Shown: one piece after another, positions 1 to 64,000 of the stretch
Layout of the letters: each line of letters starts with the position of its first letter
Numbering within the stretch: the first letter of the stretch is position 1
NCBI RefSeq assembly: GCF_025420585.1
Contig: NZ_JAOEGB010000015.1
Span: forward strand, 124,001 to 188,000
DNA from: Planotetraspora sp. A-T 1434
GTDB taxonomy: Bacteria > Actinomycetota > Actinomycetes > Streptosporangiales > Streptosporangiaceae
DNA: 64,000 nucleotides
Direction of reading: 5' to 3'
Made by a program: the position numbers and the translations under genes
The notes under the pieces: model-generated
Told to the model about the DNA's origin: nothing
The model's input: only the letters and a program-made list of their open reading frames with translations
The model's database searches: none

Positions 1-1
1 G

Positions 2-1630
2 CCCGCGCTGCACGTGCTCGATCCGGACGAGGCGGACGACCCGCAGGTCGCGATCGCGCTCGACCGGGTGGGGTCGTGGCCCGGCCTGTTAGCCCTCTCC
101 GGCCGCGAGCTCGCCGACCAGCCGTTCATCAAGGCCCGCCCCGTGCTGACCGCGCTCTTCACCGCCGTGTTCGTACGGCTCGCGCCCCAGCAGGCCACCC
201 CCGCCCAGCCGGTGGAACCGATCGAGCCCGCGGAGCCCGTAGAACCCATCGAGCCCGTAGAACCGATCGAACCGGTCCCTCCGATCGAGCCGGCGCTCCC
301 GATCGAACCGGTGGCTCCGATCGAACCGGTAGAGCCCATCGAGCCGATCTCGCCGGTGATCCCGGCCCCAGAGCCGGTCCCTGCGCCGGCCCCGCCGCCG
401 GACCGGGAGCCGGAGCCGTCCCGGCCCGTCGACCTCGACTTCCCCGCGCTCATCGACGCCGCCTTCGCCGATCTGGACGACAGGACCTGGATGGTCGCCC
501 AGAACCGGGTGTTCACCGACGCCCCCTCGGCCGTCGAGGAGCTCGCCAAGCTGCTGGCCGTCTCCCCCGATGTCATCCAGGCGCTGGAGACCGCCCTGCG
601 GGCCCGGCTGGCGGAGTGGCTGGCCCGGCCGGAGGCGGAGCCGTACGGCAGGCACCTGAAGTGGGTCGCCGGGCTCCTGGGGGTGGCGGCGCCCAAGTCC
701 CGGCTGGTCACGGCGGTGGAGTGGCACGAGCGGGAGCTGCGCTCGCTCGACGTGCCGGCCTGGCAGTTCGTCCTGACCACGCTGCCCGGTTACCGGGTCT
801 CCGGCGACTGGCTGGTGGCCGGAGATCTCGGGGAGCTGCACGGCAGGACGCGCCGCCTGATCCTCGACTCCGACCGGCCTCCGACGGTCTCCCGCGCCCT
901 GGAGCTCGTCTCCACCCTCGGCATCCATCCCGACGTGGCCAAGGAGTGGCTGGAGAACGTGCCCCAGCTGCGGATCCAGAGCAGCAACGGCAACGGCTCA
1001 CGCCCGTCCGCCGCGCAGACCCCCACGAAAACCCCAAGCCCCCCGAAAACCGACAGCCACGCGAAAACCGACAGCCCCCAGAAAACCGCGAGCCCCGCCA
1101 AAACCCAGAGTGCTCAGGGCCCGCTCAAGGACGTGGCGCTCACCCGGAGGTGCTTCCGGCAGCCGGACGGGCGCTGGTGGCTCCGGGTGGACGTCACGGG
1201 CGAGCACCTAGGCGGCGCCGAGGTGCCCCTGCCGACCGGCTTCGCCGCCTATCTGGGCCTCGCTCCGGGCGGCAGCCGTACCGTCAAGAGCGCGGCCGGA
1301 GACGTCCCCCTGGCGTGGAACGGCCGCCCGGCTCTCGGCTCGCTCCGGCGGATCCTCGGCGAGGTGGCCGCCAAGGAGGGAAGCCACATCTTCCTGACGC
1401 TCTCCGACGAGGGGATGCTGCGGGTGCGGCACCTCCCGGCGGCGAGCGGCGGCGACCCGACCACCCGGGCGCTGCGCCTGGTGGGCTACACCGCCCCCGG
1501 AGGCACCCAGGACCAGGCGGTCCGGGTGATCGCGACGAGGATCGGGCTCAGCGGGCCCGCCGGAAAGCCGGAGCTCCTCACGCGGCTGCGAGAACGCGGG
1601 GACCGCGACCTGCTGTCCCTGCTGGGATAG
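2..1630 (+). CDS. Sigma-region-4-like paralogue with Pro/Glu repeat linker (5' end cut by window)
   Basis: The frame is open to the window edge, so the true start probably lies upstream; the first internal start is GTG at 14, and numbering here is from there. The protein is a diverged paralogue of the product of 3727-5604. In order it has an N-terminal alpha-helical segment, a Pro/Glu linker built on PVEPIE (about residues 65-128), a region aligning with the sigma-70 region 4 helix-turn-helix of the paralogue (about 173-195), a Lys/Thr/Ser/Pro linker of KTxSP type (about 335-366), and a C-terminal domain (about 373-538) shared with the paralogue. The helix-turn-helix is eroded: the paralogue's RERIRQIE reads PDVIQALE here, and the winged-helix segment of the paralogue is replaced by the KTxSP linker. 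The stop lies 4 bp before the helicase start, so the two are surely co-transcribed. Function is unknown; a partner or regulator of the helicase is an inference. Confidence 0.7.
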   Translation, partial: PALHVLDPDEADDPQVAIALDRVGSWPGLLALSGRELADQPFIKARPVLTALFTAVFVRLAPQQATPAQPVEPIEPAEPVEPIEPVEPIEPVPPIEPALPIEPVAPIEPVEPIEPISPVIPAPEPVPAPAPPPDREPEPSRPVDLDFPALIDAAFADLDDRTWMVAQNRVFTDAPSAVEELAKLLAVSPDVIQALETALRARLAEWLARPEAEPYGRHLKWVAGLLGVAAPKSRLVTAVEWHERELRSLDVPAWQFVLTTLPGYRVSGDWLVAGDLGELHGRTRRLILDSDRPPTVSRALELVSTLGIHPDVAKEWLENVPQLRIQSSNGNGSRPSAAQTPTKTPSPPKTDSHAKTDSPQKTASPAKTQSAQGPLKDVALTRRCFRQPDGRWWLRVDVTGEHLGGAEVPLPTGFAAYLGLAPGGSRTVKSAAGDVPLAWNGRPALGSLRRILGEVAAKEGSHIFLTLSDEGMLRVRHLPAASGGDPTTRALRLVGYTAPGGTQDQAVRVIATRIGLSGPAGKPELLTRLRERGDRDLLSLLG

Positions 1631-1634
1631 CGCG

Positions 1635-3695
1635 GTGCCCCGGCTCGCGATCTCCCCGGAGTTCACCCAGGAGCTCGACGCACTGTCCCGGCCGGTGCGG
1701 CGGGACGCGGTCGTCGCGGTACGCCGGTTCCTGAGCAACTCGCCGGCGGCCCCCCATCCGGAGAGGGTGCGCAACAGCCGCGACCCGCGCGTGGCCACCC
1801 TGCGCCTCGCCGACCGCCATCGCGGCGTCACCGTACGGCAGGGCGACGTCTACTGGCTCCTCACCGTGCTGCCCGACGCCGAGGCGTGGTCGTACGCGCA
1901 GCGGCACCGGTTCGGGGTGAACCCCGCGATCGGGGTGATCGAGACCTGGGACGCCGAGGCGCTGGAACGGATCGAGCCCGCACTGTCGAGGGCGGCGGAG
2001 AGCACGGACCTGCGGCTGTTCGCCCACATCTGCGACGCCGACCTCCTGGGCATCGGCATCGACCACCGGCTGCTTCCCCTCCTGCGGCTGATGACCTCCG
2101 AGACGCATCTGACCGCGGTGGAGCCGCTGCTGCCGGAGAGCCAGTTCGCCCCTCTGTGGGCCCTGGCCCGGGGCGGCTCGCTGGCGGCGGCCTGGCGGGA
2201 GCTGGACCACTGCCGGGCGTCGGCCGTCGACGTGGTCGATCCCGACGACCTGGCGGCCGCGCTGTGGCGCAGCCCCGGCCAGGCCGCGTTCGCCGCCGAC
2301 CGGCACGAGCTCGACCGGATCCTCACGCTGCCGCACTGGTGCACCTTCCTCCACCCGCCGCAGCACACCTACTCCCACTGGAAGCGGTACGACTGGCCCG
2401 TGCTCGTGACCGGCGGCGCGGGCACCGGAAAGACGATCATCGCGCTGCACCGGGCGGCCTACCTCGCGCGCGCCGGCAACGGGCCGGTCCTGCTGGTGAC
2501 CTTCTCCCAGGGCCTCGCCACCGAGCTCTCCTCGCGGCTGGACATGCTCCTCGACGACGAGATGGTCCGCAAACGCGTCGAGGTCGGCAACGTGGACCGG
2601 CTCGCCCATCGCATCGTCTCCGAGGCGGAGGGGCGCTCGCCGGCCCTGGTCGGCGCCGGAGACCTGGCCACCTTATGGCAGGAAGCGGCGGGCAGCCGGT
2701 TCGGGGCCGCGTTCCTGCTGCGCGAGTGGGAGCAGGTCATCCTGGCCCAGAACCTCCGCACGCTGGAGGAGTATCAGGCGGCCCACCGTCCCGGCCGGAG
2801 CGTCGAGCTGAGCGCGGAGAGCCGCGACGGCGTGTGGGAGGCCGTCCAGCACGTCGTCGGGCGGCTGAGGGAGGGCGGCCGCCGGACGCTCCTGCAACTG
2901 GCCTCCGACGCGGCCGCGCTGCTCGGGCAGGCCACCGGCGACCTGCTCGGCGACGAGGCCCCGGGGCGGGAGCCGTACCGGCACATCGTGGTGGACGAGG
3001 GGCAGGACCTGCACCCGGCCCAGTGGCGGCTGCTGCGGGCGGCGGTGCCCGCCGCCCCGAACGACCTCTTCGTGGTGGGCGACCCGCACCAGCGCATGTT
3101 CGACACCAGGGTCGCGCTGGCCGCGCTCGGCATCCCGGCCCGCAGGTTCCACCTCAAGATCTCCTACCGGCTGCCGCAGGAGATCCTGTCATGGGGCGTG
3201 CGGCTGCGCGGCGGCGGGCCGGCCGACGGCCTCGTCGAGGGCAACGCCGAGCTGTACGGCTACCGCGCGGTGCGGCACGGGCCCCGGCCGATCGTCCTGG
3301 GATACGTCAGCCCTGAAGCCGAAATCTCTGGACTCGTCTCTCACATCGCCGGATGGCTCAAGGAAGGCGTGCCCACGCGGGAGATCGCCGTCGCCGCACG
3401 CACCGCCGACCTGGTCAAGACGGCCCGTACGGCACTGCGCGAGGCCGGCATAACGGTCAAGGTGACCATGCTCCACGGGATGAAGGGGCTGGAATTCCGC
3501 CGGGTGGCCGTGATAGGCGTGGCTGACGGAATCGTGCCGGCGCCCGACGCGCTGACCCCGGCCGCCGAGGATCCGGCGGCCCGGGCACACGATCTGCAAA
3601 GGGAACGGGGGCTGCTGTACGTGGCGTGCACGCGGGCCGGCGAGCTGCTCTACGTGTCCTATTCCGGCCGGGCGAGTCCCTTCCTGCCCGCCTGA
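1635..3695 (+). CDS. UvrD/Rep-type superfamily 1 helicase with RelE-like N-terminal domain
   Basis: Predicted ATP-dependent DNA helicase or translocase of 686 aa. All main SF1 motifs are readable: Walker A GGAGTGKT (about residue 260), motif II VVDEGQD (about 453), motif III VGDPHQR (about 481), motif IV SYRLPQE (about 509), motif V LHGMKGLEF (about 612) and motif VI LLYVACTRA (about 659). The first 100 or so residues (start MPRLAISPEFTQEL, later WSYAQRHRFGVN) resemble the RelE/ParE toxin fold seen at the N-terminus of some UvrD-like helicases. The GTG start at 1635 follows the previous stop by 4 bp. The gene sits between two paralogous sigma-4-like genes. Core UvrD/PcrA enzymes are longer and lack this N-terminus, so this is an accessory helicase; a role in DNA stress or anti-phage defence is inference only. 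Confidence 0.88.
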   Translation: MPRLAISPEFTQELDALSRPVRRDAVVAVRRFLSNSPAAPHPERVRNSRDPRVATLRLADRHRGVTVRQGDVYWLLTVLPDAEAWSYAQRHRFGVNPAIGVIETWDAEALERIEPALSRAAESTDLRLFAHICDADLLGIGIDHRLLPLLRLMTSETHLTAVEPLLPESQFAPLWALARGGSLAAAWRELDHCRASAVDVVDPDDLAAALWRSPGQAAFAADRHELDRILTLPHWCTFLHPPQHTYSHWKRYDWPVLVTGGAGTGKTIIALHRAAYLARAGNGPVLLVTFSQGLATELSSRLDMLLDDEMVRKRVEVGNVDRLAHRIVSEAEGRSPALVGAGDLATLWQEAAGSRFGAAFLLREWEQVILAQNLRTLEEYQAAHRPGRSVELSAESRDGVWEAVQHVVGRLREGGRRTLLQLASDAAALLGQATGDLLGDEAPGREPYRHIVVDEGQDLHPAQWRLLRAAVPAAPNDLFVVGDPHQRMFDTRVALAALGIPARRFHLKISYRLPQEILSWGVRLRGGGPADGLVEGNAELYGYRAVRHGPRPIVLGYVSPEAEISGLVSHIAGWLKEGVPTREIAVAARTADLVKTARTALREAGITVKVTMLHGMKGLEFRRVAVIGVADGIVPAPDALTPAAEDPAARAHDLQRERGLLYVACTRAGELLYVSYSGRASPFLPA

Positions 3696-3726
3696 TCCCA
3701 TAGTCTGAACTGCGGATATATTCCCC

Positions 3727-5604
3727 TTGCCGGTTGGACCTGCATTGAATCTGAGCCTGAGCGACATCGTGCCTCCGCTGCGCTGGACCGCACCCAGCCA
3801 AGTAGAGCCGATCGCGAGCGACCCCGGTCTCCCCGACGCGTGGTGGCAGGCACTACCGCTCGACCGGGCGTGCGCGACGGTGGGCACGGCCCAGGTCGCG
3901 TCCCGGCTTGCCGACCTCACGACCGCCTGCTGGGGACATCTGGTCCTCGGCGACATCCTGCCGCTGCTCAGGTTCACCGATCCTGAGGAGAGCCTCCAGA
4001 CGCCGGGGCCGCGCGAGAGCGTGCACAAGCTGTTCATCGGGGTGATCGACAAGCTGCTGGCGACGGAGCCCTCCGAGGGCGCCTCGGACGCCCCCGTCCC
4101 GCCCGCGCTGCCCGAGCGGCCGCTGCCCGAGATCATCGACGAGGTCTTCGCCCGCCTGGACGACCGGCAGCGGGCCATCGCCAGGGACCGCCTCTACTTC
4201 GACGCCTCGGAGGAGGCCGGGCAGCGGGCCACGCTCGACGACCTGGCCCAGCGGTTCTCCGTCACCCGCGAGCGCATCCGGCAGATCGAGCGCGATCTCC
4301 GCGACCACGTCGTCGCGTGGCTGGCGAGCCCCGAGGCTGCCCCTCTCACCGCCCACCTGTCGTGGCTGCGCACCCGGCTCGGCTCCGCCGTACCGGCCGA
4401 CGACCTCGCCGCGGCGGTGCCCTGGCACCGCACCGACCTGGCCACCCTCGCCATCCCGGCGTGGCGCTTCGTCCGCACGCTCCTGACGGGCTACGAGCAG
4501 GTGGACGGCTGGCTGGTCGCAGGAGGCGCCGACGAGCTGAGGGAGAAGACGCGGCAGCTCTTCACCGACGGGCCGCGGCCGCTGGAGGAGGCCGTGTCCA
4601 TGGTGTCCCAGCTCGGGATCCGGGAGGACCTGGCCGAGCGGTGGCTCGCCTTCGTGCCGCACCTGCGGCTCCTGGAGGGGCACGTCGTCCCGTGGCCGCG
4701 CAGCGTCAACGACAAGGCCGAGGCCGTCCTGGCCGTCGCCGGGACGCCGCTGACGCCCGAGGAGATCCAGACGCGGATCGGCGAGGACTATAGCCTCGTG
4801 GGGATCCGCAACCAGCTAACGGCCGACGAGCGGTTCCTCCGCCTCGACCGCAACAAGTACGGCCTACGGCGCTGGGGCGGCGAGGAGTATCTGGGCATCC
4901 GCGAGATGATCATCCGGGAGATCGAGCGGGCCGGGGGCGAGGCCTCGGTCAGCACGGTCGTGGGCAACCTGACCTCCCGCTACGAGGTGAGCGAGAGCTC
5001 GGTCCGGGCGTACGCCGGCGGCCCCGGGTTCGAGCGCACTCAGCGGGGCTGGATCAGGGTCGCCGGGCAGGAGCACGCCGAGCCGTACCAGCCGCGCCGG
5101 GACGTGTCGATGACCCGCCGCTGCTTCCGCAGCCGCGACGGCCGCTGGTGGCACCGGGTCGACGTCAACGCCGAGCACCTGCGCGGCTCGGGCTCGCCGC
5201 TCCCGACCGGGTTCGCCGCCCACCTCGGGATGGCTCCGGGCGGGCAGCTCACCGCCTCCACGGCGCAGGGCGAGGTGGTGATCAGCTGGCACAACCAGCC
5301 GACGATGGGCTCCATCAGGCCGGTGCTCGCGGAGTACAACGCCGCGGAGGGCGACCACGTCTTCCTGACCGTCTCCGACGGCGGCGAGCTGCTCACCCGC
5401 TTCCTGCCGGCCGCGGCGGCGAGCGTTCCGGCGCTCAACCAGGCCCTGCACCTCATCGGCTACACGGCTCCCGTGGCGTCCGAGGCGGAGGGGCTGCGGC
5501 TCATCGGCGCCCGCATCGGCCTCCCGGACGGCGCTCTCCGCGAAGAGATCCTCGAGCGTCTCCGCGAAAGGGGCGATCGCGACATCCTGGGGTTCCTCTC
5601 GTAG
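3727..5604 (+). CDS. Sigma-70 region 4-like / HARE-HTH-like DNA-binding protein
   Basis: Protein of about 625 aa without sigma region 2, so not a complete sigma factor. A classical region 4 helix-turn-helix is present at about residues 169-191 (TLDDLAQRFSVTRERIRQIE). A second winged-helix segment at about 328-383 (LTPEEIQTRIG ... RLDRNKYGLRRW) resembles the HARE-HTH domain of RNA polymerase delta subunit. The C-terminal domain (about 460-625, ending RERGDRDILGFLS) is shared with the gene at the left window edge. The start is uncertain: TTG 3727 is the longest, TTG 3745 and GTG 3770 are in frame, and no strong ribosome binding site decides. It lies 31 bp after the helicase and 9 bp before the CysRS-like gene on the same strand. 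It may recruit the helicase to DNA or to transcription complexes (inference). Confidence 0.75.
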   Translation: MPVGPALNLSLSDIVPPLRWTAPSQVEPIASDPGLPDAWWQALPLDRACATVGTAQVASRLADLTTACWGHLVLGDILPLLRFTDPEESLQTPGPRESVHKLFIGVIDKLLATEPSEGASDAPVPPALPERPLPEIIDEVFARLDDRQRAIARDRLYFDASEEAGQRATLDDLAQRFSVTRERIRQIERDLRDHVVAWLASPEAAPLTAHLSWLRTRLGSAVPADDLAAAVPWHRTDLATLAIPAWRFVRTLLTGYEQVDGWLVAGGADELREKTRQLFTDGPRPLEEAVSMVSQLGIREDLAERWLAFVPHLRLLEGHVVPWPRSVNDKAEAVLAVAGTPLTPEEIQTRIGEDYSLVGIRNQLTADERFLRLDRNKYGLRRWGGEEYLGIREMIIREIERAGGEASVSTVVGNLTSRYEVSESSVRAYAGGPGFERTQRGWIRVAGQEHAEPYQPRRDVSMTRRCFRSRDGRWWHRVDVNAEHLRGSGSPLPTGFAAHLGMAPGGQLTASTAQGEVVISWHNQPTMGSIRPVLAEYNAAEGDHVFLTVSDGGELLTRFLPAAAASVPALNQALHLIGYTAPVASEAEGLRLIGARIGLPDGALREEILERLRERGDRDILGFLS

Positions 5605-5613
5605 GCTCGGAGC

Positions 5614-7005
5614 ATGTTGCGGCTCTACGACACGCGCGCCAGGCAGGTGGAGCCGATCGTCCCGGCGGGGTCGCGGGTCCTTCGGATGTACACCTGCGGC
5701 CCGACCGTCTACCGGCACGCCCACGTGGGAAACCTGCGGTCGTACCTGCTGTCCGACCTGATCAGGCGGGTGGCGGAGCGGCACGGGCTGCGGGCCGTCG
5801 TCTGCCAGAACATCACCGACGTGGGCCACCTGGTGGACGACGCCGAGATCGATCCCACCGGCGAGGACAAGGTCCTGGCCCAGGCCCGGCGGGAGGGTCG
5901 CTCCGCGCTGGAGATCGCGCGGTTCTACGAGGACGCGTTCCGGCGTGACACGCTGGCGCTGAACATCCACACGCCGCGGCACACACCACGGGCCACCGAG
6001 ACGATCGACCTGATGATCGAGCTGATCGCCCGGCTGATCGAGAAGGGCCACGCCTACGCCGTGCCGGACGGCTCCGTGTTCTTCGACGCGACGTCGTTCC
6101 CGACTTACGGCGAAATTTCAGGGAATCGGCTTGATCAGCTCAAGCCCGGCCACCGGGTCGAGGGCGTTGACTCGCGCAAGCGGTTCCACGCCGACTGGGC
6201 CCTGTGGAAGGCCTCCGGGCGCGAGATGACCTGGGACGCTCCCTGGGGCCGCGGCTTCCCCGGCTGGCACGTCGAGTGCTCGGCCATGTCGCTGCGCTTC
6301 CTCGGGGACCGTGTCGACGTCCACACGGGCGGCATAGACCTGCGCTTCCCCCACCACGAGGACGAGCGGGCCCAGTCGAACGCGGCCACCGGCCACGAGG
6401 TCGTCGGCCACTGGGTCCACGGCGAGCACCTGCTCTTCGACGGCCGCAAGATGTCCAAGTCGACCGGCAACGTCGTGCTCCTGTCCGACGTCGCCGAGGC
6501 CGGTCTCGACCCGCTGGCCATACGGCTGGCCCTGATGGAGCACCGCTACCGGCAGCAGATGAACCTGACGTGGGACACCCTCCGGGCGGCCGACCGGACG
6601 CTCAGGCGGTGGCGGCTGCGAGTGGCCGAGTGGGCGGAGTCACCGAGCCGCCCGATCGACGCCGGGCACTCCGCGCGGATCCAGCAGGCGCTCGACGACG
6701 ACCTCGACACGCCGCTGGCCCTGCGCCTGCTGCGGGACCTCGAACGGGACGACTCGGTGGCTCCCGGATCCCGGTTCGAGACGTTCCTCCACTTCGACCA
6801 CATCCTGGGCCTGGACCTGTCGACCGAGATCGGCAAGGTCTCCGTGCTGCCGCCCGGCGCCTCCGAGCTGCTCGAACGGCGCGAGCGCGCGCGGGCGGCA
6901 GGGGACTGGGCCGCCTCGGACCGGCTCCGCGACGAGCTGACCGAGCTCGGGGTGCGAGTGTCGGACACCCCCGAGGGCCAAACCGCCCAACCCCTCCAGC
7001 CGTGA
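5614..7005 (+). CDS. Cysteinyl-tRNA synthetase-like protein
   Basis: Class I synthetase of 463 aa that would charge cysteine onto tRNA-Cys. Class motifs are intact: the HIGH-type element HAHVGN at residues 35-40 and KMSKS at 279-283. Expected zinc ligands are present: Cys28 in CGPTV, Cys in WHVECSAMS, and His/Glu in FPHHEDE. The C-terminal segment (ARAAGDWAASDRLRDEL, then DTPEG) is the usual CysRS tail, which favours CysRS over the related MshC ligase of mycothiol synthesis. Bacterial CysRS are about 460 aa, so length is normal. In actinomycetes the housekeeping cysS usually sits near ispD/ispF and rlmB; this copy instead follows the sigma4/helicase cluster by 9 bp, so it may be a second copy. 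Its stop codon lies inside the first copy of the dyad repeat array. Confidence 0.82.
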   Translation: MLRLYDTRARQVEPIVPAGSRVLRMYTCGPTVYRHAHVGNLRSYLLSDLIRRVAERHGLRAVVCQNITDVGHLVDDAEIDPTGEDKVLAQARREGRSALEIARFYEDAFRRDTLALNIHTPRHTPRATETIDLMIELIARLIEKGHAYAVPDGSVFFDATSFPTYGEISGNRLDQLKPGHRVEGVDSRKRFHADWALWKASGREMTWDAPWGRGFPGWHVECSAMSLRFLGDRVDVHTGGIDLRFPHHEDERAQSNAATGHEVVGHWVHGEHLLFDGRKMSKSTGNVVLLSDVAEAGLDPLAIRLALMEHRYRQQMNLTWDTLRAADRTLRRWRLRVAEWAESPSRPIDAGHSARIQQALDDDLDTPLALRLLRDLERDDSVAPGSRFETFLHFDHILGLDLSTEIGKVSVLPPGASELLERRERARAAGDWAASDRLRDELTELGVRVSDTPEGQTAQPLQP

Positions 7006-7203
7006 TCATGCAGGGTTTCCTTGGCGTGCCACTTGACCTGGCGAAATGCGATTGGTGATCATGTAAGGGCGCACCGGGGCAACGATGCATGATCACGGCC
7101 CAGATGTGGCCAGCTCAGACACCCCGCCCGGGAACCCGTGCATGATCACGGTCGGGAGATGGACACCTTGGGACGCATGGCCGGGAACTTGTGCATGATC
7201 ACG
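7001..7203. repeat. Array of five TGCATGATCACG dyads at 53-bp spacing
   Basis: Two copies are in inverted orientation (CGTGATCATGCA at 7001-7012, GGTGATCATGTA at 7054-7065) and three direct (7086-7097, 7139-7150, 7192-7203). Start-to-start distance is exactly 53 bp within each orientation group. Each contains the palindrome TGATCA. Spacers are 41 bp and partly similar, the last two ending CCGGGAAC. The inverted and direct groups face each other across 7066-7085. The array lies between the convergent CysRS-like and rraA genes, and the first copy overlaps the CysRS stop codon. Confidence 0.8.
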
Positions 7204-7209
7204 ACATGG

Positions 7210-7701
7210 TCACGGGTCAAATTTTAGGAGGCTCCGAGCGCTGACGACGACGCCGTCCTCGTCGCTGTAGAGCCACTCCCCCGGCGTGAAGGTCACGCCG
7301 CCGAAGCTCACCGGGACGTCGACCTCTCCCAGGCCGTGCTTGGCGCTCTTGCGCGGATTCGAGCCGAGCGCCTTGATCCCCAGGTCGAGCCGGCCGAGGG
7401 CCACCGTGTCCCTGACCGCGCCGTTGATGATCACACCGGACCAGCCGTTCTTCACGGCGGAGGCGGCGATCAGATCGCCCATCAGGGCCGTCCGCAGCGA
7501 GCCGCCGCCGTCCACGACGAGCACCCGGCCCTGCCCCGGGGCCGCGAGCACCTGCTTCACGAGCGCGTTGTCCTCCAGGCAGCGGACCGTGGCGATCGGC
7601 CCGGAGAACCGGGTGCGGGAGCCGTACGAGCGGAACTGGGTGACGCAGCTGCTCAGCGCGTCGCCGTGAGCATCGAAGAGATCAGCGGTGGCGAACGTCA
7701 T
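7210..7701 (-). CDS. rraA: RraA family protein
   Basis: 163-aa member of the RraA / 4-hydroxy-4-methyl-2-oxoglutarate aldolase family. The family includes E. coli RraA, which binds and inhibits RNase E, and metal-dependent class II aldolases. Family landmarks are [10 protein letters not shown] near residue 40, [14 protein letters not shown], the [11 protein letters not shown] segment that carries the active-site Arg-Asp, and the C-terminal [13 protein letters not shown]. Length is typical. The ATG at 7701 has only a weak Shine-Dalgarno. Which of the two roles applies cannot be told from sequence. The gene's 3' end abuts the dyad repeat array. Confidence 0.9.
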
Positions 7702-7749
7702 GGCCGCATTCTGTCAGGGCGCCATGGTGTTCCAGGGGAGAGGTGTTTC

Positions 7750-8232
7750 TCAGCGTTCTCTCTGGTCCTCCCGAGGCGCGACCAGTGCGGCGAGCCGGTC
7801 GAGGGCGCGCTCCGCCTCACGGCGCACGCCGAGGGGCACGATCGCGGCCCGGCCCGGAACCCTTACTCCGCCGGTGAGCGCGACCCTGGTGCCACCGCCC
7901 GGTTCGGCTGCCGCGGCGGCGCCGATGAGGAGGAACCGGCTTTGCAGCCAGCACCAACCGGGCCGTAGGACCCCGTCGAACCGGGCTCGCATGCCGAAGC
8001 GGCTCCAGGCGCGGGCCTCCAGCCGTTCACCGTCCGTGCGAATCACCCGGATATGGCGCATGTCCGGTTCGATGAGGCCGAAGGAGCCCTCGATGTCGGC
8101 CAGGAGCGCCCAGACCTCGGTGAACGGTGCGTCCAGGAGCCGCTCGGTGACGTGCGCTCCGGGGATGCCGGCGGCCAGGACGTGCAGGCGGCGGACCTCG
8201 TCGAGATCGGCGGTCGGCCAGTGTGCTGTCAT
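7750..8232 (-). CDS. SRPBCC-fold protein
   Basis: About 160 aa, with the START/Bet v 1-like SRPBCC pattern of a lipid- or small-ligand-binding cavity: an early helix (TERLLDAPFTEVWALLADIEG), strands with LEARAWSRFGMRARFDGVLR, and a C-terminal helix (EAERALDRLAALVAP). The ATG at 8232 is preferred over GTG at 8241 because it gives an ATGA overlap with the stop of the ECF sigma gene, pointing to translational coupling. It is the last gene of a three-gene operon with the sigma factor and a membrane hydrolase. Ligand unknown. It could sense or modify a hydrophobic compound that the sigma factor responds to (inference). Confidence 0.75.
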   Translation of the reverse strand: MTAHWPTADLDEVRRLHVLAAGIPGAHVTERLLDAPFTEVWALLADIEGSFGLIEPDMRHIRVIRTDGERLEARAWSRFGMRARFDGVLRPGWCWLQSRFLLIGAAAAAEPGGGTRVALTGGVRVPGRAAIVPLGVRREAERALDRLAALVAPREDQRER

Positions 8233-8726
8233 GACGTCCACGCCTTTCGGAAGCTGTCCCTGGCCCTGTGCAGCCGGGATTTGATGGTGCCGGTGGGGAT
8301 GCCGAGGAGTTCGGCGGCGGCGTGTTCGTCGAGCCCCTCGACGTCGCGGAGGGTCAGGACGGCTCGATGTTCAGGTGACAGCCGGGTCAGTACGTCGCGG
8401 ATGTCGGCCGCCAACTGCGGGTCGCCTACCGCCGGCACTTCGGTGAGCTCGGCCGGGGTCGAGCGGGAGTCGCGGTGGGCGACCCGGATGGCCTCGCGGA
8501 CCGCGATCCGGCGGACCCAGCCGTACAGCGCTGCCGGCTCCTTCAGAGTGCGCAGTGCGCGGAAGATCGCGACGAGGGCCTCCTGAGTGGCGTCATCCCC
8601 GTTGGGCAAGGCGATCGGCCCGCAGATCCGGCCCACGTAGGGGGTGAGCCGGTCCAGGAGTTCGTTCATCGCGAGTGTGTCGCCGTTCTGGGCGGCGCGC
8701 ACCAGGCGGGCGTCGTCACCGGACAC
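8229..8726 (-). CDS. ECF-type RNA polymerase sigma factor
   Basis: 165-aa extracytoplasmic-function sigma factor with region 2 (LVRAAQNGDTLAMNELLDRL through YGWVRRIAVREAIR) and region 4 (LSPEHRAVLTLRDVEGL ... GIPTGTIKSRLHRAR). Region 4 has the usual helix-turn-helix and no C-terminal extension. The GTG start at 8726 lies inside the 3' end of the upstream hydrolase gene (11-bp overlap), and the stop overlaps the SRPBCC start. No zinc-binding anti-sigma factor follows it, which is unusual for an ECF sigma; the membrane-spanning part of the upstream hydrolase could take that place (inference). Confidence 0.92.
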   Translation of the reverse strand: MSGDDARLVRAAQNGDTLAMNELLDRLTPYVGRICGPIALPNGDDATQEALVAIFRALRTLKEPAALYGWVRRIAVREAIRVAHRDSRSTPAELTEVPAVGDPQLAADIRDVLTRLSPEHRAVLTLRDVEGLDEHAAAELLGIPTGTIKSRLHRARDSFRKAWTS

Positions 8727-10092
8727 TCAGAAAGTCTTCCATGAGGGCGGTGACCTGGTCGGGGCAGTCCAGAGTCAGAGCATGGCCGCAGCCGTTGAGG
8801 ACAGCCACTTTGGCGCCCGGGAGGATCCGGCCGAAAGTGGAAGCCTGAGCGACCGGCAGGACCGTGTCCTGGGCACCCCACACGATCAGGGTCGGCTGAG
8901 TGGTGCGGTGGAGCCGGTCCTGGGTGATCCGCCAGTCCAGGCCGCGTTCGAGCAGGTACACCGAGCGCAGGTTGTCCCGCAGCGTGCCGGGCGCCCACAT
9001 CGCGTCGATGACCTGGTCGGTGACGCGTTCCTTGTGAACGAACAGATCCCGGATGCCGGCGGCCACGCCGGCACGGCTGCCGACGCCGACATTGGTCAGA
9101 AGCTCGCCAACCACAAGCGGCTTGAGGATCTCCCAGCTCCACACGTCGCGTTCGGCCAGGCCGGACGGGGCGAGCAGCATAAGGCCGCTGACCGGCCGCG
9201 GGTGGCTTTGCGCGTAGGCGAGGGCCCAGCCGCCGCTCCAGGAGTTCCCACCCAGGACCGCCGTCCGCACGCCGACGGCGTTCAGGAAGCTGTCGACAGC
9301 CGAGGTCATCGACGACAGGTCGAAGCGGAATCCGCGGTCGTACAACTCGGTGAAACCCTGGCCGGGCAGGTCCACGACGTCACCGGTATGGGTCCGCGAG
9401 ATCGCGGCCAGCTGGGGCCGCCTGGCGAACGTCGAGGAGGCTCCGGGTGAGAGCAGGACCACCGCCGGGCCCTGCCCCTCGCGCAGATAGTGGAACCGCG
9501 CGACGGGCGTCTCCACGTAGCGAGAGCCGGCCTCGGGCCGATATCCGCGCTGCCGCTCGGGGGCGTAGCCGTGGGCCCCGTACAAGGCCGAGGCGGCGGC
9601 GATCAGCAGCGGCACGGCCAAGGCGGTGTTCTGGACCCAGGACCGGCCGTTCACCTCCTGCCGGGCCACGGCGGCCGCCGCGGCGCCCAGGACCAGGCAT
9701 GCCGGGGTGTACACGAACAGGTTCAGCCAGTAGAACGCCGTGTCGGTGCGCACCCCTATCCCGCACGCCCACACGAGTCCGGCCAGCGCCCGGACCAGCA
9801 GCCCGGCGGTCACGGCCACAGTGCCGGCCTGTAGCAGCCATCCGATCCGATGCCGGCGGCCGAGCCTGGCACGGCCACCGACCAGCAGCGCGGCTGCGAA
9901 CAGGAGCGCCGTCAGCGGCAGCAGAACCCCAGGCGTGAACGGCACCTGGAATCCGAGCACCGCCAGGGACAGTGTGCGGGAGTCGGGCGCGGGCCAGGTC
10001 AGGCCCGTCGACCAGTACGCGTGGGCCACGCCGTCGACGGCGAGCACGGCGGCGACCAGTGTCCCGGCCCGCCGGACCATCTCTTCTCTCAC
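8716..10092 (-). CDS. Membrane-anchored alpha/beta hydrolase
   Basis: 458 aa in two parts. Residues 1 to about 190 hold about five transmembrane segments (for example VLLPLTALLFAAALLVG and LAVPLLIAAASALYG) and resemble DUF3995-type membrane domains. The rest is an alpha/beta hydrolase: nucleophile elbow GGNSWSGG, acid in IVWGAQD, and catalytic His in NGCGHALTLD. The GTG at 10092 is preceded by GAGGAA at a good distance. It is the first gene of an operon with an ECF sigma factor and an SRPBCC protein. Topology suggests a hydrolase domain tethered to the membrane. Substrate unknown. Confidence 0.82.
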   Translation of the reverse strand: MREEMVRRAGTLVAAVLAVDGVAHAYWSTGLTWPAPDSRTLSLAVLGFQVPFTPGVLLPLTALLFAAALLVGGRARLGRRHRIGWLLQAGTVAVTAGLLVRALAGLVWACGIGVRTDTAFYWLNLFVYTPACLVLGAAAAAVARQEVNGRSWVQNTALAVPLLIAAASALYGAHGYAPERQRGYRPEAGSRYVETPVARFHYLREGQGPAVVLLSPGASSTFARRPQLAAISRTHTGDVVDLPGQGFTELYDRGFRFDLSSMTSAVDSFLNAVGVRTAVLGGNSWSGGWALAYAQSHPRPVSGLMLLAPSGLAERDVWSWEILKPLVVGELLTNVGVGSRAGVAAGIRDLFVHKERVTDQVIDAMWAPGTLRDNLRSVYLLERGLDWRITQDRLHRTTQPTLIVWGAQDTVLPVAQASTFGRILPGAKVAVLNGCGHALTLDCPDQVTALMEDFLSVR

Positions 10093-10168
10093 AACGGTTC
10101 CTCTGCTGGAGTGACTGTGTCATCCAGGAAGAGGAAGATCACGGGGAAAACGTTCCGCGTGACGTGCG

Positions 10169-10588
10169 TCACAACGGTCGCGAGCGGCGCCAGCGGGCGG
10201 ACTGGCGGGCGTAGCCGCCGTCCTCCAGGTCGGCCAGCCGTTCGAAGGGGTTCCAGGAGGCGTGGTCACCGCAGACGGCGTACGACAGGCCGACGGCGAG
10301 GACGTACAGCACGAGCATCGGGAGGCCGACGCACGCGGCCCACTGGGTGGCGTGCCGCGACTCGTGGTCGAGCAGCCTGCCCGTCAGGTAACCCTCGTCG
10401 TGCCTGGTCAGGATCACGTTGCCGACCGTGAACGCCCCCGCGACGGGGAACGGGATCCGGTAGCCGTGCGCGAGGATCAGCCCCCGCTCGCCCCTGCGCG
10501 GCCGAGCCCCGCCCATCAGGGCGATGAGCAGCCCGAGAGGCGTCGAGAGGTTGACATAGTTGATCACCTGCCGGGCCCGGTGCCACAT
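10169..10588 (-). CDS. Conserved actinobacterial membrane protein with HESRH motif
   Basis: About 139 aa. The ATG at 10588 (MWHRARQV) is chosen because GGGAG lies four bases upstream and because it avoids overlap with the preceding gene; an earlier in-frame start at 10639 has no such support. It contains HESRH, which fits the HExxH zinc-protease pattern, next to hydrophobic stretches (STPLGLLIALMGG, LPMLVLYVLAVGLSYAV), and a conserved NPFERLADLEDGGYA near the end. It looks like a known but unnamed actinobacterial family. Whether the motif binds zinc is untested. It follows the DUF6113 gene and mshB on the same strand. Confidence 0.7.
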   Translation of the reverse strand: MWHRARQVINYVNLSTPLGLLIALMGGARPRRGERGLILAHGYRIPFPVAGAFTVGNVILTRHDEGYLTGRLLDHESRHATQWAACVGLPMLVLYVLAVGLSYAVCGDHASWNPFERLADLEDGGYARQSARWRRSRPL

Positions 10589-10617
10589 GCTCCCAGAATC
10601 GGCGATGACCTCGCCCC

Positions 10618-11028
10618 CTAGGAAGACCTCAGCAGCCACGAACCCGTTGACCGGGTGGCCAGGACGGCGGCCGCGACGGCGACGGCCCCGCCGTACAGGT
10701 ACCAGAACCCGGACGCGTCCCCGGCGATGGCCAGATCGCCCGCGGGCTGCCGGGTGGCGAGCATGAACGACGAGACGAGCCAGCCCAGGGCGGGGGCGAC
10801 CGCGGCCAGCTTGCCGCCCATGAGCCTGCCCATGCCGTACGGCACGGCGAACAGGACCAGGAGCCAGCCCAGGGCGGCGGCGGGCACGACCCCGGCGTAC
10901 CAGGAGTGCTCGAACGCGCCGACGACGCCCAGCGCGAGGCCGAGCAGGAACAGCATCCCGTAGACCGCGCCGGTCATGGCGCCGGTCATGGCGCCGGGCT
11001 GGGTGCCCGGGATCTCTTCCTCCGTCAT
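10618..11028 (-). CDS. DUF6113-like membrane protein
   Basis: 136-aa integral membrane protein with about four hydrophobic segments (AVYGMLFLLGLALGVVGAF, VPAAALGWLLVLFAVPYG, APALGWLVSSFML, YGGAVAVAAAVLA). The ATG at 11028 is preceded by AAGGGGG. It lies 36 bp after mshB in the same direction, the usual place for the DUF6113 family in actinomycetes. Its role is unknown; a link with mycothiol or the envelope is suggested only by position. The N-terminus contains a short duplication, GAMTGAMTGA. Confidence 0.75.
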   Translation of the reverse strand: MTEEEIPGTQPGAMTGAMTGAVYGMLFLLGLALGVVGAFEHSWYAGVVPAAALGWLLVLFAVPYGMGRLMGGKLAAVAPALGWLVSSFMLATRQPAGDLAIAGDASGFWYLYGGAVAVAAAVLATRSTGSWLLRSS

Positions 11029-11064
11029 GCGGCCCCCTTCATGCGGCTGAGGTTAGCCGATCGC

Positions 11065-11973
11065 CTATCCGACGCCGGCGAACAGGTCGCTCTCCCGGTT
11101 GTACGGCTCACCGATCCCACCGGCCTCGTAGGGGGCGCCGATGCCGGGCCGTCCGGGCACCCCGGCCCTGAGGATGAAGTGCTCGACACCGAGCACCTGC
11201 TGGCCGACGTTGTTCGAGAGCGCGAACCAGGGGGCGTCCACGGCGATCTGGGTGACGTGCGCCCGCATCGCCTCGATCTTGGCCTCCACGTGGGCACGGG
11301 CGTCGATCTCCGTGGTGACCGCCTCGTCGGAGCATCCGAACGGCAGGTCGTCGACCGGCTCCGGGGCCCAGAACTCGACGTCCGCCTGGCGCATGGCCTC
11401 GGTGGCCCGTCTCATGACGGACTTCGGCAGCGCGGTGAGGTAGAACTTGGCGATCCGCCACGGCTCGCCGCCCGGGTGCGCGGGGTCGGCGGCCAGCTCG
11501 AAGGCCCGCCAGGCCACCCGGTGCGCCTGGATGTGGTCGGGGTGCCCGTAGAAGCCGTTCTCGTCGTAGGTCACCAGGACCTGCGGCCGGACCTCGCGGA
11601 TCACCTTGACCAGTTCACCGGCCGCCTCGTCGAGGTCGGCCCGCCAGAAGCAACCGGGACGGTCGTTGGTCACCGCGCCCATCATCCCGGAGTCGCGCCA
11701 GCGGCCCGCGCCGCCGAGGAACCGGTGGTCGGTCACGCCCAGCGCCCTACAGGCGGCCGCCAGCTCGCCGATGCGGTACTGGCCGAGGGTGTCGTCCCGG
11801 TCGGCCGCGAGGTGGGCCAGCTCCGCCGGGATGACCTCGCCCTCCTCTCCGAGCGTGCAGGTCACCAGGGTCACGTGGGCTCCCTCGGCCACGTATTTGG
11901 CCATGGTCGCCCCCGTCCCGATCGACTCGTCGTCGGGGTGGGCGTGCACGAGCAGCAGACGCCGGTCAGTCAT
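11065..11973 (-). CDS. mshB: N-acetyl-GlcN-Ins deacetylase of mycothiol biosynthesis
   Basis: 302-aa zinc deacetylase that converts GlcNAc-inositol to GlcN-inositol in the mycothiol pathway. The zinc motif HAHPDDES is at residues 10-17, and the second motif [14 protein letters not shown] carries the third ligand. The ATG at 11973 ([15 protein letters not shown]) is chosen over longer frames because it puts HPDD in its usual place near the N-terminus and has GGAG just upstream. MshB is related to Mca (mycothiol S-conjugate amidase); the full sequence and the DUF6113 neighbour favour MshB. It is divergent from the S9 peptidase. Confidence 0.92.
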
Positions 11974-12031
11974 GTCTCCGAGACTAGTGCTGAGCGGCGG
12001 AGGGCCGTGCGTCCTGGCAGTATGAGGGACT

Positions 12032-14107
12032 ATGACTGAGAGCTTCTCCGGGTTGAGCTTCCCGCGCTTGCATGCCAGGACCCGGCGGTTCACCCTCGGG
12101 GTTCCGCGTGGCTTCACGATTTCTCCGGACGGCGGCCGCACCGTCTTCCTGCGGACGAAGTCCGGCACTGATCCCGTGACGTGCCTGTGGGAGCTCGGCG
12201 TCGAATCCGGGACCGAGCGGCTGGTCGTCGACCCGCTCGCGCTGGGCGCGGCCGACGAGGATCTGCCGCCGGAGGAGCGGGCACGCCGCGAGCGGTCGCG
12301 GGAGTCGGCGGGCGGCGTGGTCGCGTACGCGACGGACGCCGACGTCCGCCAGGCCGTCTTCGCGCTGTCGGCCGAGCTCCACCTCGTCGATCTGGCGACG
12401 GGAGCGGTGCGGAGCCTGCCGACGCCGGGGCCGGTCATCGACCCCCGGCTGAACCCGGCCGGCACCCACGTCGCATACGTCACCGGTGGCCAGTTGTACA
12501 CCCAGGACGTCGCGACGGGTGAGCGGGTCCCCCTGGCGACGCCGGAGAGTCCGCAGGTCACCTATGGTCTGGCCGAGTTCGTCGCCGCCGAGGAGATGGA
12601 CCGCATGCGCGGCTACTGGTGGGCCCCCTCGGGAGACCGCCTCCTGGTCGCCCGGGTGGACGAGTCGCCGGTGGGGCTGTGGCACATCGCCGACCCGGCC
12701 AACCCGGACCGTCCCCCCGTGCCGCAGCGCTATCCCGCGGCCGGCACGGCCAACGCCGAGGTCTCGCTGTTCGTCATCGGGCTCGACGGCTCGCGCGTCG
12801 CCGTGCCGTACGAGCACGAGTATCTGGTCACCGCCTCCTGGAGCGAGCACGGCCTGAACATCGTCACGCTCTCCCGCGACCAGCGGACCATGCGCCTGCT
12901 CGACGTCGATCCCGCCACGGGGGCGACGACCACGCTCCGCGAGGACACCGACCCCGCCTGGGTGGAGATCGTTTCCGGCGTGCCCGGCCGCCTGTCCGAC
13001 GGAGCCCTCGTGTGGGTGGCCGACGCCGAGGACGGACGTCGCCTCTTCGTCGGCGACCAGCCCGTGACGCCGCCGTCACTGCAGGTCAGGGCGGTGCTGG
13101 ACGCCGACGGCGACACGGTCCTCTTCCAGGCCAGCGGCGAGCCCACGCAGATCCAGCTCTGGACCTACGCCGGGGGCTCGATCCGCCCGCTGACCATCGA
13201 GCCCGGCGTCCACTCCGGCCGTCGCGCGGGCGGCGTCACCGTCGTGACCACTCAGAACCTGGAGACCGAGGGCGTTTCCGTCGCGGTCCTGCGGCGTGAC
13301 GGCTCATCGGCGGCCATCAGGTCGGTGACGGAGCGGCCGGGCATCGAACCGCGGGTCTCGCTCGTCCGGGCCGGGTCGCGGGAGCTGTCCACCGCCGTCC
13401 TGTTCCCCTCGTGGCACGTGCCGGGCTCGGCGCGGCTGCCCGTCCTCATGGACCCGTACGGCGGGCCGCACGCGCAGCGGGTCCTCACCGCCCGGCGCGT
13501 CTTCCTGGAGTCCCAGTGGTGGGCCGAGCAGGGCTTCGCGGTCGTCGTCGCCGACGGGCGGGGCACCCCGGGCCGGGGTCCGGCGTTCGAGCGTGAGGTG
13601 CTGCGCGACCTGTCGCTGACGCTGGAGGACCAGGTGGACTCGCTCCAGGGGGCCGCGGCGCTCTACCCCGACGACCTCGACCTGTCGCGGGTGGGCATCC
13701 GCGGCTGGTCGTTCGGCGGCTACCTTGCCGCGCTCGCCGTCCTCCGGCGCCCGGACGTGTTCCACGCGGCCATCGCGGGCGCGCCGGTCACCGACTGGCG
13801 TCTGTACGACACGTGCTACACCGAGCGCTACCTGGGCCACCCGGACGAGGGCCACTACGAGGGGTCCTCGCTGCTCGCCGACGCCGAGAAGCTGGAGCGG
13901 CCGCTGCTGCTCGTGCACGGACTGGCCGACGACAACGTGGTGGCGGCACACACGCTGCGGCTGTCGTCCGCCCTGCTGGCGGCGGGCCGCCCGCACACCG
14001 TGCTGCCGCTGTCGGGGGTCACCCACATGACCCCTCAGGAGGTCGTCGCCGAGAACCTGCTGCTCCTGCAGGTGGACTTCCTGAAGAAGGCTCTGGGGGT
14101 CGAGTGA
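12032..14107 (+). CDS. S9 family prolyl oligopeptidase / dipeptidyl peptidase
   Basis: 691-aa cytoplasmic serine peptidase of the S9 (DPP-IV/prolyl oligopeptidase) group, without signal peptide. The first 430 or so residues form the beta-propeller; the C-terminal alpha/beta hydrolase domain has the nucleophile in [11 protein letters not shown], Asp in [11 protein letters not shown] and His in SGVTHMTP. The [11 protein letters not shown] segment in the propeller matches the double-Glu element that binds the substrate N-terminus in DPP-IV-like enzymes. The ATG at 12032 has a short purine tract (GAGGG) upstream. The next gene starts immediately after its stop, so the two are translationally coupled. 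Confidence 0.9.
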
Positions 14108-15034
14108 GTGGCGGTCTCGCCTCTCCAGGAGATTCACGATGAGCGCTTGAGCGAGAGAGGCGTCCGGCTCTGGCTCAAGCGCGACGATCTCATCGACGCG
14201 CACATCACCGGGAACAAGTGGCGGAAGCTCAAATACAACCTCGCGGCGGCCACCGAATCCGGGCATGACACCCTGCTCACCTTCGGCGGCGCGTACTCCA
14301 ACCACATCCGCGCGGTGGCGGCGGCCGGGCATCGTTTCGGCTTCGCGACGGTCGGCGTGATCCGCGGCGAGGAACGCCTGCCGTTGAATCCGTCACTGGC
14401 CTACGCGGCGGACCAGGGCATGCGCCTCACGTACCTCGACAGGGGGACCTACCGGCGGAAGACGGACGCCCAGGTCGTGGACACGCTGAAACGGGAGTGG
14501 GGCGACTTCTACCTCATCCCGGAAGGAGGCAGCAACGCTCTCGCCGTTCGCGGGTGCGCGGAGCTGCCCCATGAGATCGACCTGGATTTCGACCTGATCT
14601 GCTGCCCCTCCGGAACCGGCGGGACGTTGGCCGGCATCGCCGCCGGTCTGGCCCCCGGGCAACGCGCTCTGGGCTTCTCCGTGCTCAAAGGCGGCGAGTT
14701 CCTCAACGAGGATGTCGCGGACCTGCAAATTCAGGCTTTCGGCCGGCCATCGGGGAACTGGGCCGTCCAGACCGGCTTTCACTTCGGTGGCTTCGCGAAG
14801 AAGCCGCCGGAGCTCACCGCCTTCATCGGCGACTTCTTCGACAGGCATGCGCTCATTCTTGAATGGATCTACGTCGCCAAGATGATGTACGGCATCTTCG
14901 CGCTCGCCGAGAGCGGCGCCATTGAGCCCGGAACGCGATGTGTCGCCGTCATCACCGGACCGCCCGGACCGGAGCAGGCGCTGGACGCTCCCGGCCGCGC
15001 GGGATCTCCAGGGGAACTGGTAGGGCGACGGTGA
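14108..15034 (+). CDS. PLP-dependent ACC deaminase / D-cysteine desulfhydrase family enzyme
   Basis: 308-aa fold-type II PLP enzyme. The PLP lysine is in ITGNKWRKLKYNL; the phosphate-binding loop is CPSGTGGTLAGIA, and FGGAYSNHIRA is the usual substrate loop. Family members deaminate 1-aminocyclopropane-1-carboxylate or release H2S from D-cysteine; specificity cannot be settled here. The GTG start at 14108 directly follows the peptidase stop. Related proteins usually end soon after VxxITGG; here the frame continues about 20 residues past VAVITGPPG and runs 83 bp into the antisense 3' end of the histidine kinase gene. Confidence 0.85.
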   Translation: MAVSPLQEIHDERLSERGVRLWLKRDDLIDAHITGNKWRKLKYNLAAATESGHDTLLTFGGAYSNHIRAVAAAGHRFGFATVGVIRGEERLPLNPSLAYAADQGMRLTYLDRGTYRRKTDAQVVDTLKREWGDFYLIPEGGSNALAVRGCAELPHEIDLDFDLICCPSGTGGTLAGIAAGLAPGQRALGFSVLKGGEFLNEDVADLQIQAFGRPSGNWAVQTGFHFGGFAKKPPELTAFIGDFFDRHALILEWIYVAKMMYGIFALAESGAIEPGTRCVAVITGPPGPEQALDAPGRAGSPGELVGRR

Positions 15035-16100
15035 CCTCGAGCCCGCCTTTCGGGAGGGGACGGGTCTCCAGCGTGCCGTGATGGGCCTCGACGATGGCGG
15101 CGACGATCGACAGGCCCAGTCCCAGACCGTCGCCGCTGGCTCTCCTGCCGCCTTCCAGGCGCTGGAAGGGCTGCAGGAGCATGTGGACCCGATCGGGCGG
15201 AATCACCGGACCGCTGTTGGAGATCCTGAGGGTCGGACGGCCGGACTGTACGGCGGTCGCCACCTTGACCCAGCCGCCGGGCACGTTGTGCCGCATGGCG
15301 TTGTCCAGCAGGTTCGCGACCAGGCGTTCGATCAGAGCACGGTCGCCGGACGCGGGTGCCGGGTGAAGCCTGGATTGGACGGGCACGCCCGGGTCTCCAC
15401 GTTGGTCGAGGGCCTGCCCGGTGATTACGGCCAGGTCGAGGGGCTGCCGGTGGTGCAGGCCCTGCTGGCTGCGAGCCAGGGTGAGCAGGGCCTCGATGAG
15501 CCGTTCCTGGTGCTGCCCGGCGGCCAGCAGGCGTTCCAGTACGGCCCGCAGTGACTCGGCGTCGGCCTCCAGGTCGGCGAGCGCGACCTCGACCATGGCA
15601 TGCTGCAGCGTCAACGGGGTGCGCAGCTCGTGAGACGCGTTGGCGACGAACCGCCGTTGCGCGGTGAACGCGGCCTCCAGCCGATCGAGGAGCTCGTCGA
15701 AGGTGTCGGCCAGCTCCTTGAGCTCGTCGTCGGGTCCGGACGCTGCCAGCCGCTGGTCGAGCCGGTCAGCCGTGATGCGCCGGACGGTGGCCGTCATGTC
15801 GCCCAGCGGCTGCAGCACCCGCCCGGCCATGAGCCGGCCCAGCAGAATCGACGCGAACGCCATGATCGACAGCGCGATCAGGGAGTTGACCAGCAGCCGG
15901 CGCAGATTCTCGGCCTGCTGCTCCCACACGGGCGCCGGGACCGGGGTGTCGAGCCCGCCGGGCGGCGCGGGAGCGGTCGGCGGCCCGGGGAAAGGCGAGT
16001 TCTCGACCAGGAAGTAGATGAGGGCGACCAGCAGCACCGCCGCCGCCAGGAACAGGCCGCTGTAGAGCAGGGTCAGGCGCAGCCGTACCGTCCGTCTCAT
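14952..16100 (-). CDS. Two-component sensor histidine kinase
   Basis: 382-aa membrane kinase. Two transmembrane segments (LLYSGLFLAAAVLLVALIYFLV and LIALSIMAFASILLGRLMAG) flank a short Pro-rich extracytoplasmic loop, followed by HAMP, the HisKA H-box (NASHELRTPLTLQ), the N-box (NLLDNAMRHN) and the G-box (GDGLGLGLSIV). The start overlaps the stop of the response regulator gene by ATGA. With only a short loop outside the membrane it may sense the membrane or a partner protein. The divergent small secreted protein is a candidate target or partner. Confidence 0.93.
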   Translation of the reverse strand: MRRTVRLRLTLLYSGLFLAAAVLLVALIYFLVENSPFPGPPTAPAPPGGLDTPVPAPVWEQQAENLRRLLVNSLIALSIMAFASILLGRLMAGRVLQPLGDMTATVRRITADRLDQRLAASGPDDELKELADTFDELLDRLEAAFTAQRRFVANASHELRTPLTLQHAMVEVALADLEADAESLRAVLERLLAAGQHQERLIEALLTLARSQQGLHHRQPLDLAVITGQALDQRGDPGVPVQSRLHPAPASGDRALIERLVANLLDNAMRHNVPGGWVKVATAVQSGRPTLRISNSGPVIPPDRVHMLLQPFQRLEGGRRASGDGLGLGLSIVAAIVEAHHGTLETRPLPKGGLEVTVALPVPLEIPRGRERPAPAPVRAVR

Positions 16101-16750
16101 ATCCGGTAACCGGCCTGCGGGACCGTCTCGATCAGCGGCGGGTCGCCGAGCTTGCGGCGCAACCGGCTGATCGTCACCTTCACGGTCTGCGTGAACGGGT
16201 CGGCGAACTCGTCCCAGCCCCGCTCAAGGAGCTGTTCGGCGGAGACCACGGCGCCCCTGGCGGCCAGCAGCAGCTCCAACACGGCGAACTCCTTGGGGCT
16301 CAGCGGAAGGCGGTGCCCGTCGCGGGTGGCGATCCGGGTGGCCGGGTCGAGGCGCAGATCGCCGTGGACGAGCACCGGCGGGAGGGCCGGACGCGACCGC
16401 CTGCCCAGCGCCCGGATCCGGGCGACCAACTCGGCGAAGGCGAACGGCTTGGGGAGGTAGTCATCGGCTCCGACGCCCAGGCCCGTCACCTTGTCGTCGA
16501 TCGTCCCAGCGGCGGTGAGCATCAGCACCCGCGCCGGGTAGCCCACGTTGACCAGCGACCTGCACACCTCGTCGCCATGCAGGCCTGGCAGGTCCCGGTC
16601 GAGGATGACGACGTCGTAGTGGTTGGCCGAGGTGCGGTCGAGCGCGGCGTCGCCGTCCAACACCACGTCGACGGCCATGCCCTCGCGGCGCAGCCCCGCG
16701 GCCACCGTCTGGGCCAGTTCCTCGTGGTCTTCGACCATCAACACCCTCAT
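16097..16750 (-). CDS. OmpR-family response regulator
   Basis: 217-aa DNA-binding response regulator. The receiver domain has acidic residues near VEDHEE, the phospho-acceptor Asp in VVILDRDLPG, and the conserved Lys in YLPKPFAFAE. A winged helix-turn-helix C-terminus follows (LSPKEFAVLELLL ... TVKVTISRLRRKL). It is co-transcribed with the downstream histidine kinase through an ATGA overlap, and divergent from a small secreted protein gene 111 bp away. Confidence 0.94.
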   Translation of the reverse strand: MRVLMVEDHEELAQTVAAGLRREGMAVDVVLDGDAALDRTSANHYDVVILDRDLPGLHGDEVCRSLVNVGYPARVLMLTAAGTIDDKVTGLGVGADDYLPKPFAFAELVARIRALGRRSRPALPPVLVHGDLRLDPATRIATRDGHRLPLSPKEFAVLELLLAARGAVVSAEQLLERGWDEFADPFTQTVKVTISRLRRKLGDPPLIETVPQAGYRI

Positions 16751-16861
16751 GATCCCCCCAGGATGCCCAGCGCCCGGTTACAGCCGGGTAACCGCCCCCG
16801 TTCCCCTTTCGTCACCGGCCGTCGGCTTGTCTGGTTCCACCGACAGAAACGGAGAACCACC

Positions 16862-17188
16862 ATGTCCGGCTCGACAATCAGGAACGCGATCCTCGCCGCC
16901 GTGATCCTCACCGTGGGCGTGGGCAGGGTGGCTGCCGCGCCCCCGGTGTCCGGCGGGGACGGCGGCAAGGCGTTCACCGCCTGCATGCGCTCGCAGGGGC
17001 TGCCCGGCTTCCCCGATGTGACGGTCTCTACAGATGGGCTCATCAACCTGGATATCAAGGGTGACCGCGTGGACACCCTCTCCCATGAGTACGGGGCGGC
17101 GGTGAAGGCATGTGAGTCGCTGCTGCCGGCCGACGCCAGGCTGCGGGGCGCGCCTGCGGCGCCGTCCGCCCTGTCGCTCCCGTCCTAA
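16862..17188 (+). CDS. Small secreted protein
   Basis: 108 aa with a signal peptide (NAILAAVILTVGVGRVAAA, cleaved near residue 25), then a short domain with FTACMRSQGLPGFPDVTV and a second Cys in AVKACESLL. The CMRSxGxPxFPDP-type pattern is common in small actinobacterial exported proteins found next to two-component systems; the two cysteines could form a disulfide. The ATG at 16862 follows GGAG. No lipobox Cys is seen. It is divergent from the response regulator, whose product may control it (inference). Confidence 0.75.
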   Translation: MSGSTIRNAILAAVILTVGVGRVAAAPPVSGGDGGKAFTACMRSQGLPGFPDVTVSTDGLINLDIKGDRVDTLSHEYGAAVKACESLLPADARLRGAPAAPSALSLPS

Positions 17189-17200
17189 CTCACTACAGGC

Positions 17201-17232
17201 GAGGGGATGGGTGTGGACCCACCCATCCCCTC
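17201..17232. terminator. Hairpin between convergent genes
   Basis: Perfect 12-bp stem (GAGGGGATGGGT / ACCCATCCCCTC) with an 8-base loop, just after the stop of the small secreted protein and before the 3' end of the ABC exporter gene on the other strand. No U-tract follows. Confidence 0.55.
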
Positions 17233-17372
17233 AGCTCTTGCCATGCCGGCTGACCACTCGAACCCTGCCATGCCGGCTGTCCCACTCAGCTCGATGCCGC
17301 ACCGCCTTATTCCCCGGCATTCCGCCGCATTCAGCTGGCATTCCGCCGGCTCGGTGCCCACCTGCCTGTCCG

Positions 17373-19130
17373 TCAGCCCTTGCCGTGCCAGCTGTCCCAC
17401 AGCGCGGCGTAGGCCCCGCCCGCGGCGACGAGCTGGTCGTGTGAGCCCAGCTCGCTGACGCGGCCGTCCTCCACGACGGCCACCCGGTCGGCGTCGTGCG
17501 CCGTGTAGAGCCGGTGCGCGATCGCGATGACCGTGCGGCCCTCCAGGACGGCCCCGAGCGAGCGCTCCAGATGCCGGGCCGCACGGGGGTCGATCAGTGA
17601 CGTGGCCTCGTCGAGCACCAGCGTGTGCGGGTCGGCCAGCACGAGCCTGGCCAGCGCGAGCTGCTGCGCCTGGGCCGGTGAGATTGTCGTGCCGCCCGAC
17701 CCGACGGTCGTGTCCAGCCCCTCTCCGGGTCCCTCACCGAGCGCCTTGACCCATTCCCACGCGTCCACGGCCTCCAGGGCCCGGCGGATGTCGGCGTCGG
17801 CGGCGTCCGGCCGCGCGATCAGCATGTTGTCGCGCAGGGCCCCCCGGAACACATGGTGCTCCTGGGTGACCAGGGCGACATGCCCCCGGAGGTCGTCGAG
17901 CGGCAGCTCCACGAGCTGCACGCCGCCGACCGTGACGGAGCCCGTCCGCGGGCCGTGGATGCCCGCGAGCAGCCGTCCGAGCGTCGACTTGCCGGCGCCC
18001 GAGGGGCCCACCATGGCCAGCCGCTCACCCGGCCGCACGTCGAGGTCGATGCCGTGGAGGACGTCATGGCCCTCGCGGTAGGCGTACCGTACGTCCGACG
18101 CCCTCAGGTCCTCGCCCTCCGGCCGGGCGTCGCCGGTGACCCGGTCCTCCGGCACGTTTGCCACGCCGAGCAGCCTCGCCATCGACGCCCCGCCGACCTG
18201 CAGCTCGTCCACCCACGAGAGCAGCCGGTCGAGCGGGTCGATGAGTTGCTGCACGTACAGCGTGGCCGCGGTCACCTGGGCCAGGGACACCCAGCCCTCG
18301 ACGTAGAACAGGCCGCCCAGCGAGACCGTCGCCACGACGGGGATCACGTAACCGATCTCCACGGCGGGAAACCACACCATCCTGAGGCCGAGGGTGTAGC
18401 GCTCCGCGGCGAAGGACCGTGAGATATCGCGATCCGTTCGCTCGCGGCGGCGCGGCTGGAGCCCCAGTGCCTCCACGGTGCGCGCGCCTTCGACGGTCTC
18501 GGCCAACCCTTCGGTCATGTCCGCGTACGCGGCGTTCTCCCGCAGATAGCCGTCCCTGGCCCGGCTGAGGTACCACTTCGTGGAGATCCACAGCAGCGGC
18601 ACGGCGATCAGCGACGGCACGGCCATCACCGGGCCGACGAGCATCAGCGCGCCCACCATGAAGGCCCCGGTGACGACCGCGATCAGGGTCTCCGGCACGG
18701 CATGCCGCACCGACCGGGAGAGAGCGTCGACGTCTCGGGAGGTCCGGGTGATGAGGTCACCGGAACCGGCCCGCTCGACCGTCGACAGCGGCAGGGCGAG
18801 CACCTGGTCGACGAAGTCCTCCCGGAGCTCGGCCAGCACCTTCTCGCCCAGCCGTGACGAGGCGTAGATCGCGAACCGGATGAGCACGGCCTGTGCGACC
18901 ACGAAGCCGCCAAGGATCAGCGCGACCAGGTCGACGTCGACGTGGCGGGACCCGTCGGCCACGGCCTGGACCAGCTCGCCCAGCAGGCGCGGTGACGCCA
19001 GCCCCGCGATCGCCGCGAGGGCGTGCAGGGACAGCGCCAGCCCCAGCTCCCGGGGATACTTCAGCGTCAGCCGCCGCGCGTAGGCGCGGACCTGCGCCGG
19101 GTCCGCGACCGGCAGGATCTGGCGGGCCAT
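17373..19130 (-). CDS. ABC exporter half-transporter (intact Walker motifs, degenerate signature)
   Basis: 585-aa fusion of a six-helix transmembrane domain and an ATPase domain. Walker A GPSGAGKST (about residue 373), Walker B LVLDEATSLID and the H-loop His in AIAHRL are intact. The ABC signature, however, reads ISPAQAQQLALAR instead of LSGGQ (about 481). It is coupled to the partner subunit (2-bp gap). Together they form a heterodimeric exporter in which this subunit supplies the Walker A/B face of the one working ATP site. Substrate unknown; peptides, lipids or drugs are all possible. Confidence 0.92.
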   Translation of the reverse strand: MARQILPVADPAQVRAYARRLTLKYPRELGLALSLHALAAIAGLASPRLLGELVQAVADGSRHVDVDLVALILGGFVVAQAVLIRFAIYASSRLGEKVLAELREDFVDQVLALPLSTVERAGSGDLITRTSRDVDALSRSVRHAVPETLIAVVTGAFMVGALMLVGPVMAVPSLIAVPLLWISTKWYLSRARDGYLRENAAYADMTEGLAETVEGARTVEALGLQPRRRERTDRDISRSFAAERYTLGLRMVWFPAVEIGYVIPVVATVSLGGLFYVEGWVSLAQVTAATLYVQQLIDPLDRLLSWVDELQVGGASMARLLGVANVPEDRVTGDARPEGEDLRASDVRYAYREGHDVLHGIDLDVRPGERLAMVGPSGAGKSTLGRLLAGIHGPRTGSVTVGGVQLVELPLDDLRGHVALVTQEHHVFRGALRDNMLIARPDAADADIRRALEAVDAWEWVKALGEGPGEGLDTTVGSGGTTISPAQAQQLALARLVLADPHTLVLDEATSLIDPRAARHLERSLGAVLEGRTVIAIAHRLYTAHDADRVAVVEDGRVSELGSHDQLVAAGGAYAALWDSWHGKG

Positions 19131-19132
19131 GC

Positions 19133-20836
19133 TCAGCCTTCCCCTCGGGTAACCGTCATCGTGTAACCGGGCTCCACCCGGAGCAGCTCCCGGTGGGTGC
19201 CCTCGGCGCGGACCTTGCCGTCCTCGACGAAGAGGACCAGCTCCGCCCGATCGAGGACGAGCGGGCTCGTCGTGCAGACCAGGGTCGTACGGCCGGCCCG
19301 CGCCTTGCCGAGCCGGTCCGCGATGCGCGCCTCGGTGTGGGCGTCCACCGCGCTCGTCGGCTCGACCAGAACGAGGACCTCCGGATCCGCGACCAGCGCC
19401 CTGACCAGGCGGAGCCGCTGCTGCTGACCACCGGAGAACTCACGGCCGGACTCGGCCACGTGTCCCTCCAGTCCCTCCGGCAGCGCCTCCACGATGTCCT
19501 CGGCGCAGGCCGTCTGCAGCGCGAGCCGCAGGTCGTCGTCGGTGGCCGTGCCCGTGACGTCCAACTCCTCGCGGAGACGGCCGGTGAACAGCCTCGCGGC
19601 GTTGTCGGCGACCAGGATGTGCCGTCTCACCTCGGCTATCGGCAGGTCGGCGAGTGGCGTGCCGTCCAGCGTCACGTCGCCGGGGGCATATCTGCCGAGC
19701 CGGTCCGCGATGGCGATCGCCTCCTCGGGGACCGCAGCCGCCAGCGCGGTGAGCCTGCCGGGCCGTACCGCGACGCCGGACTCGCCGTCCAGCAGCAGGC
19801 CGTCGGACAGGCCGGCGTCGGCGCGGCGGAGCGGGCCGTCCTGGAACTCGGGCTCCAGCGACAGGATCCGGCACACGCGGCGGGCCGCCACGTGGCCCTT
19901 GGTGATTCTGTCGGCGGCCTCCGTGAGCGTCCTCAGCGGCGCGATCAGGAAGACCGCGTAGCCGTAGAACGTCACGAGCTGGCCCGCGCTGATACGCCCG
20001 TCCAGGGCGAAGCGCGCCCCGAGCCACGTCACACACGCGATGAGCACCCCGGGCAGCAGAATCTGGGCGCCTTCCAGCATCGACTCGACCGAGGCCACCC
20101 GCACGCCCGCGTGCCGGACGCGCTGCGACTCCTCCCGGTAGCGCGCCGCGAAGACCTGCTCGCCGCCGATGCCGCGCAGGACCCGCAGGCCCCCGACGAT
20201 GTCGGCCGCACGGGTCGCCAGGTCGCCCTGGAGGTCGCGCTGCGCGTGCTGCCTGCTGTGCAGCGGCTTGAGCAGCGGCCCGACGGCGGCCGCCATCAGC
20301 GGCACACCGATGAGCACGACGAGCCCGAGAGTCGGCGACGTGGTGAGGAGGATCACCGTCACGGTGGCGATGGCGAAGAGGGCGCCGGCGCCGCGCAGGA
20401 GGATCTCCATCGCGCCCCCGATGTTCGCGATGTCGGAGTTGCCGACGCTGACCACCTCGCCGGTGGACAGGCGTTTGGGCAGCGTCGCGCCCAGCCGGGT
20501 CGCCTGCCGCGAGGTGAGCTGCACCGTGCGGTAGGCCGCCGCCAGCCAGGTGAGGACGGCGCACCGGTGCCGCAGCACGCCCGCGACGGCCTGCACGACG
20601 CCCAGGGCCAGCAGTGCGGCCGACCACCGGATGAGCAGGGGAACGTCCTTCGCGGTCAGCGCGTCGATCGCCCTTCCGATGGCCGCCGGCACCAGCGCCT
20701 GCCCCAGCCACCACAGAATGGCCAGCCCGATGCCGATCAGCATCGGGGCCTTCTGGGCACGCGCCACCCACCACAGGTACCGGAGCGGGCTGCGGGCGTC
20801 AGGAGTGCCGGGATCGGCGACAGGCAAAGAGAGCAT
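19133..20836 (-). CDS. ABC exporter half-transporter with lost P-loop
   Basis: About 567 aa from ATG 20836 (MLSLPVADPG), preceded by GGGG. The transmembrane domain is normal in length. In the ATPase domain the Walker A lysine loop is absent (the segment reads GRLTALAAAVPEEAIAIAD), the Walker B aspartate is replaced (VLVLVEPTSAVD) and the H-loop His is missing (LVCTTSPLV). The signature EFSGGQQQRL is intact. This complements the partner encoded downstream: one competent composite site and one dead site, as in asymmetric heterodimeric exporters. A tandem repeat lies upstream of the start. Confidence 0.88.
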   Translation of the reverse strand: MLSLPVADPGTPDARSPLRYLWWVARAQKAPMLIGIGLAILWWLGQALVPAAIGRAIDALTAKDVPLLIRWSAALLALGVVQAVAGVLRHRCAVLTWLAAAYRTVQLTSRQATRLGATLPKRLSTGEVVSVGNSDIANIGGAMEILLRGAGALFAIATVTVILLTTSPTLGLVVLIGVPLMAAAVGPLLKPLHSRQHAQRDLQGDLATRAADIVGGLRVLRGIGGEQVFAARYREESQRVRHAGVRVASVESMLEGAQILLPGVLIACVTWLGARFALDGRISAGQLVTFYGYAVFLIAPLRTLTEAADRITKGHVAARRVCRILSLEPEFQDGPLRRADAGLSDGLLLDGESGVAVRPGRLTALAAAVPEEAIAIADRLGRYAPGDVTLDGTPLADLPIAEVRRHILVADNAARLFTGRLREELDVTGTATDDDLRLALQTACAEDIVEALPEGLEGHVAESGREFSGGQQQRLRLVRALVADPEVLVLVEPTSAVDAHTEARIADRLGKARAGRTTLVCTTSPLVLDRAELVLFVEDGKVRAEGTHRELLRVEPGYTMTVTRGEG

Positions 20837-20970
20837 GGTCACCCCAGGCTCGCAAGATCCCAGGTCACGGGGCAAACCATTTTCCCGCAAACCGGCGCGT
20901 CGCGGTGGCCCCCCACGAGCCGGGCACACCCGGAAAGCACGCGACGGCACCGCACGCCCACGCCGCGCGG

Positions 20971-21054
20971 GCCGTACGCCGGCGCCGCACGGGCCGTACG
21001 CCGGCGCCGCACGGGCCGTACGCCGGCGCCGCGCAGGCCGCACGCCGGCTCCAG
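20971..21054. repeat. 22-bp tandem repeat, about 3.8 copies
   Basis: The unit GCCGTACGCCGGCGCCGCACGG starts at 20971, 20993, 21015 and 21037, the last two units diverging slightly. It lies between the stop of the upstream unknown gene and the start of the ABC exporter gene, about 135-215 bp upstream of that start. The unit is GC-rich and partly self-complementary (GCCGGCGCCG), so it could fold in the transcript. Confidence 0.8.
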
Positions 21055-21064
21055 AACACCCGCA

Positions 21065-21934
21065 TCAGTCCGAGCTGTCATCGCCGCACATGGCCAGAGC
21101 GGTGTGGTCGCGCCAGCGGGCCTCTCCTCCGGAGAACCCGTCCGGTGGGAGGACGGTCAGGTAACCCGCGCCCACGTCGTGTCGCAGCCGCACGGTGGCC
21201 TCTTGGGGCTTGTCGGGCTCCGGCCACCCGTGGGCCACCGAGACGTCCTCGGCCGAGACCACGACGTCCGAGGCGAGCGCGTGGACGCCGCCATGCGGTC
21301 TCAGCCGGGCGTCGTCGAACAGCCGCCTGACGAGCACGCCGGCGAGACCGTTGAAGAGATGGAACCACCCGTGGGCGTGATGCCGCTGAAGCCTTCGCGT
21401 CCGCAGGTCCGGCAGCCCGAATCTCGGCAGTCCCTTCGTCCGCATGCTGTACAGCCCGTCGTCGTCGGGACCGCAGGTGACGAACAGCCAGTCCACGATG
21501 GGAAACGTGTACGGCGAAGGCGACGACCGAGGCCGCCAAGGGCCGGGCAGGATCCTGGGCGAATCCGCGTCAAGGCGGATGCCACCGGTCAGCTCGGCGA
21601 CCTGGTCGGTCAGCTGGGCGCAGGCGTGGAGATGGGCCGGTGGCCAGCCCGGCGGTGCCGTACAGGTGATGGACAGATGACCGTCGGTGCGCTCGATGAG
21701 CACGGCGATGAGCGGATCCACGCCGGGCGAGCAGTCCGGACACGAGAGCCGGGAGACGGCCGGAGCGAGATAGGGGTCGCCGCCGCCTATCTCTTCGATC
21801 CGGAGGTCGATCCCGGCGGGAAGCGAGGCCCGAAGCCGGGCGGCGACCGCCGGTGACAGGGGACGCTCAGGCGCCGCCACAACGAACGTGACACTCACCG
21901 ATCCGGGGATCGGCAGGAGGATCTTGCCGGCCAT
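21065..21934 (-). CDS. Uncharacterised protein
   Basis: 289 aa from ATG 21934 (MAGKILLPIPGSVSV), chosen because GGAAGG lies six bases upstream; an in-frame ATG 27 bp further out lacks this. I do not recognise the family with confidence. The protein has no signal peptide or membrane segment. Visible features are an N-terminal VSVTFVVAAPERPLS, a Cys pair in LSCPDCSPG, a central VDWLFVTCGPDDDGLYSMRT, and LPRFGLPDL followed by an HHAHGWFHLFNGLAG segment. It resembles DUF4261-type proteins in general layout, but this is weak. It lies upstream of the ABC exporter on the same strand, separated by the tandem repeat. Confidence 0.6.
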   Translation of the reverse strand: MAGKILLPIPGSVSVTFVVAAPERPLSPAVAARLRASLPAGIDLRIEEIGGGDPYLAPAVSRLSCPDCSPGVDPLIAVLIERTDGHLSITCTAPPGWPPAHLHACAQLTDQVAELTGGIRLDADSPRILPGPWRPRSSPSPYTFPIVDWLFVTCGPDDDGLYSMRTKGLPRFGLPDLRTRRLQRHHAHGWFHLFNGLAGVLVRRLFDDARLRPHGGVHALASDVVVSAEDVSVAHGWPEPDKPQEATVRLRHDVGAGYLTVLPPDGFSGGEARWRDHTALAMCGDDSSD

Positions 21935-22044
21935 CGTGTGCCTTCCGTACGAGGAAGGCACACGCTGTCAGCCACGCCGCCCCGCCAAGCGGCCCGAACC
22001 CCGTTCTGTGGATAACGTATCGGAGCCTTCGGCACGCGTTCGAT

Positions 22045-22506
22045 TTAGCAGCAGGACTTCGCCGTAACAGGGGTGACGGTGTCGTCCGCGGACTCACCGG
22101 GAGCGCAGCAGACCGAGTCGGTTTCCTTGGTCAGCTTGCCGGCGTCGGCCTTGACCACGTACACCTCCCAGGGCTCGCTACCGGGGCCGTGGACCCAGAC
22201 CTTGTCCTGGAGCGCGTAACAGCAGGTGGTGTCGTTCTCCTCGAAGGTCGCCAGGCCGGCGCCCTTAAGACGCTCGGTCGCCGCCGCGACCTGGGCGGTG
22301 TCGTCCACCTCCACGCCGAGATGGTCCATCCGGGTCGGTTCGCCCCCCTCGCCTTCCAGAAGGACGAGCTTGAGCGGGGGCTCGGTGATGGCGAAGTTGG
22401 CGTAGCCGGGTCGCCGCTTGGCGGGCTCGACCCCGAACAGCTTGGAGTAGAACGCTACGGAGCCTTCCAGGTCGGCGACCCGTAGAGCGAGCTGGACACG
22501 GGACAT
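22045..22506 (-). CDS. arsI: ArsI-type C-As lyase (VOC dioxygenase)
   Basis: 153-aa vicinal-oxygen-chelate protein predicted to cleave the carbon-arsenic bond of trivalent organoarsenicals such as methylarsenite, using Fe(II). Likely metal ligands are Gln5, His62 and Glu114, and the vicinal Cys95-Cys96 (TTCCYALQ) fits the substrate-binding pair of ArsI. The C-terminal tail carries two further Cys pairs (VCCAP and the terminal SCC). Related proteins are also annotated as cadmium-induced CadI. It is divergent from arsR, so both directions probably share an ArsR-controlled region. Confidence 0.88.
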   Translation of the reverse strand: MSRVQLALRVADLEGSVAFYSKLFGVEPAKRRPGYANFAITEPPLKLVLLEGEGGEPTRMDHLGVEVDDTAQVAAATERLKGAGLATFEENDTTCCYALQDKVWVHGPGSEPWEVYVVKADAGKLTKETDSVCCAPGESADDTVTPVTAKSCC

Positions 22507-22574
22507 GGGGGTTTCCTCCCTTGGCCGTGAAGAGGCGGACGGCCGAAGCCATACCCCGCCTGCTTCGATGAACT

Positions 22575-22630
22575 TCTAATCAAAGGATGCCCGTAGTTTG
22601 TGTCCTTGCCTAGATCCGTGTCAAATTAGA
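22575..22630. promoter_or_regulatory. Possible ArsR control region
   Basis: Within the arsI-arsR divergent spacer the half-sites TCTAAT (22575-22580) and ATTAGA (22625-22630) form an inverted pair in an AT-richer stretch, the second ending just before the arsR start. The spacing is wide for a single ArsR dimer site, so these may be halves of two sites. Confidence 0.3.
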
Positions 22631-22633
22631 GCC

Positions 22634-23023
22634 ATGTCTAAGCAAGAGCTGCCGATCGTGGACGCGGGCGTTGACGTGCCGGCCGGGGCGTGTTGCGCGC
22701 CGCTGGTGTGCGAGCCGCTGTCAGAGAACGAGGCCGCCGAGCTGGCCCCGCTGTTCAAGGCGATCGCCGACCCGGTACGGCTGCGCCTGCTGTCGCTGAT
22801 CGCCTGCCACGAGGGCGGCGAGGCGTGCGTCTGCGACCTGACGGTGGCGTTCGACCTCACCGCGCCGACGATCAGCCATCACCTCAAGGTGCTCAAGCAA
22901 GCCGGGCTCATCGGCTCCGAACGCCGGGGCACCTGGGTGTACTACTGGATCAACCCCGCGGTGCTGGCCCGAATGTCGGCTCTGATCGGCCCGGCGTCCG
23001 CCGCCCTGGCCGTGACTTCATGA
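22634..23023 (+). CDS. arsR: ArsR-family arsenic-responsive repressor
   Basis: 129-aa winged-helix repressor. The fold is clear from LFKAIADPVRLRLLSLI and the recognition helix LTAPTISHHLKVLKQAGL. As(III) ligands are probably the Cys-x-Cys in GGEACVCDL, with additional Cys in the N-terminal GACCAPLVC. The ATG at 22634 is chosen because it gives the natural ArsR N-terminus. Its stop overlaps the aquaporin start (ATGA). It is expected to repress both the arsI and the arsR-aqpS-arsC-arsN transcripts. Confidence 0.93.
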   Translation: MSKQELPIVDAGVDVPAGACCAPLVCEPLSENEAAELAPLFKAIADPVRLRLLSLIACHEGGEACVCDLTVAFDLTAPTISHHLKVLKQAGLIGSERRGTWVYYWINPAVLARMSALIGPASAALAVTS

Positions 23024-23787
23024 CCGTGTCCGTACGTCCCGGAATGGGACGTCAAGCGTTCGCCGAGTTCCTCGGCACCGGGCTCCTGGTCACCGTCGTT
23101 ATCGGGTCAGGCGTCATGGCCGTCCGCCTGTCTCACGACGTCGGCATCCAACTGCTGGCCAACAGCGCCGCCACCGCAGCCGCCCTGCCCGTCGTCATCG
23201 CCCTGGTGGGGCCGGTCTCCGGCGCGCACCTCAACCCCGTCGTCTCCCTGGTGGACTGGATATTGGGCCGCCGCGCCCGCACCGGCCTGACCGCCTCCCA
23301 AGTGGCCGTCTACCTGCCCGCACAAGTCGCCGGAGGGATCGCCGGTACGGTGCTGGCCAACCTCATGTTCGCCCTCCCACCCATCACCGTCTCGACACAC
23401 GGGCGGTCAGCACCGTCATTGTGGCTCGGCGAGGTCGTCGCCACCGCCGGACTTGTCGCCCTCATCGTCACCCTCGCACGTCAGGGCCGCCCGCATCTGG
23501 CCCCGCCGCTGATCGGGGCCTACATCGGCGCGGCCTACTGGTTCACCAGTTCCACCAGCTTCGCCAACCCCGCCGTGACCGTCGCCCGGGGCTTCTCCGA
23601 CACCTTCGCCGGGATTGCCCCCGCCTCCATCCCCGCATTCATCGCTGCCCAACTACTCGGCGCGTTCTTCGGAGCGGTCATCGCCCTCGCCCTGTACCGC
23701 GCCCCCGATCACGCGGAAGCACCCGGCCTCCACGACGACGGCCGTGACCCCGCCATCGTCGCGCCTGGCCGTCCGCTTCGCCACTGA
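23020..23787 (+). CDS. aqpS: Aquaglyceroporin-type arsenite channel
   Basis: 255-aa MIP-family channel with six predicted transmembrane helices. The two half-helix motifs are HLNPVVS (an NPV variant of NPA) and FANPAVT (canonical). The start codon overlaps the arsR stop. Placement between arsR and arsC is the AqpS arrangement of Sinorhizobium meliloti, where arsenite made by ArsC leaves the cell down its gradient through the channel. No ArsB or Acr3 pump is seen in this cluster, so AqpS is likely the arsenite exit route. Confidence 0.88.
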   Translation: MTVSVRPGMGRQAFAEFLGTGLLVTVVIGSGVMAVRLSHDVGIQLLANSAATAAALPVVIALVGPVSGAHLNPVVSLVDWILGRRARTGLTASQVAVYLPAQVAGGIAGTVLANLMFALPPITVSTHGRSAPSLWLGEVVATAGLVALIVTLARQGRPHLAPPLIGAYIGAAYWFTSSTSFANPAVTVARGFSDTFAGIAPASIPAFIAAQLLGAFFGAVIALALYRAPDHAEAPGLHDDGRDPAIVAPGRPLRH

Positions 23788-23824
23788 CCGGCTACGTGCC
23801 GCCGCCCACGCTCAAGGAGCCCTT

Positions 23825-24247
23825 GTGTCCGACACCCCCGAGGTCCTGTTCGTCTGCGTGCACAACGCCGGACGCTCTCAAATGGCCGCCGCCCTGCTCG
23901 ACCACCACGCCGAGGGTCGCGTGCGTGTCCGCTCAGCCGGGTCGGCACCGGCTGACACCATCAACCCCGCCGTCATCGCCGTCATGGACGAACTCGGCCT
24001 CGACCTGTCCAAGGAGTTCCCCAAGCCCTTGACCACCGAGGCCGTCCAGGCTTCCGACGTCGTGATCACTATGGGTTGCGGGGACGCCTGCCCCATCTTC
24101 CCCGGCAAGCGCTACCTCGACTGGCGACTCGACGACCCAGCCGGCAAGCCCATCGACCAGGTCCGCCCCATCCGCGACGAGATCGACCGCCGCGTACGCG
24201 ACCTGCTCACCGAACTGACCGAACTGACCGAAGGACCCACCCGGTGA
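23825..24247 (+). CDS. arsC: Arsenate reductase, low-molecular-weight phosphatase family
   Basis: 140-aa reductase of arsenate to arsenite. The P-loop CX5R is visible as VCVHNAGRSQM near the N-terminus, a second catalytic Cys pair lies in MGCGDACPIFPG, and the following DWRLDDPAGK carries the conserved Asp-Pro. The GTG at 23825 has AAGGAG upstream. The electron donor could be mycothiol/mycoredoxin or thioredoxin; sequence alone does not settle this. It overlaps the arsN start by GTGA. Confidence 0.93.
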   Translation: MSDTPEVLFVCVHNAGRSQMAAALLDHHAEGRVRVRSAGSAPADTINPAVIAVMDELGLDLSKEFPKPLTTEAVQASDVVITMGCGDACPIFPGKRYLDWRLDDPAGKPIDQVRPIRDEIDRRVRDLLTELTELTEGPTR

Positions 24248-24777
24248 GCGCCCAGCCACCCACCCCCGTAAGCGCCCCCGGCATCACCATCCGCCCCATG
24301 CAGGCGACCGACGCCGCACAGGTCCTCGCCATCTACCAAGCGGGGCTCGACAGCCGCAACGCCAGCTTCGAGACCACCGCACCGACCTGGCAGGTGTTCG
24401 ACGCCGCGAAGCTACCCCTCCACCGGCACGTCGCCGCCGACACCTCCACCGGACAGGTACTCGGCTGGATCGCCGCCGGCACCGTCTCCGACCGATGCGT
24501 CTACGCCGGAGTCGTCGAAAACTCCCTCTACGTCCACCCCTACCACCACAGCCGGGGGATCGGAACCGCCCTGTTGCGCACCTTCATCCAGTCCACCGAA
24601 ACCGAGGGCATATGGACGATCCAATCAGGGATCTTCCCCGAGAACATCGCCAGTCTCCGCCTCCACGAAAAGGCCGGCTTCCGCGTCGTCGGCACCCGGC
24701 ACCACATCGGCCGCCATCACGACCAGTGGCGAGACGTCGTCCTCATCGAACGCCGCAGCACAGTCACCGGTCTGTGA
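24244..24777 (+). CDS. arsN: GNAT acetyltransferase, ArsN / phosphinothricin acetyltransferase type
   Basis: 177-aa N-acetyltransferase: TIRPMQATDAAQVLAIY at the start, YVHPYHHSRGIGTALL as the acetyl-CoA loop, and GIFPENIASLRLHEKAGFRVVG, typical of the phosphinothricin acetyltransferase/ArsN branch. ArsN1 enzymes acetylate and inactivate arsinothricin, an organoarsenical antibiotic. The position inside an ars operon with a coupled start supports ArsN over a general Pat enzyme. Substrate is not proven. Confidence 0.85.
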   Translation: MSAQPPTPVSAPGITIRPMQATDAAQVLAIYQAGLDSRNASFETTAPTWQVFDAAKLPLHRHVAADTSTGQVLGWIAAGTVSDRCVYAGVVENSLYVHPYHHSRGIGTALLRTFIQSTETEGIWTIQSGIFPENIASLRLHEKAGFRVVGTRHHIGRHHDQWRDVVLIERRSTVTGL

Positions 24778-24828
24778 CGCCGCCGCGCACATTGCCGACG
24801 GCGCGGACACCCCGAGGCGGGAAGACGC

Positions 24829-24863
24829 GAAACCGCGCGCTCGACGAACGAGCGCGCGGTTTC
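24829..24863. terminator. Bidirectional hairpin between arsN and sdhB
   Basis: Perfect 15-bp stem (GAAACCGCGCGCTCG / CGAGCGCGCGGTTTC) with a 5-base loop, placed between the two converging operons. Confidence 0.8.
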
Positions 24864-24890
24864 AGAAGCGTACGGCCGAAGCCGGACCCG

Positions 24891-25627
24891 CTACTTCGAG
24901 GATGCCTTGAGGAATTCGGCGTTCATGCGGGCGATGGTGTCGAGCGGGATGCCCTTGGGGCAGACCGCGGTGCACTCACCGGTGTTGGTGCAGCCGCCGA
25001 AGCCCTCGGCGTCCATCTGCTCCACCATGGCCTTGGCACGGGAGGCACGCTCCGGCTGGCCCTGGGGCAGCAGGCTCAGGTGGGTGATCTTGGCGGCGGT
25101 GAACAGCGAGGCCGAGCCGTTCGGGCAGGCCGCCACGCACGCGCCGCAGCCGATGCAGGTGGCCGCGTCGAACGCCGCGTCCGCGTCGTCCTTGGGCACC
25201 GGGATGGCGTGGGCGTCGGGGGCCGACCCGGCGGGGACGGAGATGAAGCCGCCGGCCTGGATGATCCGGTCGAAGGACGACCTGTCGACCACGAGGTCCT
25301 TCACCACCGGGAACGGCGCGGCGCGCCACGGCTCGATGGTGACGACAGCGCCGTCCTCGAAGTGCCGCATGTGCAGCTGGCAGGTCGTCGTCGCGCGCTG
25401 CTCGCCGTGGGCGACGCCGTTGATGACCATGCCACACATGCCGCAGATGCCCTCGCGGCAGTCGTGGTCGAAGGCGACGGGGTCGTCGCCCTCAAGGATC
25501 AGCCGCTCGTTGAGGACGTCCAGCATCTCCAGGAACGACATGTCTGGCGAGACGTCTTCGACCCGGTAAGTCACCATACGTCCGCGATCCGCCGGGCCGT
25601 TCTGACGCCAGATCTTGAGGGTCAGGT

Positions 25628-25631
<4 letters not shown>
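24891..25631 (-). CDS. sdhB: Succinate dehydrogenase iron-sulfur subunit (first operon)
   Basis: 246 aa; carries electrons from the flavin to the quinone site. The [2Fe-2S] motif is [10 protein letters not shown] with a distal Cys in TTTCQLHM; [4Fe-4S] and [3Fe-4S] ligands lie in [14 protein letters not shown] and [14 protein letters not shown]. The GTG at 25631 overlaps the sdhA stop (GTGA), which is why longer frames are rejected. Third gene of the sdhCAB operon. Confidence 0.95.
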
Positions 25632-27561
<1,930 letters not shown>

Positions 27562-27565
<4 letters not shown>

Positions 27566-28293
27566 TTGACCGCTCCGATCATCACGGCGATGGGCACGGC
27601 GACGAATCCCAGCACCAGGACGGTGGCTATCACTGCCGAGCCCGCCTTCAGCGCGGCGTACCGGTGGGCGAGCCCCAGGGTCTGGAGCGCGCTCCACAGG
27701 CCGTGCCGCAGGTGCAGGCCGACCATCACCATGGCCACGAGGTAGAAGACCGTCACCCACCAGCGCGAGGGGTCGAAGCCCGCGACGACCCGGTCGTACG
27801 GCGTGGCGTCCCCGCCCTTGGGGTTCACGACCCCGAAGGTCAGGTCAAGCAGGTGCCAGATCACGAACAGCAGGATGATGACCCCGCCGTACCGCATGGT
27901 GTGCGTCGCGTAGCCGCCGGCCTGCGACTTCCGCTTCGCGGCGTACTTGACCGGCCGCGCCTTCGCCGCGCGCCTGGCCAGCGACACGGCCGACCACATG
28001 TGCAGCACGACGGCGAGGGCGAGCACGATCTCGGCGATGGTCAGCAGTGTGCGGTTCGGCAGCGCGGGCGAGCCGACGGTCCGCAGCCATTCCGCGTAGT
28101 GGTTGAACGAGCCGGCCCCCAGGAAGATCTTGAGGTTGCCGAGCATGTGGCCGACGAGGAACAGCACCAGGACGGCGCCCGTTACGGCCATGAGGGCCTT
28201 CTTGCCGTTGGAGGAGGCGTAGAAGCCCCCCTTGTGGGCGGCGTGAGGAAGAGTGGGCGCGGTGGCCATCCCGCGGTTAACAGTCGCTGTCAC
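27562..28293 (-). CDS. sdhC: Succinate dehydrogenase cytochrome b subunit (diheme type)
   Basis: 243-aa membrane anchor with five predicted helices and conserved His in helices ([40 protein letters not shown]), the pattern of B-type diheme cytochrome b558 subunits that work with menaquinone. The start may be GTG 28293 or ATG 28269; neither has a clear Shine-Dalgarno, so the mRNA may be leaderless. First gene of the operon and divergent from a LysR regulator. Confidence 0.92.
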
Positions 28294-28353
28294 AGCTGTT
28301 CACGCTAGGTACGGGCCGGCGCGGGAGTCCAAGTCATCAGGGGTCTGGATCCG

Positions 28354-28368
28354 ATAGCCAACGGCTAT
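28354..28368. promoter_or_regulatory. LysR-type palindrome, distal copy
   Basis: ATAGCC-AAC-GGCTAT, a perfect 6-bp inverted repeat with a 3-base spacer and the T-N11-A layout of LysR operators. It lies 61 bp upstream of the sdhC GTG start and 97 bp from the matching site at the lysR start codon. Confidence 0.7.
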
Positions 28369-28450
28369 GTGCTCTGTCCGGAGGGCTTGCCTCCTCCCCA
28401 CGGCGGTGAGCTCGTGCGAGGAATGTCACACAACGTCGCATATCGACGCG

Positions 28451-28465
28451 ATAGCCGTAGGCTAT
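28451..28465. promoter_or_regulatory. LysR-type palindrome overlapping the lysR start
   Basis: ATAGCC-GTA-GGCTAT, the same half-sites as at 28354-28368 with a different spacer. It runs into the ATG of the LysR gene at 28464, a position suited to autorepression. Confidence 0.7.
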
Positions 28466-29387
28466 GAAAGTGCAGCTCCAGCAACTCGCCTACTTCGTCG
28501 CGGTGGCCGAGACGCGGCACTTCACCCATGCCGCCGAGCGGACACGGGTGGCCCAGCCCTCCCTGAGCAAGCAGATCAAGGCCCTGGAGACCGAGCTCGG
28601 GGCCCCGCTGTTCAGCCGCGCCCGCGGCAACGTGACGCTGACCCCCGCCGGGGAGGCGCTGCTCCCACTCGCCCGCCGCATGCTGGCCGACGCGGAGACC
28701 GCCCGCCGGGAGGTGGCCGAGCTCGCCGGGCTGCGCAAAGGGAGGGTACGGCTCGGCGCCACGCCGTCGCTGTGCGCGGGGCTGCTCGGCGACGCGCTGG
28801 CCCGCTACCACCGTGACTATCCCGGCGTGGAGCTCCGGGTGGAGGAGGGAGGGTCCCGCGACCTCGTCCGCGACCTCGCGAGGGGCCAGCTCGACCTGGC
28901 GCTGATCATCCTGCCGCTGCACAGCAGCGATCCCTCCCTGGTGACCGAGGAGATCCTCCGGGAGGACCTCGTCGTGGCCTCCGCCGCGGGGCAGGGGCGG
29001 AAGGCGAACATGCGGATCGAGGACCTCCGCGGGCGGCCGCTGGTGATGTTCCGCCGGGGATACGACCTCCGGGAGGCGACCCTCACGGCGTGCCGGCAGG
29101 CCGGGTTCGAGCCGCGGTTCTCCGTGGAGGGCGGCGAGATGGACGCGGTCCTGCGGTTCGTCGAGGCCGGGCTGGGGATCGCCGTGGTCCCGTCGATGGT
29201 CCTGGACGGCAGGCCCGGGCTGGTCGGGACGCCGCTCGTTCCGGGGCTTCGCCGTACGGTCGCCCTCGCCCACCGCAAGGACGTCGAGCCCACCAGGGCG
29301 GCCAGGGCTTTCCGCGCCACCCTCCTGGCGTTCCTGGCCGAGGAGGGGACCCTGCCCCGGGGAATCGACGCCCTCGCTCACGGATAG
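28464..29387 (+). CDS. LysR-family transcriptional regulator
   Basis: 307-aa regulator with an N-terminal helix-turn-helix (QQLAYFVAVAETRHFTHAAE ... QPSLSKQIKALE) and a C-terminal effector-binding domain. It is divergent from sdhCAB, and two identical palindromes lie in the shared spacer, one over its own start codon. No Shine-Dalgarno is visible, so translation may be leaderless. It probably controls sdhCAB and itself. The effector is unknown; a C4 acid or another central metabolite would be reasonable. Confidence 0.92.
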   Translation: MKVQLQQLAYFVAVAETRHFTHAAERTRVAQPSLSKQIKALETELGAPLFSRARGNVTLTPAGEALLPLARRMLADAETARREVAELAGLRKGRVRLGATPSLCAGLLGDALARYHRDYPGVELRVEEGGSRDLVRDLARGQLDLALIILPLHSSDPSLVTEEILREDLVVASAAGQGRKANMRIEDLRGRPLVMFRRGYDLREATLTACRQAGFEPRFSVEGGEMDAVLRFVEAGLGIAVVPSMVLDGRPGLVGTPLVPGLRRTVALAHRKDVEPTRAARAFRATLLAFLAEEGTLPRGIDALAHG

Positions 29388-29434
29388 CCCGTTATATTGG
29401 CGATAACCCTTCCGCGACTCTACGAGAGGCGTAT

Positions 29435-30589
29435 GTGACCACGCCCTCGCCCGACCTTCCTGATCTCCTCACCCTGCTGCTCATCGAGGACGACGCCGCC
29501 GACGCGTTCCTCGTCGAGGAGTTGCTGGCGAACGCCGACAGGCCACCGAAGATCACCTGGGCCCGGACGCTCGCCGAGGGACGTGAGCGGCTGACCGACG
29601 ACGTGCGGTGCGTGCTCGTCGATCTCTCCCTGCCCGACGCGTCGGGACTCGAGGCGCTGGAACAGGTGCTGGCCATGGCCCCGGACACCGCCGTCCTCGT
29701 GCTCACGGGCCTCAACGACGCCCACGTCGGGATCGAGGCGGTCGCGGCCGGCGCACAGGACTTCCTGGTCAAGCAGGACGTGGACGACCGGCTGCTGACC
29801 CGCGCGATCCGTTACGCCATCGAGCGAAAGCGCGCCGACGTCGCCATGCGGGAGCTGGTCGAGGAGCGGGTCGTCAGCAAAGAGAACGCGCGCCTGGAGC
29901 GGGGCCTGCTGCCGGTGCCGCTGCTCGACTCGGCGCTCCTGCACCACCAGTCCCGATACCTTCCCGGACGGGTGCGGAGCCTGCTGGCGGGCGACTTCTG
30001 GGACACCGTGCAGACCGGCGACGGCGCGGTCCACGTCCTGATCGGCGACGTGTGCGGCCACGGGCCCGACGAGGCCGCACTCGGAACGGCGCTGCGGATC
30101 GCCTGGCGCGCTCTCGTCCTCGCCGGCCACACGGGTGACGCGGTCCTCGGCACGCTCGACACGCTGCTCAGGCACGAGCGGAAGTCACCCGAGATCTTCA
30201 CCACCTTGTGCACCGCGACCATCGCCCCCGACCTGCGGAGCGCCCGGATGCACGTGGTCGGTCACCCGCCCCCGCTGATGATCAGGGACGGCGTGATCGA
30301 CGTGGTAACCGACACCCCGTCGGGACCGCCTCTGGGCATCTTCAGCGACGTCACGTGGAAGCCCGTCGACGTCGAACTCGGCGACCGGTGGTCGCTGCTG
30401 CTCTACACGGACGGCCTGATCGAGGCCACCATCGGCGACCAGCGCGACCTGCTCGGCACCGAGGGCCTGCTGCGCATCGTCCGCGAGCAGGCCGGCATCG
30501 ACCTCGACCGGATCATCGCCCAGGTCGGGGACACGATCAACGACGACGTCGCCGCCGTCCTGGTCTCGCGGGGATTGGATCACCCGTGA
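29435..30589 (+). CDS. Response regulator with PP2C-type (RsbU-like) phosphatase output
   Basis: 384 aa. The receiver domain (LLIEDDAADAFL; phospho-acceptor Asp in VLVDLSLPD; Lys in FLVKQDVDD) is followed by a short helical linker and a PP2C/SpoIIE phosphatase domain (AGDFWDTVQTG, IGDVCGHGPDEAA, LYTDGLIEA, ending NDDVAAVLV). Such proteins dephosphorylate anti-sigma-factor antagonists under control of receiver phosphorylation. The GTG at 29435 follows GAGAGG. The GTGA overlap with the histidine kinase indicates one operon; the kinase is the likely phosphate donor. Confidence 0.9.
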   Translation: MTTPSPDLPDLLTLLLIEDDAADAFLVEELLANADRPPKITWARTLAEGRERLTDDVRCVLVDLSLPDASGLEALEQVLAMAPDTAVLVLTGLNDAHVGIEAVAAGAQDFLVKQDVDDRLLTRAIRYAIERKRADVAMRELVEERVVSKENARLERGLLPVPLLDSALLHHQSRYLPGRVRSLLAGDFWDTVQTGDGAVHVLIGDVCGHGPDEAALGTALRIAWRALVLAGHTGDAVLGTLDTLLRHERKSPEIFTTLCTATIAPDLRSARMHVVGHPPPLMIRDGVIDVVTDTPSGPPLGIFSDVTWKPVDVELGDRWSLLLYTDGLIEATIGDQRDLLGTEGLLRIVREQAGIDLDRIIAQVGDTINDDVAAVLVSRGLDHP

Positions 30590-32163
30590 ACAGGCCCGAG
30601 CCGCTGCCCCCGCTCGCTCCCCCGGCCGGGATGGGACCGCTTCCCGTCGGCCGCTGGTTCCTGCTCGCCGGTACGGCTGTCGCGCTCGTCTTCGCCGTGG
30701 GCGTCACCGCGATCCTCATCGCGCTCACCCAGACTCAGGGTGCGAGGAAGACGCTGGTCGACGTCATCGACCCCACCGCGCTGCACACCCTGGAGATCTC
30801 CACGGCCCTGCAGGCGCAGGAAGGCGCGATCCGCGGCTACGGGCTCACCACCGAGCAGCAGTACTTCCAGGACTACCGGCAGGGGGTGGCCGACGAGCAG
30901 GCCGCAACCGGACAGATCGCGGCGCTGCTGCCGCGGCTCCCCGACCCCTCCGCCCTCCGCTCCCGGATGGACCGCCTCACCATCGCGGCGGCGGCGTGGC
31001 GGCGGGACTACGCGGAGAAGATCGCCGCGGCGGTGCCCAAGGTCGGCGCCAACGCCGTGAACCGCGATCTCGGCAAGGTCAACGTCGAGCGGTTCAACGA
31101 CGTCCGCGCGGCCCTGGCCGACCAGCAGGATCTACTGAACCGGCTGCACGATCTCGGCCGCGACCGGCTGCAGAAGGGCTGGCGGACGATCTACGTCGCG
31201 GTCGCCGTGCTCGTCGGCTCCCTGGCGCTCGCGGTCATCGGCTGCACGCTCATCGTTCGCTATGTCGTAATCCTTCCGGTCGCGCGGCTCGCCCGGCAGG
31301 TCCGGGCGGTCGCCACCGGCGACTTCGACCGCGAGCTTGGCGTGGAGCGCCCCGCCGAGCTGCGGGAGCTGTCCGGGCATGTCGACGGCATGCGCCGCCG
31401 CATCGTCTCGGAGTGGCGGGCCGCGGAGGAGGCGCGGCAGCAGTTCGCCGAGCAGGCCAAGGAGCTCAAGCGGTCCAACGGCGAGTTGGAGCAGTTCGCC
31501 TACGTGGCGAGCCACGACCTGCAGGAGCCGCTGAGGAAGGTGGCGAGCTTCAGCCAGATGCTGGAGCAGCGCTACGCCGACCAGCTCGACGACCGGGCCA
31601 GGCAGTACATCGCCTTCGCCGTGGACGGCGCGAAGCGCATGCAACTGCTGATCAACGACCTGCTCGACTTCTCCCGGGTCGGCCGCGTGGGCGGCGAGCT
31701 CACGCCCGTGGCCTCGGAAGACGCCCTGGACCGGGCGCTGCGGAACCTGGACGCCCTCCTGACGGACGCGGGAGCCACCGTCACGCGTGACGACGACCTG
31801 CCGGAGGTCGTCGGCAACACGCTGCTGCTGAGCCAGCTCTTCCAGAACCTCGTCGGCAACGCCGTGAAATTCCGCGGCTCGGAGCCGCCGCTGATCCACA
31901 TCGGCGCCGAGCGGGACGGCGGCATGTGGGAGTTCCACTGCTCGGACAACGGGATCGGCGTGGACCCCAAGTACGCTGACCGAATTTTCCTGATTTTTCA
32001 GCGTTTGCACCCGCGGGACGTGTACCCGGGAAGCGGCATCGGACTGGCGTTGTGCCGGAAGATCGTCGAATATCATGGCGGCCGGATCTGGCTCGACGGC
32101 GGTGAGGGAGCCGGAGCCACGTTCCGCTGGACGCTACCCGTTGTGGGAGATCCCGATGCCTAG
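30586..32163 (+). CDS. CHASE3-HAMP sensor histidine kinase
   Basis: 525 aa. A transmembrane helix ([19 protein letters not shown]), a CHASE3-like extracytoplasmic domain of about 150 residues, a second helix ([21 protein letters not shown]), HAMP, then a HisKA of phytochrome-like type ([14 protein letters not shown]) and an ATPase domain ([37 protein letters not shown]). Both neighbours are receiver proteins with overlapping genes, so it likely phosphorylates both. Signal unknown. Confidence 0.92.
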
Positions 32164-32593
32164 ATATCACCCGATAGAGGTCCTCCTCGTGGAGGACGAC
32201 CCGGGTGACGTGCTGCTGACCCAGGAGGCGTTCGCGTACAACAAGGTCGGCAACAGGCTCCATGTCGTGAACGACGGCGAGCAGGCGCTGGCCTTCCTGC
32301 GCGGCGAAGGCCTGTACGGCTCGGCGCCCCGGCCGGACCTGATCCTCCTCGACCTCAACCTGCCCCGCGTGGACGGCTTCGAGGTGCTTCAGGAGATCAA
32401 GAACGACCCCGCGTTACGGGGCATCCCGGTGGTCATCCTCACCACCTCGGAGGCCGAGCAGGACATCCTCCGGGGCTACGACCTGCACGCCAACGCGTAC
32501 GTCTCCAAACCGGTGGACTTCGACCAGTTCATCCGCGTCGTGCGGCAAATCGACGACTTCTGGGTGACAGTGGTTAAACTGCCGAGGAAGTGA
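32156..32593 (+). CDS. Single-domain response regulator (Rcp1-like)
   Basis: 145-aa stand-alone receiver: acidic pocket [10 protein letters not shown], phospho-acceptor Asp in [13 protein letters not shown], Thr in [11 protein letters not shown] and Lys in AYVSKPVDF. It is of the kind paired with phytochrome-type kinases. The ATG at 32156 has GGGAGA upstream and overlaps the kinase gene by 8 bp. Having no output domain, it may pass phosphate on or serve as a phosphate sink. Confidence 0.92.
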
Positions 32594-32689
32594 CGGGAAT
32601 CACAGACGCCAGGAGTGACCCTCCTCACACTTCGTGATGTGCTCGTCGTAATGTTTCCCCCACCAATAGCGCGAGGTGGGAGGTCTCCA

Positions 32690-33490
32690 TTGAGCCAGAC
32701 AACGGCCGAGAGCCCAGCAAGAAAACAACGCGCGCAACTCCGGGTGCGCACGCTTCGCACCGACAGGTGGTGGCTGGCGCCCGCGCTGACGTTCGCCGCG
32801 CTCCTGTCATTCCTGATCTACGGTTTTTGGGCGATTTTCGACAAAAGCTACTTTGTCGAGCCCTATATCGCACCCTTCTCGTCGCCCTGCTGGACGACCT
32901 CGTGTCCGCCAGGGGCCCGTTTCCTCGGGCTCGCGCCTATCGGCGACTGGTACACGCTGCCGCCGGGGCTGCTGATCCTCGGCCTGCCGGCGGGCTTCCG
33001 GCTGACGTGCTACTACTACCGGAAGGCCTACTACCGGTCGTTCTGGCTGTCGCCGCCGGCGTGCGCCGTGGCCGAGCCGCACGGCAAGTACACCGGTGAG
33101 ACCCGGTTCCCGCTGATCCTCCAGAACATCCACCGCTACTTCTTCTACGGTGCCCTGGTGATCGGCGCGATCCTGGCCTACGACGCGGTCCTGGCCTTCC
33201 GCGACGAGCACGGCAACTGGGGCCACATCGGACTCGGCACGGTGATCCTGGTGGTCAACGCGATTCTGATCAACGCCTACTCGCTGTCGTGCCACTCGTG
33301 CCGGCACATCACCGCGGGACGCCTGAACCACTTCTCCAGGCACCCCCTGCGCTACAAGGCGTGGACGTTCGTGTCCAAGCTCAACGCCAAGCACCAGCAG
33401 CTGGCCCTGGCCTCGATGTACTCGGTCATGATCGCCGACCTCTACGTGCGACTGGTCGCCAAGGGCGTCATCAACTTCCCGTTCGCTTAA
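32690..33490 (+). CDS. Succinate dehydrogenase membrane subunit, mycobacterial Sdh1 type
   Basis: 266-aa membrane protein with about five helices, upstream of a second sdhA-sdhB pair. The TTG at 32690 is chosen for its GGGAGG Shine-Dalgarno 8 bases upstream. It has LRVRTLRTDRWW near the start, FRLTCYYYRKAYYRSFW in the middle, and the notable LSCHSCRHITAG. These features match the Sdh1 membrane subunit of mycobacteria, whose structure contains a membrane-embedded Rieske-type [2Fe-2S] centre; the Cys/His residues here are candidate ligands (inference). It is clearly different from the diheme subunit of the first operon. Confidence 0.8.
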   Translation: MSQTTAESPARKQRAQLRVRTLRTDRWWLAPALTFAALLSFLIYGFWAIFDKSYFVEPYIAPFSSPCWTTSCPPGARFLGLAPIGDWYTLPPGLLILGLPAGFRLTCYYYRKAYYRSFWLSPPACAVAEPHGKYTGETRFPLILQNIHRYFFYGALVIGAILAYDAVLAFRDEHGNWGHIGLGTVILVVNAILINAYSLSCHSCRHITAGRLNHFSRHPLRYKAWTFVSKLNAKHQQLALASMYSVMIADLYVRLVAKGVINFPFA

Positions 33491-33533
33491 GGAATCTCGT
33501 TCGCTTAAGGAATCTCAGTCGTTTAAGGATCTC
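33481..33533 (+). repeat. Triplicated 18-bp element carrying Shine-Dalgarno-like sequences
   Basis: Two perfect copies of GTTCGCTTAAGGAATCTC (33481-33498 and 33499-33516) and a third diverged copy (33517-33533). The first copy contains the stop codon of the membrane subunit gene; the third supplies TAAGGA upstream of the sdhA GTG start. Every copy contains TTAAGGA. Confidence 0.85.
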
Positions 33534-33536
33534 AAC

Positions 33537-35444
33537 GTGGAGCGTCACGAATACGACGTCGTCGTCATCGGAGCCGGTGGAGCAGGGCTCCGCGCGGCGA
33601 TCGAGGCGCGGCAGCAGGGCAAGCGGACGGCGATCGTCTGCAAGTCGCTCTTCGGCAAGGCCCACACGGTCATGGCCGAGGGCGGCGCCGCCGCCGCGAT
33701 GGGGAACGTCAACCCCGACGACAACTGGATGGTGCACTTCCGCGACACCATGCGCGGAGGCAAGTTCCTGAACAACTGGCGGATGGCCGAGCTGCACGCC
33801 AAGGAGGCCCCGGACCGGGTCTGGGAGCTGGAGGCGTGGGGTGCGCTGTTCGACCGCACCAAGGACGGCAAGATCAGCCAGCGGAACTTCGGCGGCCACG
33901 AGTACCCTCGCCTGGCCCACGTCGGCGACCGTACCGGCCTGGAGCTGATCCGCACGCTGCAGCAGCGGGTCGTCGCGCTCCAGCAGGAGGACGAGAAGCT
34001 GCACGGCGACCCCGAGGCGTACATCAAGGTCTTCGCCGAGTGCACGATCACCCGCCTGCTCAAAGAAGCCGGCTCCGTGCACGGCAAGGACGGTGCCATC
34101 GCCGGAGCCTTCGGCTACTGGCGCGAGACGGGCAACTTCATCGTCTTCGACGCGCCCGCCGTGGTCCTGGCGACGGGCGGCATCGGCAAGTCCTACGTCG
34201 TCACCTCGAACTCCTGGGAGTACACGGGCGACGGGCACGCGCTGGCCCTGCTCGCGGGCGCCCAGCTGATCAACATGGAGTTCATCCAGTTCCACCCGAC
34301 GGGCATGGTCTGGCCGCCGTCGGTGCGCGGCATCCTCGTCACCGAGTCGGTCCGCGGCGACGGCGGCGTCCTGCGCAACTCCGAGGGCCGCCGGTTCATG
34401 TTCGACTACGTGCCGGACGTGTTCAAGGACAAGTACGCCACGACCGAGGAGGAGGGCGACCGCTGGTACACCGACCAGGCCAACAACCGGCGTCCTCCGG
34501 AGCTGCTGCCCCGTGACGAGGTGGCGAGGGCCATCAACTCCGAGGTGAAGGCCGGGCGCGGGTCACCCCAGGGCGGCGTCTTCCTCGACGTCTCCACCCG
34601 GCTCCCCGCAGCCGAGATCATCAAGCGGCTGCCGTCGATGCACCACCAGTTCAAGGAGCTGGCCGACGTCGACATCACCGCCGAGCCCATGCAGGTGGGC
34701 CCGACGTGCCACTACATCATGGGCGGCGTGGAGGTCGACGCCGACACGGCCGCCGCCTCGGTGCCGGGCCTGTTCGCGGCCGGGGAGGTCTCCGGCGGCA
34801 TGCACGGCTCCAACCGCCTCGGCGGCAACTCGCTGTCGGACCTGCTCGTCTTCGGCCGCCGGGCCGGCGCGGGAGCGGCCGCCTACATCGACGGTCTGCC
34901 CAGGCGCCCCGTGGCGACCGGCGTGGAGGAGGCCATGGCCGAGGCCGTCGCCCCGCTGGAGCGGTCGGGCGGCGAGAACCCGTACGAGGTGCACCACGAG
35001 CTCCAGCGCACGATGAACGACCTGGTCGGCATCATCCGCAAGGCCGAGGAGGTCAGCGAGGCCCTCCAGGTCGTCGAGAAGCTCAAGGAGCGGGCGAAGA
35101 ACACGGCGTCCGCCGGGAGCCGGATCTACAACCCCGGGTGGCACCTCGCGATCGACCTGCGCAACATGCTGCTGGTGAGCGAGTGCGTCGCCCGCGCGGC
35201 GCTGCTGCGCGAGGAGAGCCGCGGCGGCCACACCCGCGACGACTTCCCCGGCATGTCGCCCGAGTGGCGCCGCAAGCTGCTGGTCTGCTCGGCCATGCCG
35301 GACGGCTCGGGAGTTACGGTCGAAGAGAAGGACCAGGTGTCCATGCGCGGCGACCTGATCACCCTGTTCGAGCGGTCCGAGCTGGAGAAGTACCTCACCG
35401 AGCAAGAGCTGGCGGACTACGACGCCGCGGTCAAGGAGTCGTGA
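33537..35444 (+). CDS. sdhA: Succinate dehydrogenase flavoprotein subunit (second operon)
   Basis: 635 aa. FAD fold VVIGAGGAGLRAAIEA and the covalent-FAD region KAHTVMAEGGAAAAMG; active-site segments FHPTGM, ESVRGDGG and GSNRLGGNSLSD. The GTG at 33537 follows TAAGGA in the third copy of an 18-bp repeat. It overlaps sdhB by one base (TGATG). It belongs to the Sdh1 type and is only distantly related to the flavoprotein encoded at 25628-27565. Confidence 0.94.
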   Translation: MERHEYDVVVIGAGGAGLRAAIEARQQGKRTAIVCKSLFGKAHTVMAEGGAAAAMGNVNPDDNWMVHFRDTMRGGKFLNNWRMAELHAKEAPDRVWELEAWGALFDRTKDGKISQRNFGGHEYPRLAHVGDRTGLELIRTLQQRVVALQQEDEKLHGDPEAYIKVFAECTITRLLKEAGSVHGKDGAIAGAFGYWRETGNFIVFDAPAVVLATGGIGKSYVVTSNSWEYTGDGHALALLAGAQLINMEFIQFHPTGMVWPPSVRGILVTESVRGDGGVLRNSEGRRFMFDYVPDVFKDKYATTEEEGDRWYTDQANNRRPPELLPRDEVARAINSEVKAGRGSPQGGVFLDVSTRLPAAEIIKRLPSMHHQFKELADVDITAEPMQVGPTCHYIMGGVEVDADTAAASVPGLFAAGEVSGGMHGSNRLGGNSLSDLLVFGRRAGAGAAAYIDGLPRRPVATGVEEAMAEAVAPLERSGGENPYEVHHELQRTMNDLVGIIRKAEEVSEALQVVEKLKERAKNTASAGSRIYNPGWHLAIDLRNMLLVSECVARAALLREESRGGHTRDDFPGMSPEWRRKLLVCSAMPDGSGVTVEEKDQVSMRGDLITLFERSELEKYLTEQELADYDAAVKES

Positions 35445-36196
35445 TGGGATACAAGGCGAAGTTCCGCATCTGGCGCGGCGAGGGCGGCGAGGGACGGCTG
35501 GAGGACTTCACCGTCGAGGTGAACGAGGGCGAGGTCGTCCTCGACGTCATCCACCGGCTGCAGGCCACCCAGGCCCCCGACCTGGCGGTCCGGTGGAACT
35601 GCAAGGCCGGCAAGTGCGGCTCCTGCTCGATGGAGATCAACGGCAAGCCGCGTCTGGGCTGCATGACCCGGATGTCCACGTTTGAGGAGACCGAGACCAT
35701 CACGGTCACGCCGATGCGGACGTTCCCGGTCATCAAGGACCTGGTCTGCGACGTCTCGTTCAACTACCAGAAGGCGCGGGAGATCCCGTCGTTCACCCCG
35801 CCCAAGGACGTCAAGCCGGGCGAGTACCGCATGAAGCAGATCGACGTCGAGCGGTCCCAGGAGTTCCGCAAGTGCATCGAGTGCTTCATGTGCAACAACG
35901 TCTGCCACGTCATCCGCGACCACGACGAGAACAAGCCGGCCTTCGCGGGCCCGCGCTTCCTCATGCGGATCGCCGAGCTGGACATGCACCCCTATGACGT
36001 GCTCGACCGCAAGGACTCCGCCCAGGAGGACCACGGCCTCGGCTACTGCAACATCACCAAGTGTTGTACGGAGGTCTGCCCCGAGCACATCAAGATCACC
36101 GACAACGCGCTGATCCCGATGAAGGAGCGCGTGGTCGACCGGAAGTACGACCCACTGGTGTGGCTGGGCTCCAAGATCTTCAAGCGCCCCAGCTGA
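35444..36196 (+). CDS. sdhB: Succinate dehydrogenase iron-sulfur subunit (second operon)
   Basis: 250 aa. [2Fe-2S] ligands in NCKAGKCGSCSM and LGCMTRM; [4Fe-4S] and [3Fe-4S] ligands in CIECFMCNNVCHV and CNITKCCTEVCPEH. The ATG overlaps the sdhA stop. Last gene before a strong terminator hairpin, so the operon is membrane subunit, SdhA, SdhB. Confidence 0.95.
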   Translation: MGYKAKFRIWRGEGGEGRLEDFTVEVNEGEVVLDVIHRLQATQAPDLAVRWNCKAGKCGSCSMEINGKPRLGCMTRMSTFEETETITVTPMRTFPVIKDLVCDVSFNYQKAREIPSFTPPKDVKPGEYRMKQIDVERSQEFRKCIECFMCNNVCHVIRDHDENKPAFAGPRFLMRIAELDMHPYDVLDRKDSAQEDHGLGYCNITKCCTEVCPEHIKITDNALIPMKERVVDRKYDPLVWLGSKIFKRPS

Positions 36197-36203
36197 ACAG
36201 GCG

Positions 36204-36241
36204 AAAAGCGCCGGCCGGATATTCTCCGGTCGGCGCTTTTT
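36204..36241. terminator. Strong intrinsic terminator after the second sdh operon
   Basis: 16-bp stem with a single G-U pair (AAAAGCGCCGGCCGGA / TCCGGTCGGCGCTTTT) and a 5-base loop, ending in a T run. The A run on the other arm makes it usable from both directions, serving the convergent gene at 36278 too. Confidence 0.9.
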
Positions 36242-36277
36242 CGGCTTTTCAGACCCTTATTCCGCTGCTTGCCGGCG

Positions 36278-37195
36278 TTACTGCCGGGCGTCGCCGGGCT
36301 GATCCTCGTGGATTACCTCGCCGATGACCTCGCCCTGCTCGATCACCGGGTACGGCGGGGGGTACCCATAAGCCTGCGGATATCCGTAGGGCTGCTGCGG
36401 GTAGCCGTACGGCGGCTGCATGCCGGGCTGCATCGGGGGCTGCATGGGGTATGCCTGGATCGGCACGAAGCCGACCATCGGCGCGTATCCCGGCCCGGCC
36501 GGGTAGCCGGCGAAGTCCTCCGGGGCCCCCTGGGGCCGTCCCACCCTGGGGCCGGCCTTCCGCACGGCCGCCGCGTGGGCCATCCGCCGCAGCCGGCCCT
36601 CGAAGACCAGCCAGGCGAGCAGGGCGAGCAGCACGAGCAGCGCGGCGGGGGCCGCGAGCTTGCGGCTCAGCGTCACCTGGTCGAAGTCGGGGGTCGCGTT
36701 GCGGATCTCGTACGGCACCGCCTCGGAGGCGGGCTCCTCGAACGACACCGACGGCGTGGGCACCACACTCGGCTGCTGCGACGCCGGGGCCAGCGAGACC
36801 GGCGGCTCCGTGGTGGCCGGCGGGTTCTCCTGCGGCGGCGGGATGATGGCCGTGGTGGTCGGCAGGACCGGCGGCTGCTCGGCGTGCCCCTGCGGCGGCG
36901 GCGCGGTGGTGGTCTTGGTGGTCTTGGTGTGCTTCGGCGTCGGGGTGACCGTGACGGTCGCCGTCACCACCGGATCGCCCGTCGGGGTCGGCGACTTCGT
37001 GGGGGTCGGCGTCTCGGTGATCGTCACGGTGACGACCGGGTCACAGTTCTGGTTCTGGCCCGGGTCACAGGGGTCGACCGGGTCGGCCGCCGCGCTGGCG
37101 CCCAGCACCGGACCGGCCAGGATGAGGGCCGCCGTGACCATGGCCAGCGAAGCGGCAACCGAGGACGCGGCTCTCTTCTGTGCCCGTCCTACCAC
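36278..37195 (-). CDS. Single-pass exported Pro/Thr-rich membrane protein
   Basis: 305 aa. Signal peptide (LAMVTAALILAGPVLGASAAA), a Thr/Pro-rich extracytoplasmic stalk with a Cys pair (DPCDPGQNQNCDP), a transmembrane helix (APAALLVLLALLAWLVF), then a cytoplasmic tail with Pro/Tyr/Gly repeats (PYGYPQQPYGYPQAYGY). The GTG at 37195 has GGAGG seven bases upstream. No family recognised; the layout resembles actinobacterial cell-surface stalk proteins. Low-complexity tails of this kind may mediate self-association (inference). Confidence 0.75.
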   Translation of the reverse strand: MVGRAQKRAASSVAASLAMVTAALILAGPVLGASAAADPVDPCDPGQNQNCDPVVTVTITETPTPTKSPTPTGDPVVTATVTVTPTPKHTKTTKTTTAPPPQGHAEQPPVLPTTTAIIPPPQENPPATTEPPVSLAPASQQPSVVPTPSVSFEEPASEAVPYEIRNATPDFDQVTLSRKLAAPAALLVLLALLAWLVFEGRLRRMAHAAAVRKAGPRVGRPQGAPEDFAGYPAGPGYAPMVGFVPIQAYPMQPPMQPGMQPPYGYPQQPYGYPQAYGYPPPYPVIEQGEVIGEVIHEDQPGDARQ

Positions 37196-37296
37196 CGCTG
37201 GCCTCCAACCGTGTCACGCCTACTTTGGTCAAGGCTAATTGTAGTTGGGTAAAAGTAATAGCAAAGCACTTCCGGGACATGATTCCCGGCCGGAAT

Positions 37297-37695
37297 TTAA
37301 TCGCCCGCCGGTCCCCACAGCAGCTTCTCGACGGCCGCGACAATGGGCAGATCAGCCGGCAGCCATGGGACGTCGTAGAGCTCGCGCGGCTCCAGCCAGC
37401 GCAGCGCCAGGTGTTCGTGGGGATGCGGCACGCCCCTGACGATCTCGGCGAGCCAGACGCGCATCACATAGCCGTTCGAAAGCGGCCAGTCCTCGCCCAC
37501 CCGGCGTCCGACGACGATCTCGACCCCAAGCTCCTCCACGCACTCGCGGATCAGCGCCTCGTGGTCGCTCTCTCCCGGATCGACCTTCCCTCCCGGGAAC
37601 TCCCACCCGCCCCTGAGCGCGGGAGGCTCGGCCCGCTGCGCTGCGAGCAGCCTGCCGCCCTCGACGATCGCGGCCCCCACGACGACCTTCTCCAT
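37297..37695 (-). CDS. NUDIX hydrolase, MutT-like
   Basis: 132-aa (d)NTP pyrophosphohydrolase. The NUDIX box is complete: GGKVDPGESDHEALIREC followed by VEELGV. The small size and the start VVVGAAIVEGGRLLAAQRA match MutT-type 8-oxo-dGTP diphosphatases that sanitise the nucleotide pool. The exact substrate cannot be fixed. Its start lies 6 bp after the stop of the NlpC/P60 gene on the same strand, so it may share the transcript of the type IV secretion-like locus. Confidence 0.9.
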   Translation of the reverse strand: MEKVVVGAAIVEGGRLLAAQRAEPPALRGGWEFPGGKVDPGESDHEALIRECVEELGVEIVVGRRVGEDWPLSNGYVMRVWLAEIVRGVPHPHEHLALRWLEPRELYDVPWLPADLPIVAAVEKLLWGPAGD

Positions 37696-37701
37696 GGCCG
37701 A

Positions 37702-38832
37702 CTAGGTTAGGGCTCTCTTGAGTTGCTCCACCACATCGGCGTTCTCCAGCGGGCGGGTGAAGCCGACGATGTTCGGCCTGTCCTTGTACGTCGTGACCTT
37801 GATGGGTCCGCAGAGCGTGCACCGGGCCTCGACCATCTTCCCCGGTGAGACGACGAGGCCGACGTGTCCCGGATGATCGGCCGACGTGCCGGGGCCGGCG
37901 TTGAAGAACACCAGGTCACCCGGCAGTTCGCTGCCCTCCTGCACCGGCTCGCCGAACGGCCACTGGCCGAAGGTCGTCCGGGGGATCGTCAGCCCGGCGT
38001 TGCGGTAGGCCATGTAGATGATCCCCGAGCAGTCGAAGGCGTCGGGCCCCGTCCCTCCCCATCGGTACGGCTTGCCGCGCTGGGCCAGGGCGTACTCGAG
38101 GATCTTCCGTACGACTTCGCTGGACGCCGTGGCGACATAGCTGGAGTCGCAGTTGGGATCGGCCTCGGCCGGGACGCCGATGTCGCCCGTGGCGTCATAG
38201 CGCTTGGCGATCTCCAGGACCTGGTCGACGTACCACGTCGCCCGGTTGTAGACGAAGATGGCCCTCCGCAGGTCGTCGGGGGCGCCGTTGCGCTTGAGCA
38301 TCTTCGCCGCCCCAAGGATGGCGTCGGCGGGGTTGTAGATGTCGCCGTATCCGTCGCCGTCGCCGTCCGAGGCGTAGCCGTTGACCCCTGAGCCGATCTT
38401 TATCTTGGCCTTGCCGCCCCAGGTGCTGACCAGGAACTGCATCGGCCCTGCCGCGCCCGCGTAGTTCGTGCCGCTCTGGACACCGGGCAGCTTCGACCGG
38501 CCGTGGTCGGTCTCCCGCTTCCCGATGGCGGCGAGGACGTTCCACTGGACGCCGATCTTCTGACCGAACTTCTTGTACAGCTGGAGATATTCGGAGGGGA
38601 TGTCCGAACGGGCGGTCTCGGAGAGGTCCACGGCGGTGGCCGCCTCCGCGCAGTCCTCCCCCGAGCGCCCGCCGAGGATGATCGACGGGGACGGGGTCAT
38701 CAGGATGATCGACCCGAACAGCGTCATCGGGACGATGAAGGCCAGCGCGACGGCGATTCCGCGCCAGGAGAGGCTCCTGGCCGCGACCCGCCCCCACAAC
38801 CCCCGAAACGGCGTGCGTGGCGGCGCTGTCAC
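37702..38832 (-). CDS. Bifunctional peptidoglycan hydrolase (transglycosylase + NlpC/P60)
   Basis: 376 aa. A transmembrane helix (IAVALAFIVPMTLFGSIILM) anchors it; then a lytic transglycosylase domain with catalytic Glu in IGKRETDHGRS and AGPMQFLVSTW, and a C-terminal NlpC/P60 endopeptidase with Cys in FDCSGIIYMAYRNAG and His in HPGHVGLVV. This pair of domains is typical of cell-wall hydrolases in Gram-positive conjugation systems (Tn916 Orf14, VirB1-like). The GTG start overlaps the upstream VirB8-like gene by GTGA. It likely opens the wall for the secretion apparatus. Confidence 0.9.
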   Translation of the reverse strand: MTAPPRTPFRGLWGRVAARSLSWRGIAVALAFIVPMTLFGSIILMTPSPSIILGGRSGEDCAEAATAVDLSETARSDIPSEYLQLYKKFGQKIGVQWNVLAAIGKRETDHGRSKLPGVQSGTNYAGAAGPMQFLVSTWGGKAKIKIGSGVNGYASDGDGDGYGDIYNPADAILGAAKMLKRNGAPDDLRRAIFVYNRATWYVDQVLEIAKRYDATGDIGVPAEADPNCDSSYVATASSEVVRKILEYALAQRGKPYRWGGTGPDAFDCSGIIYMAYRNAGLTIPRTTFGQWPFGEPVQEGSELPGDLVFFNAGPGTSADHPGHVGLVVSPGKMVEARCTLCGPIKVTTYKDRPNIVGFTRPLENADVVEQLKRALT

Positions 38833-39473
38833 GGCGACGAGTCCCCGTCCTGCCCGGCGTCGGCCGGCTCCAGGTCGTAGATCCGCCAGTCGGTGCCGAC
38901 CTTGACCACGGTCACGGCGTACTGGTCGCTCTGCGTCTTGCCGCCGCTCTTGGCCGTCACCTGCCGGGCCGAGTCGACGACGAACACCACCATGTTGGCG
39001 GACATGTCACGAATCGACGCCACCTTGGCCGTTCCCCGGGAGACCACCTGGTCGGCGCGGTTCTGGGACACCAGCCCCGGGTCCGTCATGGCCTTGGTGA
39101 GCTGCGCGCCGAAGTCGTCGGTCGCGAACGCCTTGAGCCGCCCGGCGAAGGCCGCCGGGTCCTCGCCGTACTGGAACGTGCCGTACGACTCGGTGAACCG
39201 CCGGGCGAAGTCCGCCGCCGCGCCGAGCTCCTGCCTCGACAGCGGCAGGTACTGGTAGACGTCGAACGTGCCCGGCGTGCTGGCGACCTGGGTCGGCTGC
39301 TGCGTGGGAGCGGCCGCCGCGGTCGACGGGACGACGGCCTGTTCCCTGGTCGGACCGCTGCCGCCTCCGGACGACGGGCTCATCGTCAGGTAGACGCCGA
39401 CGGCGGCCAGCACCACCACGGCGCCGGCGAAGGCGAGCCCTTTCCTCCGGTCGCTTCCCTGGGTCGTCGTCAT
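38829..39473 (-). CDS. VirB8-like membrane protein
   Basis: 214 aa with a short cytoplasmic tail, one transmembrane helix (GLAFAGAVVVLAAVGVYL), a Ser/Thr/Pro linker and a C-terminal domain of NTF2/VirB8-like size (ADFARRFTESYGTF ... YAVTVVKVGTDWRIYDLE). The ATG at 39473 has GGAG eight bases upstream. Position between the VirB6-like and peptidoglycan hydrolase genes supports a structural part of a type IV secretion-like apparatus. The assignment to VirB8 rests on layout and context. Confidence 0.65.
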   Translation of the reverse strand: MTTTQGSDRRKGLAFAGAVVVLAAVGVYLTMSPSSGGGSGPTREQAVVPSTAAAAPTQQPTQVASTPGTFDVYQYLPLSRQELGAAADFARRFTESYGTFQYGEDPAAFAGRLKAFATDDFGAQLTKAMTDPGLVSQNRADQVVSRGTAKVASIRDMSANMVVFVVDSARQVTAKSGGKTQSDQYAVTVVKVGTDWRIYDLEPADAGQDGDSSP

Positions 39474-39489
39474 GGGTGGCTCCGCGCCC

Positions 39490-41835
39490 TCACGAGTCGC
39501 TGTCGGCGGGCCGCGCCCAGAACGGCGCGGGGCCGTCGTCGGACCCTCGCCCGCTGTCCCCCCTGCTCGGGAGCCACAGAGGGGGCGCCTCCGACGACCG
39601 TGACCTGCTCTCCCGCGGCGGCGCGGGACGCGGCCGGGCGCCCGAACCGCCCGAGCCGGAGCCGGAACCACCGCCGAACAGGCCGCCGCCCCCACCGGAC
39701 GAACGGCCGCTCGACGAGCGACCCCCGGATGAACGCCCACCGGACGAACGGCCTCCCGACCCCCGAGAGCCGCTCGGCGTGGAGGGCCGCGAGGCCCAGC
39801 CTCCGGATCGGCCGCTGAACCAGCCCCCGCCGCCGCCGGATCCGGAACTCGGCGAACCCGAGCCGGAGGATCCCCGAGAGCCCGCACCCGAAGGCGGGGA
39901 ACCGGAGCCCGTGCTGGGACCCGCGGGCGACGGAACCCGGGCCGGCCCGGCGGGCCGTACAGGACTCGACGGCCTCACCCCGGTGAGGTTGAGCGGCGGC
40001 GCCGAGCCGGTGCGGGGAACCGCTCCGCCGGCCTTGCGCCGCCCGGCGGCCTGCGCCTCGGTCTCCAGAGGCACGGGCTGCGCCCCGGCCCTCGCGCCGG
40101 CCTGACCGGCGGCGGCACCGGCACCGGCGGCGCCTTCCTCGCCCCGGACTCGGCCCTGGGCCACCGCGGAGGCGGCAGCGGCCGCGCTGCCCGCTCCGCT
40201 CGCCATCGCGGCCGCGCCGATGACCGGCTCGGCCTTGCGCAGCCCCCAGCGGGCCGCGCGCGTGGCGGCCACAGGAGGCAGGGCGTTGGCCGCCCGCGAC
40301 AGGGTTGGCGCGGCGGCGGCCTCCCCGAGCATCCGCGTCGCGATCGTGTGGCCGTCCATGGAGGCGAACAGGTGCTGGAACGGCCGCCGGTAGAAGAACA
40401 CCGCGATCGTCAGCAGCGCCATGAACATGATCTGCATGCCCCATGGCAGGTTGGTGGAAATGATCAGCGAATAGCCGTAGATCAGGATGCCGAGCACGAG
40501 CGCCAGTACGGCCTGCCGGAGGAGCGTGCCGACCAGCATCTCGACCCAGCGCATCGCGATGATCCGCCCCGAGCCTGGATGCACGCCGATCAGCAGGAAC
40601 ACCGGCCCGAGCATCAGCAGCAGCAGGAAGCCCACCTTCAGCACGAGCAGCGACACCGCGACCAGGAAGATGAGCACACCGGCGACCATGGCCGCGATGA
40701 ACGCGCCGATCGCGATGCCGAGGCGGCCGGTCCAGTCCTTGCCCTGGAGCAGGAAGAACACCGAGGTGTTCTCCAGAGGCTTGACGACCTCCTCCTCGAA
40801 GCGCTTCTGGTGGGCGTCGCTGCCGGGCATCTGCTTGGCGGCCTGCTCGTCGGCGTCGATCGCCTGGATGTCGAGCAGCTTGGAGCCGAAGGCGCGCACC
40901 ACCGGAGCGTTTGCGTCGGCCGTGCCGAACTCGCCCATCAGCCACGGCTTGCAGACCAGCGTGGACCACAGCGCGTCGGCGTTCTGAGCGACGCCGGGCG
41001 TGCCCGTGTGGCCGTATCCGCCCGCTTGAGCCTGCGCGGTGGTGTCGCCCTTCGCCGGAAGACACGAGGCCCCGCCCGCGCCCGGAAGTCCGGAGAAGGC
41101 GGAGTTGATCACCTCGCCGGTCTTGTCGGTCACCGTCTTCCCCAGCCCGGTGAAGTCGCCGGGGCGGCTGAAGAACCAGATCGCCACGGTGACCGCCAGC
41201 ACCATCCAGATGACGCCCTCGGTGGTCGTGGTCGCCCGCTTGCGGATCAGGCCGAACCAGGCCAGCCAGATCGCGCCGAGGATGACGATCGGCCGCAGAT
41301 AGGGCCAGTACATGGCGTTGGCCAGGTTTGTGACGATCTTGTCGACCACGTCCTTGATGGGTTGCAGCGGCCCTTCGGTGGCCGCCGCCTGGTAGGTCGT
41401 GATCGTCAGCCGGTCGACGGCCTTGGCCCACGAGAAGATCGTGTTCGCCCAGGCGTTACCGAGCACCGCCGCCACGTCGGAGCAGCCCAGCCCGTAGGTG
41501 TGCCAGAACTGCCCGGCCATGCCGTACCGGTCGTAGTTGGTGGCGGCCGTCTTCGGGGCGGGCGCCACGCCGGTCAGCGTCCCGGCTCCGACGCTCGCGC
41601 CGGTGGCGGCGCCCGTGTCTCCGTTGTCGGGCGCCGGAGCCTTGACCAGGCCGTCGACTCCCCCGCCCACGCTTTCGGGCGCGAGGTCGGACGACAGGTC
41701 ACACGGCCCGACCGCGCTCGCCGTGTCGACCGGGAAGACCAGTGGCAGCGTCACGAACGCCGCGAAGACGACGAGGAGCAGGGCGAGCCTGCGCCGAACT
41801 CCGGACCGACCGCGACCGTTCCTGCGCAATCTCAA
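39490..41835 (-). CDS. TrbL/VirB6-like polytopic membrane protein
   Basis: 781 aa. Signal-like N-terminus (LALLLVVFAAFVTLPLVFPV), an extracytoplasmic region, several membrane helices in the middle (PIVILGAIWLAWFGLI, AFIAAMVAGVLIFLVAVSLLVL, LLLLMLGPVFLLIGV, IMFMALLTIAVFFY), then about 250 residues of low-complexity Gly/Ser/Pro/Arg tail. The core matches TrbL/VirB6 channel components. The start is TTG at 41835, overlapping the VirB4 stop. The long disordered cytoplasmic tail is unusual for VirB6 proteins. Confidence 0.78.
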   Translation of the reverse strand: MRLRRNGRGRSGVRRRLALLLVVFAAFVTLPLVFPVDTASAVGPCDLSSDLAPESVGGGVDGLVKAPAPDNGDTGAATGASVGAGTLTGVAPAPKTAATNYDRYGMAGQFWHTYGLGCSDVAAVLGNAWANTIFSWAKAVDRLTITTYQAAATEGPLQPIKDVVDKIVTNLANAMYWPYLRPIVILGAIWLAWFGLIRKRATTTTEGVIWMVLAVTVAIWFFSRPGDFTGLGKTVTDKTGEVINSAFSGLPGAGGASCLPAKGDTTAQAQAGGYGHTGTPGVAQNADALWSTLVCKPWLMGEFGTADANAPVVRAFGSKLLDIQAIDADEQAAKQMPGSDAHQKRFEEEVVKPLENTSVFFLLQGKDWTGRLGIAIGAFIAAMVAGVLIFLVAVSLLVLKVGFLLLLMLGPVFLLIGVHPGSGRIIAMRWVEMLVGTLLRQAVLALVLGILIYGYSLIISTNLPWGMQIMFMALLTIAVFFYRRPFQHLFASMDGHTIATRMLGEAAAAPTLSRAANALPPVAATRAARWGLRKAEPVIGAAAMASGAGSAAAAASAVAQGRVRGEEGAAGAGAAAGQAGARAGAQPVPLETEAQAAGRRKAGGAVPRTGSAPPLNLTGVRPSSPVRPAGPARVPSPAGPSTGSGSPPSGAGSRGSSGSGSPSSGSGGGGGWFSGRSGGWASRPSTPSGSRGSGGRSSGGRSSGGRSSSGRSSGGGGGLFGGGSGSGSGGSGARPRPAPPRESRSRSSEAPPLWLPSRGDSGRGSDDGPAPFWARPADSDS

Positions 41836-44309
41836 GACCGCACCTCCTGCGCGACCCCCGACCGACCGGAGCCCCCGTCAAGAAGATCATGCCCGTTCTC
41901 GCTTGGTTTGTCGTGCGTCGGATTGGTGTCGAGCCAACGCAGCAGTTCCTCCGAGATCAGGTCCACCCCGATACGGCCCGCCCGGCCGTCCAGATCCCGG
42001 AACACGCACTCGCCGTTGCCGAGCGAGCGAAGCACGCCCTTGTGCTCCTCCGACGGGTCCACGCCGAGAAGCTCCATCACGTGCTCGACCTCCACCCGCT
42101 CCGTGGAGCGGAACGCGAAGACCGACGACAGGCAGTTGGTCACCTGCTCGCTGAGCAGGTCACCGGCGTTCTGCGACACCAGGACGAGCGCCGTGTTGCG
42201 GGACCGGCCCATCCTGGAGACCTCGGGCACCAGCTTGGCGCCCTCCGGCGTGGACGTGATCGCCCACGCCTCGTCAAGGAAGATCGCCTTGGGAGTCCGC
42301 CGGTCGAGGCCGTTCATCAGCCGCCGGGCGAACTGCGAGACGAGATAGAGCAGGGCGACCGACAGCCGCTGCTCGTAGGAGTAGTCGTCGCGGACGGTCG
42401 TGACGTCCGGCAGGGTCAGCCCGCCCAGCGTGAAGACCGTCGTCCACCCCTCGGTGTCGATCTGGTCGCCTCCCGACGGGTCGAAGCAGAGCCTGGCCAG
42501 GTGCATCTCGGACATCGAGCGCAGCACGGCCCCGAGGTTCTTCGACGCCGGGTCCGCCGACTTCTCCAGATGGTCGACCACCTTGCCGAGGGACGGGTCG
42601 GGCTCGTTGGAGACCGCCGCCACCGCCTGGATCATCGCCGACTCGCGCTCCTCCGACATGCGCGGGAGGAGCAGGCGCAGCGTCTCGCTGGCCATCGTCT
42701 TCTTGGCCGCGATGTCGTCGCCGAACGAGAACGGGTCGAGCAGGCCGGGCGCGGCCGAGCCGAGCGGGATGATCCGCGCCCTCCGGCCGCGCCGGTGGAG
42801 GAGCTGCACGAGCGACTCGGCGTCGCCCTTGGGGTCGATGACCGCGACCGTCACGCCGCGCAGGGCCATCTGGTAGATGAGCAGCAGGGCGAGGGTCGTC
42901 TTGCCGCCGCCGGGCTCACCCGTGATCGCGATGGCCGTCGGGCGGTTGCGCGTCGCCGCCACCAGCGGGTCGAAGTGGACGATGCTGCGGGCCCGCCCCA
43001 GGGTCTCCCCGATGTACGGCCCGACCCACCCGGCGTTCGACTCGTCGACCCGGTCGCCGAGCTCGACGGTCGCGGTGGCCATGCCTCCCGCGATCGTTCG
43101 CAGCGGCTGCCTCTGCGCGTACGCGTTGACCCGGATCTTCTCCCCCGGAAGGGCCTCGCAGAACAGCGAGAACTGGTCACCGGTGGAGTTGACCACGTCG
43201 ATGCCCAGGTCGCGGTAGTGCTCCACGACAGCCTCGACCCGCTGGACGCAGATCTCCTCCGTGGGCGCGCTCACGCTCAGCCGGTGCCAGCCGTACACGA
43301 AGGGGAGGCGCTCCTTGGTGATCCCGTGCTCCAGCATCCGGGCGGCGTCGATCTGCTCCGCCAGCGCGAGCGGCGCCTCCGCTCCCGCCTCACGGATGTG
43401 GATGTCCATGTCGCGGGCGTGGGCGAGCTTGCGCGCCACGTCCTTGCTGGCCCGGACCGGCGGGATCAGCCGCATCCTGCTGGAGATCTCCACCGGGAAC
43501 GGAAGCTGGTCGGCGAAGTGCAGCCACGGCTCCCCGTCGGGAAAGGCCATGAGGTCGGGGAAGCGGGCGAACGACAGGTGGGCCGTGAAGGAGTCGCCCG
43601 ACGGCTGCTCGATCCGCAGCAGCGACCGGCCGTTGTGGATCTGCCCCTCGACCAGCGACTCGATCTCGCCCTTGCCCCATCTGCGGCGCGGCGAGGCCGA
43701 CGGAAGCGGCTCGCCGAGCGCACCCGCGGCGGCGTGCTGGAACAGCCAGGCGATCTCGGTGGAGGTGGCGTGGCGGGCGTAGAGGGCGCTGGAGGCGAGG
43801 GCGCGGCCGAGCCGTTCCGCTCCGTCCGTCCACCGCTCGATCTCCCGCTCGGGGACGTGGTCGTCGTCGATCCCGAGGGCCTTCTCGCTCCGCTGGTAGA
43901 ACCCGAAGAGCTGGGCCAGCACTCCCGAGCCGAGCTGGGCGCCACGCGGGCCGAGCCGTACGCCGAGGTAGACCTCCTTGCTCCAGAAGTCCTTCGCCCA
44001 GACGTGCCGGTACATCTCCTCCAGGTACTCACGCCAGCCCGGGCCCTCGTCGGAGGTGTTGTTGAGCGCCATCGCCCACTCGGCGGCCGGATAGGCCCGG
44101 TGGGCGATGCGCAGGTGCACCTCGGCGTCGGGCATCCTGATGGCCGCCAGCGCGATCGTGATGTTGTTGGCGAGCGCCTCGCGCTCCTCGGGGGTGAGGA
44201 ACTCGTAGCTCACCGTCGGCAGCCGGAAGTATGCCCACGCCGCCGAGTCGGTCAGAAGGACGCGATCGTCGAAGTACCGCACCGCGAGGCGGCTTCGCGC
44301 CCTGCTCAT
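41832..44309 (-). CDS. VirB4/TraC-family secretion ATPase
   Basis: 825-aa ATPase that powers type IV secretion systems. Walker A is ITGEPGGGKTTLALL (about residue 461), Walker B AIFLDEAWAI (about 674), and SQNAGDLLS follows as the usual sensor region. The N-terminal half is the VirB4 CagE/TrbE-type domain. The ATG at 44309 overlaps the stop of the upstream ParA-like gene. It is the best-conserved gene of the locus and marks it as secretion or conjugation machinery. Confidence 0.9.
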   Translation of the reverse strand: MSRARSRLAVRYFDDRVLLTDSAAWAYFRLPTVSYEFLTPEEREALANNITIALAAIRMPDAEVHLRIAHRAYPAAEWAMALNNTSDEGPGWREYLEEMYRHVWAKDFWSKEVYLGVRLGPRGAQLGSGVLAQLFGFYQRSEKALGIDDDHVPEREIERWTDGAERLGRALASSALYARHATSTEIAWLFQHAAAGALGEPLPSASPRRRWGKGEIESLVEGQIHNGRSLLRIEQPSGDSFTAHLSFARFPDLMAFPDGEPWLHFADQLPFPVEISSRMRLIPPVRASKDVARKLAHARDMDIHIREAGAEAPLALAEQIDAARMLEHGITKERLPFVYGWHRLSVSAPTEEICVQRVEAVVEHYRDLGIDVVNSTGDQFSLFCEALPGEKIRVNAYAQRQPLRTIAGGMATATVELGDRVDESNAGWVGPYIGETLGRARSIVHFDPLVAATRNRPTAIAITGEPGGGKTTLALLLIYQMALRGVTVAVIDPKGDAESLVQLLHRRGRRARIIPLGSAAPGLLDPFSFGDDIAAKKTMASETLRLLLPRMSEERESAMIQAVAAVSNEPDPSLGKVVDHLEKSADPASKNLGAVLRSMSEMHLARLCFDPSGGDQIDTEGWTTVFTLGGLTLPDVTTVRDDYSYEQRLSVALLYLVSQFARRLMNGLDRRTPKAIFLDEAWAITSTPEGAKLVPEVSRMGRSRNTALVLVSQNAGDLLSEQVTNCLSSVFAFRSTERVEVEHVMELLGVDPSEEHKGVLRSLGNGECVFRDLDGRAGRIGVDLISEELLRWLDTNPTHDKPSENGHDLLDGGSGRSGVAQEVRS

Positions 44310-46882
44310 TATCTCGCCACCTCCTGCTTGGCCTGGATCGCCGCCAGGCCATTCACGATCACTCCCGCAAGTGCAACGTACGCCCTGCGGCCGCCGGTCC
44401 GGAGGTGGTTGACGTCAACCGGTTCAGGACGCCCGGGAGCGAGCTCGTCCTCCCACGGGACGCGGACGATCGCCCGGCACCGGCCGCTGGCCACCGCCTC
44501 GGCCTGTTCGACGTCCGGAAGGCTCCGGCGGCTCACGCCGTTGATCACCATCACCGCTCTGCGCCGCAGGTCCGAGCAGCCATGGCCGTCGAGCCACTCG
44601 TACGTCATCGCGATCGCGTCCGGCGCGTCCTCGCTCGCCGGGGCGACCAGCACTAACTGGTCGGCGTACGGCAGCAGCCGCGCCGCGAGCGAAGCCGCGG
44701 GGTCCACCACGATCAGGCGGTAGTGCCGGTCGAGTGCGCTGAGAGTCCGCCGCCAGTCGGCCAGGCGCGCGCGGTCCGCCAGCCGCTGGGCGGCCCCGTC
44801 GTCGGTGTCCGCGCCGACGACCTCCAGGCCCGACTCGCAGCGGGTCGTGTACGCCCGCATGCCGAGGTAGCCGCTCACCGTGTCCGAGCCTTCGAGGAGA
44901 GAGCTCAGCGTCTCGGGCGACTCGGCCTGGATCCTGCTCGTCAACGTGTTGTCACCGGTGTTCGCGTCGAGGGCCAGCACCCGGTCCTGCCGGTAGCGGG
45001 CCAGCGTGTGCCCCAGCATCAGCGCCGTCGTCGTCTGTCCCGCGCCGCCGGTGCAGCCCAGCACCATGATCCGCCTGCTGGACGTGAGGACCGTGCGGGT
45101 CCGCGCCTCGTCGATCTCCATTCCGTCGGTACGGCTCCCGCCGACGACGACCTGGGCGAGCCTGCGCCAGCCACCCGAGGGGTCACGCCCCACGACGGAC
45201 TCCACGCGACGGACCCTGGGCGGCTCGTCCGCCGGAGCGGCGGGCGTGGGAGCGGTTCTCGGAGCCGGAGGCACGGCCGGGCTGGCCGGGCCCCCGGGCC
45301 CGCCGCTCAGCGGTCCCGCCGGAACAGCCCGGATCGACACCCCCGCAGCCCCCGCGGACGCGTCGCCCGGTTCCCTGCCGCCCTGCTGCCTGCCGCGAGG
45401 TTCCGCCGCGCCACCCCGGGGTGCCCCCATCCGAGGCTCCGCCGCCTCAGCGCCCGGCCGGGGCTCAGGCCGCCGGACCAGGCGCGGCGGCTGCCCCTTC
45501 CTGTGCTGCTCCCGAGCGTCCATGCGGTCGTCGGCCGCATCCGAGGGCTCCCTCGGTTGCTCGTCAGATGCGCTCTCGCGCTCGTCCGGAACAGCCGTCG
45601 TGATGGGCTGCTCCACTGCGGGCTGTTGGCTTGGCTTCTCTCCCAAGATGTGTGCGGGATCAACGTCAGTGCCGGCGCCCTCCACATCCGGGCCACTGGG
45701 CCGCCCACGATCGGGGCCGCTCGGCCGTACGGCATCGCGAGCGCTGTACCGCACGGCATCCCGGCCGCTGGACTGCTTGATGGCGTCGGCAGCACTGGGC
45801 GAAACGGTGTCCTCCGCGCCGGTGGGCCGTACCGGATCCAAGGCGGCGGGCCGTGCGGCGGGAGGCTCAGCGGAGGCGGCCAGCCTGCGGAGCCGTCGGA
45901 GCGCCTCCGTGCCGATGGGCGGGATGGCGGCGGCCGGTTCCCCGGAGGCCGCTCCAGCGGATCCTGCCCGCTCCACCGAGCTTGATTGCTCCGCCACTCC
46001 GGGCAGTTCGGCTGGGGGCGCCGGGTCCGGGGCGGCACGCTCGGACGGCTCCGGCATGTAGAAGACCGGCTGGCCTGGGGCGACTTCCGCACGGCTGTGC
46101 CCCGGCGGGAGCCCCTTCGCGGGGGCGGCAGCCGTACTCCACGACGCCGCAGTGGAGGTGTCGGCCACCGGGGCCGCGGCGGCGGCAGCGGCGGCGACCG
46201 CCGGGTGCACCGTCCCAGGAGGGCCCGGCGCAGCGGGCTCGGCGGCCGGAGGAGGGACGGCTGCGAGGCCGGGCACGGAGCGGGCGGGAGCGGCGCGCTC
46301 CGGGGACCACGGCTCGACGGCCCTGGCCCTGCCCCTGCCTCCGGCCGGAGCGGGTGGCTTGGCCATGACGGCGGCGGGAGCCTTGGCCGGTGCCGTACGG
46401 CCGGCCTTGCCAGGCTTGTTCGCCGCCTTGCCGGCGGCCTTCTTGGCCGCTTTGGCGGCCGGCTTGCGCGGCTCCTGGGCCGTTACCGCCTCCTCCATGC
46501 CGAGCGACGGCAGTGGAGCGGTCCGCCAGACACGCGCCGTGAAGGTGATCTCGCCGGGCTCGCTGACGGGGGCCATGCGGCACCACGTGCGCGGCTCGGC
46601 CATGTAGCGGAGCTGCGACTGCAGGAGCTCCGTCAGTCGCTTGCTCTCGATGACGGGCCGGGTGGAAAGCCAGGTCAGGACGCCCGGAGGGACCAGGTAG
46701 AGGACATGCCAGGGAGCCGCGAACGGCAGGCCGATGAGGTAGAGGAACAGCGACCACGGGGCGAGCACGCCCACGAACACACCGATCCAGACGATGGGAA
46801 GCGGCATCGGCAGCCGTAGGTCGTACAGCTTGTACAGCCGCTTCTCAATTCGCCAAATATTGGTATATGTGGGCAGATCCAC
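44309..46882 (-). CDS. TcpE-like membrane domain fused to a ParA/MinD-type ATPase
   Basis: 857 aa in three parts. Residues 1 to about 130 resemble the conjugation protein TcpE (PTYTNIWRIEKRLYKLYDL, two membrane helices, PPGVLTWLSTRPVIESKRL). A middle region of about 450 residues is Ala/Pro/Arg/Lys-rich and disordered. The last 250 or so residues are a ParA/MinD-type ATPase (VLGCTGGAGQTTTALML, then LALDANTGDN, LIVVDPAASL). The P-loop has Gln where Lys is expected. The GTG at 46882 is the start. It may act in assembly or polar placement of the apparatus (inference). Confidence 0.75.
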   Translation of the reverse strand: MDLPTYTNIWRIEKRLYKLYDLRLPMPLPIVWIGVFVGVLAPWSLFLYLIGLPFAAPWHVLYLVPPGVLTWLSTRPVIESKRLTELLQSQLRYMAEPRTWCRMAPVSEPGEITFTARVWRTAPLPSLGMEEAVTAQEPRKPAAKAAKKAAGKAANKPGKAGRTAPAKAPAAVMAKPPAPAGGRGRARAVEPWSPERAAPARSVPGLAAVPPPAAEPAAPGPPGTVHPAVAAAAAAAAPVADTSTAASWSTAAAPAKGLPPGHSRAEVAPGQPVFYMPEPSERAAPDPAPPAELPGVAEQSSSVERAGSAGAASGEPAAAIPPIGTEALRRLRRLAASAEPPAARPAALDPVRPTGAEDTVSPSAADAIKQSSGRDAVRYSARDAVRPSGPDRGRPSGPDVEGAGTDVDPAHILGEKPSQQPAVEQPITTAVPDERESASDEQPREPSDAADDRMDAREQHRKGQPPRLVRRPEPRPGAEAAEPRMGAPRGGAAEPRGRQQGGREPGDASAGAAGVSIRAVPAGPLSGGPGGPASPAVPPAPRTAPTPAAPADEPPRVRRVESVVGRDPSGGWRRLAQVVVGGSRTDGMEIDEARTRTVLTSSRRIMVLGCTGGAGQTTTALMLGHTLARYRQDRVLALDANTGDNTLTSRIQAESPETLSSLLEGSDTVSGYLGMRAYTTRCESGLEVVGADTDDGAAQRLADRARLADWRRTLSALDRHYRLIVVDPAASLAARLLPYADQLVLVAPASEDAPDAIAMTYEWLDGHGCSDLRRRAVMVINGVSRRSLPDVEQAEAVASGRCRAIVRVPWEDELAPGRPEPVDVNHLRTGGRRAYVALAGVIVNGLAAIQAKQEVAR

Positions 46883-46903
46883 CCGTTCCTCCTCTCCGCC
46901 GGA

Positions 46904-47191
46904 TCACTTGATGCCGAGCGCGCCCGCGATCGCCTTCGCCGTCACCTCGATGATGTTGGGGACATAGAAGATCACGCCGATTGCGATCGCCAGGATGATG
47001 AACTGCACAAATCTGGTGATCTCTCGGGTGAAGAGGAAGAAGATGGCCACGACGGAGACGACCGCGAGGAAAAGCGGGGCGAAGAAGGTGCGGAGGAAGT
47101 CCGCCAGGCCCGCGGTGTTGATTCCCGTCGTCGGCGGGGGCGACGGACTGGCCAGTGTGAAAACACCGTCCACCATGGTTTTCAGGATCAA
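46904..47191 (-). CDS. Small two-helix membrane protein of the secretion locus
   Basis: 95 aa with two hydrophobic segments (FLAVVSVVAIFFLF and FVQFIILAIAIGVIFYV). The size, topology and place in the operon recall VirB2/TrbC-type pilin-like or PrgI-like subunits, but no specific motif proves it. The TTG at 47191 is supported by GGGAGG eight bases upstream. Confidence 0.7.
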   Translation of the reverse strand: MILKTMVDGVFTLASPSPPPTTGINTAGLADFLRTFFAPLFLAVVSVVAIFFLFTREITRFVQFIILAIAIGVIFYVPNIIEVTAKAIAGALGIK

Positions 47192-47241
47192 TTCTCGCCC
47201 TCCCGGGGGTATGGATCAGCGATGTCGTGGCCGGGCATGCG

Positions 47242-48252
47242 CTACCCCACGGACCGGCTCGCACCCTGGATCTGCCTGACGAACCACTTGCCGCCCTGCT
47301 TCTCCATGGTCAGCTGGTAGGCCTGTTCCAGGCCGGCGGGCTGAGTGACCGGGTTGTCGGACCCGGGGGTCGGGACGGCGTCCGCCCCGCCCGACGACAC
47401 TGCCCACACGACCACGGCGGTGACCTCCCTGGTGTTCGCCGCGCCCTGCGGCACGACGACGTCCTTGAGCTGTGCCAGAGAGAACTGCCCGTCGAAGCCC
47501 TCGATCGTCACGCCGCTCGCGACATACCGCTGGAGGTCCACCTGGTTGCCCGCGGCGAACGCCTTGAAGAAGCCCTCGAGTTGCGGTTGCAACTCGGCTT
47601 CCGCGGCCTTGTCGCGGTCGGGATCGGGAAGCTGCGGAAGGCCCGCCGGGCCCCCTGCGGGCAGCAACCCCGGCTGCGCGGCAACGACGAACCGGGCGCC
47701 GTCGTAGTAAACCGGCACGGAGAGCAGTCCGCGGCTGCCGCCGGACTGGTAGCTCACCGTCACGACCGCGTTGTTCGGGCCGAGCACCTTGATTCCGGCG
47801 AACTGGAAGGCCCCGGCGGACATCCGGCCGTAGCCGTTCCAGCCGAACTGCTCCCCGCCTGTGGGAACGAATGCCCTCAGCCGTTCAGCCCGCTGCTGGG
47901 GATTGGCGGCGTCGTAATTCAGGTAGACCGCGGCGAACTGGTCGGCGAAGGCGGCGGCCTGCGTCACCGGGAACCCCGAATCGGCGGGCCCGGCCGTCGC
48001 GCCTGTCGTGCCGGCGTTCTGGCTCAGCCGCTCGAACGGCGCCCGGACACCGTTGACGACGATCACGATGATGAGCGCCCAGAGAACGACGCGGCCGACC
48101 CAGACGAGCCAGCGGCCCCCGCCGCCACCCCAGCCCCCGCGCCGGGGCGAAGTCCTGCCCGCGACAGGCACCCGATCAAAACCGTCCGGAGGGTACGACT
48201 CGGGGTCGCCAGCGATCCGAGGATCCTGCTGGACGGTTGACCTGCGAGCCAT
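47242..48252 (-). CDS. TcpC-like conjugation protein
   Basis: 336 aa. A cytoplasmic basic/Gly-rich N-terminus, one transmembrane helix (VGRVVLWALIIVIVVNGV), then two successive NTF2/VirB8-like domains (AAFADQFAAVYLNYDAAN ... and LEGFFKAFAAGNQVDLQRYV ...), the layout of TcpC in pCW3 and Tn916-type systems. The ATG at 48252 has GGAGG close upstream. It is the first gene of the secretion-like operon running to 37702. Confidence 0.78.
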   Translation of the reverse strand: MARRSTVQQDPRIAGDPESYPPDGFDRVPVAGRTSPRRGGWGGGGGRWLVWVGRVVLWALIIVIVVNGVRAPFERLSQNAGTTGATAGPADSGFPVTQAAAFADQFAAVYLNYDAANPQQRAERLRAFVPTGGEQFGWNGYGRMSAGAFQFAGIKVLGPNNAVVTVSYQSGGSRGLLSVPVYYDGARFVVAAQPGLLPAGGPAGLPQLPDPDRDKAAEAELQPQLEGFFKAFAAGNQVDLQRYVASGVTIEGFDGQFSLAQLKDVVVPQGAANTREVTAVVVWAVSSGGADAVPTPGSDNPVTQPAGLEQAYQLTMEKQGGKWFVRQIQGASRSVG

Positions 48253-49201
48253 CACGCCTCCGCTCGCGCCGATCCCCCCGGCTGGCGCGGTGTCGTCTTA
48301 CTCTCGATCCGGTTAGCCGCATTGAAGTATTCACCTTAGCGGTCTCGCCAATTCTTCCAGGTAAGCCACGCCCATGGTGCAAGCATCGCCGCGACCGAGC
48401 AAACCAGGTCTACATCCCGATGAGACGCCCCACACCTATCCGCTCTGCGGAAAAGCACGTTACGCCTGGCCAGCGGGGACATCGATTACCTAACCGCCAC
48501 GAATTGCTGTCCCCGCAGCTCAGAGGACTGTCGACGCGGCGATCCAGCGTCGAAGAGAGCCCCGAGCGCAGGGCCCCCGGACTGCCACATTGCGCTTACA
48601 CCCGCTCTGAACTGCCGCTTTTCCCGTTCACTGACTCCCCTGTGACTCCGGCGGCGCGGCGGCCCCGCCGCCGGATCGCCGCCTGGCTCCAGATCTTGCG
48701 GGCATCCTCACGCCCGCTTGGTCCGACCGGCCTTCCGGACAGCCTCCGTCACCGGGTGGCCGTGAGGCGGCGGCGCGGGCCCGTCATGCCGGCGAGGGTC
48801 CGGTCCTCCCGGGCCGTCCGCCCCACGAGAGTCACCCGGTCGCGGTGAGGCCTCAACCCATGCCGTACGACCGCGCACACCGGTGATCGGCCATCTGCCG
48901 AAGGTGGCGTCGCCGAATGCGACGAAGAAAGGTCGGTTCGTGCTATTCCAAAATACACAAGGCATGGCGAGTAAATTCATTATCAGCCGATGAGGGGTTG
49001 TATCGCATCAGCAATGCGAGGCAAATCCCGGTTCCATCGGCAGACGCCTTCCGGAAACCCATGGGCGCGCACAGGCACGAACTAGGGGGCCGATCGCCCT
49101 AAGGGAGGTCAATTCACCTAGACGCGCTCCGAAATGCATGCCAACGATGGAATGGCAATCCCGATCGCCGCATTCGGCATGATCGGAGAGGAGTCATCTC
49201 T
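48253..49201. other. Long spacer without a convincing gene
   Basis: About 950 bp upstream of both the TcpC-like gene (-) and the secreted repeat protein gene (+). It must hold the promoters of both. The stretch near 48940-49020 is AT-richer than its surroundings. Short open frames on both strands lack good ribosome binding sites and family features. No tRNA, riboswitch or integrase site was recognised. Confidence 0.6.
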
Positions 49202-50080
49202 ATGCATGGCAAACGATTCTCGTTGCTACTCGGCCCAGCGGTTCTCACGGTCGTCGCCCTCGGGCCGGCCGGAGCTGCCCAGGCCTCCGTCCACCACCAG
49301 TCCGCCATGGCGGCAGCAGTCAGCGCGAACCGTGCGGCACTGCATGCGGCCCACGGCGACGGATCAGAAGAGAGCAGCAGCCTCGGATCCGTGCGGGAAA
49401 GCGGATACGAGCAGGAAAGCGGATCCATTCCCGAGCGCGGATCCGTCCAGGAGAGCGGATACAGCCAGAGCAGAATCGGCAGCGCGTCTGGTGAGGAATC
49501 CAGCTACAACCCCACCAGCTACAGCGAAGAGGCAAGCCTCAGCAATCCGGCGTCGTACAGCCGGACGAGCCGTCTGAGCCGTCTGAGCCGTCTGAGCCGC
49601 CTGAGCGAATGCTCTGAGGCAGCCGGCAGTGAGACGTACAGCCGCCCGACGAGGTACAGCCGCCCGGCGACGTACACCCGCCAGGTCACCTTCACCCGCC
49701 CGGCGACGTACACCCGCCAGGTCACCTTCACCCGCCCGGTGAGGGTTACCCGCATGGAGACGATCACCCGCCCGGTCATCCGCATGGAGACGGCCACCCG
49801 TCCGGTGACCCGGATGGAGACGATCACCCGCCCGGTGACCCGCATGGAGACGATCACCCGCCCGGTCACCCGCATGGAGACGATCACCCGCCCGGTCACC
49901 CGGATGGAGACGATCACCCGCCCGGTGACCTTCACGCGCCACGTGAGGTACACCCGCCCGATGACCTTCACCAGCCAGGTGAGGTACACCCGCCCGATGA
50001 CGTTCACGCGCCACGCCCGGCACGCGGGGCAAGTGAGCTATCGGACCAGCCGATACCACCGGGCGAACATCGACCCGTGA
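49202..50080 (+). CDS. Secreted Arg/Thr-rich repeat protein
   Basis: 292 aa with a clear signal peptide (MHGKRFSLLLGPAVLTVVAL, cleaved after AQA near residue 29). The mature protein has two contrasting halves: a Ser/Glu/Gly/Tyr-rich acidic part (QESGYSQ, EESSYNP), a bridge of four SRL repeats, then a strongly basic part built from TRPVTRMETI and TFTRPATYTRQV-type repeats. ATG 49202 is preceded by GAGAGGAG at about ten bases. One Cys lies in the bridge. I do not recognise the family. The alternating Thr/Arg/aromatic pattern suggests beta structure at the cell surface (inference). Confidence 0.75.
   Translation: MHGKRFSLLLGPAVLTVVALGPAGAAQASVHHQSAMAAAVSANRAALHAAHGDGSEESSSLGSVRESGYEQESGSIPERGSVQESGYSQSRIGSASGEESSYNPTSYSEEASLSNPASYSRTSRLSRLSRLSRLSECSEAAGSETYSRPTRYSRPATYTRQVTFTRPATYTRQVTFTRPVRVTRMETITRPVIRMETATRPVTRMETITRPVTRMETITRPVTRMETITRPVTRMETITRPVTFTRHVRYTRPMTFTSQVRYTRPMTFTRHARHAGQVSYRTSRYHRANIDP
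49571..49606 (+). repeat. 9-bp tandem repeat, four copies
   Basis: CGTCTGAGC at 49571, 49580 and 49589, then CGCCTGAGC at 49598. It encodes the RLS repeats in the secreted repeat protein. Confidence 0.85.
49741..49920 (+). repeat. 30-bp tandem repeat, six copies
   Basis: Units start at 49741, 49771, 49801, 49831, 49861 and 49891, each ending CACCCG and containing ATGGAGACG. They encode the ten-residue TRPVTRMETI-type repeat. Copies 3 to 6 differ at one or two bases only, which points to recent expansion. Related 36-bp duplications flank it (49661/49697 and 49943/49979). Confidence 0.9.
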
Positions 50081-50116
50081 CGTATCAGCCGATCGCTGGA
50101 GTAGCGGAATAGCAGG

Positions 50117-50144
50117 GGGGCACGGACGTTTTCGCCCGTGCCCC
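50117..50144. terminator. Hairpin between convergent genes
   Basis: 9-bp stem GGGGCACGG / CCGTGCCCC with a 10-base T-rich loop, between the secreted repeat protein gene and the 3' end of ychF. Confidence 0.55.
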
Positions 50145-50206
50145 TCTGGCATGCTCATTGCCGCGCCGGCTCCGTTCAAGAGCGCTTTTCAAGAGTTGCC
50201 GCGCTT

Positions 50207-51295
<1,089 letters not shown>

Positions 51296-51404
51296 GTAGG
51301 CCGAGTTTACGGGCCGAGACCAGTGCGCCGGACATCAGCCGCGTCATCTGCGGCGTGTGCGCGCGCCTCCCCCTCCGAGAACGGACGACCTGGGATCATC
51401 AGGC

Positions 51405-52709
51405 GTGGACGTCATGGCTCTCGTACTCGTGCTCGCCGTGGGGCTGGCCGCCGGGCTGGCGATCGGCTTCGCGCTCGGACGGGCCAGGGCGGCCACGGAG
51501 GTCGCCGTCAGGCTCGCGGAGGCGGAGGCGAGGATGAGAGCGGCCGAGGACAAGGTCGTCTACGTCGAGAACCAGCTCTCCGAGAGATTCCAGGCCATCT
51601 CCGCCCGCGTCCTCGACGTCGCCAACCTGCGCTTCCTGGAGCTCGCCGAGAACCGGCTGAACACCACGCGCGCGGAGGCCGCGGGCGACCTCGACCAGCG
51701 GAGGCTGGCCGTGGAGAACCTGGTCGGGCCGCTCAAGGACACCCTTGCCAAGGTCGAATCCCAGCTCCGCGAGAGCGAGCTGGGCGCCCGGGCCGCCCGC
51801 GCCGAGCTCAGCAAGCAGATGGAGTTCGTACGGCAGAGCTCGGAGCAGCTCAAGACCCAGACGACAGCGCTGGTCAGGGCGCTCCAGCGGCCCGAGGCGC
51901 GCGGCCGGTGGGGCGAGCTCCAGCTCCGCCGGGTGGCCGAGATAGCCGGCATGGCCCGGTTCTGCGACTTCGACGAGCAGGTCAGCGCCGTGACCCGCGA
52001 CGGTGTGGTCCGCCCCGACATGGTCGTACGGCTGAGCGGCGGCAAGAACATCATCGTGGACTCCAAGGTCTCGCTGGCCGCGTACCTCGAAGCCGCCGAG
52101 GCCACCGACCCCGACCTGATCTCGGCGCGGCTCGACGCCCATGCCCGCCACGTCCGCGAGCACATCGACCGGCTGGCCGCGAAGTCCTACTGGCAGGCGT
52201 TCAGCCCGGCGCCCGAGTTCATGGTGCTGTTCATCCCCGGCGAGGCGTTCCTCGCGCCCGCGCTGGAGCGCGATCCGGGCCTGCTGGAGTACGCCATGAA
52301 CAGGCGGGTGCACATCGCCACCCCAACCACGCTGATCACCATGCTCCGCACGGCTCAGTACGCCTGGCAGCAGGCCGCGCTCAGCGAGAACGCCCGCGCG
52401 GTCTTCGACCTCGGCAAGGAGCTGTACGAGCGGCTCGGTGGCCTTGGCCGTCACGTCGACGGGCTCGGCCGGGCCCTCACGAAGGCGGTCGTGGCCTACA
52501 ACCGGACGGTGGGCTCCTTAGAGAGCAGAGTCCTGGTGAGTGCCCGCAAGATGAACGACCTCGGCATCGTGGACTCCCCGCTGACTTCACCTGAGCTGGT
52601 GGAGGAGGTCCCGCGCCTCGTGGGGATGCCGGAAGCCGACGGTGAAGAGCAGGTAAGCCCCCCTCCTTTCCATCGTCAGAACGGTAAATTGACGCGAGAC
52701 TTGTCGTAA
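51405..52709 (+). CDS. rmuC: DNA recombination protein RmuC
   Basis: About 434 aa. An N-terminal membrane helix (ALVLVLAVGLAAGLAIGFAL), a long coiled coil (about residues 30-160), and the RmuC nuclease-like domain (RGRWGELQLRRVAEIAG, VDSKVSLAAYLEA, PTTLITMLRTAQYAW). RmuC limits inversions at short inverted repeats in E. coli. The start is GTG 51405 or ATG 51414; neither has a strong ribosome binding site. The next gene follows within 10 bp. Confidence 0.92.
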   Translation: MDVMALVLVLAVGLAAGLAIGFALGRARAATEVAVRLAEAEARMRAAEDKVVYVENQLSERFQAISARVLDVANLRFLELAENRLNTTRAEAAGDLDQRRLAVENLVGPLKDTLAKVESQLRESELGARAARAELSKQMEFVRQSSEQLKTQTTALVRALQRPEARGRWGELQLRRVAEIAGMARFCDFDEQVSAVTRDGVVRPDMVVRLSGGKNIIVDSKVSLAAYLEAAEATDPDLISARLDAHARHVREHIDRLAAKSYWQAFSPAPEFMVLFIPGEAFLAPALERDPGLLEYAMNRRVHIATPTTLITMLRTAQYAWQQAALSENARAVFDLGKELYERLGGLGRHVDGLGRALTKAVVAYNRTVGSLESRVLVSARKMNDLGIVDSPLTSPELVEEVPRLVGMPEADGEEQVSPPPFHRQNGKLTRDLS

Positions 52710-52719
52710 GGGGGGCTCG

Positions 52720-53247
52720 ATGACAAGGACCGAGAGGACAAGGACCGAGGGGACAGGGCTCAGGCTGACCGCCCGGGGCGCCATCGCCGTGCTCTTTGTG
52801 ATCACGCTGCTGGGCCAGGTCTTCCTCCCCGGCCCGGCCTTCGTGGCCGGATGCGTCGCGGCGGCCCTGCTCGTGCAGCCGCGCGACCTGCTGCCTCTGG
52901 TGGTCACTCCGCCGCTGGTGTTCTTCGCCGCCACGGCGTTCGTCGAGCTGGTGCGGTCGATGGGTTCCGGCTCCATGCTCCAGACGCTCGGCCTCGGACT
53001 CCTCACCGCGCTCTCAGCGGGTGCTCCGTGGCTGTTCGGCGGCTCCGCGCTGATGCTGGCGATCGCCTGGCCACGCGGCCTGCCCGCCAATGTGCGGGAG
53101 CTCCGCCAGGACCTCAGAGCCGGCGGCCCCCGTAGCTCTGGCGGCGCTCCTGTGCCCCGGCCACGCCAGAGCGGCGAAGCCGCCTTCGACCCCGAGCCGG
53201 AGGGTTACTTCGAGCCCCGCGTGTACGGCAAGGCCCCCGACGAGTGA
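52720..53247 (+). CDS. DUF6542-like membrane protein
   Basis: 175 aa. Four hydrophobic segments (AIAVLFVITLLGQVFL, PAFVAGCVAAALLV, VVTPPLVFFAATAFVELV, WLFGGSALMLAIAW) followed by a hydrophilic Pro-rich tail. The family is common next to rmuC/ychF or ispH in actinomycetes; function unknown. The N-terminus has a short TRTERTRTEGT repeat. Confidence 0.75.
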   Translation: MTRTERTRTEGTGLRLTARGAIAVLFVITLLGQVFLPGPAFVAGCVAAALLVQPRDLLPLVVTPPLVFFAATAFVELVRSMGSGSMLQTLGLGLLTALSAGAPWLFGGSALMLAIAWPRGLPANVRELRQDLRAGGPRSSGGAPVPRPRQSGEAAFDPEPEGYFEPRVYGKAPDE

Positions 53248-53291
53248 CCCGGCGAGCAGCCCGGCCGACAGCCTGAGGAGCCACCCCGGCG

Positions 53292-54257
53292 CTAAACGGC
53301 GCGGAGGTCGCGCCGGAGCTCGTGGGGCAGCGCGAAGCGCATGCTCTCCTTGACCGACTCGATCTCCTGGACATCTGTGAAGCCGAGGCCCGCGAGCTTG
53401 CGCAGGACCCCTTCGACGAGCTCCTCGGGGACGGAGGCGCCGCTGGTGAGGCCGACCGTGGTCACGCCCTCCAGCCATTCGTCGCGGATGAGGGAGGCGT
53501 CGTCCACCAGGTAGGAGGCGTCGGCCCCGTAGTCCTTGGCCACCTCCACGAGGCGCTTGGAGTTGGACGAGTTGGCCGAGCCGACGACGATGACGAGCTC
53601 GGACTCCGCGGCGATCTCCTTCACGGCCGCCTGCCGGTTCGACGTGGCGTAGCAGATGTCGTCGCTCGGGGGGTCGATCAGGTTGGGGAAGCGCTCACGG
53701 AGCCGGGCGACGGTCTCGATGGTCTCATCGACGGACAGCGTGGTCTGGGAGAGCCAGACGACCTTCTCCGGATCGCGGACCTCGACCTCGCCGACGCCGT
53801 CGAGCCCGTCCACGAGCTGGATGTGCTGAGGCGCCTCGCCCGCCGTGCCCTCGACCTCCTCGTGCCCCTCGTGGCCGATGAGAAGGATGTCGTAGTCCTT
53901 CGCGGCGAACCGCTTGGCCTCGTTGTGCACCTTCGTCACCAGCGGACAGGTCGCGTCGATCGTCTTGAGCCGGCGGCCGGCGGCCTCCTCGTGGACGCTC
54001 GGCGCCACGCCGTGGGCCGAGAACACCACGATGGCCCCTTCGGGGACCTGCTCGGTCTCCTCGACGAAGACGGCTCCCCTGGCTTCGAGCGTCTTGACCA
54101 CGTGCGTGTTGTGAACGATCTGTTTCCGCACATAGATCGGCGCGCCATACTGGTCCAGGGCCTTCTCGACCGCTTCGACGGCACGGTCCACGCCCGCGCA
54201 GTATCCGCGCGGCTTGGCGACGAGGACGCGGCGGGTCGCGGGGCTCTGTGAATCCAT
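53292..54257 (-). CDS. ispH: 4-Hydroxy-3-methylbut-2-enyl diphosphate reductase
   Basis: 321-aa iron-sulfur enzyme of the last step of the MEP pathway, making IPP and DMAPP. The three cluster cysteines lie in [23 protein letters not shown] and [10 protein letters not shown]; catalytic-site residues are seen in [13 protein letters not shown] and [11 protein letters not shown]. Full length. Divergent from the lipid-droplet-type protein gene. Confidence 0.96.
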
Positions 54258-54345
54258 GTTCCTATGCTATGTGGAACGCCAGCCGCATCTTGACTGTGGT
54301 CTTGCGAGACTGGATGTCCGAAAACATATCTCCCCAGGAGCCGCG

Positions 54346-55371
54346 ATGTCCGTCCTGAGAGCCATCACCAAACCTCTGCGTGACGTCTTGGGCCACCGCG
54401 ACGATTTGCGTGAAAAGGCCAAGGACCTGCCCGTATACGTGCTTCAGACCGCTCTGAGCAGCGTGGGGCACGCCCTGCTGATCGGTGACCGCGTGCGGAC
54501 CACGATCAAGCGTCTGACCGGTTCGGAGGAAGAGACAGCGTACGCGCCGAGTCCGGCCGCGACCCAGCCGACGGAGGAGGAGGAGGCGCGGCCGGCACGC
54601 CGTGAGCCGGTCATCTTCGCCCCTCGCCCCGAAAAGGAGGCGGCCGCTCCCGCCGCCGCCAAGCCGGAGCCGGTCATCTTCGCTCCCGGCCGGAAGCCCG
54701 AGGCCGCTCCGCCCGAGGCCGCTCCGCCCGCCGCCGAGCTTTTCGAGGAGGCGGCGGCCGGGGCCGTGCCCGGCGAAGCCGAGAAGCTCGACCTGCCCGC
54801 CGTACCGGTCGAAGCGGAGCCGCCGGAGGTGGCGGCCGCGCTGGACCGCCAGACCGAGACGCGGCCGGCGCCCAAGCCCCGCCAGCCTCGCGCCAAGGCG
54901 CCCCGGGCGGAAGAGGCCGCCAAGGCCCCCGAGAAGGCCCCCGAGAAGGCCCCCGCCAAGCCGCGCGCTCGGAAGGCCGCCGAGAAGCCGGCCGCTCCGC
55001 CCGCCCCGGAGACCGCCTCCGAAAAGGCTCCCGCGAAACCGGCCGCGATGGCTCCCGAAGCCGCCAAGGCTCCCGCGAAACCGGCCGCGAAGGCTCCCGC
55101 GAAAGCACCCGCCAAGCCCGCCCCGAGGCCGGCAGCCGAGGCCGCTGGGGAGGGTCTCGCTGAGCCGCTGCCGGGCTACAGCGGCCTGACGCTCGCGTCG
55201 CTGCGGGCGAGACTGCGGGGCAAGACCGTCGAGCAGGTGCGCGAGCTGCTCGACTACGAGAGGGGGCACGCGGGCCGCGCCGAGGTGATCCGCCTGTTCC
55301 AGAACCGCATCGGCAAGCTCGAAGCCGGAGTCCCGCCCACCGACATCCCGGGTGGGCCGCTCGGCCGATAG
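54346..55371 (+). CDS. Lipid droplet-associated-type protein with Ala/Lys/Pro repeats
   Basis: 341 aa. A short conserved N-terminus (LPVYVLQTALSSVGHALLIGDRV) and conserved C-terminus (LPGYSGLTLASLRARLRGKTVEQVRELLDYE) flank about 220 residues of Ala/Lys/Pro/Glu repeats (KAPEKAPEKAPAKP, PVIFAP). Proteins with these ends in the ispH-xseA interval are annotated as lipid droplet-associated in actinobacteria. The ATG at 54346 has GGAG upstream. The Lys-rich repeats recall histone H1-like tails and could bind nucleic acid or acidic surfaces (inference). Confidence 0.75.
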   Translation: MSVLRAITKPLRDVLGHRDDLREKAKDLPVYVLQTALSSVGHALLIGDRVRTTIKRLTGSEEETAYAPSPAATQPTEEEEARPARREPVIFAPRPEKEAAAPAAAKPEPVIFAPGRKPEAAPPEAAPPAAELFEEAAAGAVPGEAEKLDLPAVPVEAEPPEVAAALDRQTETRPAPKPRQPRAKAPRAEEAAKAPEKAPEKAPAKPRARKAAEKPAAPPAPETASEKAPAKPAAMAPEAAKAPAKPAAKAPAKAPAKPAPRPAAEAAGEGLAEPLPGYSGLTLASLRARLRGKTVEQVRELLDYERGHAGRAEVIRLFQNRIGKLEAGVPPTDIPGGPLGR

Positions 55372-55435
55372 TGGAATGTCGGCGGGTACGGCTAGCCTTC
55401 GGAGCGGGTAGCAGGGGCATCGGCGAGGAGGGCCT

Positions 55436-56644
55436 GTGAGCGCGAAGACGTCACCGGAAGCGCCGCTGCCGATCCGGTCGGTGCTGCAGATGGTCGCGCA
55501 GTGGATCGGCAAGCTGGGCACCATCTGGGTGGAAGGGCAGATCACCGACCTCACCGCCCGTGGCGGCACGGTGTTCCTGACCCTCCGTGACCCGGTGGCC
55601 AACGTCTCCGCCCGGATCACCTGCGCGCGTGCCGTCTACGAGGCGAGCGTGCCCCGCCCGATGGACGGCGCGCGGGTCGTCATGCACGTGAAGCCCGACT
55701 TCTGGGTCAACAAGGGGTCCTTCGCGTTCACCGCCATGGAGATCCGGCCGGTCGGCGTCGGCGAGTTGCTGGCCCGGCTGGAGCGGCTCCGCCAGGTACT
55801 GGCCGGTGAGGGCCTGTTCAACGTGGACCGCAAGCGGCGGCTGCCGTTCCTGCCCGGCACGATCGGGCTCATCTGCGGGCGCGACTCGGCGGCCGAGCGC
55901 GACGTGCTGGAGAACGCGCGCCGCCGCTGGCCCGCCGTCCGGTTCAAGGTGGAGGCGGTAGCCGTACAGGGCCCTTACGCGGTCGGTGAGGTCACCGAGG
56001 CGTTAAGCAGGCTCGACGCGGACCGCGAGGTCGACGTCATCATCGTCACCCGGGGCGGCGGCTCCCTGGAGGATCTGCTGCCGTTCTCCGACGAGTCGCT
56101 GGTCCGGGCCGTCGCGGCATGCCGTACTCCTGTGGTGAGCGCGATCGGCCACGAGCAGGACAGCCCGCTTCTGGACCTCGTGGCCGACGTGCGGGCCTCG
56201 ACGCCGACCGACGCGGCGAAGAAGGTCGTGCCGGACGTCGGCGAGCAGCTCACGCTGGTCCGCCAGCTCAGGGACCGGGGTCGCCGGGTGGTGGGCGGCT
56301 GGCTCGACCGGGAGCTCTCCTGGCTGGCGTCGGTCCGCTCGCGGCCCTCGCTCGCCGACCCCGTCCGCGAGCTGGACCGCCGCGCCGAGCAGGTCGACGC
56401 GCTGCGGGACCGGTCCCGGCGGTGCCTCACGGCATCTCTGGACCGGTCGGCCGACTCGCTCGGACACCTTCGCGCCCGGCTCGTGGCCCTCTCCCCCGCC
56501 GCCACGCTGGAGCGCGGCTACGCGATCGCCCAGCGCCCCTCCGGCGAGGTCGTACGGCTCGCCCGCGACGTGAAGCCGGGCGACGAGCTGACCATCCGGT
56601 TCTCCGACGACCGCGTCGCCGTGACGGCCCAGCCGGACGAGTAG
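55436..56644 (+). CDS. xseA: Exodeoxyribonuclease VII large subunit
   Basis: 402 aa. N-terminal OB fold ([22 protein letters not shown]) and catalytic domain ([63 protein letters not shown]), with a C-terminal helical part. GTG start at 55436. Works with XseB to degrade single-stranded DNA. In most bacteria the small subunit gene follows directly; here asnB on the opposite strand intervenes. Confidence 0.95.
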
Positions 56645-56651
56645 GGGCCTG

Positions 56652-58502
56652 TCAGACGACAACCCGCGTGCCGTAGTCCTCCAGCCAGGCGTTGAACTGA
56701 AGCAGCCCTTCCATCGACATCCGGGCGGGGCTCTGGGTGCTGGTGGCGCCGAGCGGCTGGTCGATGACGGTCCGCATCCCCTTCAGGTCGAGGAGAGGCG
56801 CGGCGGCGAGGTCCTCGCGGCCGAGCATCCGCGCCACCTCGGTGCGCAGGCCCTGCTCGTAGGACGGGTCCTGCGTGGAGGGATACGGGCTCTTGCGGCG
56901 TTCGATCACCGAGCGCGGCAGCAGGTCGGCGGTTGCGGCGCGCAGCAGGCTCTTCTCGTGCCCGTCGAAGGTCTTCATCGCCCAAGGCGTGTTGAAGACG
57001 TACTCCACCAGCCGGTGATCGCAGAACGGCACACGGACCTCGAGCCCGACGGCCATGCTCATGCGGTCCTTGCGGTCGAGCAGAATCTGCACGAACCGGG
57101 TGAGATGCAGGTAGCTGATCTCCCGCATGCGCCTTTCCAGGCCGCCCTCGCCCGGCAGGTGCGGCACCTCCGCCAGCGCCTGCTGGTAGCTGTGGGCCCG
57201 GTACGCCGGGATGTCCAACTTGCGCAGCAGGTGCTCGTCGAGGAACTGGCCCGGCGTCGACATGCCACGCATGACGGGTGTGGCCAGCCACGGGAAGGTG
57301 TGGGCGTTCACCGCCTCGGGATCGTGGAACCAGCGGTACCCGCCGAAGACCTCGTCGGCCGATTCGCCCGACAGCGCCACCGTGGAGTGGCTGCGGATCG
57401 CCTTGAAGAGCAGGTACAGCGAGGTGTCCATGTCGCCGATGCCGACCGGCAGGTCACGTGCCCGCAGGACGGCCGCGCGCACGGCCGGGTCCATGAGATC
57501 GGCCGAATCGAGCACGATGTCCGCGTGCTCGGAGCCGACGTGCCGTACGACGTCGTGGACGTACGGCGTGTCCGGTGTGTCGCGTGCCTCGTCGGGCTGG
57601 AAGTTCTCCTCGTATCCGGCGAAGTCCACCGAGAACGACCGCACCTTGGTTTGGTGGCCCTCCAGCGCCCGCGCGGCCAGCGCCGTGACGGCACTGGAGT
57701 CGAGGCCCCCGGACAGGAGCGTGCAGAGGGGCACATCGGAGATGAGCTGCCGCGTGACGATGTCCTCCAGCAGCTCGCGGACGGTCCGTACGGTCGTCTG
57801 GAGATCGTCGGTGTGCTCGCGGGCTTCGAGCCGCCAGTAACGCCGCTTGCTCAGGCCCTCCCGGCGCACCTTGACGATCTGGCCGGGGCGCACCTCGTAC
57901 ATCCCTCGGAAGATCGCGTTCTCCGGTGTCTTGACGAAGGCGAGCACCTCGCGGAGGCCGTCGGCGTCCACCACCCGCTGCGCGAGCGGGTTGGCGAGGA
58001 TGGCCTTGGGCTCGGAGCCGAAGAGCACTCCATCGGGCGTCGGGTAGTAGTAGAGCGGCTTGATCCCCATCCGGTCGCGGACGAGCAGTAGTTCCTCACG
58101 CCGGGCGTCCCAGATGGCGAAGGCGTACATGCCGTTGAGGCGGGCGACGAAGTCCTCGCCCCACTCCAGGTACGCCTGGAGGACGACCTCGGTGTCGCTG
58201 TGCGTCCGGAAGCGGTGCCCCCGCTGGGTCAGCTCGGCGCGCAGCTCGCGGAAGTTGTAGGCCTCACCACTGTAGGTGAGCACGGCGAGCACCCGGCCGT
58301 CGTCTTCGGCGACCATGGGCTGGCGGCCGCCCTCGATGTCGATGATGGCGAGCCGCCGGTGGCCCAGTGCCGCGTGCGGAGCGAGCCACAATCCCTCGGC
58401 GTCCGGCCCCCTGCAGGCCATCGTGTCAACCATCGCCTGCGCGGTCCCCCGCTCCTGGCGAAGATCGCGCCCGTAGTCCACCCAGCCGCTGATTCCACAC
58501 AT
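56652..58502 (-). CDS. asnB: Asparagine synthase, glutamine-hydrolysing
   Basis: 616 aa. The start is set at ATG 58502 because the glutaminase needs Cys directly after Met (MCGISGWVDYG); GGGGGG lies upstream. The class II glutaminase domain (RLAIIDIEGGRQPM, YSGEAYNFRELR) is followed by the synthetase PP-loop SGGLDSSAVTAL and later SGESADEVFGGYRWF. It lies between xseA and xseB on the opposite strand, 7 bp from the end of xseA. AsnB-type enzymes may also amidate other carboxylates, but the sequence looks like an ordinary asparagine synthase. Confidence 0.93.
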   Translation of the reverse strand: MCGISGWVDYGRDLRQERGTAQAMVDTMACRGPDAEGLWLAPHAALGHRRLAIIDIEGGRQPMVAEDDGRVLAVLTYSGEAYNFRELRAELTQRGHRFRTHSDTEVVLQAYLEWGEDFVARLNGMYAFAIWDARREELLLVRDRMGIKPLYYYPTPDGVLFGSEPKAILANPLAQRVVDADGLREVLAFVKTPENAIFRGMYEVRPGQIVKVRREGLSKRRYWRLEAREHTDDLQTTVRTVRELLEDIVTRQLISDVPLCTLLSGGLDSSAVTALAARALEGHQTKVRSFSVDFAGYEENFQPDEARDTPDTPYVHDVVRHVGSEHADIVLDSADLMDPAVRAAVLRARDLPVGIGDMDTSLYLLFKAIRSHSTVALSGESADEVFGGYRWFHDPEAVNAHTFPWLATPVMRGMSTPGQFLDEHLLRKLDIPAYRAHSYQQALAEVPHLPGEGGLERRMREISYLHLTRFVQILLDRKDRMSMAVGLEVRVPFCDHRLVEYVFNTPWAMKTFDGHEKSLLRAATADLLPRSVIERRKSPYPSTQDPSYEQGLRTEVARMLGREDLAAAPLLDLKGMRTVIDQPLGATSTQSPARMSMEGLLQFNAWLEDYGTRVVV

Positions 58503-58655
58503 TCGACGACCCCCCGGTTCATCGGTCTGCTTGGTATACCCGTTAAAACGTTCAAATGGTTTCATCTATGCCCATTATGGGATAAATAACGCTGGCATCG
58601 TGATCATTTGGGAGGCGTGGTCAGTTTGTCGGCGGCGGCCTCTATCGTGGGTGCC

Positions 58656-58895
58656 GTGGCCGAGGAGAAGCAGACACCGTCGTACGAGCAGGCTCGCGAG
58701 GAGCTGACCGAAGTGGTCCGCCGGCTGGAGACGGGCGGGCTGACGCTGGAGCAGTCGATCGAGCTGTGGGAGCGGGGAGAGAAGCTCGCCGCGGTCTGCG
58801 AGGAGTGGCTGCAGGGCGCCCGGGTCAAGCTGGCCGCCGCCATGGCCCAGCGCCAGGAGCCTCAGCCGAACAACTCCGACGAAGCGCCCTTCTAG
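58656..58895 (+). CDS. xseB: Exodeoxyribonuclease VII small subunit
   Basis: 79 aa from GTG 58656 (AEEKQTPSYEQAREEL), a normal length for XseB; a longer reading from 58608 is possible but adds an unconserved stretch. The family core is seen in VVRRLETGGLTLEQSIELWERGEKLA. Separated from xseA by the antisense asnB gene. Confidence 0.9.
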   Translation: MAEEKQTPSYEQAREELTEVVRRLETGGLTLEQSIELWERGEKLAAVCEEWLQGARVKLAAAMAQRQEPQPNNSDEAPF

Positions 58896-58938
58896 GACGA
58901 CCGTCGCCAACCAAGGCGCGCCGCCGAGGCCGCGCCGA

Positions 58939-59475
58939 TCAGCCGGAGGCGGGGGCGGATTGAGGGACGAGCGAGGCGGCGAGGGCGGTCAGCTCCTGCC
59001 AATCGGCGGAGCCGGTGACGATCACGGCGTGATCGGGGAGGATCCGGACGAGCGACCGCTGGTTCTTGTCCGGGCGGAACCGCTCCTCCCAGGTCGCGCC
59101 GTTGATCTGGCGGCTGCCCGTGGCCTTGTCGGTGTTGGCCATCCGGTTGGCGAAAGCGGCGGCCGGCTGCTCGTTGCTCTGCGCGAGCATGGCGTGCATC
59201 CGCTTGCCGGTCGCGAAGCCCAGGCGCCAGGTGACGGTGCCGCCGTTCTGGGTCAGCGTCGAGCTGTTGGCGATCCAGTTCGGGAGGGCCTGGCGGGGCG
59301 CCTCGATCTCGTACGGCGCTGACCGGACGGCGTTGGCCAGGTCGATCTTGTAGTCCACGGCAGGGATGTGCTCGGTCCTGCTCTGAGGCGTGATGAGCAG
59401 AAACACAGCGACGCCCGCGAGGCAGATGGCCAGCGCGACGGCATAGCCGTAGAAACCCTGCGTGAATCGTCCCAC
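58939..59475 (-). CDS. DUF4245-like membrane-anchored protein
   Basis: 178 aa. One N-terminal transmembrane helix (YAVALAICLAGVAVFLLI) and an extracytoplasmic domain with PAVDYKIDLANAVRSAPYEI and LPNWIANSSTL, characteristic of DUF4245 proteins, which are usually found near glpX in actinomycetes. Function unknown. Confidence 0.85.
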   Translation of the reverse strand: MGRFTQGFYGYAVALAICLAGVAVFLLITPQSRTEHIPAVDYKIDLANAVRSAPYEIEAPRQALPNWIANSSTLTQNGGTVTWRLGFATGKRMHAMLAQSNEQPAAAFANRMANTDKATGSRQINGATWEERFRPDKNQRSLVRILPDHAVIVTGSADWQELTALAASLVPQSAPASG

Positions 59476-59512
59476 GTCAGAGGAGATTACCCGGTGCAGG
59501 GAGGGGCAGCCG

Positions 59513-60106
59513 CTAAGGATGCCGGATTTGGCCGATGATGAGAAGAGCGTCCTCTGCCATCTTCCGGGCGGCCTCGGGGTCCTCCGAGAGGGTCACCTCC
59601 TGGACGACGGCGGCGAGCGCGCCGGTGACCACCACCACCAGAGCGTCCTCGTGCTCGAAGAGGGCGGCGGTCCTCCTGGCCCACTGGCGGAGCCGGTCCC
59701 GCATGATGACCTCGAATCCGGGAGGGGCGTCCCCCCGGAGAAACAGCGCGGCGAGATCCCGCTCCGCCAGACAGCCCTCCAGGTATGCCCGGGCGGCCGA
59801 GAGGAACACGGGCATCGGGTCGGTCTCCCCCGCGGCCCGCGCCGTCTGGACGGCCTGCCTGGTCCGCTGGGTCTGCCGCTTCTGGAACTCTTCGAACAGC
59901 GTCAGGTAGAGGTCGGCCTTGCCGGAGAAGTGGTGGTAGAGGCTGCCGACGCTCGCCCCGGCTCGGGCCACGACCTCGGTCACTCCGGCTTCCGCGAAGC
60001 CGCTTGTGACGAAAATCTCCTTCGCCGCTTCGAGGAGCGCGCCGCGCGTGGCCGCGCCACGCTCCGACGTGCGCACTGTTACCGGTCGCTCGGTGTCGCT
60101 GCTCAT
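59513..60106 (-). CDS. TetR-family transcriptional regulator
   Basis: 197 aa. N-terminal helix-turn-helix (ATRGALLEAAKEIFVTSGF, VTEVVARAGASVGSLYHHFSGKADLY) with a divergent ligand-binding domain. It is divergent from glpX, and a TetR-type palindrome (60121-60135) lies just upstream of its start, so it may regulate itself and perhaps glpX. Ligand unknown. Confidence 0.92.
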   Translation of the reverse strand: MSSDTERPVTVRTSERGAATRGALLEAAKEIFVTSGFAEAGVTEVVARAGASVGSLYHHFSGKADLYLTLFEEFQKRQTQRTRQAVQTARAAGETDPMPVFLSAARAYLEGCLAERDLAALFLRGDAPPGFEVIMRDRLRQWARRTAALFEHEDALVVVVTGALAAVVQEVTLSEDPEAARKMAEDALLIIGQIRHP

Positions 60107-60120
60107 GACCGCGACGATAT

Positions 60121-60135
60121 CCCGACCTGTCGGTC
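60121..60135. promoter_or_regulatory. Candidate TetR operator
   Basis: CCCGACCTGTCGGTC contains the inverted pair CCGAC-CT-GTCGG and resembles the CCGACC/GGTCGG operators of many actinobacterial TetR proteins. It is 15 bp upstream of the tetR start and about 60 bp from the putative glpX -35 box. Confidence 0.5.
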
Positions 60136-60191
60136 CTGGGGCGTCCCCTGACCAAATGGCCTCCTACCTGCTGTGACAGGTCCAGACCAAT

Positions 60192-60221
60192 CAGACAAAG
60201 CCGGGGGTCTCGGCCTACGAT
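60192..60221 (+). promoter_or_regulatory. Possible glpX promoter
   Basis: CAGACA (60192-60197) and TACGAT (60216-60221) with an 18-bp spacer, followed by a GAGAGGAAGG ribosome binding site before the glpX ATG at 60245. Confidence 0.4.
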
Positions 60222-60244
60222 CTCTGTAGAGAGGAAGGCGATCG

Positions 60245-61273
60245 ATGTCTGAACACGTACCGGCCGCTCTGGCGACGGGGGAACACGCGCCCGACCGCAA
60301 CCTGGCTCTCGAGTTGGTGCGCGTGACCGAGGCCGCGGCCATGGCCGCCGCCCGCTGGGTGGGCCGGGGCGACAAGAACGGGGCGGACGGCGCCGCGGTC
60401 AACGCCATGCGCCAGCTGATCAACACGGTCTCCATGCGGGGCGCCGTCGTGATCGGCGAGGGCGAGAAGGACAACGCTCCCATGCTCTACAACGGGGAAG
60501 AGGTCGGCGACGGCACGGGCCCCGACTGCGACGTGGCCGTCGACCCGATCGACGGCACCCGCCTGTGCGCCCTCGGCATGAACAACGCGATCTCCGTCAT
60601 CGCGGTCAGCGAGCGCGGCTCGATGTACGACCCGTCCGCCGTCTTCTACATGGAGAAGCTGGTCACGGGTCCGGAGGCCGCCGACCAGGTGGACATCGAG
60701 GCGCCGGTCGCCGACAACATCCGGGCGGTGGCCAGGGCCAAGGGCGCCAAGCCGTCCGACGTGACGGTGGTCATCCTCGACCGCCCCCGGCACGAGGGCG
60801 TCGTAAAGGAGGTCAGGGAGACCGGAGCGCGGATCAAGTTCATCACCGACGGCGACGTGGCCGGCGCGATCATGGCGGCCCGCGCCGGGACCGGCGTCGA
60901 CCTGCTGCTCGGCATCGGCGGGACGCCGGAGGGCATCATCGCGGCCTGCGCGATGAAGTGCCTGGGCGGCGTCATCCAGGGCAAGCTGTGGCCGCGCGAC
61001 GAGCAGGAGCGGCGCAAGGCCCTGGACGCCGGGCTCGACCTCGGCCAGGTGCTCACGACCGACGACCTGGTCCGCTCCGACGACGTGTTCTTCGCGGCGA
61101 CGGGGATCACCGACGGGGAGCTCATGTACGGCGTGCGGTTCCAGGGTGGGGCCGCCGTCACGCACTCCCTCGTCATGCGGGGCCGTTCCGGCACGATCCG
61201 CAAGATCGAGAGCGAGCACCAGCTCTGGAAGCTGGGCGCCTACAGCGCGATCAACTTCGACACGGCTGTGTGA
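60245..61273 (+). CDS. glpX: Class II fructose-1,6-bisphosphatase
   Basis: 342-aa gluconeogenic phosphatase. Metal and substrate motifs are [33 protein letters not shown] and [11 protein letters not shown], as in GlpX. ATG at 60245 with a strong GAGAGGAAGG upstream. In actinomycetes it is normally the sole FBPase and sits near fumarase and DUF4245, which is also adjacent here. Confidence 0.96.
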
Positions 61274-61276
61274 GGC

Positions 61277-61954
61277 TCAGGGTCTGCGGAACAGGCCCTT
61301 ACGGGGACGCCGGGGCGACCGGGCGATCACCTTGCCGCCGAAGACGAATCCCGCCAGCTCGATGACGGGCGCGTCCGGACCGTATCCGGCCGCGCCCGGC
61401 GGAAGCCGCACCTCATTCCGCAGCGATCCCACGCGCGCCGACGGCGCAGTGACGATCCGCACCCCCTCCGGCACGATGAGCGTGACCGTGCCCGCCATGA
61501 CGGCGAGCTGGACCACCACCCGGCGCGACTGGAGCAGCGCCTCACACAGGTCCATGGTGACCCGGCCGCCGAGCGAGGTGACGGGCACCTGCGAGGGCAC
61601 GACCCACCGGCCCGCCCGGCTCTCCGTGCGGAAGAAGGCCGTGACCGGACGGCCGTCCATGTTGAACGGCTGGCTCTCCGGGGGAAGCAGGTCCGTGGTG
61701 AGGGCGGCGAGCTCGCCCAGCGTCCGGGCGGTGTAGGCCCGCTCCACCCGCTCCTCGTGTTCGGGAGGGGTGAGCCTGCCGTCGGTCACCGCGTCGGCCA
61801 GAACCTTGATCACGCGTTCCCTGTCCGCGTCGGACGCCCGCAGCTCGGCCGCGCCGGGCGCGTCCGGGGCTCGCGGGGCGAGGAACGCGGAGACGGCGGA
61901 CAGCCACTTGGACTCGGTGCTCACACCATTGAGAGTACGGCCGTTCGGAGGCAT
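61277..61954 (-). CDS. DUF1707 protein with LiaF-like C-terminal domain
   Basis: 225 aa. The N-terminal DUF1707 (ELRASDADRERVIKVLADAV, GRLTPPEHEERVERAYTARTLGEL) is followed by a C-terminal domain with VTAFFRTESRAGRW and TLIVPEGVRIV, like the cell-wall-stress protein LiaF. No membrane helix is obvious. The start may be ATG 61954 or GTG 61924; neither has a Shine-Dalgarno, so the message may be leaderless. Ends 3 bp from glpX on the opposite strand. Confidence 0.8.
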   Translation of the reverse strand: MPPNGRTLNGVSTESKWLSAVSAFLAPRAPDAPGAAELRASDADRERVIKVLADAVTDGRLTPPEHEERVERAYTARTLGELAALTTDLLPPESQPFNMDGRPVTAFFRTESRAGRWVVPSQVPVTSLGGRVTMDLCEALLQSRRVVVQLAVMAGTVTLIVPEGVRIVTAPSARVGSLRNEVRLPPGAAGYGPDAPVIELAGFVFGGKVIARSPRRPRKGLFRRP

Positions 61955-62023
61955 TGACCGCGTGCGGCGGCGACTCCTACGCTGGCCGAAACTTGAACCC
62001 TCCTCATGTTCCCCGGAGGCCGC

Positions 62024-63217
62024 GTGCCGACCCCACTGCCCACCTCACGCGACCGGCAGGCGCGGCTCGCCACCTTCGCCGTCTTCTTCGTCCAGGGCCT
62101 CACGTTCGCCACGCTGCTCACCCAGGTGGCCGCGCTGCAGAGGAAGCACGGCCTCAGCGACGACCAGCTCACCCTGTTGCTGCTCGTCGTACCGGTGATC
62201 GCGGGGGTCGGGAGCGTGCTCGCGGGCGTGCTCGCCTCCCGGTTCGGCAGCCGCCTGATCCTCCGGGTGGTCCAGCCGCTCGCGTGCGTGGCGGTCGTCC
62301 TGGCCGGGCTGGCCTCCAGCGTCCCGCTGCTCGTGGCGGCCAACGTGCTGTTCGGCCTCGGTCTCGGCGGCGTGGACGCGGGGATGAACATGCAGGGCGT
62401 CGCGGTCGAGCGCCGGTACGGCAGGGCGGTCCTGACCGGCTTCCACGCCCTGTGGAGCGCGGCGGCGGTGATCGGCGCGGGATGGGCCTCCGTGGCGGGC
62501 GGCCTCGGCCTGAGCCTCCCGGCCATGTTCGCGACGGCCATGGCCCCCGCCGTGGTGATCTCGCTGATCGCCTCCACGTGGCTCTGCGTGCCGCAGGAGG
62601 AGCATGTGGCGGCGGACGCCGTACAGACCGCGTCGAGGGTCCCCTGGAAGGCGATCATCCCGCTCTGCCTGGCGATGTGCTTCCTGTACGTGGGCGACGC
62701 CTCGATCTCCAACTACGGCTCGGTCTTCATGGACAAGATCATCCACGCGACCGCCGCCGTGGCGCCCTGGGCGCTGGGCGCCTACCAGGCGACCACGTTC
62801 GCCGTCCGGGTCGGCGGCGACTTCGCGGTCCGCCGGTACGGCCCGGCAATGATCGTCCGGATCGGCGGCGCGATCGCCACGCTCGGCTTCGCCGCGATCG
62901 TCGCGGCGCCGAACGAAGTGCTGGCCGTCGCGGGCTTCGCCCTGACCGGCATCGGCCTGTCCGTCGTCGCCCCGCAGTCGTTCTCCGCGGCGGGCCGCCT
63001 CGACCCGGCCGGGACCGGCGTGGCGATCGCCCGGGTCAACATGTTCAACTACCTCGGCTTCATCGTCGGCGCGGCCCTCGTGGGCGGCATCGCCGACTCA
63101 GCCGACTACCGGATCGCGTTCGCCGCGCCGCTCGTGCTCGCCGCCGCGATCATCGTGCTGGCCCGCGGCTTCCAACCGGCTCCCGCCGCCACCGTCACCG
63201 CGCCCGCCACGTCCTGA
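62024..63217 (+). CDS. Major facilitator superfamily transporter
   Basis: About 397 aa with twelve predicted helices. The GTG at 62024 is chosen over ATG 62006 because GGAGG lies 4 bases before it. The loop after helix 2 (LASRFGSRLI) and the GLGLGGVDAGMNMQGVAVER segment place it with YbjJ/fucose-permease-like MFS proteins. Substrate unknown. Its 3' end overlaps the antisense iolD by 23 bp; a role in inositol uptake is possible but not shown. Confidence 0.88.
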   Translation: MPTPLPTSRDRQARLATFAVFFVQGLTFATLLTQVAALQRKHGLSDDQLTLLLLVVPVIAGVGSVLAGVLASRFGSRLILRVVQPLACVAVVLAGLASSVPLLVAANVLFGLGLGGVDAGMNMQGVAVERRYGRAVLTGFHALWSAAAVIGAGWASVAGGLGLSLPAMFATAMAPAVVISLIASTWLCVPQEEHVAADAVQTASRVPWKAIIPLCLAMCFLYVGDASISNYGSVFMDKIIHATAAVAPWALGAYQATTFAVRVGGDFAVRRYGPAMIVRIGGAIATLGFAAIVAAPNEVLAVAGFALTGIGLSVVAPQSFSAAGRLDPAGTGVAIARVNMFNYLGFIVGAALVGGIADSADYRIAFAAPLVLAAAIIVLARGFQPAPAATVTAPATS

Positions 63218-64000
63218 GGTAGGGCTCCTGGGCCCGCTTGGCCTGGTCGTACCGTTCGCGGATCTCCGGAACGCCCACCTCGGCCACCGGGACGTCCCAC
63301 CACGCCTCGGAGTCCGGCGTTCCCCCGGGCACGGTCTCGACGTAGACCACGGTGGTCCGGGTCGCCTCCATGGCCTTGGCGAGGGTGCTCCGCAGGGAGC
63401 CGGGATCGCTCGCCTTGAGCACGTCGGCCCCGAGGCTCGCCGCGTTGGCCGCCAGGTCAACCGGGAGAGGGCCCCCGTCCAGCTCTCCCGAGCCGCCGCG
63501 CAGGCGGTAGGCCGTGCCGAGCCGCTCCGCGCCGACCGACTCCGACAGGTTGCCGATGGACGCGAACCCCTGGTTGTCCACCAGGACGATCACGAGCTTG
63601 ACGCCCTCCTGGACGGCGGTGGCGATCTCCTGGGCCATCATGAGGTACGACCCATCCCCGACCAGCACGAACACCTCGCGCTCAGGGTCGGCGAGCTTCA
63701 CGCCGAGCCCCCCGGCGATCTCGTAGCCCATGCAGGAGAAGCCGTACTCGACGTGGTATTCCGTCGGGTCGGACGCCCGCCAGAGCTTGTGCAGGTCGCC
63801 CGGCATCGAACCGGCGGCGTTGACCACGACGCCTCCGCCGGCCACCTCGTTGAGGATGCCGAGCGCGACCGGCTGGGTCAGCGCGTCGCCCTCGTACGCC
63901 CGGGAGATCACCGCCTGCCAGTCCCCTGCCAGCGAGGCCGCCCGTGCCGTCCATTCCTCATCGGCCCGCCAGTCCCGCACGTCCAGCGCCTCGATCGCGG
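63195..64000 (-). CDS. iolD: 3D-(3,5/4)-trihydroxycyclohexane-1,2-dione hydrolase, C-terminal part (5' end beyond window)
   Basis: The frame stays open to the window end, so the gene is cut. The visible 268 residues are the C-terminal thiamine-diphosphate-binding half of an IolD-type enzyme of myo-inositol breakdown: HVEYGFSCMGYEIAGGLGVK, then the TPP/Mg loop VGDGSYLMMAQE ... VLVDNQGFASIG, and VYVETVPGGTPDSEAWWDVP, which separates IolD from acetolactate synthase. Other iol genes would be expected beyond the window. Confidence 0.88.
   Translation of the reverse strand, partial: AIEALDVRDWRADEEWTARAASLAGDWQAVISRAYEGDALTQPVALGILNEVAGGGVVVNAAGSMPGDLHKLWRASDPTEYHVEYGFSCMGYEIAGGLGVKLADPEREVFVLVGDGSYLMMAQEIATAVQEGVKLVIVLVDNQGFASIGNLSESVGAERLGTAYRLRGGSGELDGGPLPVDLAANAASLGADVLKASDPGSLRSTLAKAMEATRTTVVYVETVPGGTPDSEAWWDVPVAEVGVPEIRERYDQAKRAQEPYLRTWRAR

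Follow-up and report, generated by a model that had tools for sequence, protein, structure and literature searches.

What could a helicase with a RelE-like start be doing between two proteins that are related to one part of a sigma factor? The question is raised by the first genes in a 64,000-nucleotide stretch of Planotetraspora sp. A-T 1434 DNA (the window; contig NZ_JAOEGB010000015.1, positions 124,001 to 188,000), where three reading frames, A, H and B, are all open, co-directional and tightly packed. Gene A (1..1630, plus strand) encodes a degenerate sigma-4 protein of 614 aa and starts at an ATG 215 bp before window base 1, MNFCLSDLVPPL. Gene H (1635..3695, plus strand) has a GTG start and encodes 686 aa, a RelE-like domain joined to a UvrD/GajB-type superfamily 1 (SF1) helicase of the ArmD family. 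Gene B (3745..5604, plus strand) encodes a sigma-4 protein of 619 aa; its ORF is open from TTG 3727, but the most likely start, which matches that of the relatives, is TTG 3745, LNLSLSDIVPPL. The gap between H and B is thus 49 bp, and the spacing of 31 bp given in the initial annotation has to be corrected.

Order and surroundings of the three genes

Within 150 genomes of the window's family, Streptosporangiaceae, A lies directly upstream and B directly downstream of H in all 62 of the close H homologues chosen, and the proposal that the three co-directional genes form one module with a conserved order therefore stands. The 62 genes are the leading rows, with 53% to 100% identity, together with first-half rows taken from five genus-g4 genomes; rows of lower identity, G034, where H is cut, and the partial rows G092:C8 and G015:C8 were omitted. 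These two partial rows have 52-53% identity, match only H residues 234-686, and have neither A nor B alongside in the loci read. Contig breaks divide B in G090 and G143. The median gaps in the triads are 12 bp and 52 bp (tblastn ends, the 62 chosen H genes), and 12 of the 14 loci measured have 48-51 bp between H and B. All three genes appear from their codons to be under purifying selection, with dN/dS values between the home genome and G022 of about 0.29 for A, 0.22 for H and 0.18 for B, compared to about 0.13 for dapC, and values between N. gerenzanensis and G122 of 0.36, 0.30 and 0.12, respectively.

The same surroundings recur across the loci that were read and consist of housekeeping-type genes, dapE, dapC and fdxA (names assigned by eye). 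In these loci no defence island was seen around the triad, and this speaks against a role of the classic anti-phage kind. Downstream lies a CysS-like gene, C (5614..7005, plus strand; TIGR00435, 381.6 bits with a cut-off of 340), which is on the same strand in some triad loci and reversed or missing in others; it is a frequent neighbour and no constant part of the triad. A 20-bp element ahead of A is found once in the 7.78-Mb home genome at <=3 mismatches (control 0) and is present in 16 of 17 triad loci. A regulon was rejected for this element, since the 20-mer occurs only once and a 16-mer at <=2 mismatches was no commoner than its control (35 matches in 15 genomes, against 40). That the element is bound by A or B is our guess.

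The helicase and its RelE-like domain

The assignment of H to the superfamily 1 helicases is borne out by Pfam (UvrD-helicase 1.2e-19, UvrD_C 2.4e-11), by the PADLOC GajB model (1.1e-26), and by the presence of Walker A, motif II and motif VI of UvrD/GajB-type SF1 helicases. The motor motifs are intact: Walker A, GGAGTGKT (2412..2435, plus strand; K266), has its Lys in 42 of 43 triad H proteins, with a gap in the remaining one, and motif II, VDEGQD (2991..3008, plus strand; D454 and E455), has both acidic residues in 41 of 43, the other two not being covered at this site. HelD and HelR were tried as identities for H and rejected, at 50.7 of 419 bits for HelD_BACSU and 55.6 of 750 for HelR (NCBIfam cut-offs).

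The first 95 or so residues of H (1635..1919, plus strand) are predicted to form a RelE/ParE-fold domain. AlphaFold2 gives for H 1-120 a model (pLDDT 84.8) that matches RelE, HigB, YafQ, YoeB and ParE structures, with 2khe RelE as the best Foldseek match (E 1.6e-4) and a VIA Z of 9.3. Pfam gave no match on H's own N-terminus, and none of RelE/ParE type among the best 25 of 34 families in the N-termini of 13 aligned H proteins, while in G013 an H homologue of 36% identity is matched by PF05016 ParE_toxin along its full length and above cut-off (25 bits). The N-terminal profile found no PDB sequence at E<=10, and a profile-profile comparison with ParE proteins, from whose alignment the misplaced rows L229, L230 and L243 had been removed beforehand, gave a weak match (probability 36%, E 4e-4). 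The claim of a RelE/ParE fold rests on the model and the Pfam match of the one homologue. The initial annotation had named beforehand two results that would speak against it, a gene order not conserved elsewhere and an N-terminus without a RelE/ParE fold; what was found is a conserved order and an N-terminus predicted to have this fold.

At the place of the H-D-x-A-Y signature of many relatives, H has D-A-E-A-W (residues 81-85; 1875..1889, plus strand), and the signature is lost. The RelE His is absent in 18 of the 18 covered triad H proteins, and the Tyr is changed in 17. Such a loss is no peculiarity of the triad, since a group of short H proteins outside it has an altered signature as well.

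The triad H proteins form one clade (100/100), amid defence-associated relatives, in both trees, which comprise 31 and 38 proteins. Relatives of H adjoin DISARM, Druantia/ARMADA-like, GmrSD and kinase genes, and a Pseudanabaena plasmid has an ARMADA-II-like set of four genes ending with an H homologue. The preprint PMC12458937 describes a RelE-like domain fused to a GajB-like helicase as ArmD, a protein of ARMADA type II, which acts against phages. The statement that no named system has this composition is thus right for the A-H-B triad, of which no description was found in the literature searched and on which the accessible part of PMC12839542 holds nothing, but wrong for the fusion of RelE and helicase, which was already known. 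Within the 19 kb read around the triad (locus L021), nothing as large as ArmA, ArmB or ArmC is encoded: the longest other gene called has 742 aa, and the methyltransferase upstream of the triad is a 258-aa SAM enzyme.

When the H alignment was compared with viral sequences 4 loci were found, of which 2 are full H homologues, and another viral search gave 80 loci, including 4 H homologues with a RelE-like start, one of them on a contig already found. Two further alignments found no loci in viral sequences, and H had no match at E<=1e-20 in the phage collection. Two Microbacterium plasmids where a UvrD gene lies beside a B-like gene were not counted as triads, since there is no H match at E<=0.01 there.

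The flanking proteins and a sigma fusion

B has a sigma-70 region 4 (4147..4296, plus strand; PF04545 4.4e-7, 29.8 bits with a cut-off of 24.1, residues 141-190) with the recognition helix VTRERIRQIE, in which R181, E182, R183, R185 and Q186 are invariant in 10 family members. Region 2 was not reported by Pfam in either A or B, and B was rejected as a sigma-70 factor, having region 4 and lacking region 2. Further on in B is a HARE-HTH-like winged helix (4702..4875, plus strand), which is below the curated cut-off (PF05066, 20.9 bits against 25.9); the same family matches 7 of 10 B family members at E<=1. Pfam has no match on A, whose sigma-4-equivalent segment (464..625, plus strand) has lost the recognition helix: 14 A rows out of 16 can be aligned at this site, and not one of them has kept RERIRQ. 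The wording that the flanking proteins carry or once carried a sigma region 4 was therefore well chosen, and that they are paralogous is confirmed by their C-terminal domains, which are 54% identical.

Both A and B are predicted to end in a B3-like DNA-binding domain. The pseudobarrel predicted in B (5131..5418, plus strand) spans approximately residues 469-564 of the 625-residue ORF, and was modelled from an alignment of only 2 sequences, the second row being the paralogous domain of A (1124..1627, plus strand), with pLDDT between 55.7 and 76.3 for the five models. The best of them resembles plant B3 domains, LlaJI.R1 and BfiI, although with no Foldseek E-value <0.001. In VIA this medium-confidence model aligned with VRN1 at Z 9.0 (91 residues, rmsd 2.4), and folds other than B3 reached Z <=3.4 among the 50 matches listed.

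Relatives of B and A exist without H, and B need thus not act through H; two of these solitary relatives also have an alpha-CTD above the Pfam cut-off. An A-type protein in G025 is found at the recurring chromosomal place without H and B, and groups with A with a support of 100 in one tree, but only 82/49 in another. A search of genome contigs with the B alignment gave 65 loci, matched mostly by the sigma-4 stretch alone, and a search of viral sequences gave 11, where all matches are inside residues 89-206.

In a neighbouring lineage, one of the 150 genomes (G092) has a sigma factor (Sigma70_r2 2e-19, Sigma70_r4 2.9e-13) and a RelE-UvrD protein in one fused chain, the partial row G092:C8 named above. 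The homologue closest to this fusion (G015, 70%) has no sigma part upstream, and we found no description of such a fusion in the literature searched. It is an independent tie between sigma-type parts and the RelE-UvrD motor, and it gives more weight to the transcription side of the question.

Possible roles and known systems

With somewhat less than even confidence, we prefer the explanation that A-H-B is an ArmD-type motor that was taken into core use and that B and A direct to specific DNA. A RelE-like domain with its SF1 motor would have been taken from the anti-phage family associated with ARMADA and DISARM and made into a chromosomal machine. B would contribute to it a sigma-4 helix-turn-helix that is still intact, winged helices of HARE-like type and a B3-like domain, and together with its degenerate counterpart A would provide the DNA-recognition and scaffold subunits. 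We infer a complex in which A and B place the motor on particular DNA, taking the part that in ARMADA falls to a methyltransferase and two SF2 helicases, and in which the RelE domain, without the signature of its relatives, is probably a docking module and not an RNase. The operon may be controlled at the single site in front of gene A, with protein A or B as a conceivable regulator, and its standing role might be genome surveillance, restraining DNA that is incoming or wrongly transcribed.

A somewhat less likely explanation is that the triad instead is a transcription-coupled helicase. B, which has a sigma-4 and a HARE-like domain (the latter also present in RNA polymerase delta), would together with A recruit H to promoters or RNA polymerase, and there H would remove complexes that have stalled or assist in repair, much as HelD, PcrA or Mfd do. 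The recognition helix kept in B, the alpha-CTD of the two solitary relatives and the fusion of an H relative to sigma regions 2 and 4 all point in this direction, but the fusion is a single case, H is far below the cut-offs for HelD and HelR, and sigma-4, alpha-CTD and HARE modules are also plain DNA-binding domains. The defence role suggested at the outset holds for the H family, but the triad, in the loci read, lies at a recurring place among housekeeping-type genes and has lost the RelE His. We consider it unlikely that a reduced form of ARMADA survives in the triad and still acts on phages directly. Kinship with ArmD and the relatives found near DISARM, Druantia/ARMADA-like and GmrSD genes speak for it; the absence of genes of ArmA, ArmB or ArmC size in the 19 kb read, the place among housekeeping-type genes and the lost signature speak against it. 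That A, H and B are neighbours whose jobs are separate, A and B being regulators of an old duplicated kind between which H merely stayed, would agree with the relatives that lack H and with the lone A-type protein, but is very improbable in view of the order kept in 62 of 62 cases, the tight gaps with a nearly constant distance from H to B, and the sigma-RelE-helicase fusion. Hardly credible at all is a toxin-antitoxin-like module, in which B or A would keep H in check as a RelE toxin; the predicted fold would suit it, but the His is lost in every covered protein, and A and B are about 600 aa each and kept with a large motor.

The preferred explanation of a motor in core use can be extended, with more reserve, to the domestication of a whole anti-phage motor. 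An ArmD-type helicase whose RelE domain is dead would have settled at one core place and been steered by a new sigma-4/HARE/B3 family to promoter-like DNA, becoming a permanent, self-regulated and transcription-linked surveillance or clearing complex of Streptosporangiaceae, and a sister lineage would have come to the same end by sigma fusion. If this is true, an immune helicase became a core part of the cell, a change in which the loss of the toxin signature and the exchange of the targeting subunits can both be seen, and domestication of a defence system would be directly testable. Sigma region 4, HARE-like and B3-like modules are otherwise known from parts of RNA polymerase and from restriction enzymes, and of an actinobacterial protein family that joins the three we found no description.

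With sigma-70 factors B shares region 4 with the RERIRQ helix, but region 2 is absent in both A and B, region 4 is degenerate in A, and there are additional HARE-like and B3-like domains. The predicted B3-like fold is common to LlaJI.R1, BfiI, NgoAVII and plant B3 factors, whereas B has it in one chain with sigma-4 and winged helices. MzaA of the MZA system has the sigma-4 stretch in common with B, but was rejected as an identity for it, the match being limited to residues 122-188 and far below the cut-off of the MzaA model (35.5 against 800 bits). The N-terminus of H has the predicted fold of RelE, ParE, YoeB and HigB toxins, but is without the signature residues and fused to a motor, and compared with GajB of Gabija, which has the same UvrD-type helicase, H has an added RelE domain. 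In composition H is like ArmD, which according to PMC12458937 has both the GajB-like UvrD helicase and the N-terminal RelE-like domain, and whose published mutants K266A and D454N, when compared by residue number, have the numbers of the Walker A Lys and the motif II Asp in H. Where ARMADA type II has ArmA (BrxHII-like), ArmB (a PglX-like methyltransferase) and ArmC (YprA-like), none of which was seen beside triad H, the triad has sigma-4 proteins on both sides of a helicase that has lost the RelE signature.

Layout and conservation of the triad

The genes A (a degenerate sigma-4 protein), H (a RelE-like part followed by a UvrD-type helicase) and B (an intact sigma-4 protein) lie side by side on one strand of a 7.78-Mb genome (G000), in which the window covers C45:124001-188000. 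The first 215 bp of gene A lie outside the window, whose start cuts the gene; H follows at 1635-3695 after 4 bp, and B extends to 5604 from a TTG at 3745, its most likely start. Of 14 loci measured, 12 have 48-51 bp between H and this start of B (49 bp in the home locus), and the remaining two have 64 and 67 bp; a fifteenth locus yielded no value. A CysS-like gene that exceeds the NCBIfam cut-off is found at 5614-7005, 9 bp past B, and its presence varies among the loci of the relatives. It is matched at 38-42% by three other loci of the home genome.

A sample of 150 genomes from the family contains a B-type match (E<=0.001) in 102 cases and an H-type match (E<=1e-60) in 109. Each of the 62 close H rows that were chosen is preceded by A and followed by B, all in one direction, and no in-frame stops were seen within these H matches. 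The triad is also present in Nonomuraea gerenzanensis, an indication that the family is Streptosporangiaceae. Its neighbours, dapE, dapC, fdxA, SBP (four names read by eye from the sequence without a profile) and a methyltransferase, are common, whole or in part, to the first 11 triad loci (home and ten others, one seen in part), and recur, whole or in part, in the genomes G084, G080, G122, G062, G161, G067 and G003. Simple counts of dN/dS gave about 0.29 for A, 0.22 for H, 0.18 for B and 0.13 for dapC between the home genome and G022, and about 0.36, 0.30 and 0.12 for A, H and B between N. gerenzanensis and G122.

Across 296 genomes of the class, B matches of at least 77% are confined to the same family and the best one outside it is 35%. 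Ten 19-kb loci around B matches outside the family had no called gene matching H at E<=1e-4, with gene calls that demand high GC3 and may miss genes. The upstream methyltransferase was matched in 11 of 20 triad-less genomes: at 72-74% in G089, G016 and G060, with a CysS-like piece near and no A within the 1.5-kb flank, and at 46-50% with different neighbours in the other eight. Genome G025 has a single A-type protein at the triad place and neither H nor B; its grouping with A is weaker in one tree.

A palindromic element ahead of gene A

The element TTTGCCAGACTATGGTCTGG, which contains the palindrome CCAGAC-N4-GTCTGG, is located 23 bp before the start of A, at C45:123743-123762 of the home genome (258 to 239 bp before window base 1; L021:9743-9762 in the home locus). 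A recognisable form was present in 16 of 17 aligned triad loci, about 20 to 115 bp from the A start, and was not found in the triad locus of G084. When the home genome was scanned with the 20-mer at up to 3 mismatches, the only occurrence was the one ahead of A, and the reversed control gave 0. The exact 16-mer is single copy in each of 7 of 15 genomes, all ahead of the triad by position; with one mismatch there is a copy ahead of the triad in G022 and one elsewhere in the triad-less G016, and G012 has none. At up to 2 mismatches the 15 genomes gave 35 hits and the control 40, so there is no excess. As there is one dedicated site, autoregulation by A or B, either of which may bind the element, would fit better than a regulon.

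Domains of the three proteins

H carries a UvrD motor, with GajB as its top PADLOC match (1.1e-26). Position 266 of H is Lys and position 454 is Asp; K266 is present in 42 of 43 triad H proteins, and 41 of the 43 have D454 and E455; gaps or uncovered positions account for the remainder. Residues from about 343 to 414, between the helicase motifs, are missing from H of L330 (N. gerenzanensis) and of five genomes of genus g4 (including loci L349 and L396), where the triad position is retained. The N-terminus of H itself had no Pfam match, and ParE_toxin scored above cut-off in the H homologue of G013. An AlphaFold2 model of residues 1-120, built on six sequences (pLDDT 84.8), matched seven PDB entries at E<=0.001, all of them RelE-superfamily toxins (top 2khe RelE, 1.6e-4), and VIA-align yielded a Z of 9.3 and an rmsd of 2.8 across 84 residues.

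In RelE-type toxins a His and a Tyr are catalytic. Of 63 distinct H-like ORFs compared, 18 triad and 19 non-triad ORFs cover this region. The His position holds D (16) or E (2) in the triads, whereas the non-triad ORFs have H (16), R (2) or S (1); at the Tyr position the triads have W (15), Y, L or H (one each) and the others Y (18) or W (1). Six further relatives were judged by eye, and five have the RelE-like stretch, with Tyr kept in none and His in two of the five. As these five are also altered, the loss of the signature extends past the triad into its nearest kin.

B has a sigma-70 region 4 (4.4e-7) and a HARE-HTH match that falls below its cut-off. Its residues R181, E182, R183, R185 and Q186, which we take to be the counterparts of the -35-contacting residues of sigma-70, are unvarying across ten members with identities down to 28%. 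The C-terminal domain was modelled from two sequences (pLDDT 76.3), and the model is similar to the B3 domains of plants and to B3-like regions of restriction enzymes, with Z of 9.0 for VRN1, 8.4 for LlaJI.R1, 5.9 for BfiI and 4.0 for NgoAVII. The plan of A is similar, with proline-rich linkers and no HARE-like match, and its sigma-4 recognition helix is lost in all 14 alignable rows of 16. An alpha-CTD is found in 2 of 10 scanned members of the B family; it precedes sigma-4 in the solitary B relatives L124 and L126.

A third A/B paralogue (L120:9236-11185, contig C50 of the home genome) is about 30-34% identical to A and B; it occupies a place that recurs in relatives (L121-L123) and is not accompanied by an H match. 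Other solitary A/B relatives (L132-L135, L343; L127, L129) have recurring places near genes that by eye are of SUF/NifU type or, elsewhere, nuo type. Two small plasmids of Microbacterium chocolatum, 2 and 3 (L331, L332), carry a UvrD gene that does not match H at E<=0.01, next a B-like sigma-4 protein and, some way beyond, a DUF4011 gene.

Proposed role and relationship to known systems

We propose that A, H and B would form one complex: DNA recognition would come from B and A, the motive force from H, and the RelE domain would probably be a docking part. The complex may keep watch on foreign DNA, or it may clear transcription complexes; its core chromosomal place and its modules of RNA-polymerase type argue for the latter role. 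Two close partial H rows, in G092 and G015, are not among the 62 chosen. The first belongs to a 926-aa protein outside the triad clade. This protein (G092, C8, L389:7742-10522) has in a single open frame Sigma70_r2 (2e-19) and Sigma70_r4 (2.9e-13), both above their cut-offs, followed by a RelE-like stretch and by a helicase of H type that shares 50% identity with H across 470 columns. It is an independent link between sigma-type parts and an H-type motor, although a single case may be chance: a full-length match occurs in 1 of 150 family genomes, G092 itself, and the nearest homologue (G015, 70% over the helicase) had no sigma-like text in the 2.6 kb upstream, read by eye in three frames. The fusion speaks for transcription clearing and makes it a somewhat more likely role, though still less likely than not. 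We slightly prefer surveillance of foreign DNA, because the family of H is a defence family and because B3-like domains are known in bacteria as restriction-specificity domains.

Two trees, one of 31 H proteins with 13 triad rows and one of 38 with 14, place the triad H in a single clade with 100/100 support. Its nearest kin are proteins adjoining GmrSD_N (a neighbour assigned by Pfam in one case and by look in another) and a group of H with a short linker, and the trees give no order between them. Relatives of H whose start is RelE-like and whose linker is short (L391-L394, in G021, G110, G098 and G008) occupy a second recurring place, without A or B, near what by eye are a MerR-type regulator and a GMC-like oxidoreductase. 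Other relatives of H adjoin DISARM DrmA/DrmB, kinases and DruE-like helicases. A second RelE-UvrD protein of the home genome belongs to an ARMADA/Druantia-like set (L022:3241-14671, contig C63), where it lies next to a DruE-like helicase, a kinase and a methyltransferase.

Our literature search found no description of the triad or of the sigma-4/HARE/B3 family, nor, in a search that predates the detection of the fusion in G092, of a sigma-RelE-helicase fusion. The RelE-helicase fusion itself is already known. A Pseudanabaena plasmid carries a DrmD/BrxHII-like helicase, a large methyltransferase, a DruE-like (YprA-type) helicase and, last, the H homologue, a RelE-UvrD protein, and these four genes have the content and order that a preprint reports for the anti-phage system ARMADA type II (PMC12458937).
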